Shown: positions 1 to 64,000 of the stretch, piece after piece
Position numbering within the stretch: the stretch's first letter is position 1
How the letters are laid out: each line of letters begins with the position of its first letter
Assembly: GCA_015478895.1 (NCBI GenBank)
Contig: JADMKK010000041.1
Span: 124,001 to 188,000, forward strand
DNA length: 64,000 nt
Direction of reading: 5' to 3'
Origin: Comamonas sp.
Lineage (GTDB): Bacteria > Pseudomonadota > Gammaproteobacteria > Burkholderiales > Burkholderiaceae_C
The notes under the pieces: model-generated
The model's database searches: none
Told to the model about the DNA's origin: nothing
What the model saw: the letters and a program-made list of their open reading frames with translations, nothing else
Translations under genes and position numbers: made by a program

Positions 1-1
1 G

Positions 2-1096
2 CCGGGCGTGCAAGATACGGCCAAGGCCAAGGATATTTTGGGCCGTACTGCCACTTTGGAAGTGCGTCTGGTGGACGAATCCACCGAAGGCCGTGCGGCC
101 GAAATGGGCAGCGCCAATGTGCCTTTTGGCTCTGAGCGTTACCTGGATCGCAATGGCAATGCCGTTATCGTCAAGAAACAAGTCGTCTTGACGGGCGAGA
201 ATTTGACCGACGCCCAACCCGGTTTTGACGGTCAGACCCAGGAGCCTACGGTGAACTTGGTGCTGGACGCCAAGGGCGCACGCATCTTCAAGGACATCAC
301 GCGCGAGAACATCAACAAGCGCATGGCCATCATCTTGTTTGAAAAAGGCAAGGGCGAAGTGGTGACGGCGCCTGTGATCCGTTCTGAAATTGGCGGCGGA
401 CGCGTGCAAATTTCAGGCCGCATGACCACCATGGAAGCCAATGACACCTCGCTGTTGCTGCGCGCAGGCTCGCTGGCTGCCCCCATGGAGATCATCGAGG
501 AATACACCATTGGCCCGAGTCTTGGCGCTGAGAACATTGACCGCGGTATCAACTCGGTGGTGTGGGGCTTTGTTGCCATCGTTATCTTCATCTGCATTTA
601 CTACCATTTGTTTGGCGTATTCTCGTCCATCGCGCTGGGCGTGAATGTCTTGCTGCTGATGGCCGTGCTCTCCATGCTCCAGGCGACGCTGACCTTGCCC
701 GGGATTGCGGCAATGGCCTTGGCCATCGGCGTGGCGATTGACTCGAACGTACTGATTAACGAACGCATTCGTGAAGAATTGCGCGCAGGCTTGTCGCCCC
801 AAGCGGCGATTCATGCCGGCTATGACCGTGCTTGGGCCACTATCCTGGACTCCAACTTGACCACCTTGATCGTTGGCCTTGCGCTGCTGGCTTTTGGCTC
901 CGGAGCAGTCCGCGGTTTTGCGGTCGTGCACTGTATTGGTATTGCCACCAGCATGTTCTCTGCCGTGTTCTTCTCACGCGGCCTGGTGAACCTCTGGTAT
1001 GGCCGCCAAAAGAAGCTCAAGAGCGTGTCCATCGGTACCGTGTGGAAGCCGGAAGGCGAAGCCGACAGCAGCACTGCTGTGGCTAAAACAAAGTAA
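2..1096 (+). CDS. secD: Protein translocase subunit SecD, C-terminal part (5' end outside window)
   Basis: SecD works with SecF in the inner membrane, using the proton-motive force to help SecYEG complete protein export. The visible 364 codons hold the end of the periplasmic P1 domain and the C-terminal membrane domain, including the family segments VAIDSNVLINERIREE and GSGAVRGFAVVHCIGI. The reading frame is open to the first base, so the true start lies upstream; an in-frame GTG at 8 is internal. The stop is 11 bp before secF, with an AGGAGAG ribosome site between them, so the two genes form an operon. The identification is firm; only the N-terminus cannot be assessed. Confidence 0.97.
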   Translation, partial: PGVQDTAKAKDILGRTATLEVRLVDESTEGRAAEMGSANVPFGSERYLDRNGNAVIVKKQVVLTGENLTDAQPGFDGQTQEPTVNLVLDAKGARIFKDITRENINKRMAIILFEKGKGEVVTAPVIRSEIGGGRVQISGRMTTMEANDTSLLLRAGSLAAPMEIIEEYTIGPSLGAENIDRGINSVVWGFVAIVIFICIYYHLFGVFSSIALGVNVLLLMAVLSMLQATLTLPGIAAMALAIGVAIDSNVLINERIREELRAGLSPQAAIHAGYDRAWATILDSNLTTLIVGLALLAFGSGAVRGFAVVHCIGIATSMFSAVFFSRGLVNLWYGRQKKLKSVSIGTVWKPEGEADSSTAVAKTK

Positions 1097-1107
1097 AGGA
1101 GAGAGAC

Positions 1108-2061
1108 ATGGAACTCTTTCGCATCCGAAAAGACATCCCGTTCATGAAACACGCGTTGGTGCTCAACGCGATCTCTATCATTACCTTTGCGCTGGCTGTG
1201 TTCTTCCTGGTCACCAAGGGCTTGCACCTGTCGGTGGAGTTCACCGGTGGTACGGTCATGGAAGTGGCCTACAGCCAGCCGGCCGATCTTGAAAAGGTGC
1301 GCAAGACCATTCAGGACAAGGGCTACACCGACGTCACGGTGCAAAATTTTGGCACAGCGCGTGACGTAATGATCCGCATGCCCGTGCAGCAAGGTGTGAC
1401 CTCTGCCCAGCAAAGCGAAAGCGTGCTGACGGCCTTAAAGGCCGCAGACCCTCAGGTGGAGATGCGCCGCACGGAGTTTGTCGGCCCCTCAGTAGGTGAA
1501 GAGCTGGTCACCAACGGCCTGCTGGCTCTGGTGGTGGTGATGGTCGGCATCATCGTCTACTTGGCATTTCGCTTTGAGTGGAAGTTTGGCGTGGCCGCCG
1601 CGTTCGCGAATTTCCACGACGTGGTGATCATCCTGGGCTTTTTCGCCTTCTTCCAGTGGGAGTTCTCACTGCCCGTGCTTGCGGGTGTCTTGGCGGTTCT
1701 GGGTTATTCGGTCAACGAATCCGTGGTGGTGTTTGACCGCATTCGCGAAACCTTCCGCAAGCAGCGCAAGATGGATACGCCCGCGGTGATCAACCACGCG
1801 ATCACGTCCACCATGAGCCGCACCGTTATTACCCACGCCTCGACCGAGGCCATGGTGCTGGCGATGTTTTTCTTTGGTGGCCCCAGCCTGCACTACTTCT
1901 CACTGGCGTTGACGATTGGTATCTTGTTCGGTATCTACTCGTCGATCTTCGTGGGCTCAGCCATTGTGATGTGGCTGGGTGTCAAGCGCGAAGACCTGAT
2001 CAAGCCGGTCAAGACGGAAGCTGGCGATCCTAATGACCCGAACGCGGGTGCGATCGTCTAA
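1108..2061 (+). CDS. secF: Protein translocase subunit SecF
   Basis: Partner of SecD in the accessory Sec complex of the inner membrane. The 317-residue length is normal for the family. The first transmembrane helix lies near residues 15-35, followed by the periplasmic segment with VEFTGGTVMEV, and then five helices with the conserved motifs FANFHDVVIILGFF and GYSVNESVVVFDRIRE. The ATG follows an AGGAGAGAG ribosome site, and secD ends 11 bp upstream. An inverted repeat follows the gene and separates it from the convergent RNase-barstar pair. Confidence 0.97.
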   Translation: MELFRIRKDIPFMKHALVLNAISIITFALAVFFLVTKGLHLSVEFTGGTVMEVAYSQPADLEKVRKTIQDKGYTDVTVQNFGTARDVMIRMPVQQGVTSAQQSESVLTALKAADPQVEMRRTEFVGPSVGEELVTNGLLALVVVMVGIIVYLAFRFEWKFGVAAAFANFHDVVIILGFFAFFQWEFSLPVLAGVLAVLGYSVNESVVVFDRIRETFRKQRKMDTPAVINHAITSTMSRTVITHASTEAMVLAMFFFGGPSLHYFSLALTIGILFGIYSSIFVGSAIVMWLGVKREDLIKPVKTEAGDPNDPNAGAIV

Positions 2062-2082
2062 GCCTTTGGATCATTCTTGCTC

Positions 2083-2117
2083 CCCTAAATTGTGCTGTCA
2101 CTCAGTGCAATTTAGGG
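2083..2117. terminator. Inverted repeat between convergent secF and barstar gene
   Basis: CCCTAAATTG (2083-2092) and CAATTTAGGG (2108-2117) form a perfect 10-bp stem with a 15-base loop. It lies between two convergent genes, where a shared terminator is expected, but neither strand has a clear T run after the stem, so its termination strength is uncertain. Confidence 0.4.
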
Positions 2118-2135
2118 CAGGCCGTTCAGCAGCGT

Positions 2136-2693
2136 TTAAAGGAACGAGTAAAAACAGCGAAAAGCGATTTTTCGTTCTGCCCAATAATCCGCAGCGTCTC
2201 TGAAACAATCTAGAAATTGCTCGCGGACCTCTTTGTCAAACTTAACGGCAATGGGCAACTGATCCAGCACGACGACAAAGCCTGGCTGAGGACCCGCCTT
2301 GTGCAGTGGATCGGTCAGGCAGTCATACAGCGCATCAAAGTTCTTGCCAAAGTGCGCCGGGAAGTGAAACTGAACAGCAATCAGCTCCAACGCATCTTGC
2401 TTGGTCTGGGTATGGGCCAAATTGGCATACAAGAAATGCTGCCCCATGGCCATGGCTGCGTTTTGCAAATCTGGAATACGAAACGCACGAATAGACTGCA
2501 CGATGTTGCTACGAACACTGCGTAAAAGGTTCTGTGGCTCGGGACAAGACTGTGTCTCCATCTCCGTAGGTCTTTCTATCAATCGTGTCTGCCCACATAA
2601 AGCTGGGGCACAAGCAGGGATGGAGAGCGCGCCGCTCCACAAGTTCCCCAATGCAGTCGGGTTACGACTCCAGTGCAAGTCAAGTGAGCTCAT
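2136..2693 (-). CDS. Barstar-family ribonuclease inhibitor
   Basis: Predicted cytoplasmic immunity protein for the RNase encoded just upstream. The barstar fold is in the last 110 residues of 185. The segment FGKNFDALYDCLTD matches the barnase-binding helix of barstar, including the two aspartates and the aromatic residue that contact the RNase active site. The start is the ATG at 2693, which overlaps the RNase stop codon as ATGA, so the pair is translationally coupled. The N-terminal 75 or so residues exceed the roughly 90-residue classical barstar; I do not recognise them, although Burkholderiales barstar-like proteins are often longer. The last codons sit near the secF-side inverted repeat. 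Confidence 0.85.
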   Translation of the reverse strand: MSSLDLHWSRNPTALGNLWSGALSIPACAPALCGQTRLIERPTEMETQSCPEPQNLLRSVRSNIVQSIRAFRIPDLQNAAMAMGQHFLYANLAHTQTKQDALELIAVQFHFPAHFGKNFDALYDCLTDPLHKAGPQPGFVVVLDQLPIAVKFDKEVREQFLDCFRDAADYWAERKIAFRCFYSFL

Positions 2694-3097
2694 GGCGTAA
2701 TCTTCCGGAAGCTGTTGTAGTGATCGCTGGTGTAGTAACAAACCTCGGGTTGCGTGGGTGGTACGCCACCACAGACGATGCGCCGAGCGCCGCGATCACG
2801 AGACCAAGGCGTTTTCACGGTGTACTCCCGGTAATGGCCTCGCTTTTTAGCGGGTAACAGGCGCTCGCGGTTACCGAATACCAAGCCATCTTTTTCATAG
2901 GCGAAAGGGCCACCCTTCCTTATCAAGCGGTAGGTCGTTCGTGCTTGTAAGGGCAAATCCGCCAAAGCAACTTCAGCGGTATTTGTGCTATCGAGCGATC
3001 CTTTGGCCTGTAAATGCGGTGCACTGAGCCCCAATAAAGCCGCAGCGACCCATGGCCCAATAGTCCTGAATGCACGATGGACGGCCGTATCCGGCAT
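2690..3097 (-). CDS. Secreted guanyl-specific ribonuclease (N1/T1/Sa type)
   Basis: Predicted exported RNase that cleaves RNA after guanosine. The 135-residue protein begins with a signal peptide (hydrophobic stretch WVAAALLGLSAP, likely cleavage after HLQA near residue 31). The mature part carries the microbial RNase core: HYREYTVKTP with the catalytic Glu, RDRGARRIVCGG with the catalytic Arg, and YYTSDHYNSFRKI with the catalytic His. The ATG at 3097 is preferred because AAAGGTG lies about 7 bases upstream and because it gives a clean signal peptide; an in-frame ATG exists at 3148. It overlaps the barstar gene by 4 bp. Export plus a linked inhibitor fits either a nutrient-scavenging or an antagonistic enzyme. 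Confidence 0.88.
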   Translation of the reverse strand: MPDTAVHRAFRTIGPWVAAALLGLSAPHLQAKGSLDSTNTAEVALADLPLQARTTYRLIRKGGPFAYEKDGLVFGNRERLLPAKKRGHYREYTVKTPWSRDRGARRIVCGGVPPTQPEVCYYTSDHYNSFRKITP

Positions 3098-3246
3098 GAC
3101 GTAACACCTTTCAGAATTTCTGGACCCGCCCAAAAATTCGATCTGCAAGTGTGACGCACCCCCCCTTAAATTGCAAGAATAAAGGACGGATCACCATCAG
3201 CAAGATGGCAAGCTTATGCGTTCGCCTAGCAAACGCATGGGAGGGT

Positions 3247-4665
3247 TCAGTCCTGCGCCACCCAGTCCACCAGTGCATCCATGACAGGCCGCGCAGCGCC
3301 GGCATTGGTGTGATTGACCATTGCAGCCAGTACATACCTTTGCCCGCTGTTGCCCAGCACGTAACCTCCCAATGCATTGGTATCTCGCAAAGAACCCGTT
3401 TTAAGGTGTGCATTGGCGCTGGCCTTGCTGCGACGCAAAGTGCCATCCATACCGGAAATAGGCAGGGAAGACATGAACTCCGGCATCACCGAAGAGGCCC
3501 AGGCCCCTTGCAGCATGCGGCCCAGCGCCTGGGCGCTGATGCGAGCAGTGCGGCTCAAGCCCGCACCGTTTTCGACCACGGGCATCTCCGCCGCAGGCCA
3601 GCGCAGTTGCCACCATTGCGACAAGGCGGTTCGGCCTGCCTCAAAGCTCCCCTGGCCCAAGCGCTCTTTGCCCAAGGTGAGCAACACCTGCTGCGTCATC
3701 ACGTTGTTGCTGTACTTGTTAATGTCGCGCACCACCTCCGCCAGCGAAGGTGACTGGTTCTCCCACGCAGGTTTCAAGCCCTGGGGCACCAGACCATCAC
3801 GCACACGGCCAGTGATCTGCCCTCCCATGCTGCGCCACATGCCTTCCACTGCCTTCAAAGCAAAGGTCTGGGGATCGGGCAGTGCAACGGGCCAGTTCTT
3901 GTCGCCGCAGCTGGCGGGGTATTGGCCATTAAGTTGAATGCGCTGTGCGTCACTCCAGTCGGCCTGCAACTGGCTGCGCCAATCACCGCAAGCAGTTCCT
4001 TGCGGAGCCAGAGGGACACTGGCCGGCACCTGTAAATGCCCCATGGGCAGCTCATAGTGAATGCGAGCAATGCCTGCAGCGGCATCCGGCATGAAACCCA
4101 GCACCTGGGTTTTGTAGTTCACGAGTAAAGCATCCGGCCCGGCGTTGTAGGGGCGAAAGGGTTCCCCATCGAAGGCCGCAGGGTCGTGGTCATGAACTTG
4201 GAAGGCGGAGCGATCCACCACGATATCGCCCACGATGACCTTGACACCCATGCCCTGCAAGCGCCCCAGCAAGAGCCAAAGCCGCTCAGAAACCAGCTTG
4301 GGGTCTCCTGAGCCCTTGATGTAGACCGTCCCGCGAAATGCCCCGCTGTCTATCACGCCATCCAGATACACGGGTGTACGCCAAACGTAGGTGGGTCCCA
4401 GCTGCTCCAGCGCCGCATACGTGGTGACCAGTTTCATCACCGAGGCCGGATTCATCGCAATGCCGGCCTGCCACACCCGCCTGGCAGGCTTGCTCGATTC
4501 AACAGGTGCTACATAAAAAGATAGTGCCTCGCGCGGGATGCTGGCCCGCGCCAAGGCCGCCTCCACCGGGGCGGGCAAGGACTGCGCAAAGGCAGTGCTG
4601 GCACACGCCAACACACCACCCACAAAGAAAAGGCGCAGGTTGCGCCACCGCAAATCTTGGGACAT
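3247..4665 (-). CDS. dacB: D-alanyl-D-alanine carboxypeptidase/endopeptidase, PBP4 family
   Basis: Periplasmic low-molecular-weight penicillin-binding protein that trims or cuts peptidoglycan peptide stems. The 472 residues start with a signal peptide (LFFVGGVLACASTAFA, cleavage near residue 27). All three penicilloyl-serine transferase motifs are visible: SVMK at residues 75-78, SNN in the segment KYSNNVMTQ, and KTG in HLKTGSLRD near the C-terminus. The length agrees with the family. It is transcribed divergently from tsaB across a 135-bp gap that should hold both promoters. Confidence 0.95.
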   Translation of the reverse strand: MSQDLRWRNLRLFFVGGVLACASTAFAQSLPAPVEAALARASIPREALSFYVAPVESSKPARRVWQAGIAMNPASVMKLVTTYAALEQLGPTYVWRTPVYLDGVIDSGAFRGTVYIKGSGDPKLVSERLWLLLGRLQGMGVKVIVGDIVVDRSAFQVHDHDPAAFDGEPFRPYNAGPDALLVNYKTQVLGFMPDAAAGIARIHYELPMGHLQVPASVPLAPQGTACGDWRSQLQADWSDAQRIQLNGQYPASCGDKNWPVALPDPQTFALKAVEGMWRSMGGQITGRVRDGLVPQGLKPAWENQSPSLAEVVRDINKYSNNVMTQQVLLTLGKERLGQGSFEAGRTALSQWWQLRWPAAEMPVVENGAGLSRTARISAQALGRMLQGAWASSVMPEFMSSLPISGMDGTLRRSKASANAHLKTGSLRDTNALGGYVLGNSGQRYVLAAMVNHTNAGAARPVMDALVDWVAQD

Positions 4666-4800
4666 GGTTGCAAAGTGTAGTGCTGGCCCGCGCGGTTTTG
4701 ACCGCCGCCCTCAACGGGCTTGAAGCACGCAGAAGATAATTGCAGGCTTCGCCGCACTGATTGCTTGCGCGGCGCTTTGATCGTTTTTGCCATTGCCGCC

Positions 4801-5505
4801 ATGAATTTGCTTGCCTTTGATACCAGCACCGACACTTTGTTTATCGCCGTTCAGCGCGGCGATCAGTTGTGGCAGCACCAGGCAGCAGGCGGTGCCAACT
4901 CTTCGGCGACGCTGATTCCCAGCATCCAGCAAGGCTTGCAGGCGCTGGACTTGAATTTCTCCGACCTCACTGCCATCGTTTTTGGTCGTGGACCCGGATC
5001 GTTCACAGGATTGCGCACGTCCTGTGCAATTGCCCAAGGTTTGGCGATGGGAGCAGATCTACCCTTGCTACCCATCGACACCCTTTTGGCCGTGGCAGAA
5101 GAGGCGCGCCACCAGCACGGCGTGACCGATGTCATGGCAGTACTTGATGCGCGCATGTCAGAGGTCTACCACGCAGGCTATCGCTATAGCAGCGGCGTGT
5201 GGTGCGCCACCTACCCACTGGGCCTGTCTGCGCCACAGAACTTGGTGGTCGAGCCAGGGCGGCTGGCCGTCGCTGGCAATGCGCACGCCGTGTACACCGA
5301 ACAACTGGCCCCGAACGCCGCCCATGTGCATGCGCTGCCCACGGCCACCGCTTTGCTGCGTTTGGCACCGCAGCGCATTGCCGACGGCCTGTTGGTTGAC
5401 GCTTCCTACGCTTTGCCTTTGTACATCCGCGATAAAGTGGCCCAAACCACCGCAGAACGTGAAGCTGCCCGGCAAGCTGCTGCTGCCCACGCCCCCCAGC
5501 CATGA
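4801..5505 (+). CDS. tsaB: tRNA threonylcarbamoyladenosine biosynthesis protein TsaB
   Basis: TsaB is the scaffold partner of TsaD and TsaE in transferring threonylcarbamoyl to A37 of ANN-decoding tRNAs. The 234 residues open with LLAFDTSTDTLF and include GRGPGSFTGLRTSCAIAQG, the family's ASKHA-type core. I place the start at the ATG at 4801; in-frame codons upstream encode an unrelated stretch. The gene overlaps rimI as ATGA and begins a tsaB-rimI-psi-like operon. The enzyme supplying threonylcarbamoyl-AMP (tsaC) is at 50049-51047 in this window. Confidence 0.94.
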   Translation: MNLLAFDTSTDTLFIAVQRGDQLWQHQAAGGANSSATLIPSIQQGLQALDLNFSDLTAIVFGRGPGSFTGLRTSCAIAQGLAMGADLPLLPIDTLLAVAEEARHQHGVTDVMAVLDARMSEVYHAGYRYSSGVWCATYPLGLSAPQNLVVEPGRLAVAGNAHAVYTEQLAPNAAHVHALPTATALLRLAPQRIADGLLVDASYALPLYIRDKVAQTTAEREAARQAAAAHAPQP

Positions 5506-6047
5506 TGAGTGCCAGCCGTTTGCCTTTACAACCGCTTGATACGCCTTGCGTGATACCGCAAGTGGTCGCCCGAGAACCCGCGCTGAGCAGCGATGCGCGC
5601 CAGCTCTTGCCGCTCACCGAAGCGCTGATTGACAGCGTCTTGTCTATTGAGAACCTGGCTTACACCCACCCCTGGACGCACGGCAACTTTGCAGACGCCC
5701 TGCGCAGCGGGTATTACGGCCGCGTACTCCTGCAAGACCAGCAAGTACTCGGTTATTTTTTGGCCATGCAAATACTGGATGAAATCCATTTGCTCAATAT
5801 GGCTGTCTCTCCCATGCACCATGGTCAGGGTTTGGCGCGTGAGTTGCTGGACGCGCTGGGCGATTGGTCCAGGCACACCGCACAAGCACAATGGCTCTGG
5901 CTGGAAGTACGGGAGAGCAACCACCGCGCACGCCGCATTTATGAGCGCCACGGCTTTACCCAAGTCGGCGCGCGCAAAAAGTACTATCCCGTGCACCAAG
6001 GCGAACGTGAAACTGCCATTTTGATGAGCATGCCCCTATGGCCTTGA
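5502..6047 (+). CDS. rimI: Ribosomal protein bS18 alanine N-acetyltransferase RimI
   Basis: GNAT enzyme that acetylates the N-terminal alanine of ribosomal protein bS18. The 181 residues contain the acetyl-CoA site in the segment MHHGQGLARELLDAL (a Q/RxxGxG/A-type motif) and the family segment LEVRESNHRARRIYERHGF. The first 40 residues extend beyond the compact E. coli enzyme. The ATG at 5502 overlaps the tsaB stop; a second ATG lies at 5505. Its 3' end overlaps the next gene by 10 bp, so the three genes are probably translated together. Confidence 0.93.
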   Translation: MMSASRLPLQPLDTPCVIPQVVAREPALSSDARQLLPLTEALIDSVLSIENLAYTHPWTHGNFADALRSGYYGRVLLQDQQVLGYFLAMQILDEIHLLNMAVSPMHHGQGLARELLDALGDWSRHTAQAQWLWLEVRESNHRARRIYERHGFTQVGARKKYYPVHQGERETAILMSMPLWP

Positions 6048-6862
6048 ACCTCGACACCCGCCAACGCGCCATGCTCCAAGAGATGGGCATTACCTTGTGG
6101 TTGCCCTCACCTGTCGTGGCTGCGGCAGCGCCGCAAGCGGATGCGGTCATGGCAAATACGAGCGCTGCCACAGGTATACAGAGCCCTCCTGCTGCGCTTC
6201 CACCCACTGCAATGACGCCTGTCACAGCGCAGCCAGCACCGATTCCATCACCGACACCGGCACCGGCACCAGCCACACCAGCGCGCCATGGTGCGGCGCC
6301 TACCGCGGTAGCTCCCCCAACAACGGATGCTGGCCTGCCCGCTGCGCAGTGGCGCATGGCCCCCGCTGTCGCGGCTTACCCCGAAGCGAGTGGGGGTGAT
6401 GCTGCGCAAGCTTGGCTGGTTATCTGGGAAGGGCCCAATCCGGCAGAGCCTCTGTCCGGCGAAGTGGGCAAGTTGCTGGACAACATGTTGCGCGCACTGC
6501 GCTTGCACCATAGCCGCCATGTCTGGATTGCGGGCCTCCAGCGCCCCGGCAGCGATGCTTTTCCCGTCGCGGGCCTGCCTTCAGCCCCGGTCGATTGGCA
6601 ACCATTGCAGCAAGGACTCACCGAGTGCATGCTGCAAACACGCCCTGCACGCATTGTGGTGCTGGGCCTGCACGCTGCCCGCGCGGTGCTGGGCAGCCAA
6701 GAGGCTTTGGGCCGTTTGCGCGCGCAGGTGCACCAAGTGCATGCCACGCCGATAGTGGTCAGCTATGACCCCGCCTACCTGCTGCGCTCGCCCCACGCCA
6801 AACCTGCTGCTTGGGCCGATCTGTGCCGCGCCCACGCGCTACAAACGCCCCCTTTGCGCTAA
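6038..6862 (+). CDS. UDG-fold protein, candidate DNA polymerase III psi (HolD) subunit
   Basis: Most such proteins are labelled family-4 uracil-DNA glycosylase-like. Residues about 125-270 show that fold (GEVGKLLDNMLRALRL, IVVLGLHAARAVLG, SYDPAYLLRSPHAK), but the glycosylase motif A and the iron-sulfur cysteines are absent, so glycosylase activity is unlikely. The first 20 residues read LQEMGITLW, close to LQQLGITQW at the start of E. coli psi, which contacts the clamp loader. A Pro/Ala-rich linker (about 30-115) joins the two parts. E. coli holD also lies next to rimI, and psi is known to have a UDG-like fold. I infer a clamp-loader psi role. The overlap with rimI supports one operon. Confidence 0.6.
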   Translation: MALNLDTRQRAMLQEMGITLWLPSPVVAAAAPQADAVMANTSAATGIQSPPAALPPTAMTPVTAQPAPIPSPTPAPAPATPARHGAAPTAVAPPTTDAGLPAAQWRMAPAVAAYPEASGGDAAQAWLVIWEGPNPAEPLSGEVGKLLDNMLRALRLHHSRHVWIAGLQRPGSDAFPVAGLPSAPVDWQPLQQGLTECMLQTRPARIVVLGLHAARAVLGSQEALGRLRAQVHQVHATPIVVSYDPAYLLRSPHAKPAAWADLCRAHALQTPPLR

Positions 6863-6944
6863 CACTGGCCTGCCTGCAACCGCGCCCAGAGCCCGGCATA
6901 ATCGCAGGCTTGTCATATTTTTGAGAAAACATCGTGGAAATCTG

Positions 6945-7056
6945 CCCTAGTTGGTAGCTTCCATCCTCTCCCAAACGGCGTTGCGCGGTCTGTGGAAGGA
7001 TTGGAAGCCACACCAATCATCCCCGCCAAAGCCATAACAACATTTGGGAGAGCCGT
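6945..7056 (+). promoter_or_regulatory. Structured leader of corA with a sequestered ribosome binding site
   Basis: A long helix pairs 6951-6966 (TTGGT, GCTTCCA, TCC) with 6998-7016 (GGA, TGGAAGC, ACCAA), interrupted by small bulges. The loop it encloses contains CTCTCCCAAA (6966-6975), an exact complement of TTTGGGAGAG (7043-7052), which includes the corA ribosome binding site 6 bases before the ATG. Hairpin plus loop-to-site pairing would make a pseudoknot that blocks translation. It does not match a magnesium or manganese riboswitch class that I can recall. Confidence 0.55.
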
Positions 7057-8043
7057 ATGCTCAATGTCTTTACGCTGTCCAACGGACGGCTGGTGCAAGA
7101 GGAAATTGCTGCGCTGGAAGAGCTGGCGCAGTTCCAGCCCGTCTGGGTCGATCTGGAATCGCCAACGCTCGAAGAAAAGCGCTGGATTCAGCAGTATTAC
7201 GGGCTGTCCATTCCCGCCGATGCCATGGATTTGGACATCGAAGAATCCGCCCGCTTTTACGAAGAAGACAATGGCGAGCTGCACATTCGCAGCGACTTTT
7301 TACTCGATGACGAAGACGATCCACGCAGCGTGCGCGTGGCCTACATACTGAACCAGCACAACACCGAGCTCAAATCCTGCGGCGTGCTGTTTTCCATTCA
7401 CGAAGAAGACATTCCCGTTTTTCGCCTGTTGCGCCTGCGCGCACGCCGTGCGCCGGGCTTGATTGAAGACGCCAAGGATGTGCTGCTCAAGCTGTTCGAT
7501 GCCGATGCCGAATACTCGGCCGACACGCTGGAGGGCATCTACGACGACCTGAAAAAAGTCAGCGCCCAGGTGCTGGACGGCAACGTCACCGACAACGACG
7601 CCCAGGAAGTACTGGCCGACATTGCACGCCAGGAAGACTTGAATGGCCGCATCCGCCGCAACATGCTCGATACGCGCCGTGCCGTGAGCTTCATGATGCG
7701 CAGCAAAATGCTCAGCGCCGAGCAGTTCGAAGACGCACGCCAGATCCTGCGTGACATCGAATCGCTGGACAGCCACACGCAGTTTCTGTTCGACAAGATC
7801 AACTTCTTGATGGACGCCACGGTGGGCTTTTTGAGCATCAACCAGAACAAGATCATCAAGATCTTCTCGGTGGCCAGCGTGGCCTTGCTGCCGCCCACTT
7901 TGATTGCCAGCGTCTACGGCATGAACTTCAAGTTCATGCCCGAGCTGGACTGGGCCTATGGCTACCCGTATGTGTTGGCGTTGATGGTGACCAGCGCCGT
8001 AGGCCCCATGCTGTATTTCCGCAAGCGCGGCTGGCTGAAATAA
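7057..8043 (+). CDS. corA: CorA-family magnesium/cobalt transporter
   Basis: Homopentameric inner-membrane channel for Mg2+ and related divalent ions. The 328 residues comprise a large acidic cytoplasmic domain (1-260) with the long helix leading to the membrane, followed by two transmembrane helices. The signature YGMNF is at the mouth of the pore between them, and the protein ends with a basic tail (RKRGWLK), as in the family. The ATG at 7057 has GGGAG 6 bases upstream, inside the structured leader described separately. Confidence 0.95.
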   Translation: MLNVFTLSNGRLVQEEIAALEELAQFQPVWVDLESPTLEEKRWIQQYYGLSIPADAMDLDIEESARFYEEDNGELHIRSDFLLDDEDDPRSVRVAYILNQHNTELKSCGVLFSIHEEDIPVFRLLRLRARRAPGLIEDAKDVLLKLFDADAEYSADTLEGIYDDLKKVSAQVLDGNVTDNDAQEVLADIARQEDLNGRIRRNMLDTRRAVSFMMRSKMLSAEQFEDARQILRDIESLDSHTQFLFDKINFLMDATVGFLSINQNKIIKIFSVASVALLPPTLIASVYGMNFKFMPELDWAYGYPYVLALMVTSAVGPMLYFRKRGWLK

Positions 8044-8055
8044 AGAACGTCAAAA

Positions 8056-8144
8056 ACAATAGCTGCTTGCCTTAGTCATTGCTTGTTTTTAGATAGAAAT
8101 GATCCTGAAAACAAGTAAACACTAGGGCAAGCAGCTATCGTTTT
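8056..8144. repeat. ATAGCT-type intergenic inverted repeat
   Basis: ATAGCTGCTTGCC (8059-8071) and GGCAAGCAGCTAT (8126-8138) are exact inverse complements; further partial pairing lies between them. It sits between the 3' ends of convergent corA and hyi. It belongs to a family of related elements seen at six other places in the window. Confidence 0.7.
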
Positions 8145-8156
8145 AATGATTGACGC

Positions 8157-8960
8157 CTAAGCTTTCATCCATTGCAAGCCGGCGCTGGTTTCGCCGCGCG
8201 GCCGGTACTCGCAGCCCACCCAGCCCTGGTAGTTCAGGCTGTCGATGACTTCGAACAAGTAGGCGTAGTTCAGCTCCCCCTGGTCGGGCTCATGCCGATC
8301 CGGCACACCAGCGATCTGAATGTGGCCCACACGCCCGGTGGGCAAGTACTGGCGCAGCTTGCTGGCCACATCGCCCTCGCTCACCTGGCAGTGGTACAAA
8401 TCCATCTGCACTTTCAGATTCGGCGCGGCCACCGTCTGCACCAAACTGTGCGCCAACTCTTGGCGGTCGAGGTAGTAACCCGGCATGTCGCGGCCATTGA
8501 TCGGCTCAATCAAGATCTCCACCCCCACATCGGCCGCCGCCTGCGCAGCCCAGCATAAATTAGCCAGCACGGTGCTGCGCAGCGCATAGCGCACAGCGCC
8601 GCTGGGCATCAAGCCGCTCATCACATGAATGCGCGGGCATTTCAAAATTTGCGCGTAACGCAGCGCTTCCCATACGCCATTGCGAAAGCGGGCCTCTTCC
8701 CCGGCAATGCACAACGTGCCGCGCATGCCGCCCTCCCATGCCCCGGCCATTTCTTGCACATTGCGCCCACCTGGTGGTGCATTGAACAGCACCTGCTGGA
8801 GACCGTGCTTGTCCAGCATCTCCGCCAGCTCCTGTGCAGGATAGGCATAGGGAAAAAGGTATTCCACCGCACGAAATCCATCTTTGGCAGCCGCCGCAAA
8901 GCGGGCCAAAAAAGGCAGTTCGGTGTACATCATGGACAGATTGGCGGCAAATTGAGGCAT
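8157..8960 (-). CDS. hyi: Hydroxypyruvate isomerase family TIM-barrel enzyme
   Basis: Likely interconverts hydroxypyruvate and tartronate semialdehyde, or a 2-oxo-tetronate (OtnI type). The 267 residues form one AP-endonuclease-like TIM barrel: [18 protein letters not shown] at the start, then [43 protein letters not shown] and VGCEYRP. These supply the conserved Glu, Asp, His and Glu metal and acid-base residues. No glyoxylate-pathway neighbours are visible, so the exact substrate cannot be fixed. The stop is 12 bp from the adjoining repeat. Confidence 0.85.
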
Positions 8961-9011
8961 GGATTAATTATCAAAAATCCCGGGTGCATCGGCTGTCGCG
9001 CAGATCCGTTT

Positions 9012-9596
9012 CTAGCCACGCTCCAGACAGAAAACTGCGGTACTCGCACGCAAATTGGGCAGCGTACGCACCAATTGCCCTTCCTGCAAGCCAAATGCGT
9101 CCACCACATTCAGCCTATTTTTGTGGGCCAGTAATTCAAAATCCTTGAACGTACCGACGCGAATATTGGGCGTGTCGTACCACTGGTAGGGCAAATGGCG
9201 CGTCACGGGCATGCGCCCGCGCAGCACGGAAAAACGGTTGGGCCAATGCGCAAAGTTGGGAAAACTCACCACGCTCATGCGCCCCACACGGGCGGTTTCG
9301 CGCAGCATGATTTCGGTATTGCGCAAATGCTGCAGCGTGTTGATCTGCAGCACCATGTCAAAGCTGCTGTCCTCAAAAATGGCCAGCCCTTCGTCCAAAT
9401 TGAGCTGCAGCACATTGATTCCGCGCTGCACGCAGGCCAGCACATTGGCGTCATCAATCTCCACGCCGTAGCCGGTGCAGCCACGCTCGCGCTGCAAATA
9501 CGCCAGAAAACTGCCGTCGCCGCAGCCCAAATCTAGCACCCGTGCGCCTTGGGGCACGAGTTGGGCCAATGCTTGCATCGTGGGGGTAGCGGTCAT
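9012..9596 (-). CDS. metW: Methionine biosynthesis protein MetW
   Basis: SAM-dependent-methyltransferase-like partner of MetX in the homoserine acylation step of methionine synthesis. The 194 residues contain [15 protein letters not shown] (SAM-binding motif I) and the family segments [25 protein letters not shown] and SFPNFAHW. Its ATG overlaps the metX stop as ATGA, the usual metX-metW arrangement in Proteobacteria, so it is under the same riboswitch control. It is not a typical active methyltransferase; recent work on the family points to an activator of MetX. Confidence 0.93.
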
Positions 9597-10723
9597 GCAG
9601 TCAACTCCTTGGCAATACCTTCAAAGTAGGCGCGCATGGCACCCAAATAGCGCGGGTCGTCCAGCAAGAATGCGTCGTGCCCATGGGGTGCATCAATCTC
9701 GGCATAGCTCACTGCCCGGCCGTTTTGCAGCAGCGCCTGCACCATTTCGCGGCTGCGGTTGGGGGCAAAGCGCCAGTCGGTGGTAAAGCTGACCAAAAAG
9801 AACTTGGCCATCGAACGCGCCAGTGCATCAGACAGCTTGCCGCCATACTTTTTGGCCGGATCAAAATAGTCCAGTGCCCGCGTGATCAACAAATAAGTAT
9901 TGGCATCAAAGTAGCGGCTGAACTTGTCGCCCTGATAGCGCAAATAGCTTTCAATCTGGAACTCAACGTCCTGCGTGGTGAACTTGATGTTCGGGCCATC
10001 GCGCAATTCACGGCCAAACTTCTGGTTCATCACGTCATCACTCAGATAGGTGATGTGGCCAATCATGCGGGCAATGCGCAGGCCGCGTTCCGGCACCACG
10101 TTGTGCGCGTAAAAGTCACCGCCATGGAAATCCGGGTCGGTCACGATAGCGCGGCGCGCCACTTCGTTAAAGGCAATGTTCTCGGCGTTCAGATTGGGCG
10201 CGCTGGCCACCACCACGGCGTGGCGCATGCGCTCAGGGTATTGCAACGTCCAGCTCAAGGCCTGCATGCCACCCAGGCTGCCGCCCAGCACAGCCGCCAT
10301 TTGTTGCACGCCCAGACGATCCAGTAACAAGGCTTGGACGTTGACCCAGTCCTCCACGGTCAAGACCGGAAAGCTGGAGCCGTAGATTTCACCGGTATCG
10401 GGGTTGGCATGCATCGGCCCGGTCGAGCCAAAGCACGAACCCAGGTTGTTCACCCCGATCACAAAAAACTTGTTGGTGTCCACGGATTTGCCGGGGCCAA
10501 TCATGTTGTCCCACCAGCCCTCACTCTTGGCTTGGCCTTCATATACGCCTGCAACGTGGTGCGAGGCATTGAGGGCATGGCACACCAAGATGACGTTGGA
10601 CTTGTCGGCATTCAATGTGCCGTAGGTCTCAAAAGCGAGGGTGTAGTCGCGGATGCTCTTGCCACTTTGCAGCAGCAGCGCATCCGAAAAATGCATGGTT
10701 TGAGGTGTGGCGATGAAGGACAT
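9593..10723 (-). CDS. metX: Homoserine O-acyltransferase MetX
   Basis: Acylates homoserine at the entry to methionine synthesis; proteobacterial MetX paired with MetW often uses succinyl-CoA rather than acetyl-CoA. The alpha/beta hydrolase fold shows [12 protein letters not shown], the nucleophile elbow [12 protein letters not shown], and the catalytic Asp and His in [13 protein letters not shown] and [14 protein letters not shown] give the ATG at 10723 (MSFIATPQT), which is the usual family start, 376 residues. An in-frame ATG at 10738 would add five residues and lies inside the terminator hairpin; neither has a convincing ribosome site. The gene follows a SAM-II riboswitch. Confidence 0.94.
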
Positions 10724-10761
10724 AAAAAAACCCGGCATCGCTAAAAACGAGTCCGGGTTTT
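10724..10761 (-). terminator. Intrinsic terminator between riboswitch and metX
   Basis: On the minus strand AAAACCCGG and CCGGGTTTTTTT form a stem of about 9 bp followed by seven T, ending at the base before the metX ATG. Its position after the SAM-II aptamer suggests conditional transcription termination when SAM is plentiful. Confidence 0.8.
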
Positions 10762-10775
10762 ACCAAAGCGGTTTC

Positions 10776-10828
10776 GTCTTTAGCAGTATTTGTAAAGCGC
10801 CCGCAAGCAGAAGCAAATCAGCGCATGG
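10776..10828 (-). promoter_or_regulatory. SAM-II (SAM-alpha) riboswitch upstream of metX
   Basis: On the minus strand the order GCGCTGATTT, TTGC, GCGC, AAAT, GCTAAA follows the SAM-II consensus known from metX and metA leaders. The two GCGC blocks make stem P1, and the 3' AAAT and GCTAAA blocks supply the pseudoknot strand that closes the SAM pocket. It starts a few bases after a predicted promoter and is followed by the terminator abutting metX. The class is best known from Alphaproteobacteria. Covariance-model scoring would settle it. Confidence 0.8.
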
Positions 10829-10833
10829 CGTCC

Positions 10834-10861
10834 ATTATGCCAAACCCGTAGCGCCTGACAG
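10834..10861 (-). promoter_or_regulatory. Predicted sigma-70 promoter of metX-metW
   Basis: On the minus strand CTGTCA (10861-10856) and CATAAT (10839-10834) are separated by 16 bp. Transcription would begin a few bases before the SAM-II aptamer, consistent with a short riboswitch leader. Confidence 0.5.
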
Positions 10862-11261
10862 CGCTTTACACAGCAAAGCCCTCGTAAGCCTCTATCCAAC
10901 CCAGCACGACCCGCTTGCTGGTCTGCGCCTCCATGCACCCAAGTTTTCGTCCGCCAGAGTGTGAAGCGCTGACATCACCCAAACCCTCGGATTGGCAGCA
11001 CCTCCTCGGCTCCTTCACCCAACACTTGCATGACGCGCGTAGGCATACACCTTAAATTGGGGTAAATCCTGTATCTTTTGTTGTAACCCATCCAATTTTC
11101 AGAAAAAGCACATTTCAAGGACGTGACAATGGCCTCATAATGAGCATCGCTCCCAGGTACACGGGTACAAGAGTAGTGCGTTTGCGTCTCTATAGTGGTC
11201 ACGGTTAGTTGACTTTCGTTGGGGCTCCATCGCGTTTCCAGTTTTTTTGTAGGAGTCCTCC
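10862..11261. other. Intergenic region between metX promoter and RRM gene
   Basis: No supported gene is seen. It must contain the promoter of the plus-strand RRM gene. AAATTGG (11054-11060) and CCAATTT (11092-11098) can pair, making a hairpin about 165 bp before the gene. TATAGT near 11190 could be a -10 element, giving a 5' leader of about 60 bases. The long, structured upstream region is reminiscent of cold-inducible RRM genes, but no cold-box motif was recognised. Confidence 0.4.
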
Positions 11262-11642
11262 ATGGGCAACAAACTCTACGTTGGCAACTTGCCATACGCT
11301 TTTCGTGACAGCGACCTTGAGCAGTCATTTTCTGAATTCGGCACTGTTCAAAGCGCGAAGGTCATGATGGAACGTGACACTGGCCGCTCCAAGGGCTTCG
11401 GCTTTGTGGAAATGGGCAGCGATGCAGAAGCACAAGCCGCTATCCAAGGTTTGCATGGTCAAAATTACGGCGGCCGTGACCTGGTGGTCAACGAAGCACG
11501 TCCTATGGAGCCACGTCCTCCACGTAGCGGCGGCTTCGGCGGCGGCAATGGTGGTGGCGGTTACGGCAATGGTGGCGGCGGTTACGGCGGTGGTCGTGGC
11601 AACGGTGGTGGCGGTTACGGCGGTGGCCGTGGCGGTTACTAA
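11262..11642 (+). CDS. Glycine-rich RNA-binding protein with one RRM (first of two)
   Basis: Predicted single-stranded RNA-binding protein of the bacterial Rbp type, often linked to cold growth. Residues 1-80 form one RNA recognition motif with RNP2 (LYVGNL) and RNP1 (KGFGFVEM). The tail (about 90-126) is almost only Gly with Tyr, Arg and Asn in GGGGYGG repeats, a disordered RGG-like tail. The ATG follows TAGGAGTCCTCC. A strong terminator follows. It shares about two thirds of its RRM residues with the next gene, so the two are tandem paralogues, each with its own promoter and terminator. Confidence 0.92.
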   Translation: MGNKLYVGNLPYAFRDSDLEQSFSEFGTVQSAKVMMERDTGRSKGFGFVEMGSDAEAQAAIQGLHGQNYGGRDLVVNEARPMEPRPPRSGGFGGGNGGGGYGNGGGGYGGGRGNGGGGYGGGRGGY

Positions 11643-11683
11643 GCCAATTGCATTGCATCAAGCGCTTTCTAAGCGCTTGTAAT

Positions 11684-11712
11684 AAAAAAGGAACCTTCGG
11701 GTTCCTTTTTTA
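11684..11712 (+). terminator. Terminator of first RRM gene
   Basis: AAGGAACC, loop TTCG, GGTTCCTT, then a run of T. An A run on the left would also permit reverse-strand termination. Confidence 0.9.
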
Positions 11713-11793
11713 TTTTCAGAAAATTTCTCTTTCAACGGTTGCCATATCTCTCCAACTCTAACAATAATATTTACGCAGAATTAATAGATTCTG

Positions 11794-11822
11794 TTGCAAT
11801 ATATTTACCACCGGCTTAATAG
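11794..11822 (+). promoter_or_regulatory. Predicted promoter of second RRM gene
   Basis: TTGCAA (11794-11799) and TAATAG (11817-11822), spacing 17 bp, in an AT-rich stretch. The resulting leader would be about 50 bases before the ATG at 11878. Confidence 0.4.
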
Positions 11823-11877
11823 AAGCGTTTAATAGCGCAACGACTATATGCCTTCGTTCAGGGTTTAGGAGAGTGTA

Positions 11878-12318
11878 ATGGGCAGCAAGTTATACGTTGG
11901 AAATCTTCCCTACGGCATTCGTGACATCGATTTGGAACAAGCTTTCATACAGTTTGGTACTGTGATTAGCGCGAAAGTCATGATGGAACGGGATACGGGT
12001 CGCTCTAAAGGCTTTGGCTTTGTAGAGATGCACAGCGAGAGCGAGGCCAGTGCTGCCGTTCAAGGTATGAACGGCCAGCCCTTAGGGGGCCGTAGCCTCG
12101 TAGTCAACGTTGCACGCCCTATGGAGCCGCGCGCTCCTCGTAGCGGCGGCTACGGAGGCAATAACAGTGCGGGCGCAGGTTTTGGCCAAGGAGGATATGC
12201 AGGCCGGGGAGAAGGGGGGTTTCGCAGCCCCTATGGCACCGGCCCACGGGGCCGGAATAACCAGAGTGGATATGGGCAGGGCAATGATAATGGCAGCCGT
12301 TATCGCAACGGAAGTTAA
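11878..12318 (+). CDS. RNA-binding protein with one RRM (second of two)
   Basis: Paralogue of the gene ending at 11642. The 146 residues start with one RRM (RNP2 LYVGNL, RNP1 KGFGFVEM), and the segment VMMERDTGRSKGFGFVEM is identical in both. The C-terminal tail (90-146) differs: it is Gly/Asn/Ser/Arg-rich with fewer pure Gly runs. The ribosome site is AGGAGAG, 4 bases before the ATG. Separate promoters, AT-rich leaders and different tails suggest different regulation of two similar RNA chaperones. Confidence 0.9.
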   Translation: MGSKLYVGNLPYGIRDIDLEQAFIQFGTVISAKVMMERDTGRSKGFGFVEMHSESEASAAVQGMNGQPLGGRSLVVNVARPMEPRAPRSGGYGGNNSAGAGFGQGGYAGRGEGGFRSPYGTGPRGRNNQSGYGQGNDNGSRYRNGS

Positions 12319-12330
12319 GAATAATCCGGC

Positions 12331-12367
12331 AGCAATAAAAAAGACCTTGAAGGTCTTTTTTATTGCT
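12331..12367. terminator. Bidirectional terminator between RRM gene and lptC
   Basis: AGCAATAAAAAAGACCTT (12331-12348) pairs along its whole length with its inverse complement (12350-12367), leaving a one-base centre. Poly-A and poly-T flanks allow termination of the RRM gene on plus and of the kdsD-kdsC-lptC operon on minus. Confidence 0.9.
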
Positions 12368-12421
12368 GAATAAGAATTTTGCCTACAACACAAAAAGAAT
12401 ATTGCTTATTTATTAAAAATA

Positions 12422-13021
12422 TTATTTATTGTTTTGTATGACGCCTTTCACGCGCCCTTGTAATTGAATGACCTGCGAAAGATTGTCATATTTCAGACTA
12501 TCGCCACTAAAACGATTATTCCCTCGAGTTAGTACCACAGGAAGATGCGATTGCACACGCTCCTCATTGGTCCATGCATGCAAAAATTCGCCCTCCAGGC
12601 GCATCAGCCCCGCAGCATTGTTGGGCGTTGTACGCTGAACTTTGGCATTGCCCCACAGCTGCACTTCCGATGCGTCTGAGTTGCTAATCCCCCGATGAGC
12701 GGAAGTTGTGGTGACCACATTGTCTAAGCCAACGCTGCGCGTGCGAACTTCATCAACTTCCAAAACATCCGTGGCTGGATAGTGGCGCGCCATATCGCCC
12801 AGAATTTCACTTTGCATGCGCCCGGCAGCGTCAAACTGCAATACCGAAAAGTCTTGCAACGTGTAGTCTGGCTCCGCGCTCATCGTGGGGTCAGCACTTG
12901 CAACTAACGGCTTTGGAGCATTGCGCACTAGCCACCAGGTGGCTGCAGCAAGCAGCGCCATGAGCAGTACGGGTAGATAAATCGAAACTTGCTCCCACAC
13001 ACGCTGCAAAGACTTTTTCAT
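12422..13021 (-). CDS. lptC: LPS export protein LptC
   Basis: Single-pass inner-membrane protein that passes lipopolysaccharide from LptBFG to LptA. The 199 residues have one N-terminal helix (IYLPVLLMALLAAATWWLV) and a periplasmic LptA-like beta-jellyroll (YTLQDFSVLQFDAAGRMQSEI, ... FSGDSLKYDNLSQVIQLQGRVKGVI). The ATG at 13021 overlaps the kdsC stop as ATGA. It is the last gene before a terminator, whereas lptA and lptB usually follow in Proteobacteria; here they must lie elsewhere. Confidence 0.92.
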   Translation of the reverse strand: MKKSLQRVWEQVSIYLPVLLMALLAAATWWLVRNAPKPLVASADPTMSAEPDYTLQDFSVLQFDAAGRMQSEILGDMARHYPATDVLEVDEVRTRSVGLDNVVTTTSAHRGISNSDASEVQLWGNAKVQRTTPNNAAGLMRLEGEFLHAWTNEERVQSHLPVVLTRGNNRFSGDSLKYDNLSQVIQLQGRVKGVIQNNK

Positions 13022-13578
13022 GACTGGTATTGCTCCAATAGGCGCTGATAGTGTCCCGTCGCCAGGAGCAAGAGGTCGCACAACTCGCGCACCGCACCGT
13101 GTCCACCTTGCGCACGACTGACCCAGTCGGCGATGGCCAAGTTCTCCGCGTGTGCGTTCACCGGTGCGCACGCTAAGGCACAGCGTTGCATAACAGGCAA
13201 GTCTGGCCAATCGTCGCCCATCGCTGCAGCCTGATGCCACCCCAAGCCCAGGCGATCCAGCATGGCTTGTGCTGCCGGCAGCTTGTCTTCCGTACCAAAT
13301 ACAACGTGCTCAACGCCCAGCTGCTGCAGACGCAAACGCAGCGGCGCGGAGTCGCGCCCGGTTACGACTGCCGGGGTAATTCCTGCCTTCTGCAGCAACT
13401 TGATACCGTGTCCATCCAACGTATTGAAACGCTTAATGGTTTCCCCATGTTCTGTAAAGTGGAGACCACCATCGGTCAGTACGCCATCGATATCAAAGAA
13501 AACGACAAGAACAGGGCGGGCTTTTTCCAGCAATGCTGAAGCGACATTAAGAGCAGATTTTTGAGCGGTTTGGGGCAT
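13018..13578 (-). CDS. kdsC: 3-deoxy-D-manno-octulosonate 8-phosphate phosphatase
   Basis: HAD phosphatase that releases Kdo from Kdo-8-phosphate for the LPS core. The 186 residues carry FFDIDGVLTDGG (HAD motif I with nucleophile Asp), TGRDS (motif II) and MGDDWPDLPVM (motif IV), as a C0-type compact HAD. I chose the ATG at 13578, which shares one base with the kdsD stop (TGATG). kdsD, kdsC and lptC are therefore one tightly coupled operon. Confidence 0.94.
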   Translation of the reverse strand: MPQTAQKSALNVASALLEKARPVLVVFFDIDGVLTDGGLHFTEHGETIKRFNTLDGHGIKLLQKAGITPAVVTGRDSAPLRLRLQQLGVEHVVFGTEDKLPAAQAMLDRLGLGWHQAAAMGDDWPDLPVMQRCALACAPVNAHAENLAIADWVSRAQGGHGAVRELCDLLLLATGHYQRLLEQYQS

Positions 13579-14579
13579 CAGATGACCTTCGCAAGCATCA
13601 GATCTCGCACGTGCACCATGCCCAGCAAACATCCTTGTGCATCGACAACCAACACCGACGTAATGCCGTGCTGTTCCATGAGCTGCGCAGCATCGGCAGC
13701 CAATGCATCCGGGGAAATGGTTCGAGGGGTGCGGTGCATCAAATCGACCACTTTCGCTGTTCGCAGATCGATCCCATCTTCTATCCGGCGGCGTAAATCC
13801 CCATCCGTGAAAATGCCTTGAAGTCGATTCTGCTCGTCCACCACCGCGCTGGCGCCCATGCTCTTGGCGCTGATTTCACGCATCAGCGTGCTGAAGCTGT
13901 CATGGGCTTGCACGCGCGGCACCTCGTTTCCGCTGCGCATCACATCGCGAACATGGGTGAGCAGCTTACGACCCAGCGCCCCCCCAGGGTGTGACAACGC
14001 AAAGTCTTCAGCCTTAAAACCACGCGCATCCAGCAAAGCGGCGGCCAATGCGTCTCCTAAAGCCAATTGCACGGTCGTGCTGGCCGTAGGAGCCAGATTC
14101 AACGGACAAGCTTCGCGCTCTACGCTCGTGTCTAACACCCAGTCCGAGTGCTTGGCCAAGCTGGAAGTCAATCCACCCGTCATGCCCGCAATTCTCACAC
14201 CTTGGCGCTTGAGCGCAGGTAGTAGCGAAGTCAGCTCCTGACTCTCACCACTGTTAGAAATCGCAAGCACCAAATCCTTGCTGGTGACCATGCCCAGATC
14301 ACCATGGCTAGCTTCTGCGGGATGCACAAAAAATGCGGGGGTTCCTGTAGATGCGAGCGTGGCGGCAATTTTGCGGCCGATGTGGCCGCTCTTACCCATC
14401 CCCATGACGACCACGCGCCCTGGCGTTGCCAGAATGGCCTGCGCGACTTGGACAAAGCTGTCATCTAAACGCTCGGCCAGCGCTTGCATGGACTGAATTT
14501 CGATGGCCAGAGTTTCACGCGCCGTTGCGAGTGCTTGCGTAGCGCCCAAGACGGGAGCGATGTGCATGGGGGTATTCAT
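13578..14579 (-). CDS. kdsD: Arabinose-5-phosphate isomerase (SIS plus CBS domains)
   Basis: Converts ribulose-5-phosphate to arabinose-5-phosphate, the first committed step of Kdo synthesis. The 333 residues have an N-terminal SIS sugar isomerase domain ([39 protein letters not shown]) and two C-terminal CBS domains (from about residue 215; [22 protein letters not shown] and [21 protein letters not shown]). It heads the kdsD-kdsC-lptC operon. The 233-bp gap to apt should contain the divergent promoters. Confidence 0.95.
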
Positions 14580-14812
14580 GCTGCGATTTTATCGATCCCG
14601 CCATGTCCACGCTCGATAGCATTGCAGTGCGGGATGGCCGCCCCGCATGGATAGCCCCGATTGGGCAAAAAAACGGTGGTCTGATTACACTTTTTGAATA
14701 TCTTTGCCCCGTGGCGCCCGCATTAGGTCAGGCTCACTGGGTTACAAAACTCTTTATTCCCGCCTGCTCAAGCACAAGCCGTGCCCAGCTGAGGCGCTTT
14801 CAGACCACTCCC

Positions 14813-15370
14813 ATGTACACCTCCAGCGTCAACGACTACCTTCGCGAGCACATTCGTACCGTCCCCGATTGGCCCGCGCCAGGCGTGCAGTTTCGCGACA
14901 TCACCCCTTTGCTGCAAAACCCCAAAGTATTTCGCGTGCTGATTGATGCTTTTGTGCACCGCTACATGGATGCGGACAAGCGCCCAGACGTGGTGGCAGG
15001 GCTGGATGCGCGGGGCTTTATCCTGGGCGCGGTCATTGCCTATGAACTTAACGTCGGTTTTGTTCCAATCCGCAAAAAGGGCAAGCTGCCTTTTACGACC
15101 GTGGAAGAGACTTACGAGCTGGAATATGGCAGCGCCACCGTGGAGTTGCACACCGATGCCGTCAAACCTGGCGACAAAGTCTTGCTGATTGATGATTTGA
15201 TCGCCACCGGCGGCACCATGATGGCGGGCAAAAAACTGCTCGAAAAACTGGGTGCCACAGTCATGGAAGGCGCGGCCATCGTGGACTTGCCTGAACTGGG
15301 GGGCTCCAAGCTGCTCACTGAAACTGGCAAGCTGCCTTTGTTCACGCTGGTGGACTTTGCCGGTCACTAA
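14813..15370 (+). CDS. apt: Adenine phosphoribosyltransferase
   Basis: Purine salvage enzyme that makes AMP from adenine and PRPP in the cytoplasm. The 185 residues include [26 protein letters not shown] and the PRPP-binding loop [14 protein letters not shown]. The frame stays open upstream to 14603, but the family alignment starts at [20 protein letters not shown], so the ATG at 14813 is chosen. A clear terminator follows at 15394. Confidence 0.95.
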
Positions 15371-15393
15371 AAGGCATTGAGCACTTGCACCTC

Positions 15394-15416
15394 AGCCGGC
15401 AGTGCCGGCTTTTTTA
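15394..15416 (+). terminator. Terminator of apt
   Basis: AGCCGGC, loop AGT region, GCCGGCT followed by T6. Confidence 0.85.
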
Positions 15417-15480
15417 GGGCGGCTTGCACAATCGCTGCAAACAACGGCAAGTCTTGGCTGTTGTAGCTTGGGGCCTGTTT

Positions 15481-16554
15481 ATGGCGACTCACCACCGTTT
15501 TTTAGCGCACAGATCGTTCTGGCCGTTTTTCCTGCATACAGCGGGATGGTGCTGCCTCTTCATCGCGGCGGCGCTAGGTAGTGTGTGGGGCGGTATGGCG
15601 CTGTTTCTGCATGCGCCGCCCACAGGCAAGTTCTCGCACGCGGCCGTTTGGCTTTGGGGTGTTGCGTGGCTGTTATTAGTGGGCTGCGCCTTACTGCAAA
15701 AGCGCATGGTTCCCATCCTCGCGGGGGGATTGCCGCTGATGCTGGGCCTGTGGATTTGGTGGGCCAGCATTACCCCCCAAGCAGACAGAGCCTGGGCTGA
15801 CGATGTAGCACAACTGGTCAACCTCACTCCCGACCCGCAGCAGCCCGGCATCGTGCAGTTAAACAACGTGCGCAATTTCCAATGGCGCAGCGATACCGAC
15901 TACACACCGCGCTGGGAAACGCGCAGTTATGACCTGAACCAACTGCGCAGTGTGGATGTGGTCCTGTCCTATTGGATGGGCCCCGCCATTGCGCACACTC
16001 TGGTGTCTTTTGGCTTCACAGACGGCCAGCATGTGGTGTTTTCCATCGAAATTCGCAAAGAAAAGCACGAGCAATTCGATGCCCTGGCAGGTTTTTTTAA
16101 ACAGTATGAGATGGCCCTGGTAGCGGCCGATGAACGCGACATTCTGGCGGTGCGAACCAATGTGCGCAGCGAGCAAGTGCACCTGTACCGCATCAGCATG
16201 GCGCCAAGCAGCATGCGCGATTTATTCATGGCGTATGCCCAGCAAGCCGAACAACTGCGCCAAACGCCGCGCTTTTATCACACGCTCACCGCCAACTGCA
16301 CCACCATTGTTTGGCAATTGGCACGCCGCATTGGTCAGGCCTTGCCCACGGACTGGCGCTTGCTGGCCTCTGGCTATCTGCCTGAATATTTAAGGGATGC
16401 AGGGGCACTCCAGTCTCCGCAGCCCATAGAGGTGCTGCGCGCCGCAGGCAACATGACCGAACGCGCGCAAAACTGGCAGCGTCCTGCAATGCTCGACGAT
16501 GCAGGGGCCAGCGCAGATTTCTCACGCCATATCCGCCAGGGCTGGGCGCCTTAA
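15481..16554 (+). CDS. DUF4105 (Lnb-type N-terminal domain) membrane protein
   Basis: Inner-membrane protein of unknown substrate. Residues 1-105 contain three hydrophobic helices (WPFFLHTAGWCCLFIAAALG, AAVWLWGVAWLLLVGCALL, LPLMLGLWIWWASI). The rest is a DUF4105 domain: RNFQWRSDTDYTPRWETRSYDL, FGFTDGQHVVFSIEIRKEK and TANCTTIVWQLAR, where the Cys after Asn is the likely catalytic residue. Related domains occur in lipoprotein N-acyltransferase Lnb and in cysteine peptidase-like enzymes. The ATG at 15481 is taken as start because the helices begin just after it; an in-frame ATG exists at 15424. A decayed hydrolase gene follows. Confidence 0.75.
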   Translation: MATHHRFLAHRSFWPFFLHTAGWCCLFIAAALGSVWGGMALFLHAPPTGKFSHAAVWLWGVAWLLLVGCALLQKRMVPILAGGLPLMLGLWIWWASITPQADRAWADDVAQLVNLTPDPQQPGIVQLNNVRNFQWRSDTDYTPRWETRSYDLNQLRSVDVVLSYWMGPAIAHTLVSFGFTDGQHVVFSIEIRKEKHEQFDALAGFFKQYEMALVAADERDILAVRTNVRSEQVHLYRISMAPSSMRDLFMAYAQQAEQLRQTPRFYHTLTANCTTIVWQLARRIGQALPTDWRLLASGYLPEYLRDAGALQSPQPIEVLRAAGNMTERAQNWQRPAMLDDAGASADFSRHIRQGWAP

Positions 16555-16618
16555 GCAGCGCTCTGCACTCGCGGCCTATGACGTTGTTCTTGTTGCCCGC
16601 TTGGTTTTTCGCCTTGCT

Positions 16619-16783
16619 GCCAGCTTGCCCATCACACCGCACGTGCGCTACCACGCCATCATTGGCAACCACACGCGCGATGTGCCTTTTGGCCACAGCG
16701 TGCAGGAGCACCCGCGTGCAATTGTGGAAATCCGCCGCATCCTGCATCGACAACTAGAGCAGCCTACCGTTGTCAGCCCTTGA
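16619..16783 (+). pseudogene. Remnant of an alpha/beta hydrolase (C-terminal fragment with internal deletion)
   Basis: The frame encodes LPITPHVRYHAIIGN followed directly by FGHSVQEHPRAIVEIRRIL. In complete lipase-like alpha/beta hydrolases of this kind, these two segments flank a stretch with the SDGVVPY motif and the loop before the catalytic His. That stretch and all upstream sequence are missing, so this is the 3' end of a decayed gene. Family assignment is from recalled motifs only. Confidence 0.5.
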
Positions 16784-16976
16784 TTTCACGCTGTTTAGTA
16801 TCTGAAACCTTTTAAGTACAACGGCATATAGCTCCTGAAAGCAAAGCACTGCACTGCTATTACACCACTGCTGAGCTGCATAAAAACAAGGCACACCGCA
16901 CCACCACTTGCCCGATTTCTCGCTGGACTTTTGCTATCATTAACAAAGCTAATTCAAGTTTAGGAAGGCTAACTCC
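16784..16976. other. Intergenic region before the Bug receptor gene
   Basis: Contains the promoter of the receptor gene, possibly with TATCAT near 16936 as -10, and a degenerate piece resembling the ATAGCT repeat (near 16828). Nothing else recognised. Confidence 0.3.
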
Positions 16977-17963
16977 ATGTCCCGCACCCGTTCCCTGTGG
17001 CGCACCGCGCTGACCGTCACCGCCTTGGCCGCCGCCATCACCGGCGCAGCCCATGCTGCAGATGCCTACCCGAGCAAGCCCATCACGCTGGTGATTCCTT
17101 ACTCGGCCGGTGGTTCGACCGACATCCTGGGCCGTCTGATTGCGCAAAAACTCAGCGAGCGCCTGAACGTGTCCGTGGTGGTGGAAAACAAGCCCGGTGC
17201 CAACGGCACGATTGGTGTGGACCGCGTGGCCAAGGCCCCTGCAGACGGCTACACCGTGGTGCTGGGTGACGTGGGCGGCCTAGCGATTTCGCCCAGCCTC
17301 TACCCCAAACTGCCCTACAAGCCCCTCACCGATCTGGATGTGGTGAGCCTGGTGGGCCGCAGCCCGCTGGTGCTGACCGTGGGCAGCAAGAGCCCGCTGC
17401 AATCGCTGGCCGACCTGACCGCCGCCGCCAAGGCCAAGCCTGAAGTGCTCAACTACCCCTCCTCGGGCACCGGCGGCCCCAACCACATGGGCGGCGCGCT
17501 GTATGCCCTGCAGGCCGATGTGAAAGTCACCCACGTGCCGTACAAGGGCAGTGCGCCTTCCGTGGTGTCGCTGGTGGCCGGTGAAACTGATTTTGGTTTC
17601 CTGACCGCCGTCACCATCAACTCCCAGCTGAACGCAGGCAACCTGCGTGCGCTGGCCGTGGCCCATACCGAGCGCCTGCCCGCCATGCCGAATGTGCCCA
17701 CCATGCACGAGGCCGGTCTGAAGAACTTTGTGGCCGACGCCTGGTTCATGGCTGCCGTGCCCGCAGGCACGCCCAAGCCCATCATCGATTTGCTGCAAAA
17801 GGAAATCGCCGCCGTACTGCCGGAAGCCGACGTGAAGGCCAAGCTCGACAGCGTGGGCGTGCTGCCAGCCGGCATGTCAGTCAAGGATTCGCAGGCGTTC
17901 CTCGCCAAGGAAATCACCAAATGGGACAACGTGGTCAAGCAAGCCAAGATCACGCTGGACTAA
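16977..17963 (+). CDS. Bug-family (TTT) periplasmic solute-binding receptor
   Basis: Periplasmic binding protein of the tripartite tricarboxylate transporter type, a family greatly expanded in Burkholderiales. The 328 residues begin with a signal peptide ending AHA near residue 27, followed by YPSKPITLVIPYSAGGSTDILGR, VENKPGANGTIG, HVPYKGSAPSVVSLVAGETDF and LPAMPNVPTMHEAG, all typical of the fold. The ATG has AGGAAGG 9 bases upstream. No TctA or TctB membrane genes are adjacent, so this is an orphan receptor and its ligand is unknown. Confidence 0.92.
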   Translation: MSRTRSLWRTALTVTALAAAITGAAHAADAYPSKPITLVIPYSAGGSTDILGRLIAQKLSERLNVSVVVENKPGANGTIGVDRVAKAPADGYTVVLGDVGGLAISPSLYPKLPYKPLTDLDVVSLVGRSPLVLTVGSKSPLQSLADLTAAAKAKPEVLNYPSSGTGGPNHMGGALYALQADVKVTHVPYKGSAPSVVSLVAGETDFGFLTAVTINSQLNAGNLRALAVAHTERLPAMPNVPTMHEAGLKNFVADAWFMAAVPAGTPKPIIDLLQKEIAAVLPEADVKAKLDSVGVLPAGMSVKDSQAFLAKEITKWDNVVKQAKITLD

Positions 17964-18002
17964 GCGGGCTAAGCTGCGACTGACAGTCCCTAAACCTCAA
18001 AG

Positions 18003-18026
18003 AGCGCCTCCCCAGGCGCTTTTTTG
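18003..18026 (+). terminator. Terminator of Bug receptor gene
   Basis: AGCGCCT and AGGCGCT with a four-base loop, followed by T6. It lies four bases before the 3' end of the convergent mnmE gene. Confidence 0.9.
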
Positions 18027-18029
18027 CGT

Positions 18030-19475
18030 TTACTTGCCGATGCAAAAACTGCTGAAGATCACGCCCAGCAAATCGTCGGACGTGAACTCGCCCGTAATGC
18101 TGTTGAGCGCGGTTTGCGCCAGGCGCAGCTCCTCGGCCAGGATGTCCAGCGCCGGGCCGGGCACGTTGAGCTGGTCATGCGCTTCTTCCAAATGGGCACC
18201 CACGGCCTGCAGCGCCTCCACATGGCGCGCGCGCGCAATGTACAGGCCTTCAGCGGCCGACTGCCAGCCGGCCACCTGCAGCAGGCGCTGGCGCACGGCA
18301 TCCAGACCATCGCCGGTGCGGGCGGACAGGCTCAGGCTTGCCTCGCTGCCCTTGCGGCCCGCCAGCGGTGGCAGCGTCTGCATGTGGGCCCCGGGTGCTG
18401 CCAGGTCGGTCTTGTTCCACAGGTCGATCACGGGAATGTTCGGCGCGATGCGCTCGGCCAGCGTGCGCGCAATCTCCAGATCGGCGCCAGCGTAGTCGCT
18501 GTCGCCCATGCGCGAGAGATCGTGCAGAAACAGCACGGCATCGGCCCCGGCAATCTCTTCCCACGCCCGGGCAATGCCAATGCGCTCCACCTCATCATTG
18601 CTATCGCGCAGACCGGCGGTGTCGATCACGTGCAGCGGCACGCCGTCGATCTGGATGGTCTGCTGCACCTTGTCGCGCGTCGTGCCAGCAATCGGCGTGA
18701 CGATGGCCAGCTCCGCCCCCGCCAAGGCGTTGAGCAGCGAGCTTTTACCCGCATTGGGCTGCCCCGCAATCACTACCTTGATGCCTTCGCGCAGCAGCGC
18801 GCCTTGCTGGGTGCGCGCCAGCACCATGCCCAGCAAGGCGCGCAGAGCGTCCAGCTGCCCATAGGCATCGGCCTTCTTCAGAAAATCGATTTCTTCTTCG
18901 GGAAAGTCCAGCGTGGCTTCCACCAGCATGCGCAGGTGCACCAGCGCATCGCGCAGCTCGCCAATCTCGCGCGAGAACTCGCCCGACAGGGAGCGGCTGG
19001 CGCTGCGCGCTGCGGCTTCGGTGCTGGCGTCGATCAGGTCGGCAATGGCCTCAGCCTGCGCCAGGTCGATCTTGTCGTTCATGAACGCGCGCTCGGTGAA
19101 CTCGCCGGGTTGCGCCAGACGCAGGCCGGGCAGCACAGCATCACCCGATGTGGGCGCCACCTCTTGCGCAGCCTCCAAGCAACGCGCCAGCAGCAGCTGC
19201 AGCACCACGGGACCGCCGTGCGCCTGCAGCTCCAGCACGTCTTCGCCGGTATAGCTGTTGGGGCCGGGAAAGTACAGGGCCAAGCCATGGTCGATGGGCG
19301 CTTGCTTGGCATCTTTGAAAGGCAAGTACGTGGCTTCGCGCGGCTTTAGCTCTTTGCCCAGCAAGTGGCGCACAAAGCCTGCAATGGCTTTGCCGGAAAC
19401 GCGAACAATGCCCACGGCCCCGCGCCCTGGCGCAGTAGCAATGGCAACGATGGGGTCGGTATGGCGCGCAAGCAT
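18030..19475 (-). CDS. mnmE: tRNA modification GTPase MnmE
   Basis: With MnmG, installs the carboxymethylaminomethyl group at U34 of several tRNAs. The 481 residues start at [20 protein letters not shown] (folate-binding domain). The G domain contains [16 protein letters not shown] (G1), DTAGLRD (G3) and NKTDL (G4), and the chain ends with the invariant CIGK. The frame extends upstream to 19649, but the family start is the ATG at 19475. It sits in the classic rpmH-rnpA-yidD-yidC-mnmE order, read from the dnaA side. Confidence 0.96.
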
Positions 19476-19645
19476 GGCTTGACATCCTTTGTGCTGCAGC
19501 CGCCCAGCGCATCTGGGGGCCATGGACGGTTTAAAAACAGGAGCGCTTTGCCCTGGTGAATGCTTGATTTCACCTATGAAACCATGCGAGTTGCAGATTT
19601 CACGAGGGCACAACGCTCTTGTTTTTAAAGCATCTCTTGTAAACA

Positions 19646-19671
19646 TCAAAGGCCGCAGATGCGGCCTTTGA
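19646..19671 (-). terminator. Inverted repeat after yidC
   Basis: TCAAAGGCCGC and GCGGCCTTTGA form an 11-bp stem with a four-base loop. There is only a weak T run on the minus strand, so termination is likely but not certain. Confidence 0.5.
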
Positions 19672-19695
19672 GGGGTTTAGCAAGCCGTGCGGGGC

Positions 19696-21420
19696 TTACT
19701 TCTTCTTGGCTTTGACGTCCGTGACAGCGGCGTCTGCCTTCTTGAAGTTCGGCAGATTGAACTGCGGGGGCACACCCATGCGGGTGTTAATGACCCATTG
19801 CTGCGCAATCGACAAGATGTTGTTGGTCAGCCAGTACAGCACCAGACCAGCAGGGAACATGAAGAACATGACACCGAAGATCAGCGGCATGAACCACATC
19901 ATCTTGGCCTGCATCGGGTCGGGTGGCACAGGGTTCAGCGCGGTCTGCAGCAGCGACGAAGCCATCATCAGCAGCGGCAAGATGAAGTAGGGGTCCTTGG
20001 CCGACAAGTCGGTGATCCACAAAATCCACGGAGCGTGGCGAATTTCCACCGACGACAGCACCACCCAGTACAGCGCAATGAACACCGGAATCTGGATCAT
20101 GATGGGGAAGCAGCCGCCCATCGGGTTGACCTTCTCCTCACGGTAGATGCGCATCATCTCTTGCTGCATCTGCTGGGGGTTGCCCTTCAGACGTTCGCGC
20201 ATTTCCATGATCTTGGGGTTGACCGCCTTCATCTTGGCCATCGAGCCGTACGCCTTGGCGTTCAACCAGTAGAACAAAATCTTCAGCGACAGGACCAGAC
20301 CGACAATCGACCAGCCCCAGTTGCCCACGATGCCGTGGATTTTGTCCATCAACCAGTACAGCGGCTTGGCCAGAATGGTCAGCCAGCCATAGTCTTTCAC
20401 CAGCTCCAGGCCCGGGGCCAGGCTTTCCAGTGTCTTTTCCAGCTGCGGGCCGGCAAACAGGCGCGCATCCACGGCCTTGGTTTGACCAGGCTGCACATCG
20501 CCAACGTTGGTGATCGTGCCTGCCGCAAACAGGTTGTCGCCCACCTTGCGCGCGTAGTTGTCGCGCTGCACGCCTTCGCCCAGCAACCAGGCGCTGGCAA
20601 AGTAGTGCTGCACCATGGCCACATAGCCTGTGCTGGTGGAGCTTTGGAACTCAGCCTTGCCCTCGGCAATTTTCTTGAACTCGATCTTCTGGAACTTCTT
20701 TTCTTCCGAATACACGGCAGGGCCGGTAAAGGTCGAGTAGAAAGCGTTGCCGCCATCAAGCGCATTGCCGTCACGCTGCAGCTGCAGGTACAGCTGGGGC
20801 GACACCACGGTCGTGCCGTTGTTCACCACTTCGTGCTTGACAGCGATGTCATAGGCACCGCGCTTGAGGGTGAAAGTCTTGACCAGCTTGACGCCGCCTT
20901 GCTCGGGCGATTCAAAACGCACTTGCAGTTCGTTTTGGCCGTCTTGGAGTTCACGCTCACCGGGCAAGACCGTCATCATGGTCTTGTGATTGGGGAAGTT
21001 ACCGCCAATCAGGCCAGTTTCAGCCATGTAAATGCGGTCAGCGCTCTGGTCGAACAGCACAAAACTCTTGCTGCGATCTGCATCAGAAGCGTAAGCGGGC
21101 AGTTCAGCGTGCACCACGGCGCCGCCCTGGGTGTCAAACGTCAGCTTGAGCACGTCGGTGGAGACGGTGATTTTTTCACGGGCCACAGGGGCCGTATCTG
21201 CAGCGCCCGGCACATCGCTGCCCGAGGCCGTGCCAGCTGACGCCGTCACGGCATCAGGTACATCGGCAGGCTTGCTGTCAGCGGGCGCAGTGGCCACTGC
21301 CTTGGGCGCCGTAGGGAAGAACGTGGCAGTTTTGCCATTGTGGATTTGCCATTGGTCCCACAGCAAAACCATGGAAAAGCCAAATATCACCCACAAAATG
21401 GTGCGGCGAATGTCGTTCAT
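19696..21420 (-). CDS. yidC: Membrane protein insertase YidC
   Basis: Inserts and folds inner-membrane proteins, alone or with SecYEG. The 574 residues match the Gram-negative form: an N-terminal helix (TILWVIFGFSMVLLWDQW), a large periplasmic beta domain (about 60-350), and the five-helix Oxa1 core with GGCFPIMIQIPVFIALYW and FPAGLVLYWLTNNILS. The tail ends in a basic stretch (VKAKKK). Its ATG overlaps the yidD stop as ATGA. Confidence 0.97.
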   Translation of the reverse strand: MNDIRRTILWVIFGFSMVLLWDQWQIHNGKTATFFPTAPKAVATAPADSKPADVPDAVTASAGTASGSDVPGAADTAPVAREKITVSTDVLKLTFDTQGGAVVHAELPAYASDADRSKSFVLFDQSADRIYMAETGLIGGNFPNHKTMMTVLPGERELQDGQNELQVRFESPEQGGVKLVKTFTLKRGAYDIAVKHEVVNNGTTVVSPQLYLQLQRDGNALDGGNAFYSTFTGPAVYSEEKKFQKIEFKKIAEGKAEFQSSTSTGYVAMVQHYFASAWLLGEGVQRDNYARKVGDNLFAAGTITNVGDVQPGQTKAVDARLFAGPQLEKTLESLAPGLELVKDYGWLTILAKPLYWLMDKIHGIVGNWGWSIVGLVLSLKILFYWLNAKAYGSMAKMKAVNPKIMEMRERLKGNPQQMQQEMMRIYREEKVNPMGGCFPIMIQIPVFIALYWVVLSSVEIRHAPWILWITDLSAKDPYFILPLLMMASSLLQTALNPVPPDPMQAKMMWFMPLIFGVMFFMFPAGLVLYWLTNNILSIAQQWVINTRMGVPPQFNLPNFKKADAAVTDVKAKKK

Positions 21421-21689
21421 GAAGACTTCTTTGGTGAGGAAGAGGAGGTCAAACCGGTAAACAGCTTGGGCGCTTGGTCAGGCACGGGATCATGCCCGCC
21501 TTCACACCACGGCTGGCAGCGCGCCAGTCGCCGTAGTGTCAAATAGCTACCAGCTGCAGCGCCGTGCTGCTCTAGTGCCTGCAATGAATAGGCGGAGCAA
21601 GTCGGCTCAAATCGGCACGATGGGCCCAGCCACGGACTGAGCATGAGGCGATAGCCACGCACCAGTGCCATGAGCCAAGCCTTGATCAT
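21417..21689 (-). CDS. yidD: Membrane protein insertion efficiency factor YidD
   Basis: Small membrane-associated protein that improves YidC-dependent insertion. The 90 residues have the invariant core LSPWLGPSCRFEPTCSAYSLQALEQHG and RLARCQPWCEGGHDPVP with the conserved cysteines. It is 3 bp from rnpA and overlaps yidC by 4 bp, in the standard operon. Confidence 0.96.
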   Translation of the reverse strand: MIKAWLMALVRGYRLMLSPWLGPSCRFEPTCSAYSLQALEQHGAAAGSYLTLRRLARCQPWCEGGHDPVPDQAPKLFTGLTSSSSPKKSS

Positions 21690-21692
21690 GGC

Positions 21693-22220
21693 TTAGCTCG
21701 CTCCTGCAATGACCACCGATTCCGGTGGCAACGCATCGACCGGCACGGGTGCCGGTTTCGGTGTTTTGCGCCGCGTTGCATGCGTCAACAGCTGCAGCAA
21801 CTCTGCACGCACAGCCTGTTTAAGCACATCTGACGTGGCGCTGATGAACTGCTTGCGATCAAAACCAGCACGCAGGCGCACCACATACGCAGCAGGCGGC
21901 AAGGCGCGCAACTGCGCATCAAACTCGCTCGCTACGGCATAAATTTGCCGCTTGATGGCGTGCCGCGTCACCGATCGCTTGGCCCAGCGCTTGGGCACCA
22001 GAGGGCCCAGCCACACTTGTGGCACTTGGCAACCGGGCACGACAAACAGGGCCTGCGGTGCTGGCTCTGAGAGCTTCGCACCGGGCCCTGTTGGCTCAGC
22101 GTCCTTGGCAACGTCGGTTTCGCTGAGCACCAACCGGTGCAAAGCAAAGTGCGGCGTCCGGGAGATAGTCCCCCCGGACATCGTCGCCTGAAATTGGGGG
22201 CGCGTTTGCAGCCGTTGCAT
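21693..22220 (-). CDS. rnpA: Ribonuclease P protein component
   Basis: Protein cofactor of RNase P, which matures tRNA 5' ends. The protein is 175 residues, longer than the usual 115-130; the RNP core PKRWAKRSVTRHAIKRQIYAV is near the middle, with YVVRLRAGFDRKQF after it. The extra length comes from an insert around residues 30-75 and a C-terminal Lys/Pro-rich tail. The start is the ATG at 22220, with a GTG at 22223 directly before it. It is 61 bp downstream of rpmH. Confidence 0.93.
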   Translation of the reverse strand: MQRLQTRPQFQATMSGGTISRTPHFALHRLVLSETDVAKDAEPTGPGAKLSEPAPQALFVVPGCQVPQVWLGPLVPKRWAKRSVTRHAIKRQIYAVASEFDAQLRALPPAAYVVRLRAGFDRKQFISATSDVLKQAVRAELLQLLTHATRRKTPKPAPVPVDALPPESVVIAGAS

Positions 22221-22281
22221 CACAGCAAGCCCTGGCTAGGCGCAGGGAATGGTGTCAGGCAGTCGGCCAAGCGAGCTGACC

Positions 22282-22416
22282 TTAGACGGCCAGGCGCTTA
22301 CGGCCCTTGGCGCGACGAGCATTGATGACGGCACGGCCGCCCTTGGTCTTCATACGCACCATGAAACCATGGGTGCGGGCGCGCTTAGTCTTGGAGGGTT
22401 GGTATGTACGCTTCAT
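22282..22416 (-). CDS. rpmH: 50S ribosomal protein L34 (bL34)
   Basis: The 44-residue basic protein begins [18 protein letters not shown] and ends AKGRKRLAV, with [17 protein letters not shown], an exact family pattern. The ATG follows AAGGAACGAAC. It heads the rpmH-rnpA-yidD-yidC operon, divergent from dnaA. Confidence 0.97.
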
Positions 22417-22763
22417 GTTCGTTCCTTGAGAAGGTTCAGTTTCTTACTGGCCGGCGCAGCCCTTGTGGATGCGCAGTACCTAATTTCCCCCGGCCAAGCC
22501 AGCATTGGATGCACCAGCTTTGCAGCCGATGCCCGCAAATAAAAGCTTCACGCGGGGCTTATCACCCTGAACACATTCAGGGAAACCCGAAATTATCTCA
22601 GGGTTATGCACCTCTTGCAATGACCCTGCAAACCTGCTCCAAAATATGTGACCGTGTTCACATGCTGGAAAAAGTGCCGCGCATTTGTGGATAACTATTT
22701 GAAAAGCTACAATCACAGCCCCGCAACCGTTCCTCCTATCCACAAAAAGCGCGCCTATCCGAC
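22417..22763. promoter_or_regulatory. rpmH-dnaA intergenic region with DnaA boxes
   Basis: This 347-bp gap holds divergent promoters for rpmH and dnaA. An exact DnaA box on the minus strand is at 22686-22694 and a one-mismatch box (CTATCCACA) at 22736-22744, with TTATGCACC near 22600 as a weaker match. Two or three boxes near the dnaA start fit autoregulation by DnaA. I see no DnaA-trio tract and no long AT-rich unwinding element, so a complete origin is doubtful here. Confidence 0.65.
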
Positions 22764-24170
22764 ATGACAGAGGAACTACCTAACGATGCTGGTCAAGGCC
22801 TGTGGTTGGCCTGCGTCGAGCAGCTCAGCCAGGACTTGCCTGAGCAACAGTTCAATACTTGGATCAAACCTTTGGTGGCGACGGTCACGGAAGACTTCTC
22901 CAAAGTGACGGTCTATGTGGCCAACCGTTTTAAGCTTGACTGGATCCGCGCCCAATATGCGGGACGCATTTCCGGCCTGCTGGAAGACTTGTACGGCCAG
23001 CCCGTCACTCTGGAGTTGGCGCTTGCTCACCGTGAAAGTGTGGTGCGCACTTATGTTCGACCTTACCAAGCCGAACGCAGCACCCCTTCGGAGGCTCCAA
23101 CGCTGCTGCCCTCTGGCTCCAGCGTGGAAGAAGCACCGGTTCCCGCATTTCGCAACCGCCTGAACTCGGCCCTGACGTTTGAAACGCTCGTCGAAGGTAC
23201 CGCCAACCGCATGGCGCGCTCGGCCGCCATGCATGTGGCCGGCTCGCCCGGCCATCTGTACAACCCGCTATTTATATATGGCGGTGTCGGCCTGGGTAAG
23301 ACGCACCTTGTACATGCTGTGGGTAACCAGCTGCTCAAGGACAAACCGGACGCCAAAATTCTTTACATCCATGCCGAGCAATTTGTCTCGGATGTGGTGA
23401 AAGCCTACCAGCGTCGCACCTTTGATGAGTTCAAAGAACGCTACCACTCGCTCGATCTTTTGCTGATTGACGACGTGCAGTTCTTTGCCAACAAAGACCG
23501 CACGCAGGAAGAATTCTTTAACGCGTTTGAAGCCTTGCTGGCCAAAAAGAGCCACATCGTGATGACCTCAGACACCTATCCCAAGGGTCTGACCAACATT
23601 CATGAGCGCCTGGTGTCGCGCTTTGACTCTGGCTTGACCGTGGCGATTGAGCCGCCCGAGCTGGAAATGCGCGTGGCCATCCTGATCAACAAAGCGCGTG
23701 CGGAGAATGCCGAGATGCCCGAAGAGGTTGCCTTCTTTGTGGCCAAAAACGTGCGCTCAAACGTGCGTGAACTTGAAGGTGCGCTGCGCAAAATCCTGGC
23801 TTATTCGCGCTTCAACCAAAAAGAAGTGTCGATCCAGCTGGCGCGAGAGGCGCTGCGCGATCTACTGAGCATTCAAAACCGCCAGATCAGTGTGGAAAAC
23901 ATCCAGAAGACGGTGGCTGACTACTACAAGATCAAGGTCGCGGACATGTACAGCAAGAAGCGCCCTGCGTCGATTGCCCGCCCGCGCCAGATCGCCATGT
24001 ATTTGGCCAAAGAGTTGACGCAAAAGAGCTTGCCCGAGATTGGCGAGCTGTTTGGCGGCCGCGATCACACCACGGTGCTGCACGCCGTGCGCAAGATCTC
24101 GGCCGAGCGCCAGCAACTGACCGAGCTGAACCAGCAGCTGCATGTGCTGGAGCAAACGCTCAAAGGCTGA
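22764..24170 (+). CDS. dnaA: Chromosomal replication initiator protein DnaA
   Basis: AAA+ initiator that binds DnaA boxes, melts the origin and loads the helicase. The 468 residues have domain I (1-85), a linker (about 90-125), the AAA+ core with Walker A GGVGLGKT at 163-170 and Walker B LLIDDVQF, and the C-terminal DNA-binding domain with the signature [15 protein letters not shown]. Normal length. Preceded by DnaA boxes and followed by dnaN and gyrB in the common order. Confidence 0.98.
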
Positions 24171-24299
24171 TGGATTTTCCCCTCGCCGGCTCCAGCCTTG
24201 CGGAGCAAAATGAGGGGGTTTGGGTGGCACGAGGGGGCGCAAAACGATGCGCCGCTGCCCATTCGCACCGAGACCCGCTACTGAAACATAGAGGTTGAC

Positions 24300-25421
24300 A
24301 TGATCGTCCTGAAAGCCACACAAGACAAAGTTCTCGCGGTCCTGCAATCGGTGTCCGGCATCGTAGAGCGCCGCCACACCCTGCCGATTCTGGCCAACGT
24401 GCTGATCAAAAAGACCGGCAACGCCTTGCAATTCACCACCAGCGATCTGGAAATCCAGATCCGCACCACGGCCGAGCTGGGCGGTGACACGGGCGACTTT
24501 TCCACCACCATTGGCGCGCGCAAGCTGATCGACATTTTGAAGACCATGCCCGGCGACCAGACCGTCGCGCTGGAGTCGCAGCAGTCCAAGATGATTTTGA
24601 AGGGCGGCAAGAGCCGCTTCACCATGCAGACGCTGCCCGGTGAAGACTTCCCGCTGGTGCAGGAAGCGGCCAACTTTGGCCCCGCCTTCAGCGTGTTCCA
24701 GAAGGTGTTAAAAGACCTGATGGGCCAGGTCTCGTTTGCCATGGCGGTGCAAGACATTCGCTACTACTTGAACGGCATCTTGTTTGTGGCCGAAGGCAAC
24801 ACCCTGAGCCTGGTCGCCACCGACGGCCACCGCCTGGCCTTTGCCAGCGCCGAGCTGGATGTGGATGTGGGCGAGAAGCAAGAAGTGATCTTGCCGCGCA
24901 AAACGGTGCTGGAGCTGCAGCGCTTGCTCAGCGATGTAGGCGGTGAGAACTCGCCGCGCATCGAGATGCAGTTTGCCAACAACCAGGCCAAGTTCACCTT
25001 TGCCGGCATGGAATTTGTGACCAAGCTGGTCGAGGGCAAGTTCCCCGACTACAACCGCGTCATTCCGCGCAACCACCACAACACCGTGACACTGGGCCGC
25101 GCGCCGCTGCTGGCTTCGCTGCAGCGCACTGCCATCATGACCAGCGACAAGTTCAAGGGTGTGCGCTTGACGATTGAGCCCGGCACTTTGCGTGTCGCCT
25201 CGAACAACGCCGATCAGGAAGAGGCCGTGGACGAGCTGGACATCGACTACGGCGGTGACGCCATCGACATCGGCTTTAACGTGACCTATCTGCTGGACGT
25301 TCTGGCCAATATGTCGCAAGACATGGTCAAGATCGACTTGGCGGACGGCAACAGCTCCGCGCTGGTCAGCATTCCCGGCAATGACAACTTCAAGTACGTT
25401 GTCATGCCCATGCGCATTTAA
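24300..25421 (+). CDS. dnaN: DNA polymerase III beta subunit (sliding clamp)
   Basis: Ring-shaped processivity clamp. The 373 residues start MIVLKATQDKVLAVLQSVSG and end KYVVMPMRI, with ERRHTLPILANVLI and FPDYNRVIPR typical of the three-domain fold. A 129-bp gap separates it from dnaA; an AGAGG ribosome site precedes the ATG. An ATAGCT-type repeat follows before gyrB. Confidence 0.98.
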   Translation: MIVLKATQDKVLAVLQSVSGIVERRHTLPILANVLIKKTGNALQFTTSDLEIQIRTTAELGGDTGDFSTTIGARKLIDILKTMPGDQTVALESQQSKMILKGGKSRFTMQTLPGEDFPLVQEAANFGPAFSVFQKVLKDLMGQVSFAMAVQDIRYYLNGILFVAEGNTLSLVATDGHRLAFASAELDVDVGEKQEVILPRKTVLELQRLLSDVGGENSPRIEMQFANNQAKFTFAGMEFVTKLVEGKFPDYNRVIPRNHHNTVTLGRAPLLASLQRTAIMTSDKFKGVRLTIEPGTLRVASNNADQEEAVDELDIDYGGDAIDIGFNVTYLLDVLANMSQDMVKIDLADGNSSALVSIPGNDNFKYVVMPMRI

Positions 25422-25462
25422 GCGCCCGATGCGCTGTGCTTGACCGCACGGCGCATAACAAA

Positions 25463-25553
25463 AAGATAGCTACTGGCCCTTGCCAGCGCTGATTTTTGAA
25501 ATGATTTATTGGTATTTCCTAGGCAGAGCAAGGGCAACAAGCTCTTAGTTTTG
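25463..25553. repeat. ATAGCT-type intergenic repeat between dnaN and gyrB
   Basis: ATAGCTACTGGCCCTTGCC (25466-25484) is partly complementary to GCAAGGGCAACAAGCTC downstream (from 25528). Same family as the elements near 8.1 and 35.3 kb. Confidence 0.55.
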
Positions 25554-25562
25554 CAGCAGTAA

Positions 25563-28154
<2,592 letters not shown>

Positions 28155-28188
28155 TTTCAAAAATTAGAGCTGTCAGCGCAGGCTGTAC

Positions 28189-28225
28189 AAGGCTTGAAGC
28201 CCGAAAAGGCTTCAAGCCTTTTTTT
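28189..28225 (+). terminator. Terminator of gyrB
   Basis: AAGGCTTGAAGCC and GGCTTCAAGCCTT form a 13-bp stem, followed by T7. Confidence 0.92.
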
Positions 28226-28337
28226 AAAAACGCTTACCGCGCAAGCTGTGAGCAATCCCCTGCGCGCCCACTGCGCATTTCCTGCCATTGCATGGCGCAC
28301 GTCGCAATTGGCACGTAACCTGCTTAAAGACAGCATC

Positions 28338-28347
28338 TTGTATACAA
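28338..28347. promoter_or_regulatory. Operator-like palindrome upstream of allophanate hydrolase
   Basis: TTGTATACAA is a perfect 10-bp palindrome 13 bp before the ATG. This form is typical of FCD-class GntR operators. The GntR gene of that class lies downstream at 30217, and a near-identical site precedes the ABC importer operon. Confidence 0.55.
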
Positions 28348-28360
28348 CCGGGTATTCATC

Positions 28361-30148
28361 ATGCTGATTGGCACATTCGAAGATTGGAAGCGCGCGTACG
28401 AAGAGGGTGCAGACCCGGCCCAGTTGCTGGAGCAGCAGCGCCAAGCCTGCAAGGCCGATGACACGGCGTGGATCAGCATTGCCACTGCCGAACAGCTGCA
28501 AGCCCAAACCACAGCACTAAAGGCCTTAGAAACCACCGTGGGCCGCGCCCAATTGCCGCTGTTTGGCATTCCGTTTGCCGCCAAGGACAACATTGATGTG
28601 GCGGGCTTTCAGACCACCGCTGCCTGCCCCACCTTTGCGCACGATGCACTGCAAGATGCTGTGGCCGTGCAGCGCTTAAAACAAGCCGGTGCCATCGTCT
28701 TGGGTAAGACCAATCTGGACCAGTTTGCAACCGGCTTGGTCGGCACACGCTCGCCCTATGGCGTGGTGCCCAACCCCTTTGATGCCACGCTGATTTCTGG
28801 TGGTTCAAGCTCAGGTTCTGCCTCTGTCGTGGCGCGTGGTTTGGTGCCATTTGCCCTGTCCACCGACACCGCAGGCTCCGGCCGTGTGCCTGCAGCGTTC
28901 AACCAGATTGTGGGATTAAAACCCACGCCCGGTGCAGTGCCGAGCACCGGTTTGGTGCCCGCATGCCGCACGCTCGATTGCATTGGCGTATTGGCGCTGA
29001 ATGTGGCCGACAGCGCCGCCGTAATGGCCATCATGGAAGGCGTAGACGCGGGTGACAGCTACAGCCAAGCACGGCCCTTTGTGGCCGCGCACCAGCCACT
29101 GGCACAACTGCGTGTGGGCGTACATGACGCGCCCAAGTTGTCCGCCGATTACGACGTGGCCTTTAACGCTTTTATGGATGGACTCAAGCAGCAAACCGCA
29201 CAGGTGAACCCACTCTCTTTTGCTACGCTGTTTGAAGTGGCCAACTTGCTGTACTACGGCCCCTGGGTGGCCGAACGCGTGGTGGGCGCACGCAGCATTT
29301 ACGAGACGCACCCCGAGGCCTTGTTGCCTGTGATTCGCCAGGTGCTGGATGTGCACGAGCGCTTTAACGCGGCAGATACCTTTGCCGCGCAATACCACTT
29401 GCAAGACTTGAAGGTACAGGCCGAAAAAATCTGGCAACACGTCGACGTGTTGTGCGTACCCAGCGCACCACGCCACCCCAGCATTGCCGAGGCACAGGCC
29501 GATCCAATTGCCGTCAATTCCGAAATGGGCACGTACACCAATTTTGTGAATTTGCTCGGTTGGTCTGCGATTGCAATTCCAGCCTCGCAACTGCCCAGTG
29601 GGTTGCCGTTTGGCATCACCTTGATTGCCCCCGCATGGCGTGAACCCGACTTGATCCGCTGGGCGCAGCAGCTGCACGACCAAGCCATACTGCCCGCGGG
29701 CGTCACCGGTATAGCACCGAAGGTCGATGCTCTGCTCCCCAGCTGGCATGTGCCAGTACAAGGCCCAACGATTGAACTGGCCGTGGTAGGTGCGCATTTA
29801 AGCGGCATGCCACTGAATCACGAACTGCTGGCCTGCGGCGCACGCTTGCAGCAAGCCACGCACACTGCTGCGCACTATCGCTTGTATGCCTTGCAAGGCA
29901 CCGTTCCGGCGAAACCCGGTTTAGCACGTTGCGATAACGGTGCAGCGATTGCTGTGGAGGTGTGGGAAGTGCCATTGGCCAACTTGGGCCACTTTGTCGC
30001 TGGAGTGCCTGCACCGTTGGGGATTGGGAATGTGCAGCTGGAAGATGGCCGCGTTGTCAAAGGCTTTATCTGCGAAGGATTTGCATTGCAGCAAGCCCAA
30101 GACATCACCGCTCATGGCGGCTGGCGCGCGTATTGCATGCAGCGGTAA
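28361..30148 (+). CDS. atzF: Allophanate hydrolase
   Basis: Splits allophanate (urea-1-carboxylate) to ammonia and carbon dioxide, the last step of urea, biuret, cyanuric acid or guanidine breakdown. The 595 residues have an amidase-signature domain (1 to about 440) with the Ser-cisSer-Lys triad: Lys75 (FAAKDNID), the GGSSSGS loop at 147-153, and nucleophile Ser173 (DTAGSGRVPA). The C-terminal domain from about 470 (IELAVVGAHLSGMPLNHEL ... TAHGGWRAY) is specific to allophanate hydrolases. No urea carboxylase gene is adjacent, so the source of allophanate must be elsewhere or a hydrolytic route. Confidence 0.92.
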   Translation: MLIGTFEDWKRAYEEGADPAQLLEQQRQACKADDTAWISIATAEQLQAQTTALKALETTVGRAQLPLFGIPFAAKDNIDVAGFQTTAACPTFAHDALQDAVAVQRLKQAGAIVLGKTNLDQFATGLVGTRSPYGVVPNPFDATLISGGSSSGSASVVARGLVPFALSTDTAGSGRVPAAFNQIVGLKPTPGAVPSTGLVPACRTLDCIGVLALNVADSAAVMAIMEGVDAGDSYSQARPFVAAHQPLAQLRVGVHDAPKLSADYDVAFNAFMDGLKQQTAQVNPLSFATLFEVANLLYYGPWVAERVVGARSIYETHPEALLPVIRQVLDVHERFNAADTFAAQYHLQDLKVQAEKIWQHVDVLCVPSAPRHPSIAEAQADPIAVNSEMGTYTNFVNLLGWSAIAIPASQLPSGLPFGITLIAPAWREPDLIRWAQQLHDQAILPAGVTGIAPKVDALLPSWHVPVQGPTIELAVVGAHLSGMPLNHELLACGARLQQATHTAAHYRLYALQGTVPAKPGLARCDNGAAIAVEVWEVPLANLGHFVAGVPAPLGIGNVQLEDGRVVKGFICEGFALQQAQDITAHGGWRAYCMQR

Positions 30149-30216
30149 TGCCTGATTGGCAGCGCACGCCCATGTGCGCTGCATGCACTACGACAACATT
30201 ACCAGGAGAAGATTCC

Positions 30217-30903
30217 GTGCCAGTCCCCAGCCTCGCCAATGTGGCTTACGACAAGCTGCGCCAAGCGTTGGACAACTTCCAATATGTGCCTGGTGACCGC
30301 TTCAGTGAAAACGAAGTCGGTGCCGAGCTGGGCATGAGCCGCACCCCCGTGCGCGAGGCCTTGGTGCGCTTGCAGCGTGAAGGCTATATCTCGGTCATGC
30401 CCAAGCTAGGCTGGGTGGTGAACGCCCTGGATTTCACCGTGTTTGAGCAGCTGTACGACGTGCGCGCGGTACTGGAATGTGCCGCCGTGGACTTGCTGAC
30501 GGCAGACCACGATGTAGCGCTGCGCTTGGCGCACTTGTCTGCGCTGTGGTGCGTGCCTGTGCCACAGCGTTTGACGGAGATCGCCGAAGTCTCTCGCCAT
30601 GATGAGCAGTTCCACATGGACTTAATGACCGCCAGCGGCAACCTGGAGATGGCGCGCATTCACCGCGATATTACCGACCGTATCCGCATCGTTCGCCGCT
30701 TGGAGTTCACACGCAATTACCGCATTGACATAACCTACGAAGAGCACAGCCGCATCTTGCAGGCGCTGCTGCGCCGCGATGGTTTGCAAGCCAAAATCTT
30801 GCTGCAAAAACACGTTCGCGTCAGCCGTGATGAAGTGAAAAACATCACGTTGCACATGCTGCAAAATGCAAGGTCAAAACAGCCTCTGGCCCTTATTTCA
30901 TAA
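30217..30903 (+). CDS. GntR-family transcriptional regulator (FCD subgroup)
   Basis: DNA-binding repressor or activator, probably of this locus. The 228 residues have an N-terminal winged helix (ANVAYDKLRQAL, GDRFSENEVGAELGMSRTPVREALVRLQREGYI) and a C-terminal FCD ligand domain (LYDVRAVLECAAVDLL, RHDEQFHMDLMTASGN, EEHSRILQALLRRD) with the conserved His residues for a metal. A GTG start at 30217 is chosen because AGGAGAA lies 6 bases upstream; the longer in-frame readings cover the end of atzF. The last dozen codons and the stop lie in an ATAGCT-type repeat. Confidence 0.9.
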   Translation: MPVPSLANVAYDKLRQALDNFQYVPGDRFSENEVGAELGMSRTPVREALVRLQREGYISVMPKLGWVVNALDFTVFEQLYDVRAVLECAAVDLLTADHDVALRLAHLSALWCVPVPQRLTEIAEVSRHDEQFHMDLMTASGNLEMARIHRDITDRIRIVRRLEFTRNYRIDITYEEHSRILQALLRRDGLQAKILLQKHVRVSRDEVKNITLHMLQNARSKQPLALIS

Positions 30904-30918
30904 GGGCTAGCAGCTATT
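30868..30918 (-). repeat. ATAGCT-type repeat overlapping the 3' end of the GntR gene
   Basis: Read on the minus strand: AATAGCTGCTAGCCCTTA, a five-base loop, TAAGGGCCAGAGGC. GCCCTTA (30889-30895) and TAAGGGC (30901-30907) pair exactly. The GntR stop codon (30901-30903) falls in the hairpin. Confidence 0.7.
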
Positions 30919-30958
30919 AAATCCATTTAATGCAAGGCGGCTCTGACGTCGTGAGGTT

Positions 30959-31771
30959 TTATGCGTGCTGCAGCAGCGCCTGCAGCAGCACGCCATCGCG
31001 ACTGGCCAAAGCGTTCAAGATGCTGAAGTGATCGGCACCGAGCACAGGCAGCACGGCATCTGCGATGGATGCTTTGCGGTACGCCGCAAACGCTTGACTT
31101 TGCGCTTGCAATTGCGCCAGCTCTGCGGTGCTATAGGCCGTCACAAAAGGCTTGTTCACCACGGGCAACCGCAGAGGGCTCAAGCCCTGCACCTCGTCAT
31201 CGCTGAGCTGCAATGCTGCGTTCAGATAGTTGTGCTGAATCGGCCCTAAGTCGTAGATACCGCTGATGCCCAAACCGGCCACCACACCCGGTGCATCCAA
31301 ACACATGGCGGTGAGGTGCCCACCTGCTGACCAGCCGCACAACAGTATGCGATCCGACGCACCGTTTTGCAGCGCATGGGCGCGCACTGCGGCGATCCCA
31401 TCACGCACCTCCTGCACGATCTGCGTGAGCGTGGCTTGCGGCGCCAAGGTATAGCCCACCAACGCTGCGTTCAAGCCATTTTCCAATGCGCCCTGCACCA
31501 CAAAACGAAAGTTGTTTTTATGGCGCATTTGCCAATAACCGCCGTGGATAAACAGCAGCGTGGCAGCGCCTGGATGTGCTCCCAGAAAATCAAATTTCTG
31601 TCGCTCCGACATGCCATACGGCAGATCCCAATGTGCCGCCGTGGTATCCACCATGGCTGCGCTGCGGGCTTCAAAATCGGCCAACTGCGCAGCGCTGTTA
31701 GCGACGGCGCTGGTATTGTCATAAGCCGCGCGGCGCGCAGCATCGTCAAGGTGCCGCAGACAGTCCAGCAT
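30959..31771 (-). CDS. Alpha/beta hydrolase, arylformamidase-like
   Basis: Cytoplasmic esterase or amidase. The 270 residues contain LLFIHGGYWQMRHKN (oxyanion HGGYW motif shared with kynurenine formamidases and BD-FAE esterases), the nucleophile elbow LLCGWSAGGHLTAM, and VLGADHFSIL with the catalytic His. Its ATG shares a base with the ABC ATPase stop (TGATG), so it is co-translated with an importer and probably attacks the imported compound. The substrate cannot be named from sequence. Confidence 0.82.
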   Translation of the reverse strand: MLDCLRHLDDAARRAAYDNTSAVANSAAQLADFEARSAAMVDTTAAHWDLPYGMSERQKFDFLGAHPGAATLLFIHGGYWQMRHKNNFRFVVQGALENGLNAALVGYTLAPQATLTQIVQEVRDGIAAVRAHALQNGASDRILLCGWSAGGHLTAMCLDAPGVVAGLGISGIYDLGPIQHNYLNAALQLSDDEVQGLSPLRLPVVNKPFVTAYSTAELAQLQAQSQAFAAYRKASIADAVLPVLGADHFSILNALASRDGVLLQALLQHA

Positions 31772-32571
31772 CAGGCTGCTTTCGCGTGGTGCGCCACGTG
31801 GCTGCTGAGCATGTCCGTCAGCTCTTGGCGCACCAGGTTGAATTCCGGGGCGGTGATATGGCGCGGGCGCTCCAGCGGAATACGGTAGTCGCGCTCGACC
31901 CGGCCGGGGCCTGCCGTCATGACCACAACACGGTCGGCCAGCAGCACCGCTTCTTCCACGGCATGCGTCACAAAAATCACTGTCAGTTTGGTTTTGGCCC
32001 AGATGTCCAACAATTCTTGCTGCAATACTTCACGCGTCAACGCATCCAGCGCACCGAAGGGTTCATCCATCAGCAGCACTTCGCACTCATTGGCCAGTGC
32101 ACGTGCAATCGATACGCGTTGCTTCATGCCTCCTGAGAGCTGGTTGGGGAAGTGATCGGCAAACTTGGTCAACCCGACCATGTTCAGATAGTGATCCCCG
32201 ATCTCTTTGAGCTTGGCATCGGGCAAACCTCGCTGCTTGGGGCCAAACGCAATGTTCTGGCGCACCGTGAGCCAAGGGAACAGGCCGTAGTCTTGGAACA
32301 CCATGCCGCGATCCGGCCCGGGCTCAGAGATTGGCATGTGGTACATCTTGGCAACACCTGTGGAGACATTTTCAAAGCCGCCCATGATGCGCAGCAGCGT
32401 CGATTTGCCGCAGCCTGATGCGCCAATCAAACAAATGAATTCGCCTTTTTGGATTTGCAGGTTGACGTCTTTCAACGCATGAATCGGGCGGCCATTCAGG
32501 CTAAAGACTTTGCTGACATTGGCAATGTCCAAAATGGGCGCAGGGATACGGTGAGCAAGGATGTCAGACAT
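31771..32571 (-). CDS. ABC importer ATPase (nitrate/sulfonate/taurine type)
   Basis: Energises the adjacent permease. The 266 residues include Walker A IGASGCGKSTLLRI, the signature LSGGMKQRVSIARAL, Walker B VLLMDEPFGALDALTRE and switch His (VTHAVEEA), all of the SsuB/TauB group. I start at the ATG at 32571, just inside the end of the permease gene (8-bp overlap). Followed at once by the hydrolase gene. Confidence 0.93.
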   Translation of the reverse strand: MSDILAHRIPAPILDIANVSKVFSLNGRPIHALKDVNLQIQKGEFICLIGASGCGKSTLLRIMGGFENVSTGVAKMYHMPISEPGPDRGMVFQDYGLFPWLTVRQNIAFGPKQRGLPDAKLKEIGDHYLNMVGLTKFADHFPNQLSGGMKQRVSIARALANECEVLLMDEPFGALDALTREVLQQELLDIWAKTKLTVIFVTHAVEEAVLLADRVVVMTAGPGRVERDYRIPLERPRHITAPEFNLVRQELTDMLSSHVAHHAKAA

Positions 32572-33451
32572 TGTGTTGCGGGCTCCACTTGAGCAAACGG
32601 TTGTTGAGGGCGACCAGCAAACGGTCGGTGACAAAGCCAGTGAAACCAATCACTACCATGCCAGCGATGACGACGTCAGTGCGCGACAGCATGCGGCCGT
32701 CCATGATGGCGGCGCCCAAGCCTTCGGGCACCCCCGTCATTTCACCGACTACGATCAAGAACCACGCAATACCGTGGCCCAAGCGCAGGCCGTTGAAGAT
32801 CGAGGGCATGGTTGCCGGCAGTACCACCTGGCGGAACATGGCGGTGCCGGTACAGCCCAGCATGGCCGCTGCTTCAAACAAGCGCGGCTCGACCGACTTC
32901 ACGCCGAAGGTGGTGTTAATCACAATGGGAAAGAAGGCGCCCAAGAACACCAGAAAGATGGCTGCGTTGGGACCTACGCCAAAGAAGATCATCGACAGTG
33001 GCAACCACGCCGTGACCGGCACCGGGCGCAGCATTTGCAGCGTAGGGTCGACAAAACGGCGTATGGCGGCATTTTTACCGATCACCAAGCCCAGAGGTAT
33101 ACCGACCAGCGCAGCCAGCGCAAAAGCCCCGTAAACGCGCGACATGGACTTGATCCAGTGCACATCCAAGGTCTCGCTGAAGGCATCGTCATAAATGCCA
33201 CCGAATGCGAAGTCCCACAGCATCTGCCCCACTTCTTTGGGTGAAGGGATCAGCATGGTGCCCGAAGCACGAACGGCCAAGTCCCAAGCCAGCAACAGCA
33301 GCAGCGGCAAAATGGCGGGCACCAGCCACGCCGTCATCCATACCTTGGCTGCGCTAGGCTGGGGTGGCAGCACCAGGGCTGGCTGCGGCGAGGCGGCAGA
33401 TGCGGCGCTGCGGGCAGCGCCGCCGGGTGGTGTTACGGCGGGGGATGGCAT
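32564..33451 (-). CDS. ABC importer permease (SsuC/TauC type)
   Basis: Inner-membrane channel of the importer. The 295 residues have a Pro/Ala-rich N-terminal extension (1-35), six predicted helices, and the EAA loop FEAAAMLGCTGTAMFRQVVLPATMPSIFNGLRLG that docks on the ATPase. The ATG at 33451 is used; the GTG/ATG further upstream would only lengthen the disordered N-terminus. Gap of 62 bp to the binding-protein gene. Confidence 0.92.
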   Translation of the reverse strand: MPSPAVTPPGGAARSAASAASPQPALVLPPQPSAAKVWMTAWLVPAILPLLLLLAWDLAVRASGTMLIPSPKEVGQMLWDFAFGGIYDDAFSETLDVHWIKSMSRVYGAFALAALVGIPLGLVIGKNAAIRRFVDPTLQMLRPVPVTAWLPLSMIFFGVGPNAAIFLVFLGAFFPIVINTTFGVKSVEPRLFEAAAMLGCTGTAMFRQVVLPATMPSIFNGLRLGHGIAWFLIVVGEMTGVPEGLGAAIMDGRMLSRTDVVIAGMVVIGFTGFVTDRLLVALNNRLLKWSPQHNV

Positions 33452-33513
33452 GGCGAAAATTCCTAAAACTGGCAAAGAAGACAGGGCCACAGCACGCTGT
33501 GCCCCGCGCGGCG

Positions 33514-34461
33514 TTAGAGCTTGGGGTTCAGGCTGGTGACGATGAACTGGCTGTAATCAGGCAGCTTGCGAATTTGCTTGCGCTCCAGCATCAGCGAGCC
33601 GTAGTACTTGCTGCGCTCCACCCAGTCTTCGTCGATCTTCCAAGTCAGCTCCACGTTGTCGGCGGCCAGATTGGCCACATCTTTCGGAAAGCCCAGCTTG
33701 CTGTGCGCCATCTGCACCAGCTCTGCGCGGTGAGACATGGCGTATTCCGACGCTTGGCGGTGAATCTCCAAGAACACCTTGGTCAGTTCAGGATCGGCTT
33801 TGACCGTGTCGGCGTGCGTGGTCATCACCATGTTGACCTTGCCGGTGGGTGTGCTGTAGGGGAACTCCAGCACCTTGCCAACATTGCGAATCACCGACAA
33901 CGAAGGGCCAGGCTCTGCGCCCACAAAAGCGTCGATATCGCTGCGCTCCAAAGCGCCCGCCATTTCGCTGAACGACACGCGCACCGGCTTTACGTCTTTG
34001 ATGGTCATGCCCTCGGCCTTCAGGCGGTCGTTGAACACCGCCTCTTGGGTCGATCCGGGCAGGATGCCCACGCGCTTGCCTTGGAGCGCTTTGAAGCTGT
34101 TGATTCCGCTGTCTTTGCCCACCACGATGGCCATGCCGCCATTGCAAGTGGGCGCGACGATGACCACGGGCTCACCAGCAGCGGCACCCAGCGTGGCTGC
34201 TGCCAGGCCGTAGGTACCAAAGTGCACCGACTTGGTCACCACGGCGTTCTTGCCATCGGTGGGCGTCTCGAACGGGATCACTTCAATCTTGTAGCCCGCT
34301 GGCGTGAACTTGTCATAGAAGTACGGCGTGATGCCATGGATCAGCTTGAGCGTGCCCACCTTGATCACCTTGTCTTGCGCATGCACCACAGTGGGCGCAG
34401 CCATGGACAAAGCCAGTGCAGAAGAAGTCAAAGAAGCGAGCAAAAGGCGGCGAGACAGCAT
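33514..34461 (-). CDS. ABC substrate-binding protein (NMT1/THI5-like)
   Basis: Periplasmic receptor that delivers substrate to the permease. The 315 residues begin with a signal peptide (LLLASLTSSALALSMAAPTVVHA, cleavage near residue 28) and show the family segments FETPTDGKNAVVTKSVHFGTYG, LQGKRVGILPGSTQEAVFNDRLKAEGM and FVGAEPGPSLSV. First gene of a binding protein-permease-ATPase-hydrolase operon. A 10-bp palindrome-like site matching the one before atzF lies about 46 bp upstream. Confidence 0.92.
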   Translation of the reverse strand: MLSRRLLLASLTSSALALSMAAPTVVHAQDKVIKVGTLKLIHGITPYFYDKFTPAGYKIEVIPFETPTDGKNAVVTKSVHFGTYGLAAATLGAAAGEPVVIVAPTCNGGMAIVVGKDSGINSFKALQGKRVGILPGSTQEAVFNDRLKAEGMTIKDVKPVRVSFSEMAGALERSDIDAFVGAEPGPSLSVIRNVGKVLEFPYSTPTGKVNMVMTTHADTVKADPELTKVFLEIHRQASEYAMSHRAELVQMAHSKLGFPKDVANLAADNVELTWKIDEDWVERSKYYGSLMLERKQIRKLPDYSQFIVTSLNPKL

Positions 34462-34790
34462 GGCAGTTCCTTTGGGAATGGAGAGCTAAATCAAGGGTGT
34501 CTGCGCTTGAATACAAGCGGGTACACAAGCACTTAATAGACATCAATGCAATCGCCGTGCCAGTTTTTCCCCGGCCTCGAAATAACCGATTTGTGCTGTT
34601 TTTTTGTGTTTTTTTGCACAACTTCCTGCGCCCTGCACCGTTTATGCACGTTTACCCTAGGGTATGCACCAAAGACGCTCGCCACGGTATGCCTCGCTGC
34701 GGCATCACCCTGCTACAAGCGCTGCAATACGCTCTCACGCACACTTTCGGCCACAACAGCACAGCGTGGCTTCCACACAAAAGGATAAAT
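34462..34790. other. Divergent intergenic region between ABC operon and small membrane protein
   Basis: Holds promoters in both directions. Besides the operator-like site at 34507-34516, there is a 10-bp palindrome ACCCTAGGGT (34654-34663) flanked by two direct TATGCAC copies, of unknown role, and T-rich runs near 34600. No gene was recognised. Confidence 0.4.
34507..34516. promoter_or_regulatory. Operator-like site upstream of ABC importer operon
   Basis: TTGAATACAA differs at one base from TTGTATACAA upstream of atzF, and sits in GCTTG-AATA-CAAGC. A shared site on both arms of the locus suggests joint control by the GntR regulator at 30217. Confidence 0.5.
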
Positions 34791-35108
34791 ATGGCCAAAG
34801 GCAAGGTATTTCTGATTGGTTTGATTACTGCATTGCTGGGCTTTGCGGGCGGTTATTTCTTCTACGCCAATACCGTGGCCCGCTATGACGCCATGAGCAG
34901 CGTCTGCGTGGCCATGCAAGAAGCCGTGCGCAATCAAATGCTGACACCGCAGGAAGTCAGAGCCTTGGGCGTTGTGACCGGCAGCACCCTTAAGCGCCAA
35001 TACAGCTCGGTAGCCAGCAAACTGAGCATGCCCAAAGAAGGTGTGCAAAACGCATCGCCCGACTCCATGTGCAGCCAGTTTTTGGTGGGCGTGCACCAAT
35101 CGCCTTGA
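34791..35108 (+). CDS. Small membrane-anchored protein of unknown function
   Basis: The 105-residue protein has one N-terminal hydrophobic segment (VFLIGLITALLGFAGGYFFYA, residues 5-25), most simply an inner-membrane anchor with the remainder in the periplasm. The rest (VARYDAMSSVCVAMQEAVRNQMLTPQEVRALG ...) looks helical. There are two cysteines, near residues 41 and 97. I recognise no family. The ATG has AAGGATAA upstream; an intrinsic terminator follows. No co-transcribed neighbour is evident. Confidence 0.7.
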   Translation: MAKGKVFLIGLITALLGFAGGYFFYANTVARYDAMSSVCVAMQEAVRNQMLTPQEVRALGVVTGSTLKRQYSSVASKLSMPKEGVQNASPDSMCSQFLVGVHQSP

Positions 35109-35142
35109 GCATGACGACCCGCGCAGCGCAGGTGCGCCCGAC

Positions 35143-35171
35143 AAGCCTGCGCACCACGCGCAGGCTTTTTT
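35143..35171 (+). terminator. Terminator of small membrane protein gene
   Basis: AAGCCTGCGC and GCGCAGGCTT (10-bp stem, five-base loop) followed by T-rich sequence. Confidence 0.88.
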
Positions 35172-35242
35172 ACGGCAGCCGCAGCAAGCAGTTTGCCTCG
35201 CTATAGGGACCAGCCATGCGTGCATCTGCAGAGTGCAAGCCA

Positions 35243-35340
35243 TAAAAACAATAGCTTGATGCCCTTGCAATCATTTAGCTTCAGATACTTTTTTATTTGA
35301 AAGCTATGTATGACTATGGCAAGGCGCTCCTATTTTTATA
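35243..35340. repeat. ATAGCT-type intergenic repeat
   Basis: ATAGCTTGATGCCCTTGCA near 35251 and the partly complementary GGCAAGGCGCTCC near 35318, with AGCTTCAGATAC and TTTGAAAGCT pairing weakly inside. Related to the elements near 8.1 and 25.5 kb. Confidence 0.5.
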
Positions 35341-35370
35341 AATACCCTTTGTTCACATCATCGCTTGCCC

Positions 35371-35772
35371 ATGAAAACCGCTATCCGCATCGTCGACGTT
35401 GACCGTCTCGAAACCTGGAGCAAATACAAACCCGGGATGTGCGACACCTGCGGCGCCAACTGCTGCACCATGCCGCTGGAAGTGCAATTGCCAGACTTGG
35501 TACGCCTGGAGTTGGTGGATCAGTTTGAAGTGGATAACGTGGACCACAAACTGATTGCCAAGCGCTTGCTCAAAGCCAAGCTGATTGACCACTACAACCC
35601 CAAGCACAACATCTTCACCATGGCGCGCCGCGCCAGCGGGGACTGCAGTTTTCTGGATGCACAAACACGCCGCTGCACCGTCTACGAGAAGCGCCCCGAG
35701 ACCTGCCGCCTGCACCCCAAAAAAGGCCCCAAACCGGGCTGGTGTGCGTATGGTGATCAGCGTATGCGGTGA
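35371..35772 (+). CDS. YkgJ-family cysteine cluster protein
   Basis: Small cytoplasmic protein expected to bind a metal or iron-sulfur cluster; function unknown. The 133 residues show the two halves of the motif: MCDTCGANCCTMPLEV near residue 24 and GDCSFLDAQTRRCTVYEKRPETCR near residue 90, a total of eight cysteines with one more near the end. The ATG at 35371 is used; a TTG two codons earlier is less likely. A bidirectional terminator separates it from the convergent CorC-like gene. Confidence 0.85.
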   Translation: MKTAIRIVDVDRLETWSKYKPGMCDTCGANCCTMPLEVQLPDLVRLELVDQFEVDNVDHKLIAKRLLKAKLIDHYNPKHNIFTMARRASGDCSFLDAQTRRCTVYEKRPETCRLHPKKGPKPGWCAYGDQRMR

Positions 35773-35784
35773 TGCAAACGTGCA

Positions 35785-35815
35785 CAAAAAAAGCAGCTCG
35801 AAAGCTGCTTTTTTT
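35785..35815. terminator. Bidirectional terminator between YkgJ-like and CorC-like genes
   Basis: AAGCAGCT, loop CGAA, AGCTGCTT, flanked by A-run and T-run, between convergent genes. Confidence 0.9.
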
Positions 35816-35835
35816 GGGGCTGAATGTGCGAGGTT

Positions 35836-37152
35836 TTAATTGTCTGCCGACACATCGAGCCTCAGTTCATCCAACTTGGTGGCTTGAATCTTGTCAATGA
35901 TCTTGCCGTCCATATCGACCACTTCAAACTCCCAGTTTTCCCAGACCACTTTGTCGGTCACTGCGGGCAGTTTGCCGGTCAGCAGCATCATCATGCCGCT
36001 GAGCGTTTGGTAACGCCCTTTTTCTTCCTCGGGCACGGAGCGCAGATCCAGGCGGTCTTTAAGCTCCACGATGGGAATGTGACCGTCGAGCAGCCAGGAG
36101 CCATCGGCACGCTGCACCGCCCACGAGTCGCTGGGGTCTTCGGTGACGAACTCACCCGTAATGGCTTCCGTCAGGTCACGCACGGTGACGATACCTTGCA
36201 TTTCGCCGTACTCGTCAATGACAAACGCCATGGGCGCACCCGAGAGTTTGAAGCTTTCCAGCAGTTCCATGCCGGTGATGGTCTCGGGAATGTAGATGGG
36301 CTTTTGAATCAGCTCTTTGGATTCGGCCAGTTCACGCTGGCCCTTTAAGGCATTGGCCAGCCACTGGCGCGAGTTGATCACGCCGAGCAGGTTTTCAAAG
36401 CTGCCGTCGATGACGGGGTAGCGGGCATGGTCGTGCGACTCCACGATGGCCATGTTTTCTGCAAACGGCAGGCTCACGTCCAGGCACACGACATCGGAAC
36501 GCGGCACCATCAGCGAAGAGATCTGGCGATCGTCCAGGCGGAACAGATTGCGAATCATGGTGTGCTCGTTTTGCTCAATGGCACCCGAGGTGGTGCCTTC
36601 GGCCAGCACTGCATGGATTTCGTCCTCGGTGACGGTGGAGTCGTTGTTCTCGCGCACGCCCAGCAATTTGAGCAAGCCTTGGGTTGACCATGTCAGCAGC
36701 AGCACGAAAGGCTTAGTCAGCTTGGCCAGCAGGTTGATGGGCTTGGCCACCAAACGTGCAATGGCCTCAGGGTTGGTTTGGCCCAACCGCTTGGGCACCA
36801 ACTCACCAACCACAATCGACACGTAGGTGATCGCCACCACGACAAACGCCGTGGCCGCGGTGCCCGCATAGGCACTGTTCATGCCCATTTCGGAGAGCCA
36901 CTGGGCCAGTGGCTTGGCCAAAGCGGCTTCACCAAAGATACCGTTGAGCACACCAATGGAGGTGATGCCAATCTGAACGGTGGAGAGAAAGCGCGTGGGA
37001 TTTTCGCCGAGCTGTAGCGCTGCAGCAGCGGCGGTATCGCCCTCATCGATCAGCTTTTGAAGCCGTGCCTTTCGTGCTGTGACCAGCGCGATTTCTGACA
37101 TGGCAAAGACGCCGTTCAAGATGATGAGGGCGATAAGTATAGGAATTTCCAT
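35836..37152 (-). CDS. CNNM/CorC (HlyC) family transporter-like membrane protein
   Basis: Inner-membrane protein of the CNNM/CorC family, implicated in Mg2+ or Na+ movement. The 438 residues contain a DUF21/CNNM membrane domain (1-195; IPILIALIILNGVFAMSEIAL, GELVPKRLGQTNPE), a CBS-domain pair (about 215-335; VPRSDVVCLDVSLP, GEMQGIVTVRDLTEAI) and a CorC/HlyC C-terminal domain (about 350-430). The ATG at 37152 is preferred since translation upstream of it has no family match; AAAGGA lies 13 bases before it. uppP ends 57 bp upstream on the same strand. Confidence 0.9.
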   Translation of the reverse strand: MEIPILIALIILNGVFAMSEIALVTARKARLQKLIDEGDTAAAAALQLGENPTRFLSTVQIGITSIGVLNGIFGEAALAKPLAQWLSEMGMNSAYAGTAATAFVVVAITYVSIVVGELVPKRLGQTNPEAIARLVAKPINLLAKLTKPFVLLLTWSTQGLLKLLGVRENNDSTVTEDEIHAVLAEGTTSGAIEQNEHTMIRNLFRLDDRQISSLMVPRSDVVCLDVSLPFAENMAIVESHDHARYPVIDGSFENLLGVINSRQWLANALKGQRELAESKELIQKPIYIPETITGMELLESFKLSGAPMAFVIDEYGEMQGIVTVRDLTEAITGEFVTEDPSDSWAVQRADGSWLLDGHIPIVELKDRLDLRSVPEEEKGRYQTLSGMMMLLTGKLPAVTDKVVWENWEFEVVDMDGKIIDKIQATKLDELRLDVSADN

Positions 37153-37208
37153 GATGGTGTTGAGCGTCCTTTCAGTGTCGCTCGGTACAAAACAATGACA
37201 GAGAGAGG

Positions 37209-38057
37209 TTACTGGATAAATCCAAAGTACAGGCCCAGCAAGATTGCAAGCCCCAAAAGAACGCGGTAGATCACGAAGTAGCCGAAGCCTTTGTTCGAAA
37301 TCAGGCGCATAAACCAGATGATGACGGCATAGCCCACCACAAAGGCAATCGCCGTGGCGGCCAGCGTCATGCCCCACTGGTCACTGGTCATGGGTTCGCG
37401 TTTGAAGAGCAACATGTAAAAGCCCGACATCAGTACCGCAGGAATCGCCAGCAAGAAGGAAAAACGTGCTGCCGCCTCACGCGTCATACCGAGCAGTAAA
37501 CCAGCAGAAATCGTGCCTCCCGACCGCGAAACGCCAGGCACCAGCGCCATAGCTTGTGCAAAACCCAGCAAGATGCCGTCTTTCCACCCCAAATGGCCAA
37601 TTTGGCGGGTTTGGGTGCCGCGCTTTTCTGCCCACCCCAAGATCAGACCAAACACGATCAGCATGATGGCCGTCACAGCCAGGGTGCGAAAAGTGGTTTC
37701 AATCCAGCTGCGCAGCAGCAGCCCCAAGACACAGATAGGAATGGTGCCCAAAATCACCAGCCAGGCCACTTTGGCATCTGTCTCTAAAGGCTGGCCTGAT
37801 TTTCGGCTGCCAACCACTGGCAAGCTGGCCCACCAGGCTATGAGCATGCGCGCCACATCTTTGCGGAAATAAATCAGCACCGCCAGCTCAGTGCCCAACT
37901 GGGTGATGGCCGTAAATGCCGCCCCTGGATCAGCTCCACCAGGCAGTAAAGGGCCAAGGATGCGCAAGTGTGCGCTGGAAGAAATGGGCAAGAACTCCGT
38001 CAGACCTTGGACCACTCCAAGAATGATCGCGTCTAACCAACCAAAGGCGGCGTGCAT
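37209..38057 (-). CDS. uppP: Undecaprenyl-diphosphatase UppP (BacA)
   Basis: Recycles undecaprenyl pyrophosphate to the monophosphate carrier used for cell-wall and LPS building blocks. The 282 residues have the two catalytic segments GLTEFLPISSSAHLRIL and PGVSRSGGTISAGLLLG and multiple transmembrane helices up to the C-terminus (LGLAILLGLYFGFI). Probably expressed with the CorC-like gene that follows it. Confidence 0.96.
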   Translation of the reverse strand: MHAAFGWLDAIILGVVQGLTEFLPISSSAHLRILGPLLPGGADPGAAFTAITQLGTELAVLIYFRKDVARMLIAWWASLPVVGSRKSGQPLETDAKVAWLVILGTIPICVLGLLLRSWIETTFRTLAVTAIMLIVFGLILGWAEKRGTQTRQIGHLGWKDGILLGFAQAMALVPGVSRSGGTISAGLLLGMTREAAARFSFLLAIPAVLMSGFYMLLFKREPMTSDQWGMTLAATAIAFVVGYAVIIWFMRLISNKGFGYFVIYRVLLGLAILLGLYFGFIQ

Positions 38058-38438
38058 AGGGTGAAACTGAAACGGTAAAAGGGGAGCAGTGTAGCGCCAG
38101 GCTCCCTGAGGGCACCTAGGTAACTTAATGTGCTGCGCCTATAAAAATTGCGTTCATTTCGCCAATGCACTGGCTCGCCAAGCCACTGCAATATTTGATG
38201 CGCTCAATCAATCTTGATCTGCAACCTATCCAACTGGCCACGCGTTATGACGACGACGTCAGAGGTTTGGCAAGATGGGATTGGTCTTCCCAAAGTTCCA
38301 ACTGCTTTACCCCAGCCAGCGCCCTGGCAAGGCGTATTTTTGATAGCGACCCCCTACAATGGTTTGCACAAGATTTCGAAGATGGCACCAACACACTGGT
38401 GCCATCGCCACACTTTGCGTCCTGGGAGACGAGACGAC

Positions 38439-40748
<2,310 letters not shown>

Positions 40749-40757
40749 ACCGGAACA

Positions 40758-40785
40758 AAGAGGGCCTTGAAGGCCCTCTTTTTTT
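40758..40785 (+). terminator. Terminator of maeB
   Basis: AAGAGGGCCTT and AAGGCCCTCTT, one-base loop, followed by T5-7. Confidence 0.92.
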
Positions 40786-40931
40786 GCGCGCTTCTCTGGC
40801 ACGCAGCAGCACCAGACCATCGCATGGCTAAATACTTGGAGGCTGCAGCGGGCACCAGCAGCGGCCCTCCTGCTTCGCAGCGAAACAAGGCAAGATAGCG
40901 GGCTTTGCTTGCTCGACTTGGCCTGCCTTCT

Positions 40932-44709
<3,778 letters not shown>

Positions 44710-44726
<17 letters not shown>

Positions 44727-45738
44727 AGACCGCAGGCCCCGCCTGCTTTTGGTGGACGATGAACCCACTAACCTGCATGTGCTGCGGCAAATTCTGGGCG
44801 ATGACTATCGCCTGCAATTTGCCACCGATGGCGCGAAAGCGCTCCAGCTGGCACAGCAGCAGCCACCAGACCTGATCTTGCTGGACATCATGATGCCGCA
44901 CATCAATGGCTATGACGTATGCCGCCAGCTCAAGCAAAACTTGGCCACGCAAGGCGTGCCGGTGATCTTTGTCACCGCGCTGTCGGAGATGGAAGACGAG
45001 GAGCAAGGCTTTGAGGCCGGGGGCGTGGATTACCTGCTCAAGCCCGTGCGAGCGTCCATCGTGAAGGCACGGGTCAAAAATCACCTCTCCTTGGTCCGTG
45101 TTGATACTTTGCGTGAATCACGCCTGCAAATCGTGCAGCGCTTGGGTCGCGCTGCGGAATACAAGGACAACGAAACCGGCATGCATGTGCTGCGCATGAG
45201 CCACTTCTCCCACGCGCTCGCGCTGGCCATTGGCTGCAGCCCTGAGTGGGCCGATGACTTGCTGCACGCCGCCCCGATGCACGATGTCGGCAAGATTGGT
45301 ATTCCAGACGCCGTACTGCTCAAGCCGGGGCCTTTGGACGATGCGGAGTGGGCCATCATGCGCCAGCACCCGCACATTGGGGCGGAGATCATTGGTGAGC
45401 ACGAAAGCGGCATCTTGCAAATGGCACGCAGCATTGCGCTGACCCACCATGAAAAATGGGATGGCAGCGGCTACCCACTGGGCCTGCGGGCACAAGCCAT
45501 TCCCTTGGCGGCCCGGATTGTGGCGATTGCCGATGTGTTTGATGCATTGACCTCCGAGCGACCCTATAAACAGGCCTGGTCTGTCGACAAGGCGCTGGCC
45601 CACATTAGCGCGCAGGCCGGCGCGCACTTTGACCCCGAGTTGGTTCCCGCTTTCCTCGGTTTGCGTGCGCAGATAGAAGCCATCCGCCAACGCTGGCACG
45701 AGGGAATGGTGGAGCCCGCAGTCGAAGCATGTCTTTGA
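44710..45738 (+). CDS. Response regulator with HD-GYP phosphodiesterase domain
   Basis: Receiver (about 10-125; LLLVDDEPTN, phospho-Asp in LILLDIMMPHINGY, Lys in YLLKPV) fused to HD-GYP (about 145-335). The metal site HDVGKIGIPD and the HHEKWDGSGYPLGL motif are intact, so hydrolysis of cyclic di-GMP is expected. It overlaps the kinase gene by 17 bp, making it the likely output of that sensor: gas signal to phosphorylation to lower c-di-GMP, hence a shift between sessile and motile growth. Function is inferred; no target is in view. Confidence 0.93.
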
Positions 45739-46283
45739 ACGCCGCCATGCCGTTTTCCCAACTTGCCTTACCACTGACCGTTCGGCCTTTGCGCCCTGAC
45801 GATGTCGAGCATCTGCTGCATATCCAGACCATCTGCTATGGCGCAGAATTTCTGGAGAGCAAAGCCATCTTTGCCCAGCGGTTGGCCTGTCGCCACCACT
45901 GCTCCATCGGCGTGGCGTACGCCCACCAGGCGCAAACCAGCTTGCTGGCTTATCTGGCCGCGTATTGGTCGAGCCCCGGCAAAATTACGCCGCTCAACGG
46001 CCCTTTCACGCCCCCGGTTGTTGGTGAGCAAGTGCTGTATTTGCACGACATGTCCGTATTGCCAGAATTGGCGGGTCAGGGCATTGCCAGCCATCTGGTT
46101 CAGCACGTGTTCCAGCAAGCCAGGGAACGCGGTGTACGCCAGGCCGCACTGGTTTCGGTACAAGGCTCCCAAGCTTATTGGGAGCGTCAAGGCTTTTCTG
46201 TGACCAACGTGAATGATGCACAACAGTTCAAACACTTACAAAGTTACGGCGAAGGCGCTTGCTACATGTCTTTACAGCTCTGA
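45729..46283 (+). CDS. GNAT-family N-acetyltransferase
   Basis: Acetyl-CoA-dependent acyltransferase with unknown acceptor. The 184 residues show a GNAT core: LTVRPLRPDDVEHLLHIQ at the start, LHDMSVLPELAGQGIASHLVQHVFQQA with the QGIA acetyl-CoA loop, and SYWERQGF-type SQAYWERQGF near the end. It overlaps the HD-GYP gene by 10 bp, so it is co-translated with the signalling pair, which could mean a role in that circuit or merely operon sharing. Confidence 0.85.
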   Translation: MSLNAAMPFSQLALPLTVRPLRPDDVEHLLHIQTICYGAEFLESKAIFAQRLACRHHCSIGVAYAHQAQTSLLAYLAAYWSSPGKITPLNGPFTPPVVGEQVLYLHDMSVLPELAGQGIASHLVQHVFQQARERGVRQAALVSVQGSQAYWERQGFSVTNVNDAQQFKHLQSYGEGACYMSLQL

Positions 46284-46343
46284 ATTTGATAGTTGGCGAC
46301 ATTGGCTGACATTTGCAGCGTCACGCCTCGCCATAATGCGCGC

Positions 46344-46883
46344 ATGCCCAACCGATGGAAACCTAATGTCACCGTCTCTGCGGTGATTGAGCGCGATCAA
46401 CGTTTTTTGTTGGTAGAAGAAATCACGGCCGATGGCCTGCGCCTCAATACACCTGCGGGTCACCTCGACCCCGCCGAGACTCCGCAGCAAGCCTGTGAGC
46501 GCGAAGTGCTGGAAGAGACAGCCTATAGCTTTACGCCTTCTGCGCTGGTGGGTATCTACATGAACCGCTTCCTGCGCACACGCACAGGTTCAGACATTAC
46601 CTATATGCGCTTTGCGTATACGGGCGATCTGGGCATGCACCATGCGCACCGGATGCTGGACGATGGCATTGTGCGAACGCTCTGGCTGACGCTGGATGAG
46701 CTGAAAGCCACCGCCCATTTGCACCGCAGCCCCATCGTGCTGCAGTCGGTACAGGATTATCTGGCCGGGCAGCGTTTTGATCTGGGCCTCATTCAGGCGG
46801 ATTCCAGCATTTACACAGTGCCAGAGCCCACCCTGAGCACGCAGGACTTGCTGACCACCCTGCAGAATGCACCAGCGCCGTAA
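46344..46883 (+). CDS. NUDIX hydrolase, NudJ-like
   Basis: Hydrolyses a nucleoside diphosphate derivative; NudJ relatives act on thiamin pyrophosphate precursors and nucleoside triphosphates. The 179 residues contain a full Nudix box, GHLDPAETPQQACEREVLEET, preceded by NVTVSAVIERDQRFLLVEE. The ATG at 46344 is chosen because the family alignment begins at RWKPNVTVSAVIERD. In many Burkholderiales this gene precedes mnmA, which is not found here. Confidence 0.85.
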   Translation: MPNRWKPNVTVSAVIERDQRFLLVEEITADGLRLNTPAGHLDPAETPQQACEREVLEETAYSFTPSALVGIYMNRFLRTRTGSDITYMRFAYTGDLGMHHAHRMLDDGIVRTLWLTLDELKATAHLHRSPIVLQSVQDYLAGQRFDLGLIQADSSIYTVPEPTLSTQDLLTTLQNAPAP

Positions 46884-47047
46884 AAGATAGCAACCAGCCG
46901 TTGCTATTGCTTGATTTCAAAGCTTTAAGCGCTTGATATTCAATGCAGTCAACGGCGTTGCGCTCATATTTTCATGAGCCTTCAAGCACCGCTTCCTGTT
47001 TTTGCATAAAGCGGTAATGCGGAAAGCGGGCGCAGCGCAGAAATAAA
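46884..47047. other. Intergenic region between convergent NUDIX and cnoX genes
   Basis: About 160 bp with a weak GATAGC/GCTATT inverted pair (46886-46907) resembling a degraded ATAGCT repeat. No terminator with a clear T run was found. Confidence 0.3.
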
Positions 47048-48004
47048 TTAATTCAGCGCCATGCTCAGCTTGCGGCGGTAGCTGTTGACCAGCGCTGTGG
47101 CTTCGTCTTGCTCGGCCGTGTTCTTGCCCACCAGCTCAATGCCGCCCGCCGTTTTGCCGGGCACGGCATCGGTTTTCTTGGGCTTGCTGGGAGCAATCAG
47201 CTCCAGGATGGCCACGAACAGCTTGCGCGCGGCCTGGCCGTTCCACTCTTTGTCGCGCATGATGATTTCCAGCAATTCGTCCATTGCTGCGGTCCATTGC
47301 CCTTCTGCGGCCAGTACCTGCGCCTTGGAAAAGCGGGTGTCAAAGTCACGCTTGTTCTGGGCAATGGCGGCATCAAACTGCGCAAACTCCCAATTACCAC
47401 GCGCATCGTTTTGTACATACAACATGCATTGCAGCCACTGGTGCAACGCTTCAAATGCCAAGGGCTTGGGAATGCGCTTGAGTGGCTCGTGCAGCAGGCC
47501 CGCCGCTTGCTCGTAGTCGCCCGTGGTGATCAGTAAACGCACATAGTCAAAGCGTGCGTCGTCGTTATTCGGATCGGCCTGCACGGCTTCTGCCAGCTTT
47601 TGCAGCGCAGCCTGTGTGTCGCCCGACTGCAGCAATTGCTCAGCCTCGTCGACTTCCGCTTCAGCGACCAGCTCGCCTTCCGAGGGTAGGTGCTTGTCCA
47701 GAAACTCGCGCACCTGGCCTTCGGTCTGGGCGCCCATGAAGCCATCCACCGGCTTGCCCTCCACCATCAACACGCAGGTGGGCACGCTGCGGATACCAAA
47801 CATGCCGGCGATCTGCTGGTTCGCATCCACATCCACCTTGGCCAGCTTGAACCGACCAGCGTATTCGACTTCCAGCTTTTCCAGCGTGGGCACCAAGGTC
47901 TTGCAAGGGCCGCACCAGGTCGCCCAGAAATCGACCAGCACGGGGGTGGTCATGGAGGTGGCGACCACTTCCGCTTCAAAATTTTCGATGGTGATATCAA
48001 TCAT
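47048..48004 (-). CDS. cnoX: Thioredoxin-TPR co-chaperone, CnoX/YbbN type
   Basis: Protects proteins against oxidation and passes clients to chaperones in the YbbN/CnoX family. The 318 residues consist of a thioredoxin fold (1-110) with WCGPC at the active site and a cis-Pro in RSVPTCVLM, followed by TPR-like helices (about 125-285; AEQLLQSGDTQAALQKLAEAVQADPNNDDARFDYVRLL). The intact CGPC suggests redox activity, unlike E. coli YbbN. Start at the ATG at 48004; upstream codons are unrelated. Confidence 0.9.
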   Translation of the reverse strand: MIDITIENFEAEVVATSMTTPVLVDFWATWCGPCKTLVPTLEKLEVEYAGRFKLAKVDVDANQQIAGMFGIRSVPTCVLMVEGKPVDGFMGAQTEGQVREFLDKHLPSEGELVAEAEVDEAEQLLQSGDTQAALQKLAEAVQADPNNDDARFDYVRLLITTGDYEQAAGLLHEPLKRIPKPLAFEALHQWLQCMLYVQNDARGNWEFAQFDAAIAQNKRDFDTRFSKAQVLAAEGQWTAAMDELLEIIMRDKEWNGQAARKLFVAILELIAPSKPKKTDAVPGKTAGGIELVGKNTAEQDEATALVNSYRRKLSMALN

Positions 48005-48232
48005 GTGTCTGTCCCTGTGCGGTATGTACGTCAGCGCCCAACGGGCATGCACCGCATTCTCTATGCAATTCATTGGCAGCGGAGCTGCACGCCTGCGCAC
48101 AAGATGCGCACGAAGCGCGTAATTTCAAGCCAGCGTGGCTCACGACGACCCCAAAGCCCGACGCAAGCAGGGTATGCCCGTAAAATCGCCGCTTCCACTT
48201 GGCCGGGCCGCAAGCGCCCTTTGAGAGAGAAC

Positions 48233-48730
48233 ATGAACCCCATCCAGATCGGAGTGGTCATGGGTTCCAGCAGCGACTGGGACACCATGCAACACGCAGT
48301 TGCCATCCTCCAGCAGTTCGGTATCGCCCACGAGGCGCAAGTGGTGTCGGCCCACCGCATGCCCGATGACATGTTCGCCTACGCGGAAGCGGCCGCAGGC
48401 CGGGGTCTGAAAGCCATCATCGCCGGCGCCGGCGGCGCTGCCCACCTGCCCGGCATGATTGCCGCCAAAACCACTGTGCCGGTGCTGGGCGTGCCCGTGA
48501 CCACGCGCCACCTGCAAGGTGTGGATTCGCTGCACTCCATCGTGCAGATGCCCAAGGGCGTGCCCGTGGCTACGTTCGCCATCGGCACTGCCGGTGCCGC
48601 CAATGCCGCGCTGTTTGCCGTGGCCTTGCTGGCCAATGAAAACCCTGCGCTGCGCGCCCAGCTCGAAGCCTTCCGCGCCGAGCAGACCGCTGCCGCCCGC
48701 GCCATGACCTTGCCCCCGGTGGCCGCATGA
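48233..48730 (+). CDS. purE: N5-carboxyaminoimidazole ribonucleotide mutase PurE (class I)
   Basis: Converts N5-CAIR to CAIR in purine synthesis. The 165 residues have MGSSSDWDTM (substrate loop), SAHRMPDDMFAYAEAA with the catalytic His, and AGAGGAAHLPGM, all typical of class I. The ATG at 48233 follows GAGAGAAC. It overlaps purK by 4 bp, and the pair acts in sequence (PurK makes N5-CAIR, PurE rearranges it). Confidence 0.96.
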   Translation: MNPIQIGVVMGSSSDWDTMQHAVAILQQFGIAHEAQVVSAHRMPDDMFAYAEAAAGRGLKAIIAGAGGAAHLPGMIAAKTTVPVLGVPVTTRHLQGVDSLHSIVQMPKGVPVATFAIGTAGAANAALFAVALLANENPALRAQLEAFRAEQTAAARAMTLPPVAA

Positions 48731-49896
48731 GCAATCCAACCGATGTGATCCTGCCCGGCGCCACGCTGGGTGTGCTGGGTGGCGGCCAGCTGGGCCGCAT
48801 GTTTGCGCATGCCGCGCAGGCCATGGGCTACTTCACGGCCGTGCTGGATAAGGACGCCACCAGCCCCGCAGGCTTGGTCAGCCACCACCACATCCGCACC
48901 GATTACGAAGATGCGCAAGGCCTGAGCGAACTGGCCCAACTCTGCGCTGCTGTGACCACCGAGTTTGAGAACGTGCCCGCTGCCGCGCTCAACACGCTGG
49001 CGCAAAGCCTGCCTGTGTCACCCGCTGGTGCCTCGGTGGCCATTGCCCAAGACCGCGCCGCCGAGAAAGCCCACTTTGTGCGCTGCGGCGTGCCCGTGGC
49101 ACCGCATGCCGTGATTGAAACTCCCGCGCAATTGGCTGCGGTAGCCGCTGACCTGCTGCCCGGCATTTTGAAAACCGCGCGCATGGGCTATGACGGCAAG
49201 GGCCAGGTTCGCGTGAAAACCTTGGAAGAACTCGCCGCCGCGTGGGTCGAACTGGGGCACGTGGCCTGCGTGCTCGAAAAGATGCTGCCGCTGGCGCACG
49301 AATGCTCGGTCATCGTGGCGCGCGGCCGTGATGGCAGCATCGTCCACCTGCCCGTGCAGCGCAATCTGCACCGCGACGGCATCTTGGCGGTGACTGAGGT
49401 TTATGAAGGAAATCTGCCTTCAACCCAGGTAGCGCAAGCGCTAGCAGCTGCGAAGTCTGTAGCAGAAGGCTTGAACTACGTCGGTGTGCTGTGCGTGGAG
49501 TTCTTCGTACTGCAAGACGGTAGCCTCGTGGTCAACGAGATCGCACCGCGCCCACATAACAGCGGCCACTACAGCCAAAACGGCTGTGATGTGTCGCAGT
49601 TTGAGCTGCAAGTGCGCTGTATGACCGGCCTGCCGCTGGTGCAGCCGCGCCTGCACAGCGCCAGCACCATGCTGAACTTGCTGGGCGATCTGTGGTTCAA
49701 AGACAGCGACACCGCACAGACACCGGCGTGGGACCAGATCTTGGCCTTGCCGGGTTGCCACCTGCACCTGTACGGCAAGGTCGATGCCAAGCGCGCCCGC
49801 AAGATGGGGCACCTGAACATCACCGCCGCCACGCCCGAACAGGCCCGCGCCACAGCGCTCCAAGCTGCTGAAATTTTGGGCATTGCGCCGTTCTAA
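48727..49896 (+). CDS. purK: N5-carboxyaminoimidazole ribonucleotide synthase PurK
   Basis: ATP-grasp enzyme that carboxylates AIR with bicarbonate. The 389 residues contain LGVLGGGQLGRMFAHAA (nucleotide fold), the ATP-grasp middle (ILKTARMGYDGKGQVRVK, VLEKMLPLAHECSVIVARGRDG) and VVNEIAPRPHNSGHYSQNGC with metal-binding residues. ATGA overlap with purE. Confidence 0.96.
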   Translation: MSNPTDVILPGATLGVLGGGQLGRMFAHAAQAMGYFTAVLDKDATSPAGLVSHHHIRTDYEDAQGLSELAQLCAAVTTEFENVPAAALNTLAQSLPVSPAGASVAIAQDRAAEKAHFVRCGVPVAPHAVIETPAQLAAVAADLLPGILKTARMGYDGKGQVRVKTLEELAAAWVELGHVACVLEKMLPLAHECSVIVARGRDGSIVHLPVQRNLHRDGILAVTEVYEGNLPSTQVAQALAAAKSVAEGLNYVGVLCVEFFVLQDGSLVVNEIAPRPHNSGHYSQNGCDVSQFELQVRCMTGLPLVQPRLHSASTMLNLLGDLWFKDSDTAQTPAWDQILALPGCHLHLYGKVDAKRARKMGHLNITAATPEQARATALQAAEILGIAPF

Positions 49897-49963
49897 GCGG
49901 GGTCATCCCTTGCCCGGGTTGGCGCCAGCCCCGACCCCAGCGAAAATATCCCCTTCAACAGGG

Positions 49964-49995
49964 CACGCCCTTGCGCAGGTTTCTGCGCAAGGGCG
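49964..49995. other. Strong hairpin upstream of tsaC
   Basis: ACGCCCTTGCGCA and TGCGCAAGGGCGT (13 bp, exact) with a six-base loop, 53 bp before the tsaC start and 67 bp after purK. No T run follows, so it may be a Rho-type stop, an mRNA stabiliser, or a leader element. Confidence 0.5.
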
Positions 49996-50048
49996 TATGC
50001 GTTATGAAGCCCAGAAATTCCCGTAACAGGGCCACAAGAGGAACTGAG

Positions 50049-51047
50049 ATGATTTTGGATGGACAGCTCGCAGCATCGGTACACGCTGCAGCCGCAGCAT
50101 TGCAGCGTGGTGAACTGCTCGGCCTGCCGACCGAAACCGTCTATGGCCTGGCGGCGGACAGCGACAACGATGCCGCTGTGGCGCAGATCTTTGCAGCCAA
50201 GGGCCGCCCGGCCAACCACCCGCTGATCGTGCATGTGGCCGACGCCCAGGCCATCACTCGCTATGCCAAAGAAGTACCGCTGTTTGCACAGCAACTGATG
50301 GACGCTTTCTGGCCCGGCCCGCTGACCTTGATCTTGCCGCGCCTTCCCGATGCGGCCAAAGCCTCCACCGGCGGCCAAGATAGCGTGGGCCTGCGCTGCC
50401 CTTCACATCCTGTGGCGCATGCTGTGCTCAAGGCCTGCCAGCAGTTGAGCCCCCCGGTGTGGGGCGTCTCAGCGCCCAGCGCCAACAAGTTTGGCCGCGT
50501 CAGCCCCACCACGGCCCAGCACGTGGCCACCGAGTTTGGTGATGACCTGTTGGTGCTGGACGGCGGCGCCTGCGAAGTGGGCATTGAATCCACGATTGTC
50601 GATTGCACACGCGGCGTGCCCGTGCTGCTGCGCCCCGGTGCTATCACACGCGACGACATTGAACGCGCTTGTGGCCAACGTCCACTCTCGAAAGAAGAGC
50701 TGCTTGCCCATACGCCACGTGCCTCAGGCACGCTTTTGGCGCACTATGCACCCAACGCCAAGGTGCGCCTCATGGCAGCGCCGCAGCTGCAATCGGCGCT
50801 GGACCTGCTGGGTGCCGATGGACGCAACATTGCCGTGTACCACCGCAGCGCCTTGCGCAATGCTTCCAAGGACGTGCACCTGCGCGCCATGCCCCAGCAA
50901 GCGCTGGCTACTGCCCGCGAACTGTTTGGCACGCTGCGCGACTTTGATGCGCTGGGCGCCAAGCTGATCTGGATTGAAACCCCGCCCGACAGCGCCGACT
51001 GGGAAGGCGTGCGCGACCGTTTACAGCGTGCGGCTGCGGCGGCTTAA
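50049..51047 (+). CDS. tsaC: Threonylcarbamoyl-AMP synthase (Sua5/TsaC2 form)
   Basis: Makes threonylcarbamoyl-AMP from threonine, bicarbonate and ATP for t6A synthesis. The 332 residues have the YrdC domain (1-205; GLPTETVYGLAADSDND, IFAAKGRPANHPLIVHV, SAPSANKFGRVSPTTAQHV) and the C-terminal Sua5 domain (about 215-330), so this is the long Sua5 form rather than short TsaC. The ATG at 50049 has AGAGGAACTGAG upstream. Its partner tsaB is at 4801. A terminator follows. Confidence 0.95.
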   Translation: MILDGQLAASVHAAAAALQRGELLGLPTETVYGLAADSDNDAAVAQIFAAKGRPANHPLIVHVADAQAITRYAKEVPLFAQQLMDAFWPGPLTLILPRLPDAAKASTGGQDSVGLRCPSHPVAHAVLKACQQLSPPVWGVSAPSANKFGRVSPTTAQHVATEFGDDLLVLDGGACEVGIESTIVDCTRGVPVLLRPGAITRDDIERACGQRPLSKEELLAHTPRASGTLLAHYAPNAKVRLMAAPQLQSALDLLGADGRNIAVYHRSALRNASKDVHLRAMPQQALATARELFGTLRDFDALGAKLIWIETPPDSADWEGVRDRLQRAAAAA

Positions 51048-51062
51048 GGCCTGAACGGAAAG

Positions 51063-51092
51063 AAAAAGCAGACCCGAAGGTCTGCTTTTTTT
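51063..51092 (+). terminator. Terminator of tsaC
   Basis: AAAAGCAGACC, loop CGAA, GGTCTGCTTTTTT. Confidence 0.92.
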
Positions 51093-51114
51093 GCGCCTTG
51101 GCTATGCGTATGGC

Positions 51115-52671
51115 TTAGTTGACAGCCAGTGCCTGCTGGAAGAAACCACGTGCTGCGGCTGTGCAAAATGGTGGCACCAGACCGCCGTGGTAGGTCTGCA
51201 CCACAGCGCTGGCTCCGCCTGCTGTGGCAGTGGCTGTTTTGGCCTGAGCAAAACCGGCCTTGACTGCAGCAAAAGGGTCACCCAAGCCAGCAGATGCCGA
51301 GTCCACATCCAGCACCGCAACCATGCCTGCTGCGGGTGCTAACGGCGAAGGCGCTGTCCACAGCGCTTGCATGGCTGTCGTGTTGAGGCCATAGAACACG
51401 GTCGGATCTGCATTCCCGCCACACAGCAACACCGGGCTGGTCGGCGTCCAGTTGCGCAGATCGTTGTCCTTGAGGGCTTTGCGCATGGGGTGGGCAGGGG
51501 CTGCAGCAGGCAAGCCGGTGAGCAACGTGGGCACGGCACCGTCTGGGTTCGCTTGGGCATCCATCAGATACCCTAAGCGCGCTTCATTTTTGATCAGTGC
51601 GGGATTGCCAAAACCCAGCGCAAACAAGGGCGCTTGGGCCGCAGGTGTAGTGGGCGGCGTGATATTGGCCAAGGACGGAGCAGGCGGTGTGCTGTTGAAC
51701 AGCGCTGTTTGCGGCAGCTTGCCTTGGCTATACAGCGTGGCCATGGGCTGCGTGGTCGGCAGCAGACTTTCGATGCCTGTGGCATAGGTGGTCTCGAACA
51801 AATCACCCGGATTGGTATAGATATTGCCGTAGGCCTTTTGGTAGGCAGTGCTCATCATGGGCACAAAGATGGTGGCACCCAGATTCACATTGCCGTAGTA
51901 CATGGCATCGCCAAAGGCCGCCAGCGCATAGGGCCCAGACAGCGGCGCAGATGCCGTAACTTTGACACCTGCCGCTTGCAGCGCACGGTGTGTAGCCATT
52001 GCCACATACCCGCCTTGCGAATAGCCCGAGAGCAAGAGCTTGTCAGATTCCTTAATCTGCAAACCCGCAAAGGCTTTGCGCGCTGCAGTCAAGGCATCGA
52101 TCATGTCTTTGCTCTGCTGATCGCCATGCAGATAAGGGTGATAGTCCAATTTGGACTTGTGATAGCCCGCATAGTTGGGAGCCACCACGACAAAACCTTG
52201 TGCGGCATACATGGCCGCAATCAATGCACCTTCGTTGGCGCCTGAGTTGCTCGCGTCATCAATTTTCGCAATGTTGAAATTGCGATCGGTGGTCGTGCCG
52301 TGGGCATACAACAGCGTAGGGCGTGGGCCGCTGCAAGCTGCGTCGGTGCCTGTCGGGGCCATGATGGCACCGGTGGCATTGGTGGTTTCGTTGGCACCGC
52401 CTACGGTGGCGTATTCAAACTCGTACACGCTCACCCCGCATACAGGGGCACCAGCTACTGCTAGCAGTGACGTGCCCGAAGGCGTCGCAGTCAGGTACTG
52501 GGCCATGCCCGCAGCGTCAAATTGAACGACGGTACTGGGAACCGTAGAGAGCAAGGCGCCCCGTGACATATCTGGCGTGGGTGGTGTGATGACGTTGTCA
52601 TCATCACCGCCACCACAAGCCACCAGCGCGGTGGCACATGCCAGCAAACTTAAGCCTTTGAACTTCTGCAT
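51115..52671 (-). CDS. Secreted lipoprotein of alpha/beta hydrolase (secretory lipase-like) type
   Basis: Predicted lipid-anchored extracytoplasmic esterase. The 518 residues start with a lipoprotein signal (GLSLLACATALVAC, lipobox with Cys near residue 18) followed by a GGGDDD spacer. The hydrolase part has LLYAHGTTTDRNF, VVAPNYAGYHKS, the nucleophile elbow LLSGYSQGGYVAM, and a likely catalytic His in QTYHGGLVPPFC close to the end. The ATG at 52671 has AAGGAGAC 7 bases upstream. Substrate unknown; polymer or ester degradation is possible. Confidence 0.8.
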   Translation of the reverse strand: MQKFKGLSLLACATALVACGGGDDDNVITPPTPDMSRGALLSTVPSTVVQFDAAGMAQYLTATPSGTSLLAVAGAPVCGVSVYEFEYATVGGANETTNATGAIMAPTGTDAACSGPRPTLLYAHGTTTDRNFNIAKIDDASNSGANEGALIAAMYAAQGFVVVAPNYAGYHKSKLDYHPYLHGDQQSKDMIDALTAARKAFAGLQIKESDKLLLSGYSQGGYVAMATHRALQAAGVKVTASAPLSGPYALAAFGDAMYYGNVNLGATIFVPMMSTAYQKAYGNIYTNPGDLFETTYATGIESLLPTTQPMATLYSQGKLPQTALFNSTPPAPSLANITPPTTPAAQAPLFALGFGNPALIKNEARLGYLMDAQANPDGAVPTLLTGLPAAAPAHPMRKALKDNDLRNWTPTSPVLLCGGNADPTVFYGLNTTAMQALWTAPSPLAPAAGMVAVLDVDSASAGLGDPFAAVKAGFAQAKTATATAGGASAVVQTYHGGLVPPFCTAAARGFFQQALAVN

Positions 52672-53580
52672 GCATCGTCTCCTTATAAGTAGAGGCAAAT
52701 GTAAGCAGGGTCACAAACTCACTGGCATGGGAAACTACCGAGCATCTTGAAGCAGAGCAAGCCCAAGCTGCTGATACTTAGTAATTGGTAGCAGTGAGCC
52801 TTTATTACATAAGGGCTTGAGGCCCATTTAGACCAATAAACGCTCGACCATGTCGAGGTCTTTTCCTACAAGAAGATTGATTTTTTGTGCAGCCTGCACA
52901 AAGGCATACCTATCAAATCTCTTGCATCTGCCAAAATTTTTGTTATTTTTTTAACAATGATTTCCAACCACAAGAAATAGATCAGAAAAGTAACAAGAAT
53001 TTTCGTTTGCTCTCGTCATATTTGTAGAAGAAAGAGCATTTTGTAATATTTATTATCTTTCAAGACGTGAAAGCTATCGACTACTTCGAGATGGCTTATC
53101 TAATTTCCCAAAAGCTTGAGCAAACTTTTTCTTTGTAGATTGTGGGTAAGTAGCTAACAATTTCTGTTAGTCAATTTTGGCAAAATTTAGATATGCAGCT
53201 TCTACTTATCCACAGGACGATGGATCTACAGAGTTGTGGATAGTCTTAGCATGATTGAAAAGATTTTTTCATGACTCTCGCAGAATTAATCTTATATTTA
53301 TCCACATACTTTTTCTTTTCAAAAGCTTGCCGCGCTCACTTAAATCCTTGATTGAGCCTGCTTGAAATCCACAATCTATAATTGTTTTTCCACCGCTTTT
53401 CCCAGTACCGGTCCAAAGCTTCACCGACCTCGGAGTACAAGTGAAGTGCTTGAAAAACAAGCACTGACTCGTCCGATAGAGTGCTATAGATAATTTTTGA
53501 AATGCTGTTCTGAGAATTTTTGTGTATTGAAAAGAATTTTTCAAACTATCCAGCAGCTCTCAACATCACAGAATTCCCCA
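52672..53580. other. AT-rich intergenic region with DnaA-box cluster upstream of dinG
   Basis: A 909-bp gap between divergent genes. It has exact DnaA boxes at 53206-53214 and 53298-53306, single-mismatch boxes at 53141-53149 and 53235-53243, and a poorer one at 53365-53373. An ATAGCT-type repeat lies at 52784. A more GC-rich, hairpin-forming patch follows at 53400-53470 (AGTGCTTG at 53445 pairs with CAAGCACT at 53458). No convincing gene was found on either strand and no DnaA-trio tract. Confidence 0.6.
52784..52840 (+). repeat. ATAGCT-type repeat, degenerate
   Basis: GGTAGCAGTGAGCCTTTA, loop, TAAGGGCTTGAGGCC: the same order as at 30.9 and 59.9 kb with several changes. Confidence 0.5.
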
Positions 53581-55746
53581 ATGAGCCAAAAAAAGTGGGC
53601 CATGGAGGCCCTGGAATCGTTTGACGCGGTCGTTGCATCCATTCCCGGATTTCGTGTGCGCGAAGGGCAGCGAAAAATGGCAGCCCAGATCGCAGAATCA
53701 CTTTCGCAGGCCCAGCTTGGCAAGGTCGAGGAAGGCGCTGCGGATCCCAAAAAATCAATTGCGGTGATTCAGGCAGGAACAGGTGTGGGTAAATCGCTGG
53801 CCTACTCTGCCCCGGCGATTGCCATGGCGCTGGCCCGCGGCACACGTGTGTTGATTTCCACGGCGACGGTGGCCCTGCAAGAGCAACTGGTGAACAAAGA
53901 CTTGCCCGCACTGGCGCTGCAGCTGCCCACGCCGTTCAAATTTGCTCTGGCGAAAGGGCGCGGCCGTTTTGTTTGCAAGTTGAAGCTGGAGCGATTGGCC
54001 AGCTCAGGCGAAAACAGCGATGAAGCTGACGATTTGTTTGCGGAAGAAGCCAGCGAACAGCGTAAAAAACGTCCCCAAGCAGAAACTGAAGCGCGCATGC
54101 AGTTCTATGCCTCCATGGCCGATGCGCTGGCTACAGGCGACTGGAACGGAGATAGAGACAGCCTTCCCAGCCCACCCGAACACGAGGCATGGAGCCCCGT
54201 CGCAGCGGAAGGCAGCTCCTGCACAGGCAGGCACTGCCCCGTATTCAATGACTGCACCTATTACGAACGACGCAAGGACATGGTGGCTGCGCAAGTCATT
54301 GTGGCCAATCATGATTTGCTGCTTTCCAGCTTGGGCGCCCGGTTGCTGCCGGATCTCAGTGAGAGCCTGCTGATCCTGGATGAAGCCCACCATTTGCCGC
54401 AGACCGCGCTGTCACAGTTCGCGTGCGAGATGGATATGAGCCGACTGCAATGGATTGACAAGCTGGCCAGCCGCGCGTTGCGTGTCGGCCAGTTGATGGA
54501 GGTCGATGAGATTGCGGATATCGCCGGCTTCAGCGGTGGTTTGCGCGAGCATCTGACAGAACTGGCGCGCCGGGTGATGGAGATCTATGGTGAACAGCTC
54601 AAGGGCCAGAACGAACGCTTCGGGCCAGCGCGTGCGCGCGTCCCACGCGGCGACCTGCCAGCGCCACTGCTGGAGCCTTTGGCCCAGGTCATGCACAACG
54701 CCAGCGGCTTTATTGACGTATTGCGTGCGATTGCAAAGGCGCTCAAAGCAGAGATCAAGGACAAACCGGAGGAGGCGCAACGCCTGTCTCAGCTGTATGC
54801 CCAGGTCGGTACGCTGGCGCCCCGGCTGGAAGCGGTGCACGACACTGCGCAGCTCCTGAGCCAGCAGCCCGAGGCGCGCGAAGATGGCTCGGAAAGCGTA
54901 CCTAACGCCAAGTGGTTCACGCTGGAGATAGAGGGCGACTACATCGTCGTCAAAGGCCACGCCAGTCCCATCCTGCCTGGTGCCGCGCTGCGCCATCATT
55001 TATGGAGCCAAGTACGAGGAGCGGTGCTGACCAGCGCCACGCTAACGAGTTGCGGAAACTTTGATTTCTTTCTGCGTGAAGCTGGCCTGCATGGCGATGC
55101 ATCCGTGCAAACCTTGGAAGTGGCCAGCCCTTTTGACTATGCAACACAAGGCACTTTGGTAGCCCACCAAACCCGTGCGGATCCGCGGGAGGCTGCTGCC
55201 TTCACGCGTGAAATGGTGGATCGCTTGATGCACGACTTGAGTGAAGTACAGGCCGGGGCCCTCGTGCTGTTTACCTCCCGCGAACAGATGCGCTTGGCGG
55301 TGGATGCCTTGCCCACGGCAATGCGCAGCGAAGTGCTGGTGCAGACCGCCATGCCCCGCGCCATGCTGCTGGCGGAGCACCGCAACCGCGTGGAGCAAGG
55401 CCTGCCTTCCATCATCTTTGGCATGCAGTCGTTTGGTGAGGGGCTGGATTTGCCCGGTGCTCTGTGTGAATCGCTGTTTATTACCAAGCTGCCTTTTGCG
55501 CCACCCGATGACCCGGTCGGCGAATCCCGTGCCGAATGGCTGCGCAGCAGTGGGCGTAATCCGTTCAATGATTTGGTCGTTCCAGCCACCGCCATTCGCC
55601 TGGCGCAGTGGGTGGGCCGGGCCATTCGCACCGAGGAAGACCAGGCCCATGTCTACTGCTATGACCGACGTTTGGTAGCGACCAGTTATGGACAACAGCT
55701 GCTCCAAGGCCTGCCACCTTTTACTTTGGAAAAGCGCACCGGTTAG
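53581..55746 (+). CDS. dinG: ATP-dependent DNA helicase DinG
   Basis: Iron-sulfur superfamily 2 helicase (XPD-like) that resolves R-loops and damaged structures. The 721 residues show Walker A AGTGVGKSLAYSAP, four cluster cysteines (FVCKLKLERL, then SCTGRHCPVFNDC), the Walker B LILDEAHHLP and C-terminal motifs (ATLTSCGNFDF, FGMQSFGEGLDLPG, QWVGRAIRTEEDQ). The ATG at 53581 is taken as start. It lies directly after the DnaA-box cluster region. Confidence 0.94.
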   Translation: MSQKKWAMEALESFDAVVASIPGFRVREGQRKMAAQIAESLSQAQLGKVEEGAADPKKSIAVIQAGTGVGKSLAYSAPAIAMALARGTRVLISTATVALQEQLVNKDLPALALQLPTPFKFALAKGRGRFVCKLKLERLASSGENSDEADDLFAEEASEQRKKRPQAETEARMQFYASMADALATGDWNGDRDSLPSPPEHEAWSPVAAEGSSCTGRHCPVFNDCTYYERRKDMVAAQVIVANHDLLLSSLGARLLPDLSESLLILDEAHHLPQTALSQFACEMDMSRLQWIDKLASRALRVGQLMEVDEIADIAGFSGGLREHLTELARRVMEIYGEQLKGQNERFGPARARVPRGDLPAPLLEPLAQVMHNASGFIDVLRAIAKALKAEIKDKPEEAQRLSQLYAQVGTLAPRLEAVHDTAQLLSQQPEAREDGSESVPNAKWFTLEIEGDYIVVKGHASPILPGAALRHHLWSQVRGAVLTSATLTSCGNFDFFLREAGLHGDASVQTLEVASPFDYATQGTLVAHQTRADPREAAAFTREMVDRLMHDLSEVQAGALVLFTSREQMRLAVDALPTAMRSEVLVQTAMPRAMLLAEHRNRVEQGLPSIIFGMQSFGEGLDLPGALCESLFITKLPFAPPDDPVGESRAEWLRSSGRNPFNDLVVPATAIRLAQWVGRAIRTEEDQAHVYCYDRRLVATSYGQQLLQGLPPFTLEKRTG

Positions 55747-56155
55747 TGCCTTTGACAGGAGCCCCTCTGCAGGGGACTGCGGTTGTTTTTTAGGATTATC
55801 TGAATAAGACACCCATATTTACAAAATGGTATTAAGGGTAAACCCTAATCATAAAGCAGTTTTATCAACGTCTTTAAGCGGCTGTTTATACAAACTATTT
55901 TTCTATTTCAGTAAACACTGAAATATATGAATATTAATTAAAAGGCACTGAAAACTGTTAGCGCTAACTTCGCGCTGCATGTATTCACATAGCCAAATAA
56001 GATGGCGCTCCTGACGAAACACTGCAGCTTTGGATGACTTGCGCGACCGTTGTGCCGTAAGACATTGAAGTGGCGGTCTTTTTGTTGGTAATTGATCCAT
56101 AAAAAGATATTTCAATCATGGCTAGCGTCATTTCTCAAACTCACAAGGAGTTCAC
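55747..56155. other. AT-rich intergenic region upstream of the PQQ dehydrogenase
   Basis: 409 bp, AT-rich, with T- and A-runs and the palindrome at 55957. No terminator for dinG with a clear T run was found. No supported gene; a 70-codon minus-strand frame has no recognisable features. Confidence 0.4.
55957..55968. promoter_or_regulatory. LacI-type operator-like palindrome
   Basis: GTTAGCGCTAAC is a perfect 12-bp palindrome with a central CG, the pattern bound by many LacI-family sugar regulators. It lies 188 bp before the sugar dehydrogenase gene. Confidence 0.4.
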
Positions 56156-58576
56156 ATGCGTGCACTAACCCTTGTACTACTGGCCATTCTTGGCCTGCCG
56201 CTGACTTTCGGCGGTGCGTACCTGTTGTCTCTGGGCGGAAGCCCCTTTTATCTCATCAGCGGCGTGGCCGTTCTGGTGGCCGCTTTTGGTTTCTTCAAGC
56301 GCGCGCGCTGGGCCTTGCCCCTGTACGCCGTCTGGATGCTGGTGTTGCTGGTCTGGTCCCTGTGGGAAGCCGGCCTGCACTGGTGGCCGCTGGCCACGCG
56401 TCTGGGTCTGCCCGCCATCATCGGTTTTGTGATGGCCATTCCCGCTTCGCGCCGTGACGCTGCGGGCAAGTTGCCTTTTGCATCCGGTATGCCTGTGCTG
56501 GCTACCTCGGTTTTGTCGGCCGTGATTGCCTTTATCGGTATTCCTTTCCACCTGCACGAAACCTCGGGCAAGCTGTCCATGGAAGTGGTCAATCCCGATG
56601 CCAAGACCGGTGACACCGTGCAAGCAGAAGGTGACTGGGAAGCCTATGCAGGCAGCTACCACGGTCAGCGTTTCTCCAAGCTCAACCAGATCACGCCCGA
56701 CAACGTGAACAAGCTGGACGTGGCCTGGCAGATCCGCACCGGCGACATGAAGGGCCCTGGTGACGTGGGTGAAACCACTTACCAAGCCACCCCCATCAAG
56801 ATCGGTGACAGCCTGTACCTGTGCACACCGCACAGCCTGGCCATCGCTTTGGATGCCGACACCGGTGCTGAAAAGTGGCGCTTTGACCCCCAAGCTGGCT
56901 TGGAATCGAACCGTCAACACCAGACTTGCCGTGGCGTTGCCTTCTACCGTGGTGCCGATGTGACCCCTGTGGCCGCTGCCGTCGCTGAAGTGGCCGGTGA
57001 ACAACCTGCTGCAGCGTTGGAAGCGCCCGTGGCACAAGCCACCGCTGCCAGCACAGCCGCCATGTGCAAGAACCGCATCTTCCTGCCTTCTTCCGATGCC
57101 AAGCTCTACGCTCTGGATGCGGCAACAGGCGCGGTGTGTGAAGACTTCGGTGACAAGGGTGCCATCGATTTGATGCACAACATGCCCACCAAGCAACCTG
57201 GCTACCTAAACCCCACATCGCCTCCGGTGATCATTGGTGACATTCTGGTTCTGGGTCACTCGGTGAACGACAACTACGCCGTGGAATCTCCTTCGGGCGT
57301 GATCCGTGCGTATGACGTACACAACGGCAAGCTGCTGTGGAACTGGGATTCGGGCAATCCAGAGGCAACCGAGCCTTTCGACCCCGCCAATCCTGACCAG
57401 GTATACAAGGCTTCCTCGCCCAACAGCTGGACCGTATTCTCGGCCGATGCTGAGCTGGGTCTGGTCTACGTACCCCTGGGCAACCGCGTGCCTGACCAAC
57501 TGGGTAAGTACCGCAATGAGCACGAAGACAAGTACACCGCTGCCGTTGTAGCGCTGGACATCAAGACCGGTAAGCTCAAGTGGTACCAGCGTACTGTCAA
57601 CCATGACCTGTGGGACATGGACTTGGCTTCGCAACCTGTACTGCTGGACTTGGATCTGGAGCAGGGCCGCACACCGGCCATGGTCTTGCCAACCAAGCAA
57701 GGCGACGTGTACGTGCTGGACCGCCGCGATGGCACGCCCATCCATGCAGTGACCGAACGCGCTGCCCCTCAGGGCACCGACATTCCGGGCGAACACACTG
57801 TGGCCACACAGCCTGTGTCGGCTTTGAGCTTTGAACCCCCAGCACTGACCGAAAAGTCGATGTGGGGCGCCAGCTTGATCGACCAGATGATGTGCCGCAT
57901 CCAGTTCAAGCAACTGCGCTATGAAGGCCGCTACACAGCACCTTCGCTGCAAGGCACCATCGTCTACCCCGGTAACTTCGGTGTATTCAACTGGGGCTCT
58001 GTTGCCGTGGATCCACAGCGTCAAGTGATGTTCGGCATGCCGACTTACCTGGCCTTCGTCTCGACACTGATTCCCCGTGCAGAACTGTCCGGTGACACCG
58101 TGATGAATCTGGGCGAGCAAGGTATCAACGCCAACGAAGGCGCGGATTACGCCGTCAAGATGCACCCGTTCCTGTCGCCTCTGGGCGTGCCTTGCCAGGC
58201 TCCAGCATGGGGCACGATCGCCGCTGCTGACCTGCGTACCGGCAAGATCGCTTACCAGTACCGCAACGGCACCATCCAAGACCTGTCGCCCGTTCCCTTG
58301 CCTATCAAGGTGGGTGTGCCCGGTATCGGTGGTCCTTTGATGACAACCACGGGCGTGGCCTTCCTGGGCGCGGCTGTGGACAACAACTTCCGCGCCTATG
58401 ACGTTGCCACTGGCGATGTACTGTGGAACGCACGCTTGCCCGCTGGCGGCCAAGCCACACCCATGACTTATCTGAACAGCCAAGGCGAGCAGATGGTTGT
58501 GCTGGTGGCCGGTGGTCACGGCTCTGTCGGCACCACGATCGGTGACTACGTCATTGCCTACAAGCTGAAGAAGTAA
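56156..58576 (+). CDS. Membrane-bound PQQ-dependent dehydrogenase (glucose/quinate/shikimate family)
   Basis: Oxidises an aldose or quinate-type substrate in the periplasm and passes electrons to ubiquinone. The 806 residues have five N-terminal helices (1-135) and an eight-bladed PQQ propeller (about 165-806; GQRFSKLNQITPDNV, HQTCRGVAFY, RNEHEDKYTAAVVALD, NHDLWDMDLASQPVL, WGTIAAADLRTGKI). The conserved HDLWDMD and GNxVPDQ segments are intact. Sequence alone does not distinguish glucose from quinate oxidation. The gene needs PQQ, whose synthesis genes are not in the window. Plus strand is strongly C-rich over this gene. Confidence 0.9.
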   Translation: MRALTLVLLAILGLPLTFGGAYLLSLGGSPFYLISGVAVLVAAFGFFKRARWALPLYAVWMLVLLVWSLWEAGLHWWPLATRLGLPAIIGFVMAIPASRRDAAGKLPFASGMPVLATSVLSAVIAFIGIPFHLHETSGKLSMEVVNPDAKTGDTVQAEGDWEAYAGSYHGQRFSKLNQITPDNVNKLDVAWQIRTGDMKGPGDVGETTYQATPIKIGDSLYLCTPHSLAIALDADTGAEKWRFDPQAGLESNRQHQTCRGVAFYRGADVTPVAAAVAEVAGEQPAAALEAPVAQATAASTAAMCKNRIFLPSSDAKLYALDAATGAVCEDFGDKGAIDLMHNMPTKQPGYLNPTSPPVIIGDILVLGHSVNDNYAVESPSGVIRAYDVHNGKLLWNWDSGNPEATEPFDPANPDQVYKASSPNSWTVFSADAELGLVYVPLGNRVPDQLGKYRNEHEDKYTAAVVALDIKTGKLKWYQRTVNHDLWDMDLASQPVLLDLDLEQGRTPAMVLPTKQGDVYVLDRRDGTPIHAVTERAAPQGTDIPGEHTVATQPVSALSFEPPALTEKSMWGASLIDQMMCRIQFKQLRYEGRYTAPSLQGTIVYPGNFGVFNWGSVAVDPQRQVMFGMPTYLAFVSTLIPRAELSGDTVMNLGEQGINANEGADYAVKMHPFLSPLGVPCQAPAWGTIAAADLRTGKIAYQYRNGTIQDLSPVPLPIKVGVPGIGGPLMTTTGVAFLGAAVDNNFRAYDVATGDVLWNARLPAGGQATPMTYLNSQGEQMVVLVAGGHGSVGTTIGDYVIAYKLKK

Positions 58577-58629
58577 TACTGGGCTGACGCGGGGTTGCTC
58601 AAACCTGCTCCGCGCCACTCTGGCCAACA

Positions 58630-58677
58630 AGGCCCTTTCAACCTCTTTCGGGAGTGTTTGAAAGGGCCTCTTTTTTG
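58630..58677 (+). terminator. Terminator of PQQ dehydrogenase gene
   Basis: AGGCCCTTTCAA and TTGAAAGGGCCT pair exactly over 12 bp around a 16-base loop, followed by T6. Confidence 0.88.
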
Positions 58678-58789
58678 AACTGAATTCCCCCTCGTCTTCC
58701 TGCACCTCGAGCCCTCAGGCTCAGCGCCGCTGTGGCCAAAAAGGCTGTGGTGCGAATGGGGAAGACTTTTCTCTCTCTGTAGATTTGAT

Positions 58790-59788
58790 ATGCAAAACTT
58801 CGTTCGTAAAACTCTGGTCTGCGCTTTGACTGCTGCTGCAGGCTTGTCCGCCGCCAGCGCTTTTGCCCAGTCTGACGTGACCCTGTATGGCCGTGTCGAT
58901 CTGGGTCTGCGCTATGAAAGCGCCAAGAACCAGCCCACCACCCAGATGGACTCCGGCACTTACAGCGCCATCGGTTTCAAGGGCAAGGAAGATCTGGGCG
59001 GTGGTCTGAAGGCTTTCTTCCAGATAGAACACCGTCTGGATGCCTCCACCGGTGCCAACAAGAGCGATACATCGTTCTTCAACGACATCTCGGTGATTGG
59101 TCTGTCTGGCAACTTCGGTACTGTGCGCATGGGCCGCTCAGACAACACCTTAAACATCGCGGCTGACCCCGATGTCTTCGGCGGTGACTTTGTGGGTGGG
59201 CGCGGTAACCGCCGCGCAGGTGCCGACGAAAAGTGGAACAACGGCGTGATGTACTTCACCCCTGAAGTGGCGGGCTTGCAGGCCATCGTTGGTGCTGCTT
59301 TGGGTGAAAATGCCAGCTTCACCGATGGTTCACGCGAAAAGAATCCCTTTGGTCTGACCGTGCTGTACAAAAACGGCAACCTGACTTCCGCGCTGGGCTA
59401 CATGCAGCGTGCCAACCAGGACAAGGCTTACGCCGGCAGCGCCACGTACGACTTTGGTGTGGCCAAGACTTTCCTGACCGTGGCACACAACAACGGCAAA
59501 GGCAACGGCCAGATCGTAGATGGCGAGCAAGACGGCAAGCGCACCACCTATGACCTGGGTGTGGCCGTGCCAGTGAGCGCCGCTGGTTCTGTGCGTGCCA
59601 AGTACAACTTTGATCGCAAAGACCTGAAGGCAACCGGTGCGGCACTGACCAAGACCCATGACCTGGGTCTGGGCTACTGGCACCACCTGAGCAAGCGTAC
59701 CCAGCTGTACGTGACCGGCAACGTCGAAAAAATCGAAGGCCAGAAAACCACGCGCGCCATGGACATGGGCGTATCGCACAGCTTCTAA
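58790..59788 (+). CDS. Gram-negative porin (trimeric outer-membrane channel)
   Basis: General diffusion porin of the Burkholderiales type. The 332 residues have a signal peptide ending AFA near residue 25, then QSDVTLYGRVDLGLRYES, the L3/strand segments GFKGKEDLGGGLKAFFQIEHR and GNFGTVRMGRSDNT, and a final strand ending in SHSF with the C-terminal Phe recognised by the BAM complex. Start at the ATG at 58790. A strong terminator follows. Confidence 0.94.
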   Translation: MQNFVRKTLVCALTAAAGLSAASAFAQSDVTLYGRVDLGLRYESAKNQPTTQMDSGTYSAIGFKGKEDLGGGLKAFFQIEHRLDASTGANKSDTSFFNDISVIGLSGNFGTVRMGRSDNTLNIAADPDVFGGDFVGGRGNRRAGADEKWNNGVMYFTPEVAGLQAIVGAALGENASFTDGSREKNPFGLTVLYKNGNLTSALGYMQRANQDKAYAGSATYDFGVAKTFLTVAHNNGKGNGQIVDGEQDGKRTTYDLGVAVPVSAAGSVRAKYNFDRKDLKATGAALTKTHDLGLGYWHHLSKRTQLYVTGNVEKIEGQKTTRAMDMGVSHSF

Positions 59789-59848
59789 GCACCGTAGCTT
59801 GTGCACCCAGCAGGCGTAGCCCGTCTGCTGCATCGCTTGTAGCTTGAT

Positions 59849-59889
59849 AGCCTGGAGCGCTTCCTGTGGGAAGTGCCCAGGCTTTTTTT
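59849..59889 (+). terminator. Terminator of porin gene
   Basis: AGCCTGG and CCAGGCT close an extended stem (inner GCGCTTCC with GGAAGTGC), followed by T7. It runs into an ATAGCT-type repeat. Confidence 0.88.
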
Positions 59890-59935
59890 ATAGCTATCAG
59901 CCCTTGCTGTACAAGGGCTAGAGGCCTAAAACACT
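59889..59935 (+). repeat. ATAGCT-type repeat after the porin gene
   Basis: TATAGCTATCAGCCCTTG, loop CTGTA, CAAGGGCTAGAGGCC. AGCCCTTG (59899-59906) and CAAGGGCT (59912-59919) pair exactly. A good example of the family. Confidence 0.75.
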
Positions 59936-60008
59936 TAAATCTTTCAAATCCAACTACTGTTCTTTCCCGCAAGCTTGCCCGTACTGACATTGATGCTTTG
60001 AAAACAAC

Positions 60009-60203
60009 TTGGCATGGTTGGAGCACCCCCACCACATCGTGCAGGCGGCAGCGCCGTTTTTTGTGCAACGCTTTGCCAATATGCGCTGGTGGCCACAGGC
60101 GCCTGACGCGGCAGTCTTGGCCAGCCAAGGGGTAGACCCCGAATTTGCGCTACAGCCGCTCAGAGGCCGTTCAGGCGTGCTCAGGTGGAGCCCTGGAGCC
60201 CAA
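60009..60203 (+). pseudogene. Remnant of a DUF4130 (TIGR03915-like) DNA-metabolism gene
   Basis: The frame reads WLEHPHHIVQAAAPFFVQRF, ANMRW, then a decayed segment and LRWSPGAQ. This follows the order in DUF4130 proteins (a segment ending APFFVRRFASMRW, then a short spacer, then a Gly-Pro stretch). The N-terminal two thirds and the final FNPARL region are missing, and a stop precedes the fragment. Assignment rests on recalled motifs. Confidence 0.45.
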
Positions 60204-60274
60204 GCCCGCAGCGCAGCCATGCTGGCCAACGTTCCAACCGCTAGGGCACGCAAGCTGCTACGCAAAAACCGATG

Positions 60275-60340
60275 TTTTGATAGCTGCCTGCCTTTGCAGT
60301 GCCTTGATTAACGCCACAAAAGGCTTGAAAGTATTTTTCT
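60275..60340 (+). repeat. ATAGCT-type repeat, degenerate
   Basis: GATAGCTGCCTGCCTTTGCA followed by a partly matching tail (AAAAGGCTTGAAAG). Lies just before the DnaA-box region. Confidence 0.4.
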
Positions 60341-60650
60341 CTTTTTGAATGCTGTTTTTCCTGTTTTCCAGTAAGCACTTCGTCACCCGTTGAATTTATT
60401 TGAACGAATAGCGTTGTCACCATGGTGGTGTCTTCTGGCTATCCACTGTTGTGCATAACTTTCTGTGGATAAGCTTTGGAGAAAGAAAAACTTTGCGCTT
60501 TTCAGAGCCTCACTGAAAAGGCGTTTTCAGCGTGTTTGATGGCGTTCTTTAACACGTGGACAGTGACTGCCATCATTTTCTGACTATTTGACGGGTGCTT
60601 GCACCTGCGCTGCCTACTTTTTCTGATCGACATGTCTTTCACCTAACTTG

Positions 60651-60712
60651 TTCTTTTTTATATATAAAAAAAATAGTAGGTAATAGTAGGTGAGCACTCT
60701 TTCTGTGGATAA
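60651..60712 (-). other. Basal unwinding element 1 (AT-rich tract, DnaA trios, DnaA box)
   Basis: Read on the minus strand: exact DnaA box (60712-60704), 13-bp spacer, trio-like tract CCTACTATTACCTACTA (60690-60674), then an A/T-only stretch with TATATATA. This is the order box, GC-containing spacer, DnaA trios, unwinding element described for bacterial origins. Confidence 0.7.
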
Positions 60713-61083
60713 CTTTGGTTTCAAACCTGATTTCAAGCACTTGCAGTCTTGCGAATCATGTGGGTCAGCCCCTGTTCCCGCTGTCATGCAAACAGGGATA
60801 ACTTCCAAAAAATTTGAATTTCTGTGGATATCTACGCTTTGTTCCTATTTTTATCCACAGGTTTTTTAGATCGCTGATGTAACCGTATTTTTGGCAATAA
60901 ACCCTTATGAATCTTAGGAACAGTGCTATCAATTTTAAGTTGAACAACTAAGAAAACAACTTTTCTTAGCCAGGGAACGCTGCATGTGCACAGGCAAGCC
61001 ACTCGCGGAAAAGACCGAACTACCTGAAAAACACGGAACGACACGCAAGTGGTTTTAAAAATCTGCGCGATTTTTCGCGCGGT

Positions 61084-61150
61084 TGTTATTCTTTATTTAT
61101 TCTATTTTTAATTAGTAGTAATAGTAAGCAAGTCCTGCTTCTGTGGATAA
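61084..61150 (-). other. Basal unwinding element 2 (AT-rich tract, DnaA trios, DnaA box)
   Basis: Read on the minus strand: exact DnaA box (61150-61142), 13-bp spacer, CTTACTATTACTACTA (61128-61113), then about 28 bases with very few G or C. The same parts, order and spacing as element 1, 438 bp away; GTTATCCACAGAA is shared by both. Confidence 0.7.
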
Positions 61151-61725
61151 CTTGAAAATTCTGTTTCATATCAAGAGTTTAGAAAACTTCAAAGTATGTG
61201 CTTGAAGGCAGGTACGGCGTGTACCCGTTTTGGGTACAAGTTTGCAGGGTCGACACTTGCAGTGGATAACTCGATAGTTACTCTTTTATTGCACCCAGAC
61301 TTATCCACAATCGACGAATTCGCCTTCAATGCTGTGGAAAGCCTCGTAACTGCGTTACACCAATGCAGCCCAAAGCCCTTGTAATAAAATTACAGGTGAA
61401 AACCCGTAGTTACATGGCTGGCGATTTTTTAGGATTAAGTAGTTGTTTTTATTTTGTTTATTGTTGGTAACTGGATTCGAGAAATCGAAAACATCCAACA
61501 CTGGCTCACGGAATAAGCGCTGCAAAAAAATGCGCTGAATGCGCTTTCCATCGGTCTGCGCAGTGCCAAAAATCCCAGCATGCACAGCCGTACCGCATCG
61601 CTTGTCAGGCTGTGAATAATGAAAAATTCTTTTCAGAGCGGGAAAGTTGTCGCAGCTTCGCGCAGACGACAGGGCGCTGGGCAAAAGGCATTGCCGCCTG
61701 ACAGCCAGTGCTCTGGCGACAGGCA

Positions 61726-61752
61726 TAAAAAAAGCAGGCCGAAGCCTGCTGG
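61726..61752 (-). terminator. Terminator of Spy/CpxP-like gene
   Basis: On the minus strand AGCAGGC, loop TTCG region, GCCTGCT, then T7. Confidence 0.88.
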
Positions 61753-61783
61753 AGAGGGGTTAAAAAGCGCTGGACTTGCTGGT

Positions 61784-62353
61784 TTACGCAGCAGGGGCGA
61801 CCGGATGAGCGGCAGGGCTGTGACCATGACCATGGTGTTTGCCGTGGTGGTTTCCAGCACGCTGGCCATGACCAGCCTTGCGAGGGCCCTGGCGCTGGAC
61901 GCTCAGCGCATCAAATGCTTTTTGCTGGCTGGCGTTCAAGCTGGTGTAGAACGTGCGCGTGGCTTGATCCCGCTGCTCGGCCTTGGCAGTGCGCTCTTTG
62001 CGCAGTTGTTGCGCAAGGTCCAGGCGCTCAGGGGTGGTCAGCTTGCGCAGGTCAGGGCGCTCACCGGCAGGCTTGACGCGTGGCTGAGGCGTGATGGCCT
62101 TGGCATACTGATCCCAGGCGGCTTGCTGGCTGGGCTGGATCTGCAAAAGTGTTTTCAGGCGTTCGGTACGATCGGCCTGAAACTTGGCAAAGTCCATGGT
62201 TTTACCGCGTGGGCCATGGTGGGGCGCTGTGTGGGCAGGGGCTGCAGCCGGGCCCTGAGCGGGTGCTGGCTGGGCATGGGCGCTGAACGCGAAAGAACCC
62301 AGCAAAGCGGCGGTGGCAACGGTGGCGGTCAAAGTGCGTTGGAAGAGGGCCAT
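61784..62353 (-). CDS. Periplasmic Spy/CpxP-like LTXXQ-motif protein
   Basis: Probable periplasmic stress chaperone or metal-responsive protein. The 189 residues have a signal peptide (ATVATAALLGSFAFSAHA, cleavage near residue 28), then helical segments with LTTPERLDLAQQLRKERTAK and SLNASQQKAFDAL, the LTxxQ-like repeats. The tail is His/Gly-rich (HHGKHHGHGH), likely metal-binding. The ATG at 62353 has AAGGAG 6 bases before it. It is convergent toward the origin-like region. Confidence 0.8.
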   Translation of the reverse strand: MALFQRTLTATVATAALLGSFAFSAHAQPAPAQGPAAAPAHTAPHHGPRGKTMDFAKFQADRTERLKTLLQIQPSQQAAWDQYAKAITPQPRVKPAGERPDLRKLTTPERLDLAQQLRKERTAKAEQRDQATRTFYTSLNASQQKAFDALSVQRQGPRKAGHGQRAGNHHGKHHGHGHSPAAHPVAPAA

Positions 62354-62642
62354 ATCAAACTCCTTGAGGTGGGGATGGTGCTGCAGGGACACGGCGAGAT
62401 TGCTGTGTCGATGGAGGCAAGTTTGAGGTCTCTATGTAAGCGCTTCGTGAGGCTTTGCTGCTGCTGTGTAAAGTAATAAAAAGCTAGGTGAGTGGCGGGG
62501 CGATAGCAGTGGTAAAAACCAGAGCGTTTTTGCTGTTTTCCCCTTATTCCACCAGGGCCTATAGCTCCTTAATTTGAAGATGGGTGCAGCGAGATCGGGC
62601 ACCCATTTTGGTTTTTAGATATATCAGGAAGAAGGTGGCTGC
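62354..62642. other. Intergenic region between divergent Spy-like and rdgC genes
   Basis: Holds both promoters. CTATAGCTCC near 62567 may be a trace of the ATAGCT repeat. Nothing else recognised. Confidence 0.3.
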
Positions 62643-63656
62643 GTGTTCAAAAACATGATCGTGTACCGCATGGCGGCGCAATGGGAAGGCTCACTGGAGC
62701 AAGTGGAAGAGGCGCTGCAAAAGACGCCATTCATGCAATGCGGCGCGACGCAAGAGCAATCGTCAGGCTGGGTGCCACCACGGGGTGAAGACAATGGCCT
62801 GCTGGCGGAGAGTGTGGGCGGCCAGTGGATCTTGCGCTTCATGAGCGAATCCAAAATGCTGCCTGCCAGCGTGCTCAACCGCAAGGTGCAGGAAAAGGCC
62901 GATGCGATTGAAAAAGAGCTGGGCCGCAAGCCCGGCAAAAAAGAGAAACGCGATCTGAAAGACGAGGCCAAGCTGGACTTGCTGCCCATGGCTTTCACCA
63001 AGCAAAGCAGCATGTGGGTGTGGATAGACCCGCAGGCCAAATTCCTGGTGCTGGACACCGGTGCGCAGGGCAAAGCCGATGACGTGGTAACGCTGCTGGT
63101 CGAAGGCCTCAAGGGCTTTGGCGTGGCACTGCTGGACACGCAAACCAGCGCCCAAGCCGCCATGGCGCACTGGTTGCTGACGCAGGAAGCACCTGTGGGC
63201 TTCAGCATCGACCGCGAGTGTGAACTCAAGGCCGCAGACGAATCCAAGGCTGTGGTGCGCTATGCACGCCATGCGCTGGATATTGACGAAGTCAAACAGC
63301 ACGTAGAACACGGCAAGCTGCCCACCAAACTGGCGCTGACCTGGGACGACCGCGTGAGCTTTGTGCTGACCGACAGCCTGCAGATCAAGAAGATTGCCTT
63401 TACCGATACGGTGCTCGACCAAGCCGGCGACGAAGGCGGCTTTGACACCGATGTGGCGATTGCTACGGGCGAGTTGAGCAAGCTGATTCCCGATCTGATT
63501 GAAGCGCTGGGCGGTGAAGGCCGTACGGAGATGGGTCAGCCCGCAGCCGCTGGTGCCAGCACTGCAACGCTGGCCGTGCGCGTGGCGGGCAAAGGCGCCA
63601 TGACGGGCCCCAAGACTGCGCCGCAAGATACCGATCCGGACGATGCACCCTTTTAA
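62643..63656 (+). CDS. rdgC: Recombination-associated protein RdgC
   Basis: Ring-shaped DNA-binding protein on the nucleoid that limits RecA activity. The 337 residues have the family start MFKNMIVYRMA, WVPPRG near residue 45, GRKPGKKEKRDLKDEAKLDLLPMAF, and the middle segment FLVLDTGAQGKADDVVTLL. It begins at a GTG (62643), preceded by AGGAAGAAGG. The C-terminal Ala/Gly-rich tail (305-337) extends beyond the E. coli protein (303). A terminator follows. Confidence 0.95.
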   Translation: MFKNMIVYRMAAQWEGSLEQVEEALQKTPFMQCGATQEQSSGWVPPRGEDNGLLAESVGGQWILRFMSESKMLPASVLNRKVQEKADAIEKELGRKPGKKEKRDLKDEAKLDLLPMAFTKQSSMWVWIDPQAKFLVLDTGAQGKADDVVTLLVEGLKGFGVALLDTQTSAQAAMAHWLLTQEAPVGFSIDRECELKAADESKAVVRYARHALDIDEVKQHVEHGKLPTKLALTWDDRVSFVLTDSLQIKKIAFTDTVLDQAGDEGGFDTDVAIATGELSKLIPDLIEALGGEGRTEMGQPAAAGASTATLAVRVAGKGAMTGPKTAPQDTDPDDAPF

Positions 63657-63676
63657 ACACCGACGCTAAAAAATCG

Positions 63677-63706
63677 AAAGGGCCATGCATGCGCATGGCC
63701 CTTTTT
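63677..63706 (+). terminator. Terminator of rdgC
   Basis: AAAGGGCCATGC, loop ATGC, GCATGGCCCTTT followed by T; between convergent genes. Confidence 0.88.
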
Positions 63707-63747
63707 GCATGCGCCAGATGGCGCAAACAGCGCGCTGGTGCAGGGGC

Positions 63748-64000
63748 TCAGCGCCCTTCGAATTGCGCCGGTTGCCTGGCAAAAAAAGCGGCCAGCCCGC
63801 GCGGTAAATCTTCGGTGTGTGCGCAGGCAATAAATGCCTGTGCTTCGGCCTGCAGCTGGGTGGGCAAATCACGCTCAAAACTGCTGCGCATCAGGCGGCG
63901 CATGTGGCCATAGGCCTGGGTGGGGCCACTGGCCAGCTGCTGGGCCAGTTGCTGCACGGCGGCGTCTAGGTCAGCGGCGGGCAGCACGCGGTTGATGAGG
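63748..64000 (-). CDS. Enoyl-CoA hydratase/isomerase family protein, C-terminal part (5' end outside window)
   Basis: The visible 84 codons read as the end of a crotonase-fold enzyme: LINRVLPAADLDAAVQQLAQ, SGPTQAYGHMRRLM, LQAEAQAFIACAHTEDLPRG and FFARQPAQFEGR, with the typical C-terminal helices that pack on the trimer. The active-site loops lie outside the window, so substrate and reaction cannot be named. Confidence 0.85.
   Translation of the reverse strand, partial: LINRVLPAADLDAAVQQLAQQLASGPTQAYGHMRRLMRSSFERDLPTQLQAEAQAFIACAHTEDLPRGLAAFFARQPAQFEGR

What the first reader, a model, noticed from the sequence alone, without database searches (positions are those of the whole stretch)
60430..61620. 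Origin-like region with two basal unwinding elements, 38 kb from dnaA
The region has five exact DnaA boxes plus at least four near matches in 1.2 kb of AT-rich, gene-free DNA. Two boxes (60704, 61142) each have a 13-bp spacer, a DnaA-trio-like tract (CCTACTATTACCTACTA and CTTACTATTACTACTA on the minus strand) and an A/T-only stretch. Box, spacer, trios and melting tract in this order is the published basal unwinding arrangement. The rpmH-dnaA gap lacks trios. I infer the working origin is here, with a duplicated unwinding module, although the dnaA-dnaN-gyrB block kept its order.
Basis: partly seen in the sequence, partly recalled or inferred. Interest (0 to 1): 0.8.

Follow-up and report, generated by a model that had tools for sequence, protein, structure and literature searches.

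The report
Replication origin with two opening modules
This is very probably the chromosome's replication start site in a Comamonas bacterium, and it is built unusually: two complete copies of the DNA-opening unit sit side by side, an arrangement kept across nearly the whole genus, which raises the question of why a chromosome would need two.

Summary
Window 60440-61310 has 5 of the genome's 15 exact DnaA boxes and two tandem, same-strand copies of a ~230-bp module: trios, 13-bp spacer, DnaA box, IHF-like site at -31, second box at -119, inverted box further out. A matrix trained without Comamonas finds only these two places in the 300-kb contig. The contig's cumulative GC skew is lowest at 61034, between the copies; in complete C. 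testosteroni NFYY023 it is also lowest between the two copies, 18 kb from dnaA. The module profile (all but the trio tract) matches E. coli oriC, its only hit in 150 kb of E. coli DNA. The pair is old: 50 of 53 Comamonas genomes have two copies 365-440 bp apart, and copy 2 of Comamonas and Delftia forms its own clade. In 7 of the 50, copy 2 lost its trios but kept boxes; copy 1 kept its trios in all seven. Of 397 family genomes, 390 have a module match and 129 have two or more. Origin-dnaA separation has precedent (Cupriavidus). Ten full-text searches found no published tandem complete-oriC origin. Whether both copies open in vivo is untested.

The parts
60440..61310 (.). oriC: two tandem complete origin modules plus left-hand boxes
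   Evidence: Skew minimum 61034; R1 matches 60649-60866 and 61084-61309; pair present in 50 of 53 Comamonas genomes
60649..60866 (-). module copy 1 (m1, dinG/porin side)
   Evidence: R1 109.9 bits (R1 was built with this copy among 39 modules); 138.1 bits with a matrix trained without Comamonas
60704..60712 (-). m1 trio-proximal DnaA box (R1-like), TTATCCACA
60691..60703 (-). m1 13-bp spacer
   Evidence: sequence
60674..60690 (-). m1 DnaA-trios CCTACTATTACCTACTA (3'-GAT-5' on the + strand)
   Evidence: 0.79 mean conservation of the trio+AT block in 17 sequences
60654..60673 (.). m1 20-bp A/T-only tract
   Evidence: sequence
60731..60743 (-). m1 IHF-like site CAAGTGCTTGAAA (8 of 9 specified positions)
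   Evidence: offset -31 is the best position in 47 of 50 modules scored; IHF binding not tested
60823..60831 (-). m1 distal DnaA box at 119 bp, ATATCCACA (1 mismatch)
60851..60859 (+). m1 inverted DnaA box at 147 bp
   Evidence: 146-147 bp in 13 of 13 loci examined, window included
61084..61309 (-). module copy 2 (m2, rdgC side)
   Evidence: R1 117.5 bits (R1 was built with this copy among 39 modules); 148.8 bits with a matrix trained without Comamonas
61142..61150 (-). m2 trio-proximal DnaA box, TTATCCACA
61129..61141 (-). m2 13-bp spacer
   Evidence: sequence
61113..61128 (-). m2 DnaA-trios CTTACTATTACTACTA
   Evidence: 0.83 mean conservation of the trio+AT block in 17 sequences
61103..61112 (.). 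m2 A/T-only tract (10 bp, then AT-rich)
   Evidence: sequence
61169..61181 (-). m2 IHF-like site TAAACTCTTGATA (9 of 9 specified positions)
   Evidence: that it binds IHF is inference
61261..61269 (-). m2 distal DnaA box at 119 bp, TTATCCACT (1 mismatch)
61301..61309 (+). m2 inverted DnaA box at 159 bp
   Evidence: 158-159 bp in 13 of 13 loci examined, window included
60450..60472 (-). two further boxes beyond m1's A/T tract (60450, 60464)
   Evidence: block 60440-60480 mean conservation 0.72
61034..61034 (.). minimum of cumulative GC skew of contig C41 (between m1 and m2)
62643..63656 (+). rdgC, neighbour of the origin
   Evidence: Pfam RdgC E 1.6e-108. Of 61 loci fetched because they encode RdgC, 35 hold a module match, so the neighbourhood is common in Comamonas and relatives but not family-wide
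22764..24170 (+). dnaA, 38 kb away; its upstream gap holds two boxes and no module

Best explanation
This is the chromosomal oriC of a Comamonas species. It consists of two tandem, same-orientation copies of a complete ~230-bp origin module, 438 bp apart box to box. In each copy DnaA binds the trio-proximal (R1-like) box, IHF probably bends the DNA at -31 and brings in DnaA on the distal direct and inverted boxes, and the DnaA filament then extends across the 13-bp spacer onto the trios and opens the A/T tract for helicase loading. I think most likely that both copies can open in this species: the dinG-side copy (m1) is the indispensable opener, and the rdgC-side copy (m2) is a second opener that also serves as a DnaA-docking array assisting m1. 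Shown by sequence: location, architecture, conservation, age of the pair, loss of trios seen only in m2. Inferred: DnaA and IHF binding, melting, division of labour.
For: Skew minimum at window 61034 on a 300-kb contig. In C. testosteroni NFYY023 the minimum over 263 kb is at 18122, between modules at 17856 and 18285, with positive skew in four samples at 0.4-1.7 Mb and negative skew in four at 2.1-3.5 Mb. A matrix without Comamonas scores 148.8 and 138.1 here against -18 for the next best place off the modules in 300 kb. The module profile finds E. coli oriC as its only match (E up to 10) in 150 kb of E. coli DNA, 27.5 bits, E 1.3e-7, aligning the trio-proximal box with the exact box next to the E. 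coli DUE and the outer boxes with those at 943 and 982 of L153. Two modules in 50 of 53 Comamonas genomes, every pair on one strand, 365-440 bp apart. 21 copy-2 sequences of Comamonas, Delftia and neighbours form one supported group free of copy-1 rows, and each copy has its own fixed inverted-box distance. Both trio blocks are conserved (0.79 and 0.83 against 0.55 for the linker). In 7 of the 50 pairs m2 (by position) lost the trios while m1 kept them.
Against: No experiment: skew marks average origin use, not which copy melts, and cannot separate copies 438 bp apart. In G529, a Comamonas whose m2 lacks trios, the minimum is not between the copies but about 0.3 kb beyond m1. In this window the skew is nearly flat from 50 to 58 kb before the minimum. 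Where copies lie further apart in other genera, skew favours one site in G107 and G132, is flat between two in G004 and is unclear in G336 and G284, so a spare copy can exist that is not the main start. The 7 Comamonas genomes with one trio tract show that two are not required. 268 of 397 family genomes show one match or none (with strict filters that may lose weak copies). The E. coli match stops at model position 186 and does not include the trio tract.
Confidence: 0.83

Rival explanations
1. oriC is here but only m1 melts; m2 is a DnaA-binding array that helps assemble the complex, as the DUE-less subregion does in bipartite origins. m2's trios in this species are a leftover.
For: 7 of 50 Comamonas pairs lack trios in m2 while keeping boxes, the trio-proximal one exact in 6 of 7. 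C. odontotermitis L097 lacks them too, with its trio-proximal box down to two mismatches. In C. testosteroni and Delftia m2's trio-proximal box is usually TTATCAACA.
Against: In the other 43 of 50 pairs both matches run through the trios. m2's trio block is at least as conserved as m1's, and in this window m2's trio-proximal box and trios are intact. Two C. testosteroni m1 boxes are TTATCAACA too (L082, L083).
Confidence: 0.33
2. Both copies open in the same round and each loads one of the two helicases needed for bidirectional replication.
For: Two complete modules kept at a narrow spacing (365-440 bp in 50 of 50 pairs); skew minimum between the copies in two species.
Against: Both modules have the same orientation in 50 of 50 pairs, so both would expose the same strand to DnaA. 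Genomes with one trio tract exist. E. coli-type origins load both helicases at one DUE (background knowledge).
Confidence: 0.12
3. The working origin is beside dnaA and the 61-kb region is a DnaA titration or regulatory site (datA- or DARS-like).
Against: No module match and no convincing trios upstream of dnaA. Cumulative skew is lower at 61 kb than at dnaA here and keeps falling from dnaA to 18 kb in C. testosteroni. That datA- or DARS-type elements lack unwinding elements is recalled.
Confidence: 0.03
4. The second copy is a recent, functionless duplication or an assembly artefact.
For: None found.
Against: m1 and m2 are 67% identical, the pair is present in 50 of 53 genomes of the genus, and copy 2 of Comamonas and Delftia groups apart from copy 1.
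Confidence: 0.02

Closest known systems
E. coli oriC (DUE-R1-IHF-...-R3-R4; box names recalled)
   Same: The family module profile matches it over model positions 2-186 of 230 as the only hit in 150 kb of E. coli DNA: trio-proximal box, central region and outer boxes ending in an inverted one. Also away from dnaA.
   Different: Here the unit occurs twice in tandem and has canonical trios, the part that the E. coli match leaves out. My strict IHF pattern found nothing in E. coli oriC; the aligned letters there fit 7 of 9 by eye. No assignment of R2, C or I boxes was tried.
Basal unwinding system (BUS) of Bacillus subtilis and most bacteria (PMC8287927)
   Same: DnaA box, 13-bp spacer (the commonest length there), 3'-GAT-5' trios, A/T tract.
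   Different: Two BUSs per origin. The published program screened candidates down to one per genome in over 99% of genomes, so pairs would have been hidden (section 13 read).
Bipartite origins of B. subtilis, Helicobacter pylori and Clostridioides difficile (PMC8235120, PMC7561715: passages)
   Same: Two DnaA-box clusters forming one origin; in 7 of 50 Comamonas pairs only one cluster keeps an unwinding element.
   Different: There the clusters flank dnaA and one has the DUE. Here both clusters are copies of one module, 38 kb from dnaA, and usually both carry trios.
Origin of Cupriavidus metallidurans CH34 chromosome 1 (PMC2864759: passages)
   Same: Skew switch about 90 kb from dnaA-dnaN-gyrB, next to three perfect DnaA boxes in 213 nt.
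   Different: No module structure, trios or duplication are described in the passages seen.

Membership tests
Bacterial chromosomal oriC | Cluster of DnaA boxes well above background | tested here: met
   5 of 15 exact boxes of the genome within 846 bp
Bacterial chromosomal oriC | Skew switch at the site | tested here: met
   Minimum at 61034 on the contig and between the modules in complete C. testosteroni NFYY023; in G529 about 0.3 kb beyond m1
Bacterial chromosomal oriC | Homology or equivalence to a proven oriC | tested here: met
   E. coli oriC is the sole R1 match in 150 kb, E 1.3e-7, trio tract excepted; calibration is rough; the rest of the E. coli genome could not be searched
Bacterial chromosomal oriC | Replication starts there in vivo | not testable with these tools
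   needs marker-frequency or initiation-site mapping
Basal unwinding system (BUS) | DnaA box within 16 bp of at least three NAN trios | tested here: met
Basal unwinding system (BUS) | DnaA-dependent strand separation | not testable with these tools
   needs purified DnaA
Bipartite origin (B. subtilis type) | Two clusters separated by dnaA | tested here: not met
   dnaA is 38 kb away; 438 bp and no ORF of 80 aa or more between the trio-proximal boxes
Bipartite origin (B. subtilis type) | Only one cluster has a DUE | tested here: not met
   Not met in the window (both have trios); met, as far as trios go, in 7 of 50 Comamonas pairs
datA/DARS-type DnaA regulatory site | DnaA boxes without an unwinding element (recalled) | tested here: not met
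   Trios and A/T tract present in both modules; the separate box cluster at 53141-53306 would fit better

The most novel reading that the evidence does not exclude
Comamonas chromosomes start replication from a natural tandem pair of complete, E. coli-type oriCs, both able to unwind. Some genomes of the genus show this pair being turned into a bipartite origin (box array plus single unwinding element) by loss of one trio tract, which would be a route by which bipartite origins arise from duplication.
Probability: 0.45. Interest if true: 0.82.

Novelty: new variant of a known kind. Interest (0 to 1): 0.64.

Why it matters
Bacterial chromosomes are usually described as having one oriC with one melting site. 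A genus that keeps two modules in 50 of 53 genomes (and a family in which 129 of 397 sampled genomes show two or more matches) gives natural material for open questions: how many opening sites an origin uses, how two helicases are loaded, how one round per cycle is kept when two openers sit side by side, and how bipartite origins arise. It also gives a profile that places the module in nearly every sampled genome of a family in which dnaA position is misleading.

Tried and rejected
Rejected: origin beside dnaA (no module there, skew lower at 61 kb); recent duplication (copies 67% identical, shared by the genus); chance boxes (p about 6e-15 for a given window); helical phasing of the spacing (417, 428 and 438 looked stepped in the Comamonas/Delftia loci, but pairs under 1 kb across the family range from 269 to 862 bp, the genus itself from 365 to 440, and the data are not independent).

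Led nowhere or inconclusive: an exact pattern search found 27 of 150 family genomes, the window's own included. Dropped before the profile R1 was built: one match in G104 (L047) that looks like chance, and the second, short-spacer modules of G020 and G135 (L049, L050). Skew tests on widely spaced modules: G107 and G132 favour one site, G004 is flat between two, G336 and G284 have their 200-kb minimum elsewhere by a small margin. Of 61 RdgC loci 26 held no R1 match, so rdgC does not mark the origin everywhere. E. coli could not be searched whole. Some extra matches counted in the family survey are partial: in G061, G308 and G338 the second match stops short of the trios. Literature: ten searches gave no report of tandem complete oriC modules; only listings were seen except for the five papers named; one search's terms matched mostly unrelated papers, so this is weak evidence of absence. 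Supplementary tables of PMC8287927 could not be read. Outside the family matches weaken: 47 of 120 order genomes matched, three of them family members; two modules lie 390 bp apart in G402 and three within 1.6 kb in G450; not followed further.

Full report
WHAT IS THERE. The finding lies in a stretch without ORFs of 80 aa or more between a porin gene (58790-59788) and a small LTXXQ-family gene (61784-62392, minus) followed by rdgC (62643-63656). It holds five exact and four one-mismatch DnaA boxes; the whole 3.2-Mb draft genome has 15 exact ones. Two boxes (60704 and 61142, minus strand) are followed by exactly 13 bp and then by trio tracts, whose complement reads 3'-GAT-5' as in published BUSs. 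Among 56 boxes with up to one mismatch in 300 kb of the contig these two have the highest trio scores, 14 and 8, the third being 7. The A/T-only tract is 20 bp in copy 1 but only 10 bp in copy 2.

THE REPEATED UNIT IS LARGER. I searched 150 family genomes for TTATCCACA-N(8-18)-CTACTA; 27 matched, the window's own included, and reading the matches in register showed a conserved module of about 230 bp: trios, spacer, DnaA box (0), a CAAGTnCTTG-like site at -31, a second direct box at -119 and an inverted box further out. 39 modules, both window copies among them, made the sequence-only profile R1; a chance match in G104 and the short-spacer second modules of G020 and G135 were left out. A simpler matrix trained on 32 modules, none from Comamonas, gives the two window copies 148.8 and 138.1 bits; the next best place off the modules in 300 kb scores -18. 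R1 finds two strong matches in the window, 117.5 and 109.9 bits, and three weak ones of 11.1 bits or less.

IT MARKS THE ORIGIN. The cumulative GC skew of contig C41 (300 of 301.9 kb) is lowest at 185034, which is window 61034, between the two copies; before it the curve is nearly flat from window 50 to 58 kb. G115 is C. testosteroni NFYY023, CP044131.1, by its length and rdgC position. On its complete chromosome four skew samples from 0.4 to 1.7 Mb are positive and four from 2.1 to 3.5 Mb are negative; across 263 kb around dnaA the minimum is at 18122, between modules at 17856 and 18285, while dnaA is at position 1. In a third Comamonas (G529, copy 2 without trios) the minimum over 140 kb lies about 0.3 kb beyond copy 1. 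R1 also finds E. coli oriC: it is the only match up to E 10 in 150 kb of E. coli K-12 (27.5 bits, E 1.3e-7). The trio-proximal box aligns with the exact box next to the E. coli DUE and the distal part runs to the rightmost box, but the match ends at model position 186, so the trio tract is not part of it (the names R1, R3 and R4 are recalled). So each copy corresponds to nearly a whole E. coli-type oriC. The published IHF consensus (TAAnnnnTTGATW or WATCAAnnnnTTR, PMC10380432, passages) fits the -31 site: in 50 modules the best position is -31 in 47, 37 of 50 match at least 8 of 9 specified letters, and the reversed motif never exceeds 7. The same script's strict pattern found no site in E. 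coli oriC, where the aligned letters fit 7 of 9 by eye. That IHF binds here is inference.

THE PAIR IS OLD AND KEPT. In 53 genomes of the genus, 50 have two modules, 2 have one and 1 has none; the last and one of the single-module genomes are 85% complete. Each of the 50 pairs is on one strand, 365-440 bp apart. In 13 loci, window included, the boxes sit at nearly the same places (L086 lacks a box with at most one mismatch at 119 bp of copy 1), and the copies differ consistently: the inverted box is 146-147 bp from the trio-proximal box in copy 1 and 158-159 bp in copy 2, 13 of 13 each. In a tree of 50 modules from 25 loci that I chose because they carry close pairs, 21 copy-2 sequences of Comamonas, Delftia and neighbours form one supported group (100/98) without any copy-1 row; the four remaining copy-2 rows (Simplicispira, Paracidovorax valerianellae, two Acidovorax) fall among the copy-1 rows (the root is drawn at the midpoint). 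The copies in the window are 67% identical. Across 17 aligned regions the trio and A/T blocks are the most conserved blocks (0.79 and 0.83), against 0.55 for the linker and 0.42-0.59 for the outer flanks.

A NATURAL EXPERIMENT. In 7 of the 50 pairs the copy-2 match, identified by position, stops before the trios. Reading them showed an exact trio-proximal DnaA box in 6 of 7 (one mismatch in the seventh) but no trios after it, while copy 1 keeps a full tract in all 7. C. odontotermitis S00124 also lacks copy-2 trios, and there the trio-proximal box has two mismatches (L097). In all eight the lost tract is copy 2's. This says that two trio tracts are not essential, that copy-2 boxes are mostly kept without them, and that copy 1 is the likelier indispensable opener. 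Whether the seven form one clade was not tested.

THE WIDER FAMILY. R1 matches 390 of 397 family genomes (125 of 126 genera); 129 have two or more matches (strict filters; confirmed), some of them partial (in G061, G308 and G338 the second stops short of the trios). Of the 129, 121 have a pair on one contig: 40 closer than 1 kb (39 same strand), 49 at 1-5 kb (45 same strand), 19 at 5-20 kb, 13 further; G108's 4.9 Mb is about 15 kb across the circular start. In the examples that I worked out by hand, modules lie 0.2 kb (G057) to 185 kb (G020) from dnaA on a shared contig. In other genera with well-separated modules, skew favours the tandem pair in G107 and one of two sites in G132, is flat between two sites 9 kb apart in G004, and does not decide in G336 and G284. 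These warn that a module is not automatically an active start. rdgC is a neighbour in many relatives but not all: of 61 loci fetched through RdgC, 35 hold a module match.

MECHANISM. Most likely this is oriC and DnaA opens it at the trios next to the R1-like box, as shown for BUSs in other species (PMC8287927: outline and sections 13 and 14 read). I favour a division of labour in which copy 1 always opens and copy 2 can open and also supports the complex. The main rival, copy 2 as a docking array only, is well supported in the seven genomes without copy-2 trios and possible here.

WHAT IS KNOWN AND WHAT IS NEW. Separation of the skew switch from dnaA is published for Cupriavidus metallidurans CH34: about 90 kb, with three perfect boxes in 213 nt (PMC2864759, passages). 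The BUS is published, and the published program screened down to one candidate per genome in over 99% of genomes, so pairs would have been hidden. Bipartite origins with one DUE are published (PMC8235120 and PMC7561715, passages). I found no report of a tandem pair of complete modules in ten searches, with the limits that only open-licence papers are held, that apart from the five papers named I saw listings only, and that the last search was noisy.

Noticed in passing
window 53141-53306: A second DnaA-box cluster (two exact, two one-mismatch boxes) without trios, just upstream of dinG. Clusters of at least three boxes in 400 bp occur 3-7 kb on the same side of the modules in 8 of the 12 other loci examined, several with box spacings of about 55-66 and 92-94 bp as here. 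R1 matches it weakly with the distal half only (11.1 bits). It may be a DARS/datA-like site or an old half-module.
   Followed up: partly
L053, L054, L057, L058 (G003, G107, G008, G126): Modules lie on both sides of rdgC, the gene next to the origin here; G003 and G107 have three modules.
   Followed up: partly
L097 (Comamonas odontotermitis): The module pair is inverted relative to rdgC compared with the other Comamonas loci, and copy 2 has lost its trios.
   Followed up: partly
L062:450 (G135): A trio tract expanded into a long CTA repeat: a microsatellite-like unwinding element or an assembly effect.
   Followed up: no
G045, G151, G225, G287 (genus g46): Two modules about 98-102 kb apart on one contig, same strand, and a third on another contig, in 4 of 4 sampled genomes of this genus.
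   Followed up: no
G402:C1:5138107-5138719 and G450:C1:1853634-1855252: Tandem modules also in another family of the order (f7): two 390 bp apart and three within 1.6 kb.
   Followed up: no
G147, G284, G336, G222, G118, G250: Pairs in opposite orientation 10-46 kb apart; which one is used is unknown (skew undecided in G284 and G336).
   Followed up: partly
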